From: Flavobacteriaceae bacterium
GTDB lineage: Bacteria > Bacteroidota > Bacteroidia > Flavobacteriales > Flavobacteriaceae
Reading direction: 5' to 3'
Assembly: GCA_030621915.1 (NCBI GenBank)
Contig: JAUXGV010000006.1
Coordinates: 1 to 34,859 of the forward strand
Length of the DNA stretch: 34,859 nt
In this document: positions 1 through 34,859 of the stretch, piece after piece
How the letters are laid out: each line of letters begins with the position of its first letter
Numbering within the stretch: the first letter of the stretch is position 1
Notes under the pieces: model-generated
What the model was told of the DNA's origin: nothing
The model's input: only the letters and a program-made list of their open reading frames with translations
The model's database searches: none
Translations under genes and position numbers: made by a program

Positions 1-34
1 AAGATTTATCCAAAGATTGGGATTAAGATAATAA

Positions 35-59
35 GATTCCTGCTTTCGCAGGAATGACA
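35..59. repeat. palindromic repeat, left copy
   Basis: A perfect 8-bp stem, ATTCCTGC at 36-43 and GCAGGAAT at 48-55, with a TTTC loop, followed by GACA. The same element occurs in inverted orientation after hemL. The repeat contains an ATG at 54 that is in frame with hemL. It resembles dispersed REP-like elements with the core GTCATTCC...GGAAT that are common in bacterial genomes. Confidence 0.75.
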
Positions 60-68
60 AAATATAAT

Positions 69-1358
69 ATGAAATTAGAAAAATCGATTGAATTATTCAC
101 CAAAGGTCAGAAACACTTGGTTGGAGCGGTAAATTCACCAGTGAGGGCTTTTAAATCAGTGGGTGGAGTGCCTTTATTTATTGACAGGGCCGAAGGGAGT
201 AAAATTGTTGATGTAGACGGAAATGAATATATTGATTTTGTTCTGTCATATGGTCCTATGATTCTAGGACATAGAAACAGAAAGGTTGAAAAAGCAATCA
301 AAAAAGCAATCAAAAAAGGCTATACTTTTGGAGCCTCTACAAAAAACGAGCTCAAACTGGCAAAAATTGTTTGTAATGCTTTTCCAGGTATGGATAAAGT
401 AAGATTTGTAAATTCGGGTACAGAAGCAGTCTTAAGTGCCATTAGATTGGCGAGGGCATATACTAATAGAGATAAAATCATAAAATTTGCAGGTTGTTAC
501 CATGGGCATTCAGATGCGTTATTGGTAGCAGCCGGATCAGGATTGGCAACATTAAGTTTACCAGGAAGCAAAGGCGTGCCTAATGATGCTGTCAAAAATA
601 CTTTGATAGCCGAGTATAATAATATTGAAAGTGTCAAAAAACACATTGAAGAAAATAAGGATATTGCCGCTGTTATCATAGAGCCTATAGCAGGTAATAT
701 GGGAGTGATACAACCAACATCTGAATTTATTCAAGAATTAAGAAAACTGACATATGAGAATAGTATTTTATTGATTGTTGATGAAGTGATGACAGGGTTT
801 CGTTCAAAATTTGGTGGTGCTCAGGAATTATTAAACATTGAAGCAGATATTACTTGTTTGGGAAAAGTTGTGGGAGGAGGCTTTCCAGTTGGAGCCTATG
901 GAGCAAGAAATGAAATTATGGAAATGGTTGCTCCATTGGGTGAAATGTATCAAGCCGGAACCTTATCGGGTAATCCAATAGCCATGGCTTGTGGAATTGC
1001 AACGTTAAAAGTTCTAAAAAAAAGAAACCCATATAAGGATTTTGAAAAAACTGCCAAAAATCTTGAAAAAATATTGTTGGATGCAGCCAAGGAGCATGGG
1101 GTAGATTTACAAGTAAATAGATTTGGCTCCATGATCAATCCATTTTTCACTTCTAAAAAAGTTATTGATTTTAAAACAGCCCAATCAAGTGATACCGATA
1201 AATTCAAGATATTCTTTTGGAAAATGATTGAAAAGGGTGTGTTTTTACCACCTTCTCAATTTGAAGCCTGGTTTTTGTCTACCGAGCTTTCGGTGAAAGA
1301 TTTGGAAAAAACAAAGAAGGCAATTAATAAAGCAATGAAGAAAGTAGCGGAAATGTAG
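69..1358 (+). CDS. hemL: glutamate-1-semialdehyde 2,1-aminomutase
   Basis: Converts glutamate-1-semialdehyde to 5-aminolevulinate, the first committed tetrapyrrole precursor, in the cytoplasm using PLP. Seen: the family N-terminus with VNSPVRAF, NSGTEAV, the YHGH motif, DEVMTGFR, and GKVVGGG holding the PLP lysine (about Lys266). The length of about 430 residues is normal. An upstream in-frame ATG at 54 would add five residues (MTKYN), but it lies inside a palindromic repeat, so I place the start at 69; there is no clear ribosome binding site for either. hemE follows after 90 bp and hemN further on, so this belongs to a heme biosynthesis block. Inverted copies of the same repeat lie on both sides of the gene. 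Confidence 0.95.
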   Translation: MKLEKSIELFTKGQKHLVGAVNSPVRAFKSVGGVPLFIDRAEGSKIVDVDGNEYIDFVLSYGPMILGHRNRKVEKAIKKAIKKGYTFGASTKNELKLAKIVCNAFPGMDKVRFVNSGTEAVLSAIRLARAYTNRDKIIKFAGCYHGHSDALLVAAGSGLATLSLPGSKGVPNDAVKNTLIAEYNNIESVKKHIEENKDIAAVIIEPIAGNMGVIQPTSEFIQELRKLTYENSILLIVDEVMTGFRSKFGGAQELLNIEADITCLGKVVGGGFPVGAYGARNEIMEMVAPLGEMYQAGTLSGNPIAMACGIATLKVLKKRNPYKDFEKTAKNLEKILLDAAKEHGVDLQVNRFGSMINPFFTSKKVIDFKTAQSSDTDKFKIFFWKMIEKGVFLPPSQFEAWFLSTELSVKDLEKTKKAINKAMKKVAEM

Positions 1359-1360
1359 GT

Positions 1361-1387
1361 TGTCATTCCCGCGTAAGCAGGAAACTC
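1361..1387. repeat. palindromic repeat, right copy (inverted)
   Basis: Begins 3 bp after the hemL stop. Its reverse complement matches the left copy at 35-59 over nearly its whole length, with a few substitutions. The stem is imperfect here, with one C/A mismatch. It could act as a transcript-end hairpin for hemL, but no T-run follows. Confidence 0.7.
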
Positions 1388-1448
1388 AATTTAGTATTGA
1401 AAATTATAAAATATAATTCCTATTAATATGGAATAATAATAAAGTAGA

Positions 1449-2468
1449 ATGATAAAAAACGACCTATTTTTAAGAGCCTTAAAAGGAGAAGAAGTGAAGC
1501 GACCTCCTGTATGGATGATGCGTCAAGCTGGTAGATATTTGCCGGAATTTATGGCCATAAGAGAGAAATACGATTTTTTTACTAGGTGTAGAACCCCTGA
1601 ATTGGCGAGTGAAATAACCGTTCAGCCCATTCGAAGATATGGTATGGATGCAGCGATTTTATTTTCTGATATTTTGGTGATTCCTCAGGCCATGAATATA
1701 GAGGTTCAAATGAAACCAAATTTTGGTCCGTATTTGCCAAATCCCGTTCGAGATCAACGTGGCGTTGACAATGTAATAATCCCTGATGTTCATGAAGAAT
1801 TGGATTATGTAATGCAAGCCATTAAAGCAACAAAAGAGCTATTAAATGATGAAATTCCATTGATTGGCTTTGCTGGTTCTCCCTGGACAATTCTATGTTA
1901 TGTGGTACAAGGTCAGGGAAGTAAAACTTTTGATAAAGCCAAAGAGTTTTGTTTTACGCAACCCTTAGCTGCACATCAATTATTACAAAAAATTACTGAT
2001 ACTACCATTGCATATTTAAAAGCAAAAGTAGCTTCCGGGGTTAATGCTGTTCAAATTTTTGATTCATGGGGAGGCATGTTATCCCCTGTAGATTATCAGG
2101 AATTTTCATGGAAATATATCAATCAGATCATTGAAGCCCTAAAAGATGATGCACCTGTAATATCATTTGCGAAAGGGTGTTGGTACGCTCTGGAAGAAAT
2201 GTCAAACTCAAATGCTTCGGCATTAGGGATAGATTGGACTGTGACACCTCAATTTGCTCGTAAGGCAACTAATAATAATATTACTTTACAAGGTAATTTT
2301 GATCCAGTACGTTTATTGTCACCACCCTCAGTTATAAAGGATATGGTTAAAAAAATGATCGATGATTTTGGAAAAGATAGGTATATAGTAAATTTAGGAC
2401 ATGGAATTTTGCCACATGTACCTTTGGAAAATGCCAAGGTCTTTATTGATGCAGTAAAGGAATATTGA
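1449..2468 (+). CDS. hemE: uroporphyrinogen decarboxylase
   Basis: Decarboxylates the four acetate side chains of uroporphyrinogen III to give coproporphyrinogen III, the substrate of the hemN product encoded downstream. Seen: the N-terminal [14 protein letters not shown] signature with its substrate-binding arginine, the [11 protein letters not shown] segment with the active-site Asp, GFAGSPWTI, and the C-terminal NLGHGILP signature. The length of 339 residues is typical. It lies in the same direction as hemL. Its TGA stop overlaps the ATG of the next gene (TGATG), which suggests translational coupling. Confidence 0.97.
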
Positions 2469-3001
2469 TGGTTAATTTAGGGGACATATCTATCATTGAA
2501 CTTCAACTGGATGATACCACAAGTTTGAATAAGATGTTGTTGAATAATTCGACACGGTTTCAAAGATTTTTTCCTAAAACATTGGATGAGAATTTGAATA
2601 TGAAAATGACCCAGGAATATATCTTAAACAAGAAATCTTTAATTGCCAATAAAAAAGAATATACTTTGGGAATTAAAAACAATGCATCAAATAATGTTAT
2701 TGGTTTGATTATAATAAAAAATATTAATTGGGAACTTGAAGTTGGAGAATTGGCATATTGCATTGATGTTGGTTTTGGCGGTCAGGGAAGAATGACAAAA
2801 ACTGTAGAACAAATATGTAACTTTGCATATGATAAAATAAAGCTGAAATCACTTTATATTTTGACACATAAAACTAATGTTCCAAGCGTAACAGTAGCAG
2901 AGAAAACAGGATTTATTTGGATAGAAACAAAGTTAAAAAGTCATACGCCCCCTGGAGAAACTGCCTTAGATATGGAAAAGTTTGTAAAGATGTTATATTA
3001 A
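2468..3001 (+). CDS. GNAT family N-acetyltransferase (RimJ/RimL-like)
   Basis: A cytoplasmic acetyltransferase of about 177 residues in the RimJ/RimL-like branch, which acetylates protein N-termini or small amines using acetyl-CoA. Seen: a GNAT-like order with GFGGQGRMTKTVEQICNFA as the acetyl-CoA loop and helix, then LYILTHKTNVPSVTVAEKTGF, the usual 'N..S..v.eK.GF' end of the fold. I prefer the ATG at 2468, overlapping the hemE stop by one base, over the TTG one codon upstream. The target is unknown. Position inside the heme block may only mean co-transcription. Confidence 0.82.
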   Translation: MVNLGDISIIELQLDDTTSLNKMLLNNSTRFQRFFPKTLDENLNMKMTQEYILNKKSLIANKKEYTLGIKNNASNNVIGLIIIKNINWELEVGELAYCIDVGFGGQGRMTKTVEQICNFAYDKIKLKSLYILTHKTNVPSVTVAEKTGFIWIETKLKSHTPPGETALDMEKFVKMLY

Positions 3002-3008
3002 TATATAT

Positions 3009-3086
3009 ATGCCACACTTTATTATTGATTGTGCCAAGAGAATATTGGAGATTTTGAAAAGTCGTCTTATTGCGACAAAACAATGA
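3009..3086 (+). pseudogene. possible N-terminal relic of a 5-carboxymethyl-2-hydroxymuconate isomerase
   Basis: A 25-codon reading frame starts MPHFIIDCAKRILEI and then stops. The first eight residues match the usual N-terminus of CHMI proteins of the tautomerase superfamily, in which the Pro after Met is the catalytic base. Family members have about 115-125 residues, so this would be a decayed 5' end. The match is short and chance similarity cannot be excluded. It sits between the GNAT gene and hemN. Confidence 0.35.
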
Positions 3087-3100
3087 CCTAACATTTAATA

Positions 3101-4471
3101 ATGTTTAAAATGAACACAAATTTAATTCAAAAATATAATATTCCAGGGCCAAGATATACCAGCTATCCTACTGTACCCTTTTGGGATAAGGAAGGAATTG
3201 ATTTAGAAGATTGGAAGAAGACTACAATCCAGTCCTTTAATGAAAGCAATGATATAGAGGGAATTAGTTTATATATTCATTTACCATTTTGTGAGAGTCT
3301 CTGTACTTTTTGTGCTTGCCATAAAAAAATCACCAAAAGGCACAGTGTTGAAGAGCCTTATTTAGAAACGGTTTTAAAGGAATGGAATTTGTATTGTGAC
3401 CTGTTGGGATCTCGCCCAAAAATTAAAGAAATTCATTTGGGTGGAGGTACACCGACTTATTTTTCATCGAAAAATTTGAGAAAGCTGATCGAAGGAATTT
3501 TTAAAAGAGCAGATAAATTTTCGGAATTTGAATTTAGCTATGAAGGACATCCCAATCACACCACAGAAGAACAGTTACAAACCCTTTATGATTTAGGTTC
3601 AAGAAGAAACAGCTTTGGAGTGCAGGATTATGATATAAAAGTTCAAAAAGCCATTCATCGAGTTCAAAGTTTTGAGCAAGTAAAAAGAGTAAATGATCTG
3701 TCGAGGAAAATAGGATATGAATCTATTAGTCATGATTTGATTTTCGGACTTCCTTTTCAAACGGAAGAGAGTATTCGAAACACAATCAAAAAAACAATTG
3801 AATTAAAACCTGACAGAATTGCATATTATAGCTATGCTCATGTTCCATGGATAAAGGGTGTAGGCCAACGTGGATTTGATGAGAATGATCTCCCAAAAGA
3901 TAGTGTTAAACGTCATTTGTATGAATTGGGGAAACAATTATTTTTTGAAAATGGTTATGTAGAGATTGGTATGGATCATTTTGCCTTACCAACAGATTCT
4001 TTATCCATATCAATGGAGCAAAGGAAAATTCATCGTAATTTTATGGGATATACAGCAGGGAAAACTGAATTGATGATTGGACTTGGAATGTCATCCATTA
4101 GTGATTCCTGGTATGCATTTGCCCAAAATGAAAAAAGCATAGAAGCCTATACAGAAAAAGTAAATCAAGGTGTGATACCTATATTCCGTGGTCATTTATT
4201 GTCGGATACAGATCTGATTATTAGAAAACATATACTAAACTTGATGTGCAATTTGGAAACAGAATGGAACGAAGGACTTTCAAAGCAGATTAAAAATGAA
4301 ATTTTAAGTCGTTTAAAAGAAATTATTGATGACGATTTGATGGAAGTTTATAATGATAAATTGGTTGTAAAAGAAAAAGGACGAATGTTTGTGCGTAATA
4401 TATGTATGGCTTTTGATTTACGATTAATTGATAATAAACCTGAAACCAGGATTTTTTCGATGACGATTTAG
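3101..4471 (+). CDS. hemN: oxygen-independent coproporphyrinogen III oxidase
   Basis: A radical SAM enzyme that oxidatively decarboxylates coproporphyrinogen III to protoporphyrinogen IX without oxygen. Seen: the N-terminal PGPRYTSYPT signature, the 4Fe-4S cluster motif CxxxCxxCxC at Cys64, 68, 71 and 73, GGGTPT for SAM binding, and GMDHFALPTD plus HRNFMGYT in the C-terminal half. The 456-residue length and these late motifs separate true HemN from the shorter HemW. The start may instead be the ATG three codons downstream (3110). It completes the hemL-hemE-hemN set and implies heme synthesis under low oxygen. Confidence 0.95.
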   Translation: MFKMNTNLIQKYNIPGPRYTSYPTVPFWDKEGIDLEDWKKTTIQSFNESNDIEGISLYIHLPFCESLCTFCACHKKITKRHSVEEPYLETVLKEWNLYCDLLGSRPKIKEIHLGGGTPTYFSSKNLRKLIEGIFKRADKFSEFEFSYEGHPNHTTEEQLQTLYDLGSRRNSFGVQDYDIKVQKAIHRVQSFEQVKRVNDLSRKIGYESISHDLIFGLPFQTEESIRNTIKKTIELKPDRIAYYSYAHVPWIKGVGQRGFDENDLPKDSVKRHLYELGKQLFFENGYVEIGMDHFALPTDSLSISMEQRKIHRNFMGYTAGKTELMIGLGMSSISDSWYAFAQNEKSIEAYTEKVNQGVIPIFRGHLLSDTDLIIRKHILNLMCNLETEWNEGLSKQIKNEILSRLKEIIDDDLMEVYNDKLVVKEKGRMFVRNICMAFDLRLIDNKPETRIFSMTI

Positions 4472-4486
4472 TTAAAATATTTCTAC

Positions 4487-4521
4487 ATATTGGGTAGTTT
4501 TTAATAGATAGGTACCAATAT
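4487..4521 (+). terminator. possible hairpin after hemN
   Basis: Inverted repeat ATATTGG at 4487-4493 and CCAATAT at 4515-4521, extendable by two pairs across a bulged G, with a long loop. A T-run follows only about 8 bp later. It is weak as an intrinsic terminator, but its position 16 bp after the hemN stop fits. Confidence 0.3.
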
Positions 4522-4563
4522 TTAAATACTTTTTTCGTCGATCAATTTCTATAAATATTTTCA

Positions 4564-4571
4564 TAAATTTG
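4564..4571 (+). promoter_or_regulatory. -7 promoter element before the E2 gene
   Basis: TAAATTTG fits the Bacteroidota primary sigma factor -7 consensus TAnnTTTG exactly and lies 22 bp before the E2 start codon. No clear TTG is visible at -33. This would make the E2 gene transcriptionally separate from hemN. Confidence 0.5.
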
Positions 4572-4593
4572 CATTCCTAAAATCTTCAAGAAA

Positions 4594-5910
4594 ATGTCAA
4601 AATTCGAATTGAAATTACCAAAAATGGGTGAAAGTGTTGCAGAAGCAACCATAATTTCTTGGCTGAAACAAATTGGTGATACCGTTGAATTAGATGAGGC
4701 TATTGTGGAAATTGCTACTGATAAAGTAGATAGTGAAGTTCCAAGTGAAGTTGAAGGTGTTTTGAAAGAAATTTTATTTCAGGTTGATGACATTATAAAA
4801 GTTGGAGAAACCATTGCAATTATTGAAACCAATGAACCCCTAGAAAGTGATCAAATTATTGAAAAAGATGTGACTCAAGATGAAACCTTGCAAATTCCAA
4901 CAGTTGAATCAGTTAAAAAAGAATCAGACAAGGTCATAGAAATGATGAATAATTTGAGTTCTCCATCTGGAAAATTTTATTCTCCCTTGGTAAAAAATAT
5001 TGCTAAAAAAGAGGATATTTCTATAGCAGAGCTTGAATCAATTTTAGGTTCTGGAAAAGACCAAAGAGTTACTAAAAATGACATTTTAACTTATATAAAA
5101 AACAAAGGAGTAACTGGCAAGGTTGAACAAACGGTAGAACTTGTTTCAAAAACTTCAATAGCAGCTCCAAAAGTAGAGCAAGTTCCTGTATCAGTGAGTG
5201 GTCAGGATGAAATCATTGAAATGACCAGAATGGGTAAGTTGGTTGCCAAATATATGATTAATTCTGTTCAAACATCTGCACACGTCCAGAGTTTTATAGA
5301 AGTTGATGTCACCAATATTGTTAATTGGAGAAATCGAATTAAGGATGCATTTTATAAGCGTGAAAGCGAGAAGATCACATTTACGCCAATCTTTATGGAA
5401 GCCATTGCAAAGGCTTTGAAAGATTTTCCAATGATTAATATTTCTGTGGATGGTGATAAAATAATCAAACGAAAAGATATCAATTTGGGAATGGCAGCTG
5501 CATTGGCAGATGGAAATTTAATAGTTCCTGTTATTAAAAAGGCTGATTTGTTAAGTTTGGTAGGGATGACTAAAACTGTTAATGATCTTGCAAGAAGGGC
5601 AAGAACCGGTGAATTGAATCCTGATGATATTCAGGGAGGTACTTATACGGTTACCAATGTTGGTTCCTTTGGAAGTATTATGGGTACGCCTATTATCAAC
5701 CAGCCTCAAGTAGCGATTCTGGCTTTGGGAGCCATAAGAAAAATGCCATCGGTAATTGAAACTTCAGAAGGTGACTTTATTGGAATTCGTCATAAAATGA
5801 TTATCTCTCATTCCTATGACCATAGAGTTGTTAATGGGGCACTTGGAGGTATGTTTATCAAAAAAGTAGCCGATTATTTAGAAGCTTGGGATGTGAATGC
5901 AAGCTTTTAA
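4594..5910 (+). CDS. dihydrolipoamide acyltransferase, E2 component of a 2-oxoacid dehydrogenase
   Basis: Core subunit of a 2-oxoacid dehydrogenase complex, probably the branched-chain type, which moves an acyl group from E1 to CoA through lipoyl-lysine. Domains: one N-terminal lipoyl domain (residues 3-78) with the lipoylated Lys44 in TDKVDSEVP; a linker; the E3-binding domain (about 128-168); a second linker; and the catalytic CAT-like domain (about 205-438). The active-site motif reads DHRVVNGA: His410 is present but the usual Asp of HxxxDG is Asn414. No E1 or E3 gene is adjacent, which is common for this E2 in Bacteroidota. The ATG start gives a standard lipoyl N-terminus. Confidence 0.9.
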   Translation: MSKFELKLPKMGESVAEATIISWLKQIGDTVELDEAIVEIATDKVDSEVPSEVEGVLKEILFQVDDIIKVGETIAIIETNEPLESDQIIEKDVTQDETLQIPTVESVKKESDKVIEMMNNLSSPSGKFYSPLVKNIAKKEDISIAELESILGSGKDQRVTKNDILTYIKNKGVTGKVEQTVELVSKTSIAAPKVEQVPVSVSGQDEIIEMTRMGKLVAKYMINSVQTSAHVQSFIEVDVTNIVNWRNRIKDAFYKRESEKITFTPIFMEAIAKALKDFPMINISVDGDKIIKRKDINLGMAAALADGNLIVPVIKKADLLSLVGMTKTVNDLARRARTGELNPDDIQGGTYTVTNVGSFGSIMGTPIINQPQVAILALGAIRKMPSVIETSEGDFIGIRHKMIISHSYDHRVVNGALGGMFIKKVADYLEAWDVNASF

Positions 5911-5913
5911 TCA

Positions 5914-6066
5914 TTGAGCACCAATTGGTTTTCTATAATTCACGATAATCAAGCGATTTTTGGATATTGGCAAGGGGGTAATTCTAACCCTTGGTTTCAT
6001 TATCACCCTGAATTTGACTTAATAAAAAAAGTTGATATGAGTTTTATAAGCAAATATAAATTGTAA
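5914..6066 (+). other. short unexplained reading frame after the E2 stop
   Basis: Directly after the E2 TAA, the same frame stays open for 51 more codons until a TAA at 6064. Its only early start is a TTG. The translation is protein-like, with GYWQGGNSNPWFHYHPEFDL near the middle; the HYHPE piece recalls the metal-binding strand of cupin domains. Nothing further supports translation. It could be a gene relic or chance. Confidence 0.2.
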
Positions 6067-6107
6067 CTTTATAGAGTGAAAATTTGTATGTAATTCAATA
6101 AAAATTA

Positions 6108-6926
6108 ATGAATTTAAGTCTTAAGAAACCCATAGCATTCTTTGATCTGGAAACTACTGGAATTCGAATATCAAGTGATCGAATTGTTGAAATTTCTATT
6201 TTAAAAATTTACCCAAATGGAAATAAAGAAAGTAAAACCTGGTTGGTAAACCCTGAAATAGAAATTTCTAAAGAAGCTTCTGATATTCATGGTATAACCA
6301 ATGAAAAAGTTGTAACCGAACCTTTATTTAGTGAATTGGCACCCAAAGTTAGTCAGATGATCGAAGGTTGTGATTTGGCTGGTTTTAATTCAAATAGATT
6401 TGATATTCCACTATTAGCCGAAGAAATGTTGAGGGCAAATGTGAATTTTGACATGAAGGATAGACTGGCTATTGACGTTCAGGTAATTTTTCATAAAAAG
6501 GAACAGCGAACTCTGGGTGCAGGATATAAATTTTATTGTGATAAGGATCTTGAAAATGCGCATTCAGCTGAGGCAGATACTATGGCAACCTATGAAATTT
6601 TAGAAGCTCAAATTGAAAAATATAAGGATATTGGAAATAATGTGGAATTTTTAAGTGAATTTTCATCACATAAGAAAAGAGCAGATTTTGCTGGGTTTAT
6701 TCTTTATGACGAAGATGATATAGAAATGTTCTCTTTTGGAAAATATAAAGGTAGAAAAGTTACAGACGTTCTTAGGGAAAATCCTGGTTATTATAGTTGG
6801 ATTCAAAATGCTGATTTTCCATTGTACACAAAAAAAGTACTTACTGAGATTAAAAACAAAACAAAATCAAAAAAACAAATTAATACACTTGAGGATTTGA
6901 GAAATAAATTTAACAATAAAGTATAG
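6108..6926 (+). CDS. DEDDh 3'-5' exonuclease, DnaQ/ExoX type
   Basis: A 3'-5' exonuclease of the DnaQ superfamily, acting in DNA proofreading or repair. Seen: Exo I DLETTG with Asp13 and Glu15; Exo II in LAGFNSNRFDIPLL; Exo III AHSAEADTMATYEIL with the H-x4-D spacing of the DEDDh class. A C-terminal segment (about 198-245) with FSFGKYKGRKVTDV and YYSWI matches the small domain at the end of exodeoxyribonuclease X-like proteins. No polymerase domain is present, so it is either a separate epsilon-like subunit or a stand-alone nuclease. Its TAG stop directly precedes the next ATG (6927), indicating an operon. Confidence 0.85.
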   Translation: MNLSLKKPIAFFDLETTGIRISSDRIVEISILKIYPNGNKESKTWLVNPEIEISKEASDIHGITNEKVVTEPLFSELAPKVSQMIEGCDLAGFNSNRFDIPLLAEEMLRANVNFDMKDRLAIDVQVIFHKKEQRTLGAGYKFYCDKDLENAHSAEADTMATYEILEAQIEKYKDIGNNVEFLSEFSSHKKRADFAGFILYDEDDIEMFSFGKYKGRKVTDVLRENPGYYSWIQNADFPLYTKKVLTEIKNKTKSKKQINTLEDLRNKFNNKV

Positions 6927-7409
6927 ATGCTAGTAGATTTTAAAAGTTTAGCGGACTCCTCGAAAATCTGGATTTACCAATCAAACAGGGAATTTTCAGA
7001 AGTAGAAGTTCATGAAATTAAGGAAGAATTAGAAAAATTTGTTTCAAGCTGGAAAAGACATGGTGATGATTTGAGGGCTTCTTATCAGATTAAATACAAC
7101 CAATTTATTGTTTTGGCGGTGGATGAATCATATAATGGAGTTTCAGGATGTTCTATTGATGCCTCAACTCATATTTTTAAGCAATTCGAAAGTAAGTATC
7201 AAGTAGATTTATTCAATAAAATGAAAACAGCGTTTAAGGATGGTGATCATATTAATGTTGTATCGTTATTTGATTTTCAGAAATTTGTCAATGAGCAGAA
7301 AATTGATAATAAAACCATAGTTTTTAATAACATGATAAATACCAAAAAAGAATTAGAGAAATCATGGGAAGTAACTGCAGATGCAAGTTGGCATAAAAAA
7401 TATTTCTAA
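6927..7409 (+). CDS. conserved Bacteroidota protein of unknown function
   Basis: A cytoplasmic protein of 160 residues with no signal peptide or membrane segment. It belongs to a small family that I recall from Flavobacteriia, often labelled 'ABC transporter ATPase', but it has no Walker A or Walker B motif and I see no basis for that name. Visible features are a conserved-looking core, VLAVDESYNGVSGCSIDAS, with one Cys, and a C-terminal WHKKYF. It starts at the base after the stop of the exonuclease gene and is probably co-translated with it. The function is unknown. Confidence 0.75.
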   Translation: MLVDFKSLADSSKIWIYQSNREFSEVEVHEIKEELEKFVSSWKRHGDDLRASYQIKYNQFIVLAVDESYNGVSGCSIDASTHIFKQFESKYQVDLFNKMKTAFKDGDHINVVSLFDFQKFVNEQKIDNKTIVFNNMINTKKELEKSWEVTADASWHKKYF

Positions 7410-7447
7410 TGACCCCAAATTGCACTTATACCTTCTAAATTTCCTTC

Positions 7448-10357
7448 ATGAAAAAATTATTATTGATCCTTACTGTTTCTTTTGTTTTTCAAAGCTTTGC
7501 ACAAATTGACCCTCTCCAAACCAATGATAGTATTGCCCAAATAAAATGGGTTGATAGTATTATGAAAAGTATGGATCTCGACCAAAAAATTGGTCAGTTG
7601 TTTATGGTAGCGGCATTTTCAAACAAAGACAAATTACATACAGATTTTATTGAAAACTTGATTACAAAACATAAATTGGGAAATTTGGTATTTATGCAAG
7701 GTACGGCTGTAGGACATGCAACTTTGATAAATAAATACCAGAATATGTCTGATGTCCCTTTGTTAATTGCTATTGACGGAGAGTGGGGGTTGGACATGCG
7801 TCTTAAAAAAACAGTTGGATTTCCATATAATATGGCACTTGGCGCAATTAGAGATGACAATTTGATATATGATTTGGGACAACGGATAGGTCAACAGGTT
7901 AAAAGGGTTGGAATTCATGTTAATTTTGCACCTGTTGTGGATATCAATACAAATCCCAATAATCCGGTGATTGGCAACCGTTCATATGGTGAAAGTAAAA
8001 TTAACGTGACTAATAAATCTTTGGCATTCACCAAAGGTATGCAAAGTAAAAATGTGATAGCCTGTGCCAAACATTTTCCAGGTCATGGTGATACTTCTCA
8101 AGATTCGCACAGGACTTTACCAACAATTAAGTTTTCTGCAGGAAGAATTGATTCTGTAGAATTATATCCATACTATAGGCTATTTGAAGCTGGTTTAGGC
8201 AGCATCATGACTGCCCATTTAAGTATTCCAAGCTTAGAATCTAATATTGAATTACCAACCTCGCTTTCTTTTGATGTGGTAACTAGGATTGCAAAGGAAA
8301 AAATGAATTATAAAGGACTCATTTTTACGGATGCGTTGAATATGAAGGGTGCATCTAATTTTGCCAAACCAGGTGAAATTGATTTAAACGCATTTTTAGC
8401 TGGGAATGACATTTTATTATATCCAGAAAATGTTCCAGCTGCGATTAAAGAAATTAAAAGATCATTAAAGAATAAGAATTTATCATTGGCTCGATTGGAT
8501 GAATCTGTAATTAAAATATTAAAAGCAAAATATTGGGTCGGATTGAATAATTATGAACCCGTAGATTTGAATAATATTAATGAAGATATAAATACAATAA
8601 ATGATGAAATTTTAAATAGTAGATTGGTAGAAAACTCAGTTACTCTAGTTCAAAATAAAAATAACCTATTACCAATTAAAGATTTGGATAATAATAGAAT
8701 TGCATATGTGAAATTGGGGAAGAATGATAATACAACTTTTATTGACAGGTTGAATGATTATACCAAAGTGGATGTTATTTATGCCGATAAACTTGATGGA
8801 TTATTGCAAAAAATAAAAAATTATCAAACGGTTGTTTTGGGCTTTCATACTTCATTAGGTGCCTATGCTAATTATAAGATGACTGATAAAGAATTGACAT
8901 TGTTGCAAGCGGTATCAAGGAAACATAAAGTTATTCTTGATGTTTTTGCGAGCCCATATAGTTTGCTTAAAATAAAGTCCTTTACAAATATTGATGCTAT
9001 TGTTATATCCTATCAAAATACTCCCTTGGCACAAGATGTATCGGCACAAATGATTTTTGGAGCTCTCGATATAAAGGGGAAATTACCAGTAAGTATTAAA
9101 GAGGATTTTGATTTGGGCTTTGGTTTACAGGTTTCGAATAGTAAAAGATTGGGTTATTCAATTCCAGAGGATGTAGGAATGGATAGTCAAAAATTGGCTC
9201 GCATTGATTCAATTGCAAAAGTTGTAATAGATTCTTCTATGGCTCCTGGTTTACAGGTCCTGGTGGCTCGTTATGGAAAAATTATTTATCGAAAAAGTTT
9301 TGGTTATTACACTTATGATTCGATTAAAAAAGTGAACAATCAAAGTATTTATGATTTGGCTTCTGTTACAAAAATTTTAGGAGGATTACCTATGATTATG
9401 AAAGCTGAAGAAGAGGGTAAATTTAATTTAGAATCAACGCTGGGTGAATTGATGCCAGTTTTAAGGGAAAGCAATAAAGATACCATAACTGTAAAGGAGG
9501 CTCTTTCGCATTTTGCAAAAATCAAACCTTATATTTCTTATTATGATACCATGGTTGAAGGTGAAGATAATGAACCCATGCCTAAATATTTTAGAACAAA
9601 AAAATCAAAGGAATTTAGCATTCAAGTGGCAAATGAGCTGTATTTGAGAAATGATTATCTGGATACTATTTTTAAATTGATTGCCGAAACTCCGCAAAGA
9701 GAAGAGTTGGCTTATAAGTATAGTGGTTTACCGTTTTATTTGTTTAAAGACTATTTGGAAAAGGAATATAAAGAACCTCTTGATCAGTTGAGTAATAAGT
9801 ATTTTTATGGACCATTGGGGGCAACTACTTTGACTTATAAACCCTTAAATAAATTCCATAAATCGAGAATTGTTCCCACAGAGGATGATGATTTTTTCAG
9901 GCATCAATTATTACATGGATATGTTCATGATGAAGGTGCAGCTATGTTTGGAGGCGTAAGTGGAAATGCAGGACTTTTCTCAAACTCCAATGATGTGGCT
10001 AAGATCATGCAAATGTATTTGCAAAATGGTTACTATGGAGGAAAAAGTTATTTAAAACGCGAAACACTTGAAAAATTTAATTTTCGACATTATGAGGCTG
10101 AAGGAGTAAGAAGAGGATTGGCATTTGACAAACCTCAATTGGACACTATTTCTCAGGCTACCTGTGGATGTACTTCATTTAAAAGTTTTGGACATAGCGG
10201 TTATACCGGTACCTATACTTTTGTAGATCCTGAAACAGAAATAGTTTATGTGTTTTTGTCAAATCGAGTTTACCCTACCAGAGAAAATAATAAATTGGGT
10301 GAGGGAAATATTCGTACAGAAGTGCAACGATTGGTACAAGAGGCAATTATTGATTAA
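7448..10357 (+). CDS. secreted GH3 beta-N-acetylglucosaminidase-like and serine hydrolase fusion
   Basis: A 969-residue exported protein joining two enzymes. After a signal peptide (about 1-18, ending SFAQ), the first half is a GH3 domain of NagZ type: KHFPGHGDTSQDSHRTLP from Lys208, holding the His-Asp pair typical of NagZ, and a nucleophile Asp295 in IFTDALNMKG. NagZ enzymes cleave GlcNAc from muropeptides. The second half (about 575-969) is a class C beta-lactamase/PBP-like fold with Ser639-x-x-Lys642 (SVTK) and Tyr758-Ser-Gly in the second motif. A role in periplasmic peptidoglycan recycling or remodelling is likely; the true substrates are inferred. The gene ends with a 4-bp convergent overlap with the acyltransferase gene on the other strand. 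Confidence 0.9.
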   Translation: MKKLLLILTVSFVFQSFAQIDPLQTNDSIAQIKWVDSIMKSMDLDQKIGQLFMVAAFSNKDKLHTDFIENLITKHKLGNLVFMQGTAVGHATLINKYQNMSDVPLLIAIDGEWGLDMRLKKTVGFPYNMALGAIRDDNLIYDLGQRIGQQVKRVGIHVNFAPVVDINTNPNNPVIGNRSYGESKINVTNKSLAFTKGMQSKNVIACAKHFPGHGDTSQDSHRTLPTIKFSAGRIDSVELYPYYRLFEAGLGSIMTAHLSIPSLESNIELPTSLSFDVVTRIAKEKMNYKGLIFTDALNMKGASNFAKPGEIDLNAFLAGNDILLYPENVPAAIKEIKRSLKNKNLSLARLDESVIKILKAKYWVGLNNYEPVDLNNINEDINTINDEILNSRLVENSVTLVQNKNNLLPIKDLDNNRIAYVKLGKNDNTTFIDRLNDYTKVDVIYADKLDGLLQKIKNYQTVVLGFHTSLGAYANYKMTDKELTLLQAVSRKHKVILDVFASPYSLLKIKSFTNIDAIVISYQNTPLAQDVSAQMIFGALDIKGKLPVSIKEDFDLGFGLQVSNSKRLGYSIPEDVGMDSQKLARIDSIAKVVIDSSMAPGLQVLVARYGKIIYRKSFGYYTYDSIKKVNNQSIYDLASVTKILGGLPMIMKAEEEGKFNLESTLGELMPVLRESNKDTITVKEALSHFAKIKPYISYYDTMVEGEDNEPMPKYFRTKKSKEFSIQVANELYLRNDYLDTIFKLIAETPQREELAYKYSGLPFYLFKDYLEKEYKEPLDQLSNKYFYGPLGATTLTYKPLNKFHKSRIVPTEDDDFFRHQLLHGYVHDEGAAMFGGVSGNAGLFSNSNDVAKIMQMYLQNGYYGGKSYLKRETLEKFNFRHYEAEGVRRGLAFDKPQLDTISQATCGCTSFKSFGHSGYTGTYTFVDPETEIVYVFLSNRVYPTRENNKLGEGNIRTEVQRLVQEAIID

Positions 10358-11394
10358 GTAATTTCTGTTTTTACTAATAAAAAAACTAATAAAAAACTGA
10401 AGATAAAATAGATCGACGCAGTTTGAATACTCAGTAAATAAGCTAAAATTCCCGTTTGTAATAAGTAAAAGATTGGAAAAGCAATAATCCCTACTGCAAA
10501 CCTAAATGTTGAAATATATTCCTCTTCTTTGATTTTTGGTGATACTTTTTTCCAAATGAATATGGGAAAAATACTATTTATGAATACTAATAAACGGATT
10601 GGGTTTAAAAATTTATTCCTTTTCTTAGGATTTTTAGGTGATAATAAATCTAAATTTTCTAGTTTCTTATTTACTTTTTCAGGATACAAGAATTCGTCAT
10701 TATCGAAACTCTTTACAATTTCATCATGACTGTTTTTATCTTCTATGTGAGTGGTAAGTGTTTTTAATTGGTCACTTACTTCCTTTTTTAATTTGATTAC
10801 AGATTCAGTTTTATCAAAATTATCCCAATAGTGATTTACGGAAATCGGTTTACCATAATAAACACTTGCTTTGCTACCATATTTTTTCGCATCACTATAA
10901 TTATATCCAATAGGAATGATATCAATTTCATTTTTTGGATTGTGTTCAACAGCTCCAAAGGCAATTCTGGTGAATCCTTTACTCAAAACCCGTACCCTTC
11001 TTTGTAAACTGTGGCTTCCTTCAGCAAAAATCAGAAGAGTTTCTTTCTTATCTAAAATGTCATAGCATTTTTTAAAAGTTTCTTCATTTTTAGATAATGT
11101 GTCATAGCCATCTCGTATTCTATATACAGGCAACATATTGATATATACCAATATGTTATTCACAAACGATTTTTTAAATACCTGAGCCTGAGTAAGGAAA
11201 TGAAGAATTCGTTTGTTTGTGGCACCAATCAATAAGGGATCTAATAAAGCATTTTGGTGATTGGCAACAAATAATATGGCCTTTTGATCAGGAATATTTT
11301 CTGCACCAACAATACGAATATTCTTAAAATAAAATAAAAAACCAGTCCGTATATAGTATTTTACAAAATAATACCAAATCCTTTTTCTTGTCAT
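10354..11394 (-). CDS. 1-acyl-sn-glycerol-3-phosphate acyltransferase-like protein (PlsC family)
   Basis: A membrane acyltransferase of 346 residues, probably acting on lysophospholipid or another glycerolipid acceptor. Seen: the catalytic block NHQNALLDPLL with His46 and Asp52 in the H-x5-D spacing found in one PlsC subfamily, and a later glycine-containing acceptor block FAEGSHSLQRRVR. Two hydrophobic helices near the C-terminus (about 290-343) would anchor it in the inner membrane. Its ATG overlaps the stop of the upstream transporter gene by 4 bp (ATGA), so the two are probably translationally coupled. The lipid substrate cannot be told from sequence. Confidence 0.85.
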   Translation of the reverse strand: MTRKRIWYYFVKYYIRTGFLFYFKNIRIVGAENIPDQKAILFVANHQNALLDPLLIGATNKRILHFLTQAQVFKKSFVNNILVYINMLPVYRIRDGYDTLSKNEETFKKCYDILDKKETLLIFAEGSHSLQRRVRVLSKGFTRIAFGAVEHNPKNEIDIIPIGYNYSDAKKYGSKASVYYGKPISVNHYWDNFDKTESVIKLKKEVSDQLKTLTTHIEDKNSHDEIVKSFDNDEFLYPEKVNKKLENLDLLSPKNPKKRNKFLNPIRLLVFINSIFPIFIWKKVSPKIKEEEYISTFRFAVGIIAFPIFYLLQTGILAYLLSIQTASIYFIFSFLLVFLLVKTEIT

Positions 11395-12305
11395 GAAATT
11401 ACAGTTTTAGGCATTTTTCTTGACCAGAAATAGGCAACTATTATACCCGAAAGGATATCCCAGATGGCCCAAAATGCTACTATCAAAGCCATTCCTCCCA
11501 GGCCTTGAAAAAATGTAAAAACCAACATCAATCCCAAACCAGCGTTTTGTATACCCGTTTCAATACTCAACGTTTTTTGATCATTCCGATTCAGTTTATT
11601 CAATTTTGCAAAATAGAATCCGGTGGCAAATAAAACTGCATTATGAAGAATTACTAGGAAAATAACATGGTGAATATAGGAGGTAAATATGTCCAAATTA
11701 TTGGAAAAAGCAACGACAATAAATGCCAAAAATATTAGTATAGATAGTGGTTTCAAAATTTTACCAAATTTAATAGCAAAATCAGAATAAAAATGTTTGA
11801 CCAACATTCCAAGAATCAAAGGAATACCTAGAATTAACAATACAATTTCCGCAACTTTAAACGGGTTCAAAGAAACAGTTTTTAAAATTTGAGCAGTTGG
11901 TTCATAAAAATTTGCCCAAATGGATAGGTTTAGTGGTGTCATTATGAGTGCCGCTATTGATGCAAAGGCAGTTAAACTGACAGAAAGGGCGGTGTTTCCA
12001 CCAGCCATTTTCGACATAAAATTTGAAACATTTCCTCCGGGACAAGCCGCTACCATCATCATTCCTAATGCGATACTTGGTTTTGGACTTATAATAATAA
12101 CCAATAAAAAAGTAACTAAGGGAATTAACAAAAATTGCGAAATAATCCCTACAATTACCGCCTTAGGTGAATTTAATAGATTCTTAAAATCGGATATTTT
12201 AATATCTAATGCTACACCAAACATAATGACGGCCAAAGTTATATTAACAGCCCATAAATTATCCGAGCTAAAATTTAATTGGATATTATCTAATTCCTGA
12301 ATCAT
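11391..12305 (-). CDS. bile acid:sodium symporter (BASS) family transporter
   Basis: An inner-membrane secondary transporter of 304 residues with eight or nine hydrophobic helices. Seen: the family signature ACPGGNVSNFMSKMAGGNTA after the fourth helix, and FGVALD near the N-terminus, both typical of the SBF/BASS superfamily, which couples organic-anion uptake to sodium. Bacterial members carry varied substrates, such as pantoate or 2-oxoacids, so 'bile acid' is only a family name. It lies 9 bp downstream of the DUF4159 gene and overlaps the acyltransferase gene by 4 bp, forming part of a minus-strand operon. Confidence 0.88.
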   Translation of the reverse strand: MIQELDNIQLNFSSDNLWAVNITLAVIMFGVALDIKISDFKNLLNSPKAVIVGIISQFLLIPLVTFLLVIIISPKPSIALGMMMVAACPGGNVSNFMSKMAGGNTALSVSLTAFASIAALIMTPLNLSIWANFYEPTAQILKTVSLNPFKVAEIVLLILGIPLILGMLVKHFYSDFAIKFGKILKPLSILIFLAFIVVAFSNNLDIFTSYIHHVIFLVILHNAVLFATGFYFAKLNKLNRNDQKTLSIETGIQNAGLGLMLVFTFFQGLGGMALIVAFWAIWDILSGIIVAYFWSRKMPKTVIS

Positions 12306-12314
12306 TATATATTG

Positions 12315-12983
12315 TTAATTTTTAAAGGCATATTCAACTATATTGGCTCCCATTTGCAAAGCCATTATTCTCACATCATATGGATCATTATGTATTTGTT
12401 CATCTTCCCAGCCATCACTTAAATCACTTTCATAGTCATAAAAACATACCAATCTCCCGTTATAAAAAATACCAAATCCTTGTGGAGGCTTATTATTGTG
12501 TTCATGAATTTTAGGCAGCATATCAAATTCATAATGTTGCTGATATATTAAATGATCACTAGGTATTTCTTGAAATTCCAATTCAGGAAAAACTTTAGTC
12601 ATTTCTTTTCTGATATATTTATCCAAGCCATAATTATCTGAAATATGCAAAAATCCGCCAGAAAGTAAGTATTCTCTTAAGTTCTGAGCTGCATTTTCCG
12701 AAAAGAAAACATTTCCATGACCGGTTAAAAAAACTATTGGATAATTTAAAATTTCATGGCTATCAACATCAACTGTTTGAATATTGTTATCAATTCTTGT
12801 ATTGATATTTTCATTACAGAAGTTTATTAAATTTGGTAGGGCAGTAGGGTTTGAATACCAATCACCACCACCATCGTACTTTAAGATTGCAATTTGTTGG
12901 GCTGAAAGATTATAAAATAAGATTAAAAATATTGATAGCAATACAGCTCTATATTTATTAATTCGAAAATTTAATTTTATCAC
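12315..12983 (-). CDS. DUF4159 domain protein, exported
   Basis: A protein of 222 residues with an N-terminal hydrophobic signal (about 12-28, ending LSAQQ). The rest matches the DUF4159 pattern: AILKYDGGGDWYSNPTALP, then VFLTGHGNVFF, then LREYLLSGGFLHISDNYG, which resembles a class I glutamine-amidotransferase-like Rossmann fold. It also carries GIFYNGRLVCFYDYESDLSDG. I see no catalytic Cys at the usual nucleophile position, so it may be a binding rather than an enzymatic domain. The biochemical role is unknown. It lies between rsmE and the transporter gene, with 25 bp and 9 bp gaps. Confidence 0.85.
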   Translation of the reverse strand: MIKLNFRINKYRAVLLSIFLILFYNLSAQQIAILKYDGGGDWYSNPTALPNLINFCNENINTRIDNNIQTVDVDSHEILNYPIVFLTGHGNVFFSENAAQNLREYLLSGGFLHISDNYGLDKYIRKEMTKVFPELEFQEIPSDHLIYQQHYEFDMLPKIHEHNNKPPQGFGIFYNGRLVCFYDYESDLSDGWEDEQIHNDPYDVRIMALQMGANIVEYAFKN

Positions 12984-13008
12984 TTAAGGTAAATTAAAAA
13001 GGCCTTTT

Positions 13009-13722
13009 TCACATTTCATTTTTTATCAAGGAAATGGAATTGCACACAACAACACCTGCCGTTTCAGTACGTAGCCTACTTTTTCCCAAAGATAAAGGAA
13101 TAAAATTATGTTCCAAGGCATGGACAATTTCTTTTGATGAAAAATCACCTTCCGGACCTATTATAACCGTTATAGCCTGTGAGCTTTCAACTTGTGACTT
13201 TAAGGATTTTTTATCTAAATTCTCGCAATGTGCTATTAGGTTACATTCACCTTTATGATTTTTAATAAATTCCGAAAACTGAACTGCCTCATTTAATTTG
13301 GGTAATTGGTATTTTAATGATTGCTTCATCGCAGAGATCAATATTTTTTCAAACCGATCTTTTTTCACAACTTTTCGTTCTGAATTTTCACAGATAATTG
13401 GGGTTATTTCATCAATACCAATTTCCGTGGCCTTTTCAAGAAACCATTCAAAACGGTCGTTTAACTTCGTAGGTGCAATGGCGATGTGCAAATTGTAATT
13501 CCATTCTTTGGCTTTTGATTCAAAAGAAATTATTTCAATGGCACATTTTTTATCATTGGCATTTGTGATTTTTGCCATGAATAAATATCCTAATCCGTTG
13601 GAAATAAAAAGTCGATCATTTTCCTTTTTTCTTAAAACCCGGATAATATGTTTACTTTCACCTTTATCAAAAACAAAGTTATTAGTATTTACCGATATTT
13701 TCGAATTATAGAAAAGTTGCAT
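13009..13722 (-). CDS. rsmE: 16S rRNA (uracil(1498)-N(3))-methyltransferase
   Basis: Methylates N3 of U1498 in 16S rRNA with SAM. It belongs to the SPOUT superfamily with a trefoil-knot SAM site. Seen: an N-terminal PUA-like part with ESKHIIRVLRKKENDRL; KATEIGIDEITPIICENSER in the middle; and the C-terminal knot motifs VIIGPEGDFSSKEI and LGKSRLRTETAGVV. The length of 237 residues is normal. It lies 18 bp after the GNAT-like gene upstream and is likely co-transcribed with it. Confidence 0.95.
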   Translation of the reverse strand: MQLFYNSKISVNTNNFVFDKGESKHIIRVLRKKENDRLFISNGLGYLFMAKITNANDKKCAIEIISFESKAKEWNYNLHIAIAPTKLNDRFEWFLEKATEIGIDEITPIICENSERKVVKKDRFEKILISAMKQSLKYQLPKLNEAVQFSEFIKNHKGECNLIAHCENLDKKSLKSQVESSQAITVIIGPEGDFSSKEIVHALEHNFIPLSLGKSRLRTETAGVVVCNSISLIKNEM

Positions 13723-13740
13723 TATTAATGGAAATGATGG

Positions 13741-14859
13741 TTATATTTCTAACTTGTAAGTACACCTTTTTTTATGGGTTATGGGATTAAAATTTCTCCA
13801 TATCAAATGTATATCCTTATTGTCTACTAATTCAGGGGTAAGGATACATTTTTTAACTCCAATTTTCTCATAAGTTTTGAAATACTCGTCAAAAATTATG
13901 GCTGTTACCCCTTTTTTCTGATATTCTGGAGCAACACCAATCAAATAAAAAATAGCTTCGTTAATATTCTTTTTTGCTTGTATAAAATGAGCGATTCCAA
14001 AAGGAAATAGTTTCCCTTTTGATTTTTGTAATGCTCTTGAAAAAGAAGGCATTGTTATAGAAAATGAAACCAATCTATCATTTTCATCAACAACAAATTT
14101 TATAAATTCGGGGTTGATAAAAGGAAGATATTTTTTCTTAAAATAATCGATTTGAGCATCAGACATTGGAACAAATGAAGATAATTTAGAATACGACAAA
14201 TTGAACAGTGCAAACATTTCATCTGCGTAACGTAGAATTTCATCTGTAGATTTAAAATTTAATGCCCTAAGTTTGAACCTTTCTTTAAGAATCTTTGCAT
14301 AACGATGGAATTTTTCAATTTTTACGTCTTTAATGAAAAAATGATTTTCTATAAATTTTTGAGATTTTTGAAAACCTAATTGTTTGAAGTGTTCAGGATA
14401 ATATGCATGATTATACCAGGTTATCATGGTGCCAATATGATCAAAACCATAGGTTAGAACACCCACTTTATCCAAATTGGAAAATCCTACAGGGCCTTCA
14501 ACAAATTCCAATTCATTTTCCTTTCCTATTTCTATAACCTTATCAAGTAAAATTGTTGAAACTTCAATATCATCAATAAAGTCAAACCAACCAAAGCGCA
14601 TTTTTTTAATTTTTTGCTCCTTGATTTCTACCCAATTGATGATGGCAACAATTCTTCCAACTATTTTATCATTTTTAAAAGCTAAAAAGAAGCGTGCATC
14701 TGCATGTTGGAAAACAGGATTTTTTGTTTTGTCAAAACTTTCAACTTCGTCTTTAATAATGGGAGGAACCCAATATTTATTGTTTTTATAAAGCTTGAAC
14801 GGAAATTTCACAAACTTTTTTAGTTCCTTTTTTGTCGAAATTTCTTTGACTGTAATCAT
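13741..14859 (-). CDS. GNAT-fold protein of unknown substrate
   Basis: A cytoplasmic protein of 372 residues from a family widespread in Bacteroidota. It begins with a GNAT-like half (PPIIKDEVESFDKTKNPVF, then FFLAFKNDKIVGRIVAIIN) and has a second GNAT-like end with APEYQKKGVTAIIFDEYFK, where QKKGV resembles an acetyl-CoA binding loop. The middle contains EFVEGPVGFSNLDKVGVL. Family members are sometimes labelled GTP cyclohydrolase, which the sequence does not support. The substrate is unknown. The gene is followed after 18 bp by rsmE. Confidence 0.7.
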   Translation of the reverse strand: MITVKEISTKKELKKFVKFPFKLYKNNKYWVPPIIKDEVESFDKTKNPVFQHADARFFLAFKNDKIVGRIVAIINWVEIKEQKIKKMRFGWFDFIDDIEVSTILLDKVIEIGKENELEFVEGPVGFSNLDKVGVLTYGFDHIGTMITWYNHAYYPEHFKQLGFQKSQKFIENHFFIKDVKIEKFHRYAKILKERFKLRALNFKSTDEILRYADEMFALFNLSYSKLSSFVPMSDAQIDYFKKKYLPFINPEFIKFVVDENDRLVSFSITMPSFSRALQKSKGKLFPFGIAHFIQAKKNINEAIFYLIGVAPEYQKKGVTAIIFDEYFKTYEKIGVKKCILTPELVDNKDIHLIWRNFNPITHKKRCTYKLEI

Positions 14860-14877
14860 CAGGCAAAACTAATCAAT

Positions 14878-16044
14878 TTATTGATTTTTGTCCGACTTTC
14901 TTTCCGCTTTTTCTATTTTCTTCTGTTGTTTAACTTGCTGTTTATTTTGCTTTTTACGAGCTTTATTAGCTTTTTTATTCACCGGTGGGGTTAAATCTCG
15001 GCTTTTGACATTTACTTCCTTAACATCATCTTGGCCTTTATTAGATTTTTTACCAGAAAATAAGCCGCCTATTGAAGCTCCAATTCTCCCAAAGATTCCT
15101 TTTTTATCAGTTGCTGAAGAATCACTATTATCTGTTTTGTTTTGAATAATTTTGTCTTTATGTCGATCTATTCTCCATGATACTCCGCCTCCAATGATAT
15201 ATGTAAAATCATCTCTTTCATCAAGAATGGTTCTAAACGAGGCGTCAATTTGTAAATTACTATTTAATAAATATACAGCACCAGCACCAAGCTGGTAATC
15301 GTTTGGAATATTCTTTCTAAAAAAACCTTGATGTTCTGCAAATGTAGACCAGTGCTCGCTAAAAGCATAGGTGGCAGTTAAAATATACGAATTTTCAGCC
15401 TCGTTTGTGAACATCTTATCCGCAATAAAATTCATGATAAAAATGAATCTATCTGTGAAGTCATTTTGGGTGTAAATTCCAAATTTGGGACTCATACCCT
15501 CTGGATTTTTATGCATTTCATCCAATAAATTTGTATTAAATCCAGCATAGACTCCAACCGCAGGAATCAAACGTTTTTTATCAAAACTATTTCGGGCTTT
15601 CCAACTTCGTATTTCTTTTGACTTGTCCTTGTATTTAGGTTGATATACTAAATATTTTGCCCCGATAGTTAATCTACTTAATCCCAGACTTGAATCACTA
15701 TATTCTAAAGGTTTTGAATAATTTCTATCTTCATTTTGTACAATCATATCCAGACTTAACTCTAACCTTTCGAAAAATTGGCCTGTTCTAAAGGTTATAT
15801 CAGATCCAAAGGCCTTAGAATTAAATTCAACGGACTCTTCATTTATATTGTCGTAATATAGTTGATTGCTAATATTTTTGTAGAATAGTCCTGATTCAAT
15901 TTGATAAACTTTTGTGCCAATACTAAAAGGACTATTTGAATATCCAGGTCGATTAGAATTAATTACTTCGGTGTATTGGGCAAAACTTATTTTAACACAA
16001 AATAAGAGGAGCAAATAAAAAAATAAATACTTCATTTTATACAA
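14878..16044 (-). CDS. outer-membrane beta-barrel-like protein (transporter family)
   Basis: A protein of 388 residues with a signal peptide (MKYLFFYLLLLFCVKISFAQ, starting at the fourth residue). Residues 25-300 have alternating strand patterns and phrases such as NSNRPGYSNSPFSIG, GLSRLTIGAKYLVY and AFSEHWSTFAEHQGFF, which resemble the 'phenol-degradation MetA' type barrel proteins of Bacteroidota. The last 90 residues are low-complexity and strongly basic, with lysine-rich repeats, which is odd after a barrel. Translation could start at the second Met (16035). The role is unknown. Its start is divergent from the DUF4834 gene across an 88-bp gap. Confidence 0.7.
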   Translation of the reverse strand: MYKMKYLFFYLLLLFCVKISFAQYTEVINSNRPGYSNSPFSIGTKVYQIESGLFYKNISNQLYYDNINEESVEFNSKAFGSDITFRTGQFFERLELSLDMIVQNEDRNYSKPLEYSDSSLGLSRLTIGAKYLVYQPKYKDKSKEIRSWKARNSFDKKRLIPAVGVYAGFNTNLLDEMHKNPEGMSPKFGIYTQNDFTDRFIFIMNFIADKMFTNEAENSYILTATYAFSEHWSTFAEHQGFFRKNIPNDYQLGAGAVYLLNSNLQIDASFRTILDERDDFTYIIGGGVSWRIDRHKDKIIQNKTDNSDSSATDKKGIFGRIGASIGGLFSGKKSNKGQDDVKEVNVKSRDLTPPVNKKANKARKKQNKQQVKQQKKIEKAERKSDKNQ

Positions 16045-16105
16045 AATAATTGAATCAGAGAGTAGATTTTATTACTTTGAAACGTTTTAGTTGCTCGCAA
16101 ATTGT

Positions 16106-16113
16106 TACTTTTG
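16106..16113 (+). promoter_or_regulatory. -7 promoter element before the DUF4834 gene
   Basis: TACTTTTG matches TAnnTTTG exactly and ends 19 bp before the start codon at 16133. It would drive the DUF4834 gene and perhaps the polysaccharide block that follows. Confidence 0.5.
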
Positions 16114-16132
16114 AAAATAAATTTTTAAAAAA

Positions 16133-16402
16133 ATGCAAGCAGCTTCATTTACAGGAGTTTTAAACACTATTTTAATCATAATGTTGATTTATTACGGGCT
16201 GAAATTCGTAGGCAAATATTTGATGCCGTTTTTTTTACAAAAAGTAATGCAAAATGTAGAGAAAAAATTTAATCAGCAGACAGGTCCGAATCAGGATATT
16301 TCAAAAGAAGGAGAAACTATTATTGATAAAAAACCAATTGCTTCAAAAGAAAGTAATAAGGATGTTGGTGAGTATGTTGATTTTGAGGAGGTTGATGAAT
16401 AG
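16133..16402 (+). CDS. DUF4834 family small membrane protein
   Basis: A protein of 89 residues with one N-terminal membrane helix (about 8-28, ILIIMLIYYGLKFVGKYLM) and a charged cytoplasmic tail ending DVGEYVDFEEVDE. Both features match the DUF4834 family of Bacteroidota. The tail motif GEYVDFEE is the conserved part. It sits 104 bp before the YfhO gene, an arrangement that I recall from other flavobacteria. The function is unknown. Confidence 0.8.
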   Translation: MQAASFTGVLNTILIIMLIYYGLKFVGKYLMPFFLQKVMQNVEKKFNQQTGPNQDISKEGETIIDKKPIASKESNKDVGEYVDFEEVDE

Positions 16403-16506
16403 TTAGTGATTTATATCTGAATAAAAATTATGATAATCCTAATGTAAATTAATTTTTTATTAAATTGACTTTGATAATTAGATAAAATCCAAAATATCAG
16501 TTATTT

Positions 16507-18930
16507 ATGAATTTTAAGAAAATAACACCCTTTATTATTGCAATTCTTTCCTTTGTAATAATCTCATTGTTATACTTTTTACCGGTTTTGGAAGGAAAGA
16601 AATTGTTTCAAAGCGATATTGCCCAGTTTAGAGGAATGTCAAAGGAGGTTAAAGAATTTAGAGCCGAACATAATCAAGAACCTTATTGGACCAATAGAGC
16701 ATTTGGTGGAATGCCAACTTATCAATTGAGTACCTACTATCCGAATGATTATATTAAAAAAATAGACGGTTTTTTAAGATTTTTACCTAGACCAGCTGAC
16801 TATTTATTTCTGTATTTTCTTGGTTTTTTTGTTTTGCTGTTGACCTTAAAAATTGATTGGAAACTGGCAATTATAGGATCCTTGGCCTTTGGTTTCTCAA
16901 CCTATTTTATAATAATTCTTGGCGTTGGTCATAATGCCAAAGCACATGCAATTGCTTATATGCCCATGGTATTAGCCGGAATAATACTTGTTTTTAGAAA
17001 GAAATATTTGTTGGGATTTATTCTAACAGCCTTGTCTATGGCTTTAGAAATTAATGCAAGCCATCCGCAAATGACCTATTATTTGATGTTCATGATTTTA
17101 ATTTTTGGAATTGTATACTTAATTGATGCCTTCCGAAAAAAAGAATTGACCCAATATTTTAAAATCATTGGAATATTAATTATTGCTGTATTACTGGGTG
17201 TAGGTGTTAATGCAACTAGCTTATTAGCCACCAAGGAATATGCCGATCATAGTACAAGAAGTAAAAGTGAATTGACGATCAATGCAGATGGAACTCCTAA
17301 AGAATTAACTACGGGATTGTCAAAAGAATATATTACTGAATATAGTTATGGTAAATTGGAAACATTCGATTTATTCATTCCGAGATTTATGGGTGGATCT
17401 AATAATGAGAATTTGGGTAAAGACTCTCATATTTATAATTTTTTAAGGGATAAAACGGGTAGAAAGCAGGCCTTGGGCTTTGCTGAAAATGCACCGATGT
17501 ATTGGGGAAGTCAAACAATTGTTGCCGCTCCGGCTTATATTGGAGCCGTAATGATATTTCTATTTCTCTTGGGAATTTTCTTGGTTAAAGGAAATCTCAA
17601 AAAATGGTTGGTGGCTGCGACCATTTTTTCCATTTTATTAAGTTGGGGTAAAAATTTGGATTTTCTCACGAACTTTTTTATAGATTATGTGCCCTTATAT
17701 AATAAATTTAGAGCGATTTCTTCTATTCAAGTAATAGCAGAATTAGCAATTCCTCTTTTGGGAATACTTGCTGTTCGAGAATTTCTGGATGACAAAATCC
17801 ATAAAGCCGAAAAATTAACAGCCTTGAAATTGACTGTTTTTATTTTGGGAGTTTTATGTCTTATTTTTATTGTTTCAGGGACTAGTTTGTTCGCCTTTGA
17901 AAGCTTTAGAGACGCTGGATATGAGAATATGATTCAAGGATTTTCTGAGGCTATAATTAATGATAGAAAATCAATTTTTATTCAGGATAGTTTTAGATCC
18001 TTACTTTTTGTTTTATTTCCTACTGCAGTATTGTGGTTATATTTAAGTGAAAAAGTATCGAAAAATGTAGTTTTGGGGGTATTATTGGCATTCATCCTTT
18101 TAGATTTAATAGATGTTGATCAACGATATGTTAACAGTGATGATTTTATTTCGGCCAAAAAATTGGAACAACCTTTTGCAATGACCGATATTGATGCCAC
18201 GATAATGAAAGACACAAGTCATTATAGAGTATTAAATTTCATGGTGAATCCAATGAATGATGGAAGTACTTCATTTTTCCATAATTCTATAGGGGGTTAT
18301 CATGCTGCGAAACCTAGGAGATACCAGGAATTATTTGACTTTCAGATAGCTAGAAATAATATTGAAGTGTTGAATATGTTGAACACCAAGTATATTATTT
18401 ATCCGGATAATGATGATAGAGCCACTGTACAGTTGAATGACGGTTCAAATGGCAATGCATGGTTTGTTTCCAATCTTAAAATTGTGGATAATGCAAATGA
18501 GGAAATCAAGGCTTTAGATAGTTTGAGTACAAAAAACACAGCTATAGTCAGACGAGAATGGATGGGTAATTTATCCGAGAATTATGTCGTTGATAGCACT
18601 GCAACTATAGAATTAATTAAATATCAGGCAAATGAAATTGTATATGAGTATAGTACCGGTTCGAAGCAATTTGCCGTCTTTTCTGAAATATACTACAAAG
18701 ATGGTTGGAATGCCTATTTGGATGGGTCAAAAATTGAAATTTACCCGGTAAATTATGTATTACGAGCCGTTGAAGTCCCTTCAGGAAAACATACAATTGA
18801 GTTTAAATTTGAACCCACAGTTATTAAAAATGGAAATAGAATTGCGTTAATTTCATATTTGTTATTAATTTTAATTCCTGGGGTTTGGTTTGTTTATGAT
18901 AAAAGGAAATATGGAAATGAGTCATCATAA
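16507..18930 (+). CDS. YfhO family large integral membrane protein
   Basis: A protein of 807 residues with about a dozen hydrophobic helices in the first 560 residues, then a soluble C-terminal part with KDGWNAYLDGSKIEIYPVNY and SGKHTIEFKFEP, and a final helix. This is the YfhO layout, a GT-C-like membrane family linked in Firmicutes to glycosylation of lipoteichoic acid. Here a role in glycosylating an envelope polymer or lipid carrier is inferred from the fold and from the glycosyltransferases downstream. The 3' end overlaps the following methyltransferase gene by 14-20 bp. Confidence 0.88.
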   Translation: MNFKKITPFIIAILSFVIISLLYFLPVLEGKKLFQSDIAQFRGMSKEVKEFRAEHNQEPYWTNRAFGGMPTYQLSTYYPNDYIKKIDGFLRFLPRPADYLFLYFLGFFVLLLTLKIDWKLAIIGSLAFGFSTYFIIILGVGHNAKAHAIAYMPMVLAGIILVFRKKYLLGFILTALSMALEINASHPQMTYYLMFMILIFGIVYLIDAFRKKELTQYFKIIGILIIAVLLGVGVNATSLLATKEYADHSTRSKSELTINADGTPKELTTGLSKEYITEYSYGKLETFDLFIPRFMGGSNNENLGKDSHIYNFLRDKTGRKQALGFAENAPMYWGSQTIVAAPAYIGAVMIFLFLLGIFLVKGNLKKWLVAATIFSILLSWGKNLDFLTNFFIDYVPLYNKFRAISSIQVIAELAIPLLGILAVREFLDDKIHKAEKLTALKLTVFILGVLCLIFIVSGTSLFAFESFRDAGYENMIQGFSEAIINDRKSIFIQDSFRSLLFVLFPTAVLWLYLSEKVSKNVVLGVLLAFILLDLIDVDQRYVNSDDFISAKKLEQPFAMTDIDATIMKDTSHYRVLNFMVNPMNDGSTSFFHNSIGGYHAAKPRRYQELFDFQIARNNIEVLNMLNTKYIIYPDNDDRATVQLNDGSNGNAWFVSNLKIVDNANEEIKALDSLSTKNTAIVRREWMGNLSENYVVDSTATIELIKYQANEIVYEYSTGSKQFAVFSEIYYKDGWNAYLDGSKIEIYPVNYVLRAVEVPSGKHTIEFKFEPTVIKNGNRIALISYLLLILIPGVWFVYDKRKYGNESS

Positions 18931-19426
18931 CAGAAGGTATAATTATACACTTAATTTTTTACAAAAAGTATTACCTGCTCCCGCTACTATTTTAGATTTG
19001 GGGACTCCTAATGCGTTTAGTGAAATTATGAAAAATCATGGTTATACTGTTTACAATACAAATGGAGAAGACCTTGATTTATTACCTGAAGTGGTTAAAA
19101 AATATGAGGTAGATGCTATTACAGCATTTGAAATTTTTGAACATTTACTGGCACCTTTTAATGTTTTGAGGCAAATTAATTCGACAAAACTAATAACATC
19201 AATTCCTTTAAAGTTATGGTTCGCTAGTGCTTATCAATCTAAAACGGATACCTGGGACAGGCATTATCATGAATTCGAAGATTGGCAATTTAACTGGTTA
19301 TTAGAAAAATCAGGATGGAAAATAAAAGATAGCCAAAAATGGACCAGCCCCATTCATAAAATTGGTTTTCGACCTATACTTAGAAAATATACACCCCGTT
19401 ATTACGCTGTTTACGCCGAAAGATAA
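18911..19426 (+). CDS. class I SAM-dependent methyltransferase-like protein
   Basis: A protein of about 170 residues with a Rossmann-type methyltransferase pattern: ILDLGTPNAFSEIMKNHGY as motif I, then GEDLDLLPE, then AFEIFEHLLAPFNVLRQI as the post-motif segment. Motif I lacks the usual GxGxG glycines (LDLGTPNAF), so SAM binding may be altered. The start is uncertain: ATGs at 18890, 18911 and 18917 all lie inside the end of the YfhO gene; I chose 18911 because the conserved part begins soon after it. It is followed by a glycosyltransferase gene 2 bp later. A sugar or polysaccharide substrate is inferred from the neighbours. Confidence 0.7.
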   Translation: MEMSHHNRRYNYTLNFLQKVLPAPATILDLGTPNAFSEIMKNHGYTVYNTNGEDLDLLPEVVKKYEVDAITAFEIFEHLLAPFNVLRQINSTKLITSIPLKLWFASAYQSKTDTWDRHYHEFEDWQFNWLLEKSGWKIKDSQKWTSPIHKIGFRPILRKYTPRYYAVYAER

Positions 19427-19428
19427 TT

Positions 19429-20613
19429 ATGCGAATAGGAATGATATTGGATAAAACTTTTCCGCCTGATCCCAGGGTAGAAAATGAAGCTATTGCTTTG
19501 ATAGAAAATAATCATCAGGTCTTTTTATTTTGTTTAAAATACCATAAGGAAACTGATCTTGAAGAAATTCATGGTATCACTGTATGTCGGTATTCTTCAA
19601 ATCAATTTGAATATAAATTATCTGCCTTGGTTTATTCAATACCACTTTATTCTTTCTTAATGAAGAAGAAAATAAACCATTTTTTAAGAAAAAATAAAAT
19701 TGAATCTATTCATGTTCATGATGTACGAATAGCAGATGCAGTTTTTAAAGCCAACAAAAAACTACATTTACCTTTGGTATTGGATTTACATGACAATATG
19801 CCCGAAATTATAAAAACCTATCCTCATCTTCAAAAATTTCCGGGTAAACAACTTATTTCTCCAAGGAAATGGAAAAAAAAGGAAGAGGAGTTCATCAAAA
19901 AGGCAAATAAAGTAATTAGTGTTTCGAATGAGTTTATCACTGAAGTTGTAGAAAGAACCAAAATTAGCAAAGATAAAATTGCTTTGGTTCCTAATACCGT
20001 TCGTCAGTCTTTTTATATGAATGCTGTAATTGATAATGGTATTCAGGAAAAATATAAAAATCAATTTGTTATTTTGTATCTAGGAGATACAGGTTTAAGA
20101 AGGGGGTTGATGACAGCTATTGAAGCTGTTCCAAAATTGAAACTTCAGATTAAGAATCTTAAATTGGTAATTGTTGGAAAAAACTCAACCGATCATATGT
20201 TAAAACAAAAAACAATTGAGTTAAATATTAAGGATCAGGTGGATTTTGAAGGATGGCAGAATGTGAGTTTATTTCCCTCATATATTTTGTCGAGTTCAAT
20301 ATGTATTTCTCCGTTGATTAGAAATATACAACATGATGTGGCTTACGCCAATAAAATATTTCAGTATATGAGTTTGGGAAAGCCCGTATTGGTAAGTGAT
20401 GCTATTGCTCAGAAAAACTTGATTAAAAAAACAAAGAGTGGTTTGGTGCATCAAGAAAGAAACATTGATGATTTCGCTGATAAAATATTAAAGTTATATG
20501 AAGATGAAGATCTTAGATCCTCCTTAGGGCAAAATGGAAAACAATTTATTGAAGAAGAATTTTGTTGGGAAAAAGTATCAAAAAATTTGATTACTTTATA
20601 CGATGAATTATAA
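19429..20613 (+). CDS. glycosyltransferase, GT4/GT-B type
   Basis: A cytoplasmic GT-B glycosyltransferase of 394 residues. Seen: the N-terminal MRIGMILDKTFPPDPRVENEA acceptor-side pattern, VLDLHDNMPE, and the donor-side motif ANKIFQYMSLGKPVLVSDA with the conserved Lys and Gly-Lys-Pro. The first Glu of the classical E-x7-E motif is not evident, as in other members with NK(I/L)F(Q/E)YM. The donor and acceptor are unknown. The gene starts 2 bp after the methyltransferase stop, so these are one operon. Confidence 0.88.
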   Translation: MRIGMILDKTFPPDPRVENEAIALIENNHQVFLFCLKYHKETDLEEIHGITVCRYSSNQFEYKLSALVYSIPLYSFLMKKKINHFLRKNKIESIHVHDVRIADAVFKANKKLHLPLVLDLHDNMPEIIKTYPHLQKFPGKQLISPRKWKKKEEEFIKKANKVISVSNEFITEVVERTKISKDKIALVPNTVRQSFYMNAVIDNGIQEKYKNQFVILYLGDTGLRRGLMTAIEAVPKLKLQIKNLKLVIVGKNSTDHMLKQKTIELNIKDQVDFEGWQNVSLFPSYILSSSICISPLIRNIQHDVAYANKIFQYMSLGKPVLVSDAIAQKNLIKKTKSGLVHQERNIDDFADKILKLYEDEDLRSSLGQNGKQFIEEEFCWEKVSKNLITLYDEL

Positions 20614-20644
20614 TAGTTTACGAGTTTTAATATTTATTATTTAA

Positions 20645-21913
20645 TTGAAGGTTTTAATTATAACATATTATTGGCCACCTGCTGGTGGAAGTGGGGTGCA
20701 ACGATGGTTGAAATTTGTAAAATATTTACAGGATTTTGACATTACTCCTATAGTTTATACAGTAGATAAACCTAATTATGCTATTCAAGATGAATCTTTA
20801 AAGAATGAAATCCCTAAAAACATTGACATTATAAAGCATCCTATTTGGGAACCCAACAATTTAATGGGTAAAAAGAAACAAACAAGTGCAGGTTTTTTAG
20901 ATCCAAATCCAAATATATTGGGGAAAGTAATACAATATGTCAGAGCCAATTATTTTATACCTGACTCAAGGAAATATTGGATAAAACCTTCTGTTAAATT
21001 TTTATCTAAGTTTTTACAAAAGTCGGAATTTGATGCTATTATTACAACAGGGCCTCCACATAGTTTACATTTGATTGGTTTGGAATTACAAAAACTATCT
21101 TCAATAAAATGGATTGCAGATTTTAGGGATCCTTGGACTGAAATAGATTATTTTCATCAACTTCCGTTGACTCAAAAAGCTTTCAATAAACATCTGGAGC
21201 TTGAGCAAAAAGTACTGAAAAATGCAGATGCTATTTTGGTAGTGGGCAAAACAATGAAGGAAAAATTCAAGATATTTAATGAGAATATTCATGTAATTAC
21301 AAATGGTTTTGACAATGAACGCTCTATAGTAACTCAGGCTTTGGATAAATGGTTTACAATTACCCATATTGGTATGATGAATGCTGATAGAAATCCGAAA
21401 AAATTATGGAAGGTTTTAGCAGATTTAATGAATGAAGACTCAGATTTTAAAACTGATTTGCAGATTAATTTGATTGGAAAGGTAGCTCAAGAAGTTTTAA
21501 ATGATATTCAATCAAATGGACTAGAAAAACATGTGACCTTTACTGATTATATGATTCATGGTGAAGTTTTACAATATCAAAGTACCTCTCAGATTTTATT
21601 GCTAGCTGTAAATGATGTTCCGAGCTCCAAGGGTATTATTACTGGAAAAATATTTGAATATTTAAGAGCGAAACGTCCTATTTTAGCTATAGCTCCTATT
21701 GATGGAGACTTGGCTGAAATAATTTCAAAAACCAACTCTGGTGAGGTTGTTGCCTTTGATGATGAGATGAGAATGAAAAATGTTGTTCTTGAATTTTATG
21801 AAAAATATAAAAACAAAAAACTATACATCGATTCAAAGAACGTAGATCAGTACCACCGAAAGAATCTAACAAAGCAATTGGCAGAAGTGATTGAAAAAAC
21901 GATAAAAGGCTGA
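20645..21913 (+). CDS. glycosyltransferase, GT4/GT-B type, TTG start
   Basis: A GT-B glycosyltransferase of 422 residues. Seen: the N-terminal VLIITYYWPPAGGSGVQRWL motif of a Bacteroidota family, TTGPPHSLH, IADFRDPWTE, and the donor motif GKIFEYLRAKRPILAIAP. Translation must start at TTG 20645: an in-frame TAA lies at 20642-20644 and no ATG occurs before the conserved N-terminus. It is encoded 31 bp after the previous glycosyltransferase. The sugar donor is unknown; the epimerase downstream suggests ManNAc or a derivative may be used in the pathway. Confidence 0.88.
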   Translation: MKVLIITYYWPPAGGSGVQRWLKFVKYLQDFDITPIVYTVDKPNYAIQDESLKNEIPKNIDIIKHPIWEPNNLMGKKKQTSAGFLDPNPNILGKVIQYVRANYFIPDSRKYWIKPSVKFLSKFLQKSEFDAIITTGPPHSLHLIGLELQKLSSIKWIADFRDPWTEIDYFHQLPLTQKAFNKHLELEQKVLKNADAILVVGKTMKEKFKIFNENIHVITNGFDNERSIVTQALDKWFTITHIGMMNADRNPKKLWKVLADLMNEDSDFKTDLQINLIGKVAQEVLNDIQSNGLEKHVTFTDYMIHGEVLQYQSTSQILLLAVNDVPSSKGIITGKIFEYLRAKRPILAIAPIDGDLAEIISKTNSGEVVAFDDEMRMKNVVLEFYEKYKNKKLYIDSKNVDQYHRKNLTKQLAEVIEKTIKG

Positions 21914-22009
21914 TGTCTTGTCTGCTTTGAATGAGAATTCTTAACAGGATAGAGAAATAAGTGGATGGATGCGATTAATTAAACTAAAAGATACTGAAAT
22001 AAGTTCCGC

Positions 22010-23095
22010 ATGAATATGAAAAAAATTATAACAATTTTGGGTGCTCGGCCTCAATTTGTGAAAGCAGCAGTTTTAAGTCGAATTATTGCTGAAAATGATG
22101 GTATTGAAGAAATTATTATTCATACAGGTCAGCATTTTGATGCCAATATGAGTGAGGTGTTTTTCACGGAAATGGAGATTCCTCAACCAAGATACAATCT
22201 TGATATTAATGGATTGAATCATGGTGCAATGACAGGGCAAATGTTGGAGGAAATTGAAAAAGTGTTGTTGGTTGAAAAACCTGATATAGTTATAGTTTAT
22301 GGCGATACCAATTCAACTTTTGCCGGGGCGATGGCAGCAAGAAAATTAAATATTAAAGTGGTTCATATAGAAGCAGGTTTACGAAGTCATAATATGCAAA
22401 TGCCTGAGGAAATTAATCGAATATTGACCGATAGAATATCCGATTTGTTGTTGTGCCCAACGAATGTGGCCATTGAAAATTTAAAAAAAGAAGGATTCGA
22501 TAAATTGGATATTAATGTTGTGAAGTGTGGAGATATTATGAAGGACGCTGTGGATTTTTATAGTTTGAAATCGGAGAATAAATCTTCTATAATGCAACGG
22601 TTAGGTATTAAAAACAATGACTTTGTCTTGGCAACTATTCACCGTCAGGAAAACACCGATAATTTGGCATCGTTAAAATCTATTTTTGAAGGCTTAGAAT
22701 CTATATCTAAACAAACTAAGGTCGTACTTCCTTTACATCCCAGAACGAAAAAAATATTGGAAAAACACTTGTTGAAGTATAATATCTTACTGATTCCTCC
22801 TGCTAGTTATTTCGATATGTTGGAATTGCTAAAAAATTGTTTAATGGTTGTAACAGATAGCGGTGGTTTGCAAAAAGAAGCATTTTTTAATAAAAAGCAT
22901 TGCATTATTGCAAGAGAAGAAACCGAATGGGTGGAACTTGTAGAAAATGATTTTGCGGTATTGGTTGGAAGTGATCAGCAAAAAATGCTTCAGGCTTTCG
23001 ATAATTATAAAAATAGCGAATTTAGTTTCTCAATTGATTTATATGGTCATGGGGTTGGCCAGGCCATGTATGAGGAAGTGAAAAAAATAATATAG
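22010..23095 (+). CDS. wecB: UDP-N-acetylglucosamine 2-epimerase, non-hydrolysing
   Basis: Interconverts UDP-GlcNAc and UDP-ManNAc in the cytoplasm, providing ManNAc for surface polysaccharides. Seen: ILGARPQFVKAA at the N-terminus, HTGQHFDANMSEVFF, VYGDTNSTFAGA, HIEAGLRS with the catalytic-region His and Glu, MPEEINR, and the C-terminal DSGGLQKEA. The length of 361 residues is standard for the non-hydrolysing type. The start could be the ATG two codons downstream (22016). A 96-bp gap separates it from the glycosyltransferase gene. A hairpin follows the stop. Confidence 0.93.
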   Translation: MNMKKIITILGARPQFVKAAVLSRIIAENDGIEEIIIHTGQHFDANMSEVFFTEMEIPQPRYNLDINGLNHGAMTGQMLEEIEKVLLVEKPDIVIVYGDTNSTFAGAMAARKLNIKVVHIEAGLRSHNMQMPEEINRILTDRISDLLLCPTNVAIENLKKEGFDKLDINVVKCGDIMKDAVDFYSLKSENKSSIMQRLGIKNNDFVLATIHRQENTDNLASLKSIFEGLESISKQTKVVLPLHPRTKKILEKHLLKYNILLIPPASYFDMLELLKNCLMVVTDSGGLQKEAFFNKKHCIIAREETEWVELVENDFAVLVGSDQQKMLQAFDNYKNSEFSFSIDLYGHGVGQAMYEEVKKII

Positions 23096-23122
23096 CCATA
23101 AGATGGAAGAATGATATAATAT

Positions 23123-23156
23123 TAAGCCCAATGAAATAAAATATTCATCGGGCTTA
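23123..23156. terminator. hairpin between convergent genes
   Basis: Stem TAAGCCC at 23123-23129 pairs with GGGCTTA at 23150-23156, and ATGAA at 23131-23135 with TTCAT at 23144-23148, with one A/C mismatch between them. It lies between the stops of the epimerase gene and the 605-residue protein gene and may terminate both. The T-rich tail is interrupted. Confidence 0.5.
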
Positions 23157-23180
23157 CTATTATTAGTTGTTAAAAATTTA

Positions 23181-24998
23181 TTATTTTACTGCAACCAATT
23201 GACAAGATAAATCTTCAATTCTAAAATGCATTTGCTGTAAAGACTCCTTACTCGCCATCAAATCATCGATAATTACTGATTTGTTATCTTCGAACTTATC
23301 TTTAACATTGCTAAACATATTGTGATAATAGTTAATGCCGTCCCCTAAATTTTTCGAAAAAGCAAATAAATACTTTTCTTGTTTTTTAGTCATTGTTTCT
23401 TTAGCTTCATTTATTTTAGTGTTTAAGTAATCTAAATATAGATGAAGTTCCTTGATAAACATATTTGGTCTGTCATTTCTCACAATCACATTAGCTCTAC
23501 CATAAATATGATCCGTCATTTGTCTCAAACTTGATATTTTTGAAAAATAGGCCATATTTGGACCAGGACATACAGAAACTTTATCGGAATTTTTATGCTT
23601 GATTTTATTAACGGTTAATGCCGATGCAGATAAACCAACACATAAACAGGATTTTACAATAATTTTCTCAAGTTTAGAATTGTATTGTTCTGTTTCAAGA
23701 TTTTCGCTCTTAAGTTCTTTAACTTTTTTTCTTTGGTACTGTCTGGAAGCCGTACAAATGCTTTTTTCCGTAAACTCTCTATTCGAAGATAAAAACCCTT
23801 CAGGACAAGAACTTCCGGGTCTTCCTTGAATCGCCAAATTCATCTTTTCAATATCCTTTGTATTGCCTCTCACATTGTTAAAGGGCACTCCCAATGGTGA
23901 AATATCACTCAGATATAAATCTTCTTCCTTGGCCTCTAATAGTGTGTTTAATGTTTTGTCATCAACTGTAGTTGCTTCAGGAACCAATAGAAATGGTGTA
24001 CCCCAACCTACAGAATCAACCTTATAATGATCTAACAAAAATTCATGCTCATCAGATGTTCCCACACCTCCTTGGGCAGTAATAGTTAAGGGTAAAATTG
24101 AATTGGGAAGCGTTTTGTCTTTACTTTCAAGGGCGGGAACCAATACATCATAAACAGATCGAATTAATTCATCTTTATTTTCTTTAAATTCAGTTAAGAT
24201 GGGGCCCATTAAATACCCATCGGTAGCAAAAGCATGACCTCCACAATTCAAACCAGATTCAATTCTGAATTCCGAAACCCAAAGGCCTTTTTTTGCCAAA
24301 AATTTGCCCTGAATAAGTGCAGATCGATAATCACTAACTTTTAAAACAATTTTCTTTTTGATCTTACCTTCTTCATTTGGAAAAAAATCATCGAATTGTT
24401 CGATATAACTGTATAGTCTAGGATTCATTCCGGCAGAAAGAATAATAGAAGACTCCAAATCACTGTTTGCAAATCCTCTTAAAGCTGCATGGGCATCATT
24501 ATATTCTGAGGGTAGTTTTTCACCTTTAAAATAGTTCTCCTTATCCAGTTTGGTCATGATGTTAACATCAATACTACCCATTGAAAAGTTTTCATTAATC
24601 CAATTTTTAATTTCTTTCAAATTAAAATTATTGTTTTTTATCTTATCAAACTCTTGTTTCAATGATGAATTATCTGGTAATTTATTAAGATATTCCTTAA
24701 TTTCATTTCCTTTTTCAATGATGGAATGTTTGAATTCATTAAATTTCTTTTCAGCCAAATCATTGATTAAATTCAGATAAGATGTAATTCTTTTTGCTCT
24801 GAAGTCTTCGATTTTGTCTGTAATTTCATTATATGGAATCTTGAATTTATTACAATACATCTTTCTCATATTTTCAAGAAGAATGTCATCAACAATTGAA
24901 ATCACAGAATCAATTCCGAATTGAGACACTTTAAGTGGTGTATCAACCGTAAATCCAAGTCCCATGACCGGGATATGGAATGAGTGCTTATTTTTCAT
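23181..24998 (-). CDS. uncharacterised protein with a divergent FMN-binding nitronate-monooxygenase-like barrel
   Basis: A soluble protein of 605 residues that I do not recognise as a characterised enzyme. Several pieces line up in order with nitronate monooxygenase/PfaD TIM barrels: PVMGLGFTVDTPLKVSQFGI at the first strand; SIDVNIMTK; GLNCGGHAFA (about 248-257), like the family EAGGH; ITAQGGVGTSDEHEFLL (about 305), like the GG-I-G phosphate loop; and SVGWGTPFLLVPEA (about 329), like the family MGTRFL.TPE. A charged helical insert (about 40-135) and a Cys-containing C-terminal region (Cys near 398, 412, 450, 452 and 477) are not part of that family. FMN binding is an inference. It is preceded by its own promoter-like element and a short tandem repeat. 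Confidence 0.55.
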   Translation of the reverse strand: MKNKHSFHIPVMGLGFTVDTPLKVSQFGIDSVISIVDDILLENMRKMYCNKFKIPYNEITDKIEDFRAKRITSYLNLINDLAEKKFNEFKHSIIEKGNEIKEYLNKLPDNSSLKQEFDKIKNNNFNLKEIKNWINENFSMGSIDVNIMTKLDKENYFKGEKLPSEYNDAHAALRGFANSDLESSIILSAGMNPRLYSYIEQFDDFFPNEEGKIKKKIVLKVSDYRSALIQGKFLAKKGLWVSEFRIESGLNCGGHAFATDGYLMGPILTEFKENKDELIRSVYDVLVPALESKDKTLPNSILPLTITAQGGVGTSDEHEFLLDHYKVDSVGWGTPFLLVPEATTVDDKTLNTLLEAKEEDLYLSDISPLGVPFNNVRGNTKDIEKMNLAIQGRPGSSCPEGFLSSNREFTEKSICTASRQYQRKKVKELKSENLETEQYNSKLEKIIVKSCLCVGLSASALTVNKIKHKNSDKVSVCPGPNMAYFSKISSLRQMTDHIYGRANVIVRNDRPNMFIKELHLYLDYLNTKINEAKETMTKKQEKYLFAFSKNLGDGINYYHNMFSNVKDKFEDNKSVIIDDLMASKESLQQMHFRIEDLSCQLVAVK

Positions 24999-25000
24999 AT

Positions 25001-25016
25001 TTTAAGTATTTAAGTA
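25001..25016. repeat. 8-bp tandem repeat in the leader of the 605-residue protein gene
   Basis: TTTAAGTA occurs twice without a gap at 25001-25008 and 25009-25016, ending 2 bp before the start codon on the minus strand. It lies where a ribosome binding site would be, so copy number might affect translation. A two-copy repeat in AT-rich DNA may also be chance. Confidence 0.35.
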
Positions 25017-25074
25017 TTTTATTGATTCAATCCTACTTTAACGCAAAGTGATAGAATTGCATTAAAAATAGCGA

Positions 25075-25082
25075 CAAAATTA
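25075..25082 (-). promoter_or_regulatory. -7 promoter element for the 605-residue protein gene
   Basis: On the minus strand this reads TAATTTTG, an exact match to TAnnTTTG, about 77 bp before the start codon. No convincing -33 TTG is seen at the usual distance. Confidence 0.4.
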
Positions 25083-25245
25083 CAATGATAGACTTTAATA
25101 AAATATGATAAATGTCTTGTTTTGATATTTTAAAACTATATCTGATTAAAAAATAGTGTGAATTTACAAGTATTAAGAATGTAAATTTTGAATCTTTTCA
25201 ATCTAATAATTAGAATATTACGTGTGAGGTGAGTGAATTTATTGC

Positions 25246-25273
25246 AAAAAAAAACCTATCATTACGATAGGTT
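25246..25273 (-). terminator. intrinsic terminator of the cold-shock gene
   Basis: On the minus strand, stem AACCTATC pairs with GATAGGTT (8 bp, loop of five bases), followed directly by a run of nine T residues. It lies 28 bp after the cold-shock stop codon and is a textbook rho-independent terminator. Confidence 0.9.
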
Positions 25274-25301
25274 CCTAAATAAAAAATTATATGTGTAAAT
25301 A

Positions 25302-25493
25302 TTAAAGAACTTTAACATCTACTGCATTTAAACCTTTTTTACCTTCTTTTAATTCAAACTCTACTGAGTCATTTTCTTGAATCTCGTCTATTAAACCAGA
25401 AACATGCACGAAGTATTCATTGTTTGAACCTTCTTCGGTAATGAAACCAAATCCTTTGGAATCATTAAAAAATTTTACTGTACCTTTTTTCAT
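25302..25493 (-). CDS. cold-shock domain protein
   Basis: A single cold-shock domain of 63 residues that binds single-stranded RNA or DNA and acts as an RNA chaperone. Seen: GTVKFFNDSKGFGFI with RNP1 (KGFGFI, residues 13-18), then RNP2 as FVHV (28-31), and GKKGLNAVDVKVL at the end. It is slightly shorter than the usual 65-70 residues. It is probably transcribed alone: it has an exact -7 element about 24 bp upstream and a strong terminator downstream. It could be constitutive or cold-induced; the short leader here does not show a cold-box. Confidence 0.95.
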   Translation of the reverse strand: MKKGTVKFFNDSKGFGFITEEGSNNEYFVHVSGLIDEIQENDSVEFELKEGKKGLNAVDVKVL

Positions 25494-25516
25494 TTTTGTA
25501 ATTATAATATAAGGGG

Positions 25517-25524
25517 CAAATGTA
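25517..25524 (-). promoter_or_regulatory. -7 promoter element of the cold-shock gene
   Basis: Minus-strand TACATTTG is an exact match to TAnnTTTG and lies 24 bp before the start codon. A small inverted repeat (AAATGT / ACATTT, 25518-25532) overlaps it. Confidence 0.55.
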
Positions 25525-25563
25525 AAACATTTTTATTAGTATATCTATTTTATTTTAAATTTA

Positions 25564-26064
25564 TTATAACTTAAAATACTCATCTTCTAATATTGAATAA
25601 ATTCTTTGAGAACGATATGCATTTTCAATTTTAGTATTATCTCTTAAAAGCCCTTCTTGAACAAAACCTTCTGACTCATATAGTTTTATGGCTCTAATAT
25701 TATCGTCGTAAACATCTAACCACAATCTGTGAAATTCAAGATGTTCAAAACATAATTTTTTTATTAACTTTAAAGCCTCTCTGCCAAATCCAAATCCCTT
25801 TTGATTAATTGTAATACGTCTGAATTCAAGGCTTTTATTATTATTCAAACCAAATAAAATGATATGACCAGCAAGTTTATTATTGTCTTTTCGAATTATT
25901 GATAAGTGTAAACAGTTTTTATCACTTAAAAGATCTATATGTTTTTCTTTTGGATAGAGGCAAATAAAGTGTTCATTTGAATTTTCGAATTCAATAATTT
26001 TATCAATATCACTTAATAAAGTATTTAAGAGTTTTATTTTTTTTCCATAAAGTTCAATTCCCAT
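25564..26064 (-). CDS. GNAT family N-acetyltransferase
   Basis: A cytoplasmic acetyltransferase of 166 residues in the RimJ/RimL-like branch. Seen: a beta-strand pattern with KLAGHIILFGLNNNKSLEFRRITI, the acetyl-CoA loop KGFGFGREALKLIKKLCFE, and the closing motif RLWLDVYDDNIRAIKLYESEGF followed by EGLLRD. The DD-N-R-AI-LYE-GF segment is diagnostic of the fold. The substrate is unknown. It is separated by about 50 bp from the methyltransferase gene upstream. Confidence 0.87.
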   Translation of the reverse strand: MGIELYGKKIKLLNTLLSDIDKIIEFENSNEHFICLYPKEKHIDLLSDKNCLHLSIIRKDNNKLAGHIILFGLNNNKSLEFRRITINQKGFGFGREALKLIKKLCFEHLEFHRLWLDVYDDNIRAIKLYESEGFVQEGLLRDNTKIENAYRSQRIYSILEDEYFKL

Positions 26065-26113
26065 TAATTTAGTATTTAGATATTTTAGTTTCGATTTAAA
26101 ATTACACTAAAAA

Positions 26114-26767
26114 TCAATGCGTAAAGGTTATCAATCTACCCTCAATTTCTACTTTGGTAAATCTAAACTCCTTCTTGATCCATTCAAATGTTTTTTGCTG
26201 ATAAATAAAAACATGAGTAGGGTCATTTTTATAGTACCATTGATTAAAATCTATACTTTTATTAAAAATATCAGTCATACAATAAAGTTTACCATTAGGG
26301 AATAGCATTTTTTTTAACAACTGAAATTCCTTTAGAGGATTGTAAAAGTGTTCTATAACTTCACAACAGGCAATAAAGTTGTATTTTTCCATCAATAATT
26401 TGGGTTTATTATGAAAATAAGGATCGTATTGTTTGATATTATAATTATTGTCATTTAGAATTTTGGAGATCACCGGCCCCGTTCCTGCACCGAAATCAAG
26501 ACCTATGTCACTCGTAGAAAAATTAATTAATATAGCGGAAGTGATTGGGGAGACAAACTGTTGATATCCTTTGTCATTAACATCATTATTATGAGTTTGG
26601 TAGCGTAATTTTTCTGCTTCTTTATTTGGCCACAATTGATTGTCCATATAAATCCCATCACAAACAGGGCATTTGTAATACCGTAGATTATTTTTTTCAT
26701 AAAAAACATCACCTTGGTTAGAACAAAGTGGGCAGATATTTGAGAGGTTATTCTGCACAATAAACAC
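26114..26767 (-). CDS. class I SAM methyltransferase with N-terminal zinc ribbon
   Basis: A protein of 217 residues. The N-terminus holds a treble-clef or zinc-ribbon-like pattern CPLC-x17-CPVC (Cys12, 15, 33 and 36). A SAM-binding Rossmann domain follows, with motif I IGLDFGAGTGPVISKIL, then YNFIACCEVIEHFYNP and LLKKMLFPNGKLYCMTD. The pattern resembles small-molecule or sugar methyltransferases of the Methyltransf_23 type. The start codon lies 20 bp inside the preceding DksA-like gene on the same strand, suggesting coupled translation. The substrate is unknown. Confidence 0.82.
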   Translation of the reverse strand: MFIVQNNLSNICPLCSNQGDVFYEKNNLRYYKCPVCDGIYMDNQLWPNKEAEKLRYQTHNNDVNDKGYQQFVSPITSAILINFSTSDIGLDFGAGTGPVISKILNDNNYNIKQYDPYFHNKPKLLMEKYNFIACCEVIEHFYNPLKEFQLLKKMLFPNGKLYCMTDIFNKSIDFNQWYYKNDPTHVFIYQQKTFEWIKKEFRFTKVEIEGRLITFTH

Positions 26768-27071
26768 ATAATAGACTTTGAGGTCTGATTAATATTCTCC
26801 CTAAAGGTATGGGTTGATTACATTTAAGACAAATGCCAAAACCTTTATGACCTATTTGAGATAAAACTTGATACAAATTTTTTAATTTAATTTGTGCTTG
26901 TCTTAAACCTGCCTCAGCAACACTTTTATTGTTGATAGCATCCATACGAGATATACGTCCAATCGCAACATCTGGAGCTATAGGTTTTGTTACTTCCTTA
27001 TATTCTTCAATGGATTCCTCAGTTTTGGATATCTCATCTAGAATGGTTTGTTTAATTTTTTCTGGCAACAT
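26748..27071 (-). CDS. TraR/DksA-type zinc finger protein
   Basis: A protein of 107 residues with an N-terminal helical hairpin and a C-terminal C4 zinc finger (Cys81, 84, 102 and 105, CLKC...CVYC), the layout of DksA/TraR proteins that bind in the secondary channel of RNA polymerase. The hairpin turn holds GRISRMDAINNKS in place of the Asp-x-x-Asp-x-Ala tip of E. coli DksA; Asp44-Ala45 could supply part of it. A role in transcription tuning, perhaps with ppGpp, is inferred. The 3' end overlaps the zinc-ribbon methyltransferase gene. Confidence 0.85.
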   Translation of the reverse strand: MLPEKIKQTILDEISKTEESIEEYKEVTKPIAPDVAIGRISRMDAINNKSVAEAGLRQAQIKLKNLYQVLSQIGHKGFGICLKCNQPIPLGRILIRPQSLLCVYCAE

Positions 27072-27120
27072 AGGTCAGTATGTAATAAATTCGAATTAAT
27101 TTCAATAGACATTGTATTCA

Positions 27121-27906
27121 TTAATAATCAGAATATTCTGTTGGGTATAAGAAATATTTATCTATATGAGAAACATTATTGGCATATTTACTCATAGGAG
27201 CCAATTTTTTCCATTCAGGGGAATCAACAAACTCCTTCCAATGAGCATCCCTGCTCTCCTGATCTGTAAAAGTGGTCATATACATTAAATTTGGCATTTT
27301 AGATCCTGATATAACTTCTCCATAAAAAACAGCATTGAACTCTAAGCGATTAAAAAGCTTTACCTCACCACCAGCATTAAACATATCAACTTTGTTCCGA
27401 TAGTATGCTACAGTAGGAGATTCATAGCTTCTCAATTCATATACCCTATCCTTTCGATTACCTTTTAATGAAGAAGCTTTCATTTTGGGCATATCTATAA
27501 AAGCCTTTAATATTATGGATTCGATTCTTTGAAAATTGGGTTTTTCATGCGAGCCCATGATATAATCAGAACCATTTTTTAAATATGTTTTATCACTTTC
27601 AACTTTGTTTTCTAGCCCTTCGAATTGCTCTAATGAGGAAAACGGAATCAATACATAGATTTTTTTAATGGAGTCAGTTCTTGGTTTAAAAACTCCTACA
27701 TTACTTATCCCTAGCCTTTTTATTGCAGGCAGGTAAGCTTCTTTAAGATAATTTTCTGTATTTGCAATTTGATCATCGGTATCAAAGGAATATATTTTTA
27801 TTTGATAGAATTCACGATTTGCTTCTTGTGTAAAACCTATGTTGGAAATTGAGAGTATAAGAGTGAAAAATAAAAATGTATTTAACTGATTTAACTTGAT
27901 TTTCAT
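27121..27906 (-). CDS. NIPSNAP family protein, exported
   Basis: A protein of 261 residues with a signal peptide (about 1-26, ending GFTQ). The mature part contains two ferredoxin-like NIPSNAP repeats: the first begins REFYQIKIYSFDT and the second VYELRSYESPT, with MYMTTFTDQESRDAHWKEF in the second repeat. NIPSNAP domains are dimeric alpha+beta barrel folds; the bacterial exported ones have no known activity. An AT-rich 320-bp gap separates it from the divergent gene at 28227. Confidence 0.88.
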   Translation of the reverse strand: MKIKLNQLNTFLFFTLILSISNIGFTQEANREFYQIKIYSFDTDDQIANTENYLKEAYLPAIKRLGISNVGVFKPRTDSIKKIYVLIPFSSLEQFEGLENKVESDKTYLKNGSDYIMGSHEKPNFQRIESIILKAFIDMPKMKASSLKGNRKDRVYELRSYESPTVAYYRNKVDMFNAGGEVKLFNRLEFNAVFYGEVISGSKMPNLMYMTTFTDQESRDAHWKEFVDSPEWKKLAPMSKYANNVSHIDKYFLYPTEYSDY

Positions 27907-28226
27907 AAGCTTGATTTAGATTGAATTGTTGTCATTAATTGAAGGTGTATTTCGAGTTAATTAATGTAATTAAAAAATTAATTAAAACTATTTATTTGCT
28001 TATTTTGTAAATATAATGTGAACATGGTCGTACTTCAGATTTATATTGATTCGCTTACATCGAAAATCAATTAAATATAACATGTATTTAACTGCTTTCA
28101 AGGTACGAATAATATATTTTTAACGGAAAATAAACTTTAAAATAACAACCATTGTCTACAAAAACCTAAGAAATTAACTATTAATAATAGCTTTTGTATA
28201 TTTACTAAACCAACCTTTTAACAGTC
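27907..28226. other. divergent intergenic region
   Basis: About 320 bp between two divergent genes for exported proteins. It is very AT-rich. A near-match to the -7 element (TATATTTA, 28197-28204) lies 22 bp before the plus-strand gene. On the minus strand I find no exact TAnnTTTG for the NIPSNAP gene. No ORF, RNA or repeat is apparent. Confidence 0.5.
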
Positions 28227-29282
28227 ATGAAAAAAGCTTTACCATATTTGTTGTTTTTTATCTTGATAGGTAATATTAGTTCACAGAATGATAGTCTTCA
28301 AATCCAATCAAAAAAAACACCAAAACTATTTGTGAATCAAGAACCACTTTCATTAAGGTTGAGCTATTCTAATTTAGAAATTAGAAAAAAGACCAATGAC
28401 TCGACCTATTTAAAGATTGATCTTTTTTATAAGACTGAAAATGAACTATGGGAAAAGCTTCAGATTGAGTTGCGAAAAAGAGGTCACTATAGACTTGCGC
28501 AATGTTACCTCCCTCCGATAAAAATTAAAATTAATAAAGATGAAAATAAAGGAACATTATTTGAATCGAATAAAAAGCTAAAATTAGTGCTTCCCTGTTC
28601 AACAAGTAAAAATTATAATGATTACTTAGTTAAGGAATATATGGGCTATAAACTGTATGAAATTATATCTCCCTACCATTTTAAAACGCGGTTTGTAAAA
28701 ATTGATTTTACTGAAATTAAGGGGAATAAGACAAAACAAAGAAATCTTAATGGTTTCTTAATGGAAGATATTAAAAGGATCGCAAAGAGGTTTAATGGGA
28801 AGGAATTTAAAAGATCCGTTCACCCATTAAATCTTAATGATCTTGAATCTGCTCGTAATTCAATGTTTCAATTTATGATAGGGAATGTAGATTTTTCAAT
28901 GGCAGCTTTACACAATGAAAAACTGATATTCGTCGAAAAAAATTTCATACCTATTCCCTATGATTTTGATCTTTCGGGTTTAGTGAATGCTAGCTACTCT
29001 TTTGTTCCTCAGGTTAATGAGAGTCAGCAGTTGCCAATTTCAGATGTGACCGAAAGATTGTACAGAGGGTTTAAAAGAAATCCGATACTAATGCAAAAGG
29101 TAAGGCAAGAATATTTGCAGAACAAAGAGGAATTGCTTAAAGTTGTAAATGATTTGGAACCTTTATTTGAAGATGACGAACCGTTTAAAATAGCAAGAAG
29201 TTACATCATGGGTTTCTTTAGAATACTAGAAAGTGACACAAAATTTAATAGCCAAATATTAGGTAAAATGCGTGCAAAATAA
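28227..29282 (+). CDS. exported protein resembling the CotH kinase fold
   Basis: A protein of 351 residues with a signal peptide (about 1-19). I do not recognise a named family, but the order of motifs recalls CotH-type secreted kinases: RGHYR (85-89) followed by PPIKIKI; DYLVKEYMGYKLYE (132-145) and an Arg in KTRFVKIDF; NGFLMED (175-181); MFQFMIGNVDFS (213-224) then HN (229-230); and IPYDFDLSG (243-251), like the metal-binding Asp motif. Activity is inferred only. An 11-bp gap separates it from the small acidic protein gene, so they form a two-gene unit that ends at a terminator. Confidence 0.6.
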   Translation: MKKALPYLLFFILIGNISSQNDSLQIQSKKTPKLFVNQEPLSLRLSYSNLEIRKKTNDSTYLKIDLFYKTENELWEKLQIELRKRGHYRLAQCYLPPIKIKINKDENKGTLFESNKKLKLVLPCSTSKNYNDYLVKEYMGYKLYEIISPYHFKTRFVKIDFTEIKGNKTKQRNLNGFLMEDIKRIAKRFNGKEFKRSVHPLNLNDLESARNSMFQFMIGNVDFSMAALHNEKLIFVEKNFIPIPYDFDLSGLVNASYSFVPQVNESQQLPISDVTERLYRGFKRNPILMQKVRQEYLQNKEELLKVVNDLEPLFEDDEPFKIARSYIMGFFRILESDTKFNSQILGKMRAK

Positions 29283-29293
29283 CATTAAAGAAT

Positions 29294-29518
29294 ATGGGAT
29301 TACCAAAATTTTTAACAGGAGACAATTCGGATTATCCAGATGACATTTTTATTATCCATACTGAGTACCCTCAATTTATAATCAATTTGGTGGATGACGA
29401 AATTGAATGGATGGACGATATTCAAGGTGATGAAGCTGAATTGGCCAATGAAATTGCTGAGCTAATTGAATTGGCCAGTGATTTTTATGATCAGGAAATT
29501 AAAAGATATAAAGAGTAA
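29294..29518 (+). CDS. small acidic conserved protein
   Basis: A protein of 74 residues with no signal peptide or membrane helix. It is strongly acidic, with clusters such as NLVDDEIEWMDDIQGDEAEL, and its second half is predicted helical (NEIAELIELASDFYDQEI). It is likely cytoplasmic. It lies 11 bp after the CotH-like gene and is followed within 10 bp by a terminator. Its function is unknown; it reads like a small flavobacterial conserved protein rather than chance. Confidence 0.7.
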   Translation: MGLPKFLTGDNSDYPDDIFIIHTEYPQFIINLVDDEIEWMDDIQGDEAELANEIAELIELASDFYDQEIKRYKE

Positions 29519-29524
29519 TAAAAA

Positions 29525-29549
29525 GCCGAAATATTAGTTTCGGCATTTT
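29525..29549 (+). terminator. intrinsic terminator after the small acidic protein gene
   Basis: Stem GCCGAAA at 29525-29531 pairs perfectly with TTTCGGC at 29538-29544, with a six-base loop, followed by ATTTTATT. It begins 6 bp after the stop codon at 29518. Confidence 0.85.
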
Positions 29550-29637
29550 ATTATAAAAACTTGACTCAACACCCTGTTTGTGTCAATATAAAAATAATTT
29601 TTTTCAATGCCTTACGGGATGCAATTCAATTAAAATA

Positions 29638-30114
29638 TTATATAAATAACAATTGGGTTCCGTCTTCATTGGCTCTGTTATAAAAATCACCAATAGTTAA
29701 AATACCATCTAGATCATCTATCAGGTCTTTTTCTTCAATATGGAACATGTCAACCGCCAATTTACATGCCCAAAGTTTACATCCGGAATCACTTAATATT
29801 TCCAAAAATTCATCAACCGGTGGCATGTCTAATTTTTCCATTTCACTTTTCATCATTTTACTGGCGATAGCTTCCATTCCCGGTAAACCTCCTAACATAG
29901 TAGGAATGTTTAAAGCTGGGTTTCCTACCGTTGCTGTTCTTAAATCAGTTAGTTTCTTTTTTTGAATTGCCTCCAATCCAAAGAACGTGAAAAATATTTC
30001 TGCTTGGATTCCTTCCATTCGAGCTCCATTAGCCATCACAAACGCGGCATAAGCATTTTCTAAAGTAGATTTAGACAATATAAAGAGCATTTTTTTAACT
30101 TTTGTTTTTTCCAT
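29638..30114 (-). CDS. DsrE/DsrF/DrsH-like sulfur-relay family protein
   Basis: A cytoplasmic protein of 158 residues of the DsrE2-like group, which carries sulfane sulfur on a cysteine. Seen: KKMLFILSKSTLENAYAAFVMANGA at the N-terminus, FFTFFGLEAI, the MLGGLPGMEA segment, and the cysteine region SGCKLWACKLAVDMF with Cys112 and Cys117; Cys117 sits where the family's sulfur-carrying Cys is expected. It is the last gene of a three-gene operon with the DsrC/TusE-like carrier 23 bp upstream. Transfer of sulfur between the oxidoreductase product and the carrier is the likely role. Confidence 0.88.
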   Translation of the reverse strand: MEKTKVKKMLFILSKSTLENAYAAFVMANGARMEGIQAEIFFTFFGLEAIQKKKLTDLRTATVGNPALNIPTMLGGLPGMEAIASKMMKSEMEKLDMPPVDEFLEILSDSGCKLWACKLAVDMFHIEEKDLIDDLDGILTIGDFYNRANEDGTQLLFI

Positions 30115-30137
30115 GATAATTTTAATTTAAATAGTTG

Positions 30138-30446
30138 TTAGATACAACTCATTGGTTTCGGAATACCCGCTATTCTTGTAGATACTTTTAAAGGTCCCGC
30201 TGGAAATAATTTGTAAAACTCCTTAATATTTACAACGCCACTTTTTTTAATTCCTCTAATAGAAAGTGGTTTACTATTTTTAAACTGATCTTGAAGATAG
30301 GTAATTACTTCCCAATGTGAATCTGTCATATCAATTCCTTCTTCCTTCGCAATCTCATTTCCAACTTCCTTATCCCATTGCGAAACATCTTCCATATATC
30401 CATCGTCTGTAAAACTAATTGATTTTGATCCTATTGTTTTTTCCAT
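30138..30446 (-). CDS. DsrC/TusE-type sulfur carrier with a single C-terminal Cys
   Basis: A protein of 102 residues matching the DsrC/TusE family: DDGYMEDVSQWDKEVGNEIA, then HWEVITYLQDQF, FYKLFPAGPLKVSTRIAGIP, and the end KPMSCI with penultimate Cys101. In true DsrC a second Cys lies 11 residues earlier; here that position is Thr90. Loss of that Cys places it with TusE-like or other sulfur-trafficking members, not with the trisulfide-forming partner of dissimilatory sulfite reductase. It lies 23 bp from both neighbours, between the sulfide oxidoreductase and DsrE genes. Confidence 0.88.
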   Translation of the reverse strand: MEKTIGSKSISFTDDGYMEDVSQWDKEVGNEIAKEEGIDMTDSHWEVITYLQDQFKNSKPLSIRGIKKSGVVNIKEFYKLFPAGPLKVSTRIAGIPKPMSCI

Positions 30447-30469
30447 GATTTTTAAATTTAGTTTAATAT

Positions 30470-31702
30470 TTATACTTCTAATTCTTTTCCTTTTTTACTC
30501 ATTGTTGCAGATACAAATGGAATACTGATGCCTTTTAGTAACATGTTCCAATATATCCATCTAAACGCCAATTTACCCATATGATTCATCCTGCTCTCTT
30601 CCAAAAGTTTCAATGGCCCCAATCCAGGAAAAGGAAAGGTTCCTTTTACCGGTTCTGTGGTATAATTAAAATCGATCAATAATGCCTTTCCATGACCGGT
30701 TTCAATAAAACAATTGGCATGACCATCAAATTCTTCTTTTAGTGGCTTATCGTCAATAAATCTCAATATGTTGTCGGTTAATATTTCTGCCTCGAAATGT
30801 GCAACCGAACCGGCCTTTGATGCCGGAACATTTGTAGCATCACCAATGGCAAAAATATTTTTATTATCCAGAGTTTGTAAAGTTGCTTTGTGTGTAGGAA
30901 CATAATTTAGATCATCACCCATACCAGATCGCTCAATCATTTCATCTCCCATATTGGTAGGCACGGTTACCAATAGGTCGAAATCAACCGTATCATCGCC
31001 GTAATCCACAATTTGACTTTTTTCATTATCTACGCGTTCAATATTGAAATCTGTAATTACCTTAATATTTTTTTCTTCCAATAAATAATTCAAAGCTTCA
31101 GTTGCTTTTGGCTTGGTAAATGCTCCACCTAAAGGAGTAACGTAGGTTATATCAACCTTATCCCTCATTCCTTTATTGATAAAGAATGAATCTGCTAAAA
31201 ATGCAAATTCTAAGGGTGCCACAGGACATTTAATAGGCATTTCAGTAAAATGAATGACCAATTTACCACCTTCCCATACTCTTAATTTGTCTCTCAAGGC
31301 CTTAGCTCCCTCATAGGTGTAAAAATCGAAAACGGTTTTGTGCCAGTTTTCACCTTTCATTCCCTCTGTTTCTTCAGGTGCAATTTTTGTTCCCGTGGCA
31401 ATAATTAAAATATCATAATTTAAAGTTTCATTTTCCAAATCAACTGTATTACTTTCAGGATTTATTTTATCAATTTTCTTTTGAATGTAATTTATTCCTT
31501 TGGGAAGAAACTTTGTGCCCTTTTTCTTTACATCTTTTGTTTTATATATATCAAAAGGTAAAAACAGGAACCCAGGCTGGTAATAATGTGTTTTATACTG
31601 ATCAATTATGGTGATTTTCCAGTTATCCGGTAATTTGTTAACCAGATGATTGGCCATCATTGTTCCACTGGTTCCAGCACCTAATATTACTAAATTTTTC
31701 AT
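30470..31702 (-). CDS. sqr: sulfide:quinone oxidoreductase-like flavoprotein
   Basis: An FAD enzyme of 410 residues that oxidises sulfide and passes electrons to quinone at the inner membrane. Seen: the FAD motif VILGAGTSGTMMA (residues 4-16); ILIIATGTKI; the catalytic Cys159 in PIKCPVAPLEFAFL; VTPLGGAFTKP; the second FAD motif IFAIGDATNVPASKAG; and Cys331 in GHANCFIETGHGKALLIDF, aligning with the second redox Cys of type II-like SQRs. An amphipathic C-terminal region could bind the membrane. It heads the sqr-tusE-like-dsrE operon and has a palindrome and a -7 element upstream. A related persulfide-using role cannot be excluded. Confidence 0.88.
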   Translation of the reverse strand: MKNLVILGAGTSGTMMANHLVNKLPDNWKITIIDQYKTHYYQPGFLFLPFDIYKTKDVKKKGTKFLPKGINYIQKKIDKINPESNTVDLENETLNYDILIIATGTKIAPEETEGMKGENWHKTVFDFYTYEGAKALRDKLRVWEGGKLVIHFTEMPIKCPVAPLEFAFLADSFFINKGMRDKVDITYVTPLGGAFTKPKATEALNYLLEEKNIKVITDFNIERVDNEKSQIVDYGDDTVDFDLLVTVPTNMGDEMIERSGMGDDLNYVPTHKATLQTLDNKNIFAIGDATNVPASKAGSVAHFEAEILTDNILRFIDDKPLKEEFDGHANCFIETGHGKALLIDFNYTTEPVKGTFPFPGLGPLKLLEESRMNHMGKLAFRWIYWNMLLKGISIPFVSATMSKKGKELEV

Positions 31703-31744
31703 CTTATACGATTTAAATTATTTATTATCTAAATTCATGAAATA

Positions 31745-31752
31745 CAAATATA
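31745..31752 (-). promoter_or_regulatory. -7 promoter element of the sulfide operon
   Basis: Minus-strand TATATTTG matches TAnnTTTG exactly, 42 bp before the oxidoreductase start codon. The usual -33 TTG is missing; in its place lies the edge of a palindrome. Confidence 0.6.
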
Positions 31753-31770
31753 CCACATCAAATAAAAACT

Positions 31771-31792
31771 ATATGTAACCTAGGTTGCATAT
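31771..31792. promoter_or_regulatory. 22-bp palindromic operator candidate upstream of the sulfide operon
   Basis: Left arm ATATGTAACCT and right arm AGGTTGCATAT are reverse complements except for one T/C position. Read as half-sites this is TGTAAC-N4-GTTGCA, the geometry of Crp/Fnr-family binding sites. Its centre is about 40 bp upstream of the transcription start predicted from the -7 element, which is where class II activators bind. Confidence 0.6.
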
Positions 31793-31955
31793 TTATAATA
31801 AGAGTTTCGAAGTTAGCTATTTAATTGATTTTAGAATATATTAAATTCATGTAAATAAAAAATTAAATATATGATTATAAAAATCAGTGGTTGGGTAGTT
31901 TTGATTATTTATTTTTAAACTTTCTTCAAAAAATAAAATTGAAAATAATTTGAAC

Positions 31956-33362
31956 CTAAAGAGTATTGAAATATTCCCATTTTTCTTTTAATTCTGTTAA
32001 TAATTCATCAAAATCAGAATATCCTTTTAACTTTTTAAGATTTGGTTCGGAATTAAACAATGGATAATTGGGAAATCCTGTATCAGCAGCTTTTTTTAAC
32101 CATTCAACAGTCTCCTTCTTATTATTCATAATAGATGAACAAATTGCAAAATGGAAATAAATATGATGAACATGAAGAAATTCCCTTGAATTATCAAAAG
32201 CTATTTTCATTTTTTGATCGGCTTCAATATGTTGTTCATTACTTGCCAGTAAGATAGCATACACACTATTAATAATGGAATTGTGTGGGTCATTTTTTAA
32301 AGCAATCTTCAAAAGATCAATTGCCTCTTCCTGTTGATTCAGATAAAAAAGATTTAAGGCTTCCAATGATTGAGTTGGTAATGGTGCAAAATTTGCAGGG
32401 ATTCTTTTAAATTCTCTTAATGCCAATTCATATTTACCTTGAAAAAGTAATGTTTCTGCCATAAACCTTCTTGCCCTGAAATTACCTGGATCTAATTCAA
32501 CGCTTTTTTGTGCATTATTTAAAGCATCACTGAACAATCCAATATGCAATTGAACTAAGGATAATTGTTCATAAGCATGGCTGAGCTTCGGGTCCTTTAA
32601 TATGGCTTTTTTAAATTCATTCATAGCCTCTTCATGTGCGAAATTGTGACTTTGACTCCAATAAAATTGACCTCTAATAATATTTGGATTTGCTAAATTT
32701 GGATTCAATAATAACGCCTTTCCTGCTGCAGAATAAGCTTCTTCTTCCCATTTTGAATTGGGATCGAAAGATAAATATTTTCGCATGTAAGAACTTGCAA
32801 GATTATCATAGGCCTTTGCAAATTCAGGGTCGCTCCCTATAGCTTTGGAATAATAAACAATTGCAGTATCAATATCAGAAAGGGTCTCTTTTCTTTGATG
32901 AAATTCTCCTTTTAAATAATAATCCAATGCAATGAGGTTGGAAGAAATTTTCTCATGTATTTTAATAGTGTCATTTAATTCATTCTTTTTAGTTGTTTCA
33001 ACGTTTAAGTTTGTTCCACTCCATGGAGATTTGAATAGAATAAATATTACACCTAATATTAAAACTGTAATTACTAATCCATAAATTGTTTTACTCGATT
33101 CTGTAGTACTTAAATTATTATCTTCAATTTTTTTTATACCTTCTGAGCTAATATCAAATTTCCAGGAAAATATTATCCAAATCGGTAGGCCTAGAAACAT
33201 AGTTAATGTAAGTATTTTTAACACCCATAATGGTGCTTCAACCAAGGGCAATAATGTGGAAAAAACTTGTAATAAAACCCAAGAAACGGCCAAATACGCA
33301 AAGGTTCCTTTGAATACATTACGTCTTTTAAGTTCAGTAATAAATTTTTTTATTTGAGACAT
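31956..33362 (-). CDS. membrane-anchored tetratricopeptide repeat protein
   Basis: A protein of 468 residues. The N-terminus (FITELKRRNVFKGTFAYLAVSW, then two hydrophobic helices to about residue 68) is the module found at the start of many TPR and adenylate-cyclase-linked proteins. A third membrane helix lies at about 93-110. From about residue 140 there are several TPR-like helix pairs, such as AIVYYSKAIGSDPEFAKAYDNLA and DALNNAQKSVELDPGNFRARR. No catalytic or DNA-binding domain is present, so it is probably a protein-interaction scaffold facing one side of the inner membrane. It ends about 250 bp from the sulfide operon and is a separate transcript. Confidence 0.85.
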   Translation of the reverse strand: MSQIKKFITELKRRNVFKGTFAYLAVSWVLLQVFSTLLPLVEAPLWVLKILTLTMFLGLPIWIIFSWKFDISSEGIKKIEDNNLSTTESSKTIYGLVITVLILGVIFILFKSPWSGTNLNVETTKKNELNDTIKIHEKISSNLIALDYYLKGEFHQRKETLSDIDTAIVYYSKAIGSDPEFAKAYDNLASSYMRKYLSFDPNSKWEEEAYSAAGKALLLNPNLANPNIIRGQFYWSQSHNFAHEEAMNEFKKAILKDPKLSHAYEQLSLVQLHIGLFSDALNNAQKSVELDPGNFRARRFMAETLLFQGKYELALREFKRIPANFAPLPTQSLEALNLFYLNQQEEAIDLLKIALKNDPHNSIINSVYAILLASNEQHIEADQKMKIAFDNSREFLHVHHIYFHFAICSSIMNNKKETVEWLKKAADTGFPNYPLFNSEPNLKKLKGYSDFDELLTELKEKWEYFNTL

Positions 33363-33390
33363 TTATAATTATCAGGCCAATTGATTCTCG

Positions 33391-33602
33391 TCAATTAGGA
33401 TTCATTGAATCGTTTTGTATTTTTAAAGATAGCCATTTTTCTACAGTTGAAATAAATCTTTTTTTAGCATACTCGTTCATGTTTCTGATTCGAGCATTTT
33501 CATGGTGTTTTCCTGGCATTATAAACCATTTAGAATCTGCTTTTTATTAGGTAGAACAGAACTGGCAGACCAGGTGTCATTGGCTCCATAAATATAAATA
33601 AA
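33391..33602 (-). pseudogene. frameshifted C-terminal relic of a serine peptidase (S28/S37-like)
   Basis: Two adjacent reading frames join into one recognisable end of an alpha/beta-hydrolase peptidase. The first gives FIYIYGANDTWSASSVLP, matching the strand and loop with the catalytic Asp. A one-base shift at an A5 run (T5 on the plus strand, near 33541) leads into the second, KWFIMPGKHHENARIRNM, with the catalytic His, then a helix with RFISTVEKWLSLK and a stop at 33391. No start or N-terminal 400 residues remain, because the DUF1697 gene ends at 33663. The family name is my best match by eye. Confidence 0.65.
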
Positions 33603-33662
33603 TTAGGTAATCATAAGTCGAATTAAATAAACTTCTAAGATCAATTCCAATAATTATATGGC

Positions 33663-34217
33663 CTATAATTTCTTAACAATTCGCTCAATGGTTTTCCAAT
33701 TTCTGGTTGTGATATCTTTTCCAAAAGATTTCTCTAATGCAATCATTGCCTTGGGAGTTTTTGAAATAGAAAGATCTAAAACACTTAGAATAATTTCATT
33801 TCTACTCTTAATTATTTTGTAAGAATTATCAGAACTGATCCAGGGTAATTCCATATCAATTTGTTTATTTTCCTTCAAAAATGACACATACAATCTAATG
33901 TCTTTAGTAATTTTTACATCTTTAAAAGGGGCTTCCTTAAACAATTCATTAATCGTTTCAGATTTTCTGATGATTGTTGGAATTTGGAATCTAAATATTT
34001 TTTCCAATTTTTCTGAGATCTTTTTTTCAAGATTCTCAATATCATCAGTAACTGTTTCAAAAATGACATTGCCTGAATTTAGCAGTGTTATAACATTTTT
34101 GCAATCAATTTTCTCCAAGGCTTTGCGAAGATCGGCCATAGGGACTTTATGATGTCCTCCAACATTAATGCCTCTTAGGAACGCAATATATCTTTCAGTC
34201 ACTTTTTTTGAATTCAT
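33663..34217 (-). CDS. DUF1697 domain protein
   Basis: A protein of 184 residues. The N-terminal YIAFLRGINVGGHHKVPMADLRKALE and VITLLNSGNVIFET are the signature of DUF1697, a cytoplasmic family with a ferredoxin-like fold and no known activity. ELFKEAPFKD and the C-terminal TTRNWKTIERIVKKL complete the pattern. The length is typical. It stands alone with a relic of a peptidase gene on its downstream side, which suggests local rearrangement. Confidence 0.92.
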   Translation of the reverse strand: MNSKKVTERYIAFLRGINVGGHHKVPMADLRKALEKIDCKNVITLLNSGNVIFETVTDDIENLEKKISEKLEKIFRFQIPTIIRKSETINELFKEAPFKDVKITKDIRLYVSFLKENKQIDMELPWISSDNSYKIIKSRNEIILSVLDLSISKTPKAMIALEKSFGKDITTRNWKTIERIVKKL

Positions 34218-34319
34218 TTAATTAATTTAACTTTTTCGGCAAATTATTTATAAAATATTGTGTGAGTCAAATCATTCGAAACCATTTCTCATCAAGAAAA
34301 GCCTTTAGAGTCAGAATTT

Positions 34320-34859
34320 CTATTTTTTAGAAAGAAATGCCTTTGACTTCAATATAAATTCCTCCTTGTTTTCTCCTTCATGAGCTCCATGCGAAACATT
34401 AGGTAATATCCAAAGATCAGAGTTAGGAAGATTTTTCTTAACTCGGGCTACTTCTTCCAAATCCATTCCTTCATCATCATCGCCAATAATCATTAATACC
34501 TCAGGTTTTATTTGTTGAAGCTCTTTATCACTTAGTTCGATTGTATAATTTTGAAATTGTTCCATGATTACTTTTATCTGATCGTCATCATTGTGAGAAG
34601 TTTGTAACCATGGGAAATTATTTCGATTTTCAAAAGTAAATGCTGTCTGATACTCGATGAAATCGTTAATAGTCCATGTTCCAACTGCACCAATGGTGAT
34701 CATGGATTCTATCAGATTTGGGTTAAGCAATGCAAGTTGAAAAAGCACATCTCCTCCGAAACTAAAGCCAATGGATTTTATTTTTTCAAGTTTTAAATAT
34801 TGAATTAGTAAATTTAGATCTTCTGCAACTCCTTTAATAGATAAATCTTCTTTGAAGGC
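34320..34859 (-). CDS. alpha/beta hydrolase, 5' end outside the window
   Basis: A partial gene entering from the right edge. The open frame runs through the last base (180 codons including the stop), so its start is not in the window; a GTG at 34748 is internal. Seen: the nucleophile elbow GFSFGGDVLFQLA with the Ser in G-x-S-x-G, then MIIGDDDEGMD giving the acid residue region, and LPNVSHGAHEGE with the catalytic His. It is a typical small alpha/beta hydrolase whose substrate cannot be told. About 100 AT-rich bases separate it from the DUF1697 gene. Confidence 0.85.
   Translation of the reverse strand, partial: AFKEDLSIKGVAEDLNLLIQYLKLEKIKSIGFSFGGDVLFQLALLNPNLIESMITIGAVGTWTINDFIEYQTAFTFENRNNFPWLQTSHNDDDQIKVIMEQFQNYTIELSDKELQQIKPEVLMIIGDDDEGMDLEEVARVKKNLPNSDLWILPNVSHGAHEGENKEEFILKSKAFLSKK

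Follow-up and report, generated by a model that had tools for sequence, protein, structure and literature searches.

The window, by which we mean the whole stretch of 34,859 nucleotides analyzed here from a Flavobacteriaceae bacterium, carries on its minus strand an open reading frame (positions 23181 to 24998) that runs from ATG to stop and encodes 605 residues. A sequence-only reading of this DNA had given the coordinates and the length correctly and had left the strand unstated. Two longer open reading frames, of 969 and 807 residues, also lie within the window. The gene had been described as standing alone, and in the window this is true: its neighbors are glycosyltransferase, epimerase, acetyltransferase, and methyltransferase genes, a setting that counts against the explanation we come to favor. 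The description does not hold in many relatives. The features of the locus are as follows.

23181..24998, minus strand: the gene, 605 residues; open reading frame with homologues
24849..24998, minus strand: residues 1-50, HIPVMG segment and second barrel segment; strand 8-13 in model 2 only, at low pLDDT; P10 and G13 kept in 86 of 87 homologues
24588..24848, minus strand: residues 51-137, charged helical insert; helices in both models; conservation 0.52
23964..24587, minus strand: residues 138-345, predicted barrel core with N146, E247, C252-GGH255, GG310-311, and GWG[TS]334; placed by models, fold matches, and conservation
24234..24245, minus strand: C252-G-G-H255, proposed catalytic His with a Cys three residues earlier; 87 of 87; putative equivalent of FabX H182 by motif
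23463..23963, minus strand: residues 346-512, Cys tail with C398, C415, C451-x-C453, and C477-PGPN; proposed Fe-S or metal subdomain; Cys 87 of 87; pLDDT mostly below 50
23184..23462, minus strand: residues 513-605, C-terminal long helices; model 1; conservation 0.46
25102..25121 (core 25105-25118), minus strand: CRP/FNR-type palindrome AACAAGACATTTATCATATT; matrix score 16.6; one core mismatch
25075..25082, minus strand: -7-like element TAATTTTG; TTTG starts 33 nt past the palindrome center

Homologues were found in 36 of 60 genomes of near relatives and in 142 of 395 genomes (75 of 171 genera) sampled across the Bacteroidota, the gene's own genome being counted in both sets, so the gene is real and not a chance reading frame. 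The result is a highly conserved protein, nearly always encoded once per genome, that is present in more than a third of the sampled Bacteroidota and went undetected by the curated family libraries searched. Fourteen further loci came from named genomes, including Flavobacteriaceae, Bacteroidales, and Bacterium BMS3Abin03. One of these 14 belongs to a metagenome-assembled genome labeled as an actinobacterium, and phylum sampling seeded with the BMS3Abin03 relative led to the same phylum again. The gene was not found on plasmids by tblastn, and none of eight candidates from a pattern search of viral contigs was confirmed as this gene. A defense or phage origin was set aside because the protein had no match in PHROGs or PADLOC. 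Our literature search found the 605-residue protein named nowhere, which does not prove its absence from the literature.

An alignment of 87 distinct homologues of at least 560 residues (shorter ones were dropped), which are 42-80% identical to the window protein, itself excepted, places the conservation in particular parts of the chain. By region, conservation was 0.74 in the barrel core and 0.64 in the Cys region, compared with 0.52 in the insert and 0.46 in residues 513-605. N146, K150, K220, E247, G249, C252, G253, G254, H255, and F257 are invariant (87/87), as are Q309, G310, G311, G331, W332, F336, E341, Y499, and R510; position 334 is always T or S, while G313 and T314 are each kept in 85 of 87. 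The motifs quoted in the sequence-only reading (GGH, GG/GT, and GW) are thus present, and their conservation is borne out, as is that of the five tail cysteines, which it had proposed to check. Six cysteines are invariant in all: C252 and, in the tail, C398, C415, C451, C453, and C477, the last within an unvarying C-P-G-P stretch. The remaining two, C49 and C599, vary among homologues. A charged helical insert had also been described, and in both predicted structures helices make up most of the segment spanning approximately residues 51-137.

Structure prediction and comparison with nitronate monooxygenase and PfaD had been suggested as the test of a divergent FMN barrel. We examined two models: model 1, an AlphaFold prediction of the full length from 15 sequences, and model 2, covering residues 1-512. 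Mean pLDDT was 58.6 and 53.6, respectively; dropping the C-terminal helices gave no gain. In model 1 the blocks covering residues 171-330 mostly reached pLDDT 73-96, with dips at 251-260 and 311-320. In model 2, strands at residues 8-13, 142-147, 184-187, 216-221, 241-247, 305-309, and 329-331 alternate with helices, and an eighth barrel strand would lie near residues 30-35. Both models (mean pLDDT 54-59) thus present a (beta/alpha)8 barrel of the FMN type. The best barrel matches of model 1 by VIA-align were the MlnA enoyl reductase (Z 11.7, 218 residues aligned, 3.9 A) and PfaD (Z 11.6, 198 residues, 3.4 A). The same two led the list for model 2 (Z 11.4, 195 aligned, 3.3 A, and Z 11.1, 222 aligned, 4.8 A), followed by another PfaD-type entry, the DfnA enoyl reductase, FabK, and FabX. 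Across both models, matches to PfaD, FabK, FabX, and nitronate monooxygenase barrels spanned Z scores of about 8.4-11.7, with PfaD, MlnA, and DfnA the best and FabK, FabX, and nitronate monooxygenase lower. Two helical bundles outrank the barrels in the model 1 list, where they match helical parts of the model. Slightly lower rows in both lists are other barrels (transaldolase and PEP-utilizing enzymes), and support is accordingly stronger for the fold than for the exact family. With Foldseek no hit reached E <= 0.001, the best being the MlnA enoyl reductase at 0.098. Of the divergent FMN-barrel reading, then, the barrel in both models and the retained GG and GT motifs speak in its favor, while the modest pLDDT, the Foldseek result, and the lack of a confident profile match speak against it. 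We regard the barrel fold as supported, short of proof, with FMN as its predicted cofactor; that the protein is an FMN barrel enzyme is probable.

Sequence profiles did not establish this relation with confidence. The window protein matched no Pfam family at E <= 1, and therefore not the nitronate monooxygenase family PF03060; when 39 alignment members were searched, PF03060 was absent from the 25 families listed out of 55. When the gene's own genome was searched with PF03060, C168 and C209 had matches and C242 had none; the protein on C168 is a separate member of that family. Two NCBIfam models matched the window protein at E <= 1, neither of them TIGR02814 (PfaD), and both (E 0.006 and 0.21) were taken as chance since they fell far under their cut-offs. 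Among the TIGR02814 matches listed for 99 genomes, none lies at the place of this gene. Searches of the PDB with the protein, the full-length profile, and a barrel-only profile, and of Pfam and NCBIfam with the alignment members, returned no significant relative of known function; three PDB matches (E 0.21-0.34) and a match of the C-terminal helices to apolipoprotein A-I (E 0.088) were likewise taken as chance. In a local profile-profile alignment against the nitronate monooxygenase-family proteins of relatives, residues 185-369 aligned in register with a score of 25.3 (E 0.03, probability 1.6%), pairing SAGMNP with SAGNP, GLNCGGH with GFEAGGH, AQGGVGT with AAGGI, and DSVGWG[ST]PF with DGVQIGSRF. 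Without realignment the winning stretch differed and was out of register (E 0.056), and the test is weak taken alone. This lack of confident sequence-level homology to any flavoprotein counts against our favored explanation.

FabX of Helicobacter pylori matches the barrel of both models at Z 9.0-9.6, and the sections of its structural study that we drew on (PMC8626469) describe a [4Fe-4S] cluster in a C-terminal subdomain after the barrel, with ligands C300, C304, C308, and C320, and state that the cluster is absent from all other nitronate monooxygenase family members characterized to date. Its FMN contacts are given as including N99, E175, Q240, T243, and several glycines, with H182 as the catalytic residue. 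By motif register, N146, E247, G310-311, T/S334, and H255 of the window protein would be the equivalents of these FMN and catalytic residues, and the invariant G331 may be the counterpart of Q240. The catalytic-type His of GGH and the phosphate-site GG and G[TS] (H255, G310-G311, and T/S334) are all kept in 87 of 87 homologues. The first tail Cys stands 64 residues past T/S334, compared with 57 in FabX. However, the five invariant tail cysteines do not follow the CX3CX3CX11C ligand pattern of FabX and are arranged instead as C398-x16-C415-x35-C-x-C-x23-C477. The window protein further differs from FabX in having C252 near the catalytic-type His, a helical insert, and 605 rather than about 363 residues, and in lacking a Pfam nitronate monooxygenase match. 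Since the Cys region is mostly below pLDDT 50 in both models, and the models are modest overall, the metal site is unreadable from them. The suggestion of a metal or Fe-S site beside the flavin is thus strengthened by six invariant cysteines and the FabX precedent and weakened by the spacing; we think it likely that the tail binds a metal, with Fe-S the foremost candidate.

The other matched families differ further. PfaD and the trans-acting enoyl reductases of trans-AT polyketide synthases (4z38, 4z9r, 4yx6, and 4cw5) are the top barrel matches of both models, but identity is 14-15%, TIGR02814 is unmatched, and no polyketide genes were recognized nearby. To our knowledge, these enzymes have no such Cys tail. 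FabK and nitronate monooxygenase (PF03060) share the barrel match and, in the best local alignment, the register of GGH, GG, and GT, but not a profile match.

The promoter-like element proposed earlier was supported and could be sharpened to a CRP/FNR-type palindrome followed by TTTG, an arrangement shared with a part of the orthologues. Of 106 upstream regions, 22 contained the palindrome TGA.A..T.TCA, whereas 200 shuffles gave a mean of 1.07 and a maximum of 4. A matrix, roughly AACMTGAYAWWTRTCAKGTT, scored at least 8 in 33 of 108 upstream regions compared with 0.6% of shuffled ones; it was trained on the same regions that it scores, so the unbiased figure is the 22 of 106, and the upstream regions of relatives are not independent. 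In the other 75 of the 108 the palindrome fell below threshold, which weighs against the reading we favor. Where it was found, TTTG began 31-34 nt past its center in 26 of 33 regions, against 4.1% at random positions, and the full TAnnTTTG was present in 13 of the 33. The -7 consensus of the Bacteroidota is TAnnTTTG, which we take TAATTTTG to fit, and such a palindrome-to-promoter spacing is the one required by a CRP/FNR-type activator bound near -41.5. The CRP/FNR-type site and the -7 element are thus spaced as in class II activation, the window copy of the site having one core mismatch. The window palindrome alone is not above chance (1 found, 1.02 expected); its weight comes from the position and spacing that it has in common with orthologues.

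The same element was found before other genes. Four genomes each carry 5-18 copies of the exact palindrome, compared with 1-2 of the reversed pattern. In the gene's own genome one copy lies 263 nt before the start of ccoN, with TTTG at 33 nt. In a complete relative, the genes with a copy in front include one for an Rrf2 protein, with TTTG at 32, and cytochromes c, with TTTG at 30 and 33; a hydrogenase small subunit also has a copy, but no TTTG in range. Of 26 open reading frames downstream of exact palindromes in two genomes, eight have TTTG at 30-35 nt, but many of the 26 have no obvious tie to respiration, which counts against our explanation.

Neighborhoods were compared at 74 loci: the window, the 14 named-genome loci, and 59 mostly hand-picked for diversity (L150, whose stretch does not span the gene, was excluded). 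Profile confirmation covered a single representative per neighbor family, or at most two for Rrf2, Ric, and NosZ-type proteins, and most neighbors are unprofiled; distances run between match bounds and were read by eye from the listed matches. There is no operon common to all 74 loci, a point against our explanation, but in several families the gene lies near the NO and denitrification genes ric, rrf2, nosZ, nirK, globin, and ygbA. Recurring neighbors were an Rrf2 cluster (6 loci), Ric (4), a NirK-type protein (4), and NosD with a NosY-type protein (3). Profiles on representatives confirmed NosD, NosL, Ric (ScdA_N plus hemerythrin), Rrf2, U32, a bacterial globin, YgbA_NO, a Ric-type DUF2249 fusion, a NosZ propeller, Sec-dependent NosZ, and a copper-oxidase plus cytochrome c protein that the NirK model also matches. 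The Rrf2 proteins passed the superfamily cut-off only and are not assigned as IscR or NsrR. For example, the gene order is nosD-nosF-nosY-rrf2-ric-gene at L086; gene-rrf2-cytochrome c-nosZ, with ric divergent, at L082; and rrf2-gene-globin at L092; ygbA lies upstream of the gene at L151. The nosF, nosY, and cytochrome c labels in the first two strings are presumptive, taken from size, order, or motif.

Distances were also taken across a wider set of 198 genomes. Of the 56 genomes with both genes, seven have Ric 119-198 bp upstream in the same orientation, four more have it at 3-16 kb, and another three at 30-35 kb. The seven tight pairs all belong to one family (f38) among the 198 genomes, which is a further point against our explanation. 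NosZ is 4.2-10.2 kb away in 11 of the 39 genomes with both (families f1, f17, f36, and f38); in the rest it is on the same contig at 345 kb or more (6) or on a different contig (22). NirK lies 3.3-4.3 kb from the gene in five genomes, two of which (G160 and G087) pass the curated cut-off. These neighbors include genes of the NsrR-type NO-stress regulon (ric/ytfE, ygbA, and globin).

To assess co-occurrence, 198 genomes were used, including the gene's own, of which 75 have the gene and 123 do not. Genomes counted as positive were 78 over the cut-off for Ric (97 had any match), 100 over the cut-off for cbb3 oxidase (142 had a match), 74 for NosZ (73 over the cut-off plus the partial match of the gene's own genome), and 44 for NirK, 11 of them under the curated cut-off, with the test repeated on the 33 over it. 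Ric occurred in 56 of 75 gene-positive and 22 of 123 gene-negative genomes (OR 13.5), NirK in 32 and 12 (OR 6.9), cbb3 oxidase in 56 and 44 (OR 5.3), and NosZ in 39 and 35 (OR 2.7). Among the 100 cbb3-positive genomes the OR was 8.2 for Ric (p 2e-6), 5.1 for NirK (p 0.001), and 1.4 for NosZ (p 0.42), which ties the gene to NO more closely than to N2O respiration. Shuffling within families, which covered the 99 of the 198 genomes with listed family labels, gave p 0.003 for Ric, p 0.003 for NirK, and a borderline p 0.047 for NosZ; the difference between NosZ and the other two is therefore only partial, a point against our explanation. Since the NosZ link disappears in cbb3-positive genomes, we set aside the simpler view that the gene merely accompanies N2O respiration, although the borderline within-family link remains. 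Two further results count against our explanation. With NirK limited to genomes over the curated cut-off, the association is weaker (OR 3.6, p 0.0014; in cbb3-positive genomes 3.0, p 0.036), and 10 of the 75 gene-positive genomes lack Ric, NosZ, and NirK altogether.

Neighbors and promoter together tie the protein to nitric oxide and low-oxygen life, a link that is new and was absent from the sequence-only reading, and the gene very probably belongs to the low-oxygen and NO response. Alongside the conservation, gene neighborhoods, co-occurrence, and promoter arrangement observed here, we infer a cytosolic location, a bound FMN, a metal, and a reaction. Our leading explanation, tentative and in our estimate somewhat short of an even chance, is a cytosolic FMN-dependent oxidoreductase with a barrel of the nitronate monooxygenase/FabK/PfaD type and a C-terminal subdomain holding a Cys-ligated metal, most likely Fe-S, that acts in this response. 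An FNR-like activator would switch the gene on from the class II site. FMN would be seated on the barrel at E247, N146, GG310-311, and T/S334, with H255 and C252 facing the flavin, and the Cys cluster could feed or drain electrons, enabling the enzyme to work without O2. Its likeliest job would be the removal of nitric oxide or of an NO-derived product, such as a nitroso or nitro compound, beside Ric, globin, and YgbA. Such a substrate is favored because the tie to Ric and NirK is stronger than that to NosZ and because globin and YgbA occur at single loci.

The main rival, which we hold to be somewhat unlikely, is that the protein corresponds to FabX/UfaA: an acyl-chain dehydrogenase/isomerase or enoyl reductase that needs no O2 and would synthesize or repair unsaturated fatty acids under conditions in which O2-dependent desaturases fail. 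An acyl-chain substrate is favored by the closest folds (PfaD, the MlnA and DfnA enoyl reductases, FabK, and FabX), which act on acyl thioesters, and by a gonococcal precedent. The gonococcal protein NGO1024, annotated as '2-nitropropane dioxygenase-like', is listed as anaerobically induced, like the nitrite reductase aniA (PMC3032703), and is cited elsewhere as a homologue of FabX on which the anaerobic synthesis of unsaturated fatty acids strictly depends and whose electron acceptor is unknown (PMC11300592). FabX itself has its [4Fe-4S] subdomain behind the same kind of barrel (PMC8626469). The FNR-type promoter would suit this role, and a thioesterase-like protein lies upstream at one locus (L078). 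However, no recurring adjacent fatty-acid gene was recognized in the 74 loci, where most neighbors are unprofiled, and the preference of the gene for Ric and NirK over NosZ fits NO better than oxygen lack alone. Quite unlikely, in our judgment, is a protein that does not itself consume NO but serves the denitrification enzymes through electron transfer, maturation, or Fe-S repair. The gene does occur in nos-rrf2-ric clusters, at least three genomes have a cbb3 oxidase 2.8-3.8 kb from it, and copper-ATPase-like neighbors stand at three loci, but NosZ maturation is periplasmic, the protein has no export signal by eye, and the gene is present in genomes without NosZ or NirK.

A true nitronate monooxygenase acting on nitroalkanes is very improbable: the GGH, AGG-like, and GT motifs fall in its register in the best local profile alignment, but PF03060 is not matched by the window protein, nor is it among the 25 families listed out of 55 for the 39 members, and the genome has its own PF03060 protein (C168). 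The Npd reaction is described as using O2 (PMC3032703), which sits poorly with FNR-type control of the gene. Least probable of all, we believe, is that the barrel serves as scaffold for a protein that is redox-dead or regulatory. The low-confidence model and the lack of a known sequence relative can be cited for this; against it, the catalytic-type His and the proposed equivalents of FMN contacts are conserved. In the sections of a 2005 reconstruction of nitrogen-oxide regulons that we drew on (PMC1274295), HcpR-type regulators of Bacteroides are grouped with hcp, and ytfE and ygbA of E. coli are mentioned as being under NsrR control; the gene is not among the regulon members there, and the main text contains neither the term Bacteroidetes nor nitropropane. 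A 2022 study of Flavobacterium nos clusters (PMC9697520) describes a hypothetical protein encoded between nosZ and nosD, which its authors conclude to be NosB; it is not this protein.

A bolder version of our explanation, which we consider unlikely, is that the protein represents a new class of flavo-Fe-S enzyme that consumes NO or nitroso compounds on an enoyl-reductase barrel and serves Bacteroidota without the hybrid cluster protein Hcp. The gene was found in 1 of 44 Hcp-positive genomes and in 74 of 154 Hcp-negative ones. However, one family supplies 41 of the 44 Hcp-positive genomes, which makes common ancestry a possible reason for this anti-association. The Sec-type N2O reductase is over its cut-off in 73 of the 198 genomes, and in such bacteria either a missing part of NO handling or an O2-free route to membrane lipids would bear on nitrogen cycling.

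The genome from which the window comes is probably that of a partial denitrifier, judging from its gene content, because one of its contigs holds NirK and Ric, separated by about 2 kb, while the 3' part of a NosZ match is found on a different contig (the contigs involved in these matches are C4 and C53).

Among the genes found near homologues of the predicted barrel-protein gene, one encodes a copper-transporting-ATPase-like protein (cluster c19), which may be CcoI and which adjoins or is near the gene at three loci (L007, L114, and L117). A U32-family protein is also encoded near the gene at three loci (L075, L076, and L090), which come from two bacterial families. For the copy at L075, the best NCBIfam matches were TrhP and UbiU, both below their cut-offs. 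Some U32 proteins are O2-independent hydroxylases with Fe-S clusters.

Within the window itself, two further genes lie side by side:
26751-27071, DksA/TraR zinc-finger protein
27124-27906, NIPSNAP-domain protein
Judged by eye, the N terminus of the latter is signal-like.

The CRP/FNR-type palindrome was also seen before other genes. Three tandem paralogues encoding a protein of 353-361 aa (L212, G011:C1:587800-593200) each have it upstream, with its centre 55 nt before the start codon.

Copy number and integrity of the gene varied in a few genomes. Two full-length copies were found in only one of the 142 gene-positive phylum genomes (G209, C25:3027-4829 and C31:114595-116382). Genome G053 carries, besides an intact copy elsewhere, a second copy near a contig end (C1:4371173-4372871) that is broken into pieces, some with internal stops. 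In G028, a nearly full-length homologue (C5:182459-184255) contains one internal TGA, so the copy may be decaying or the TGA may be a sequencing error.
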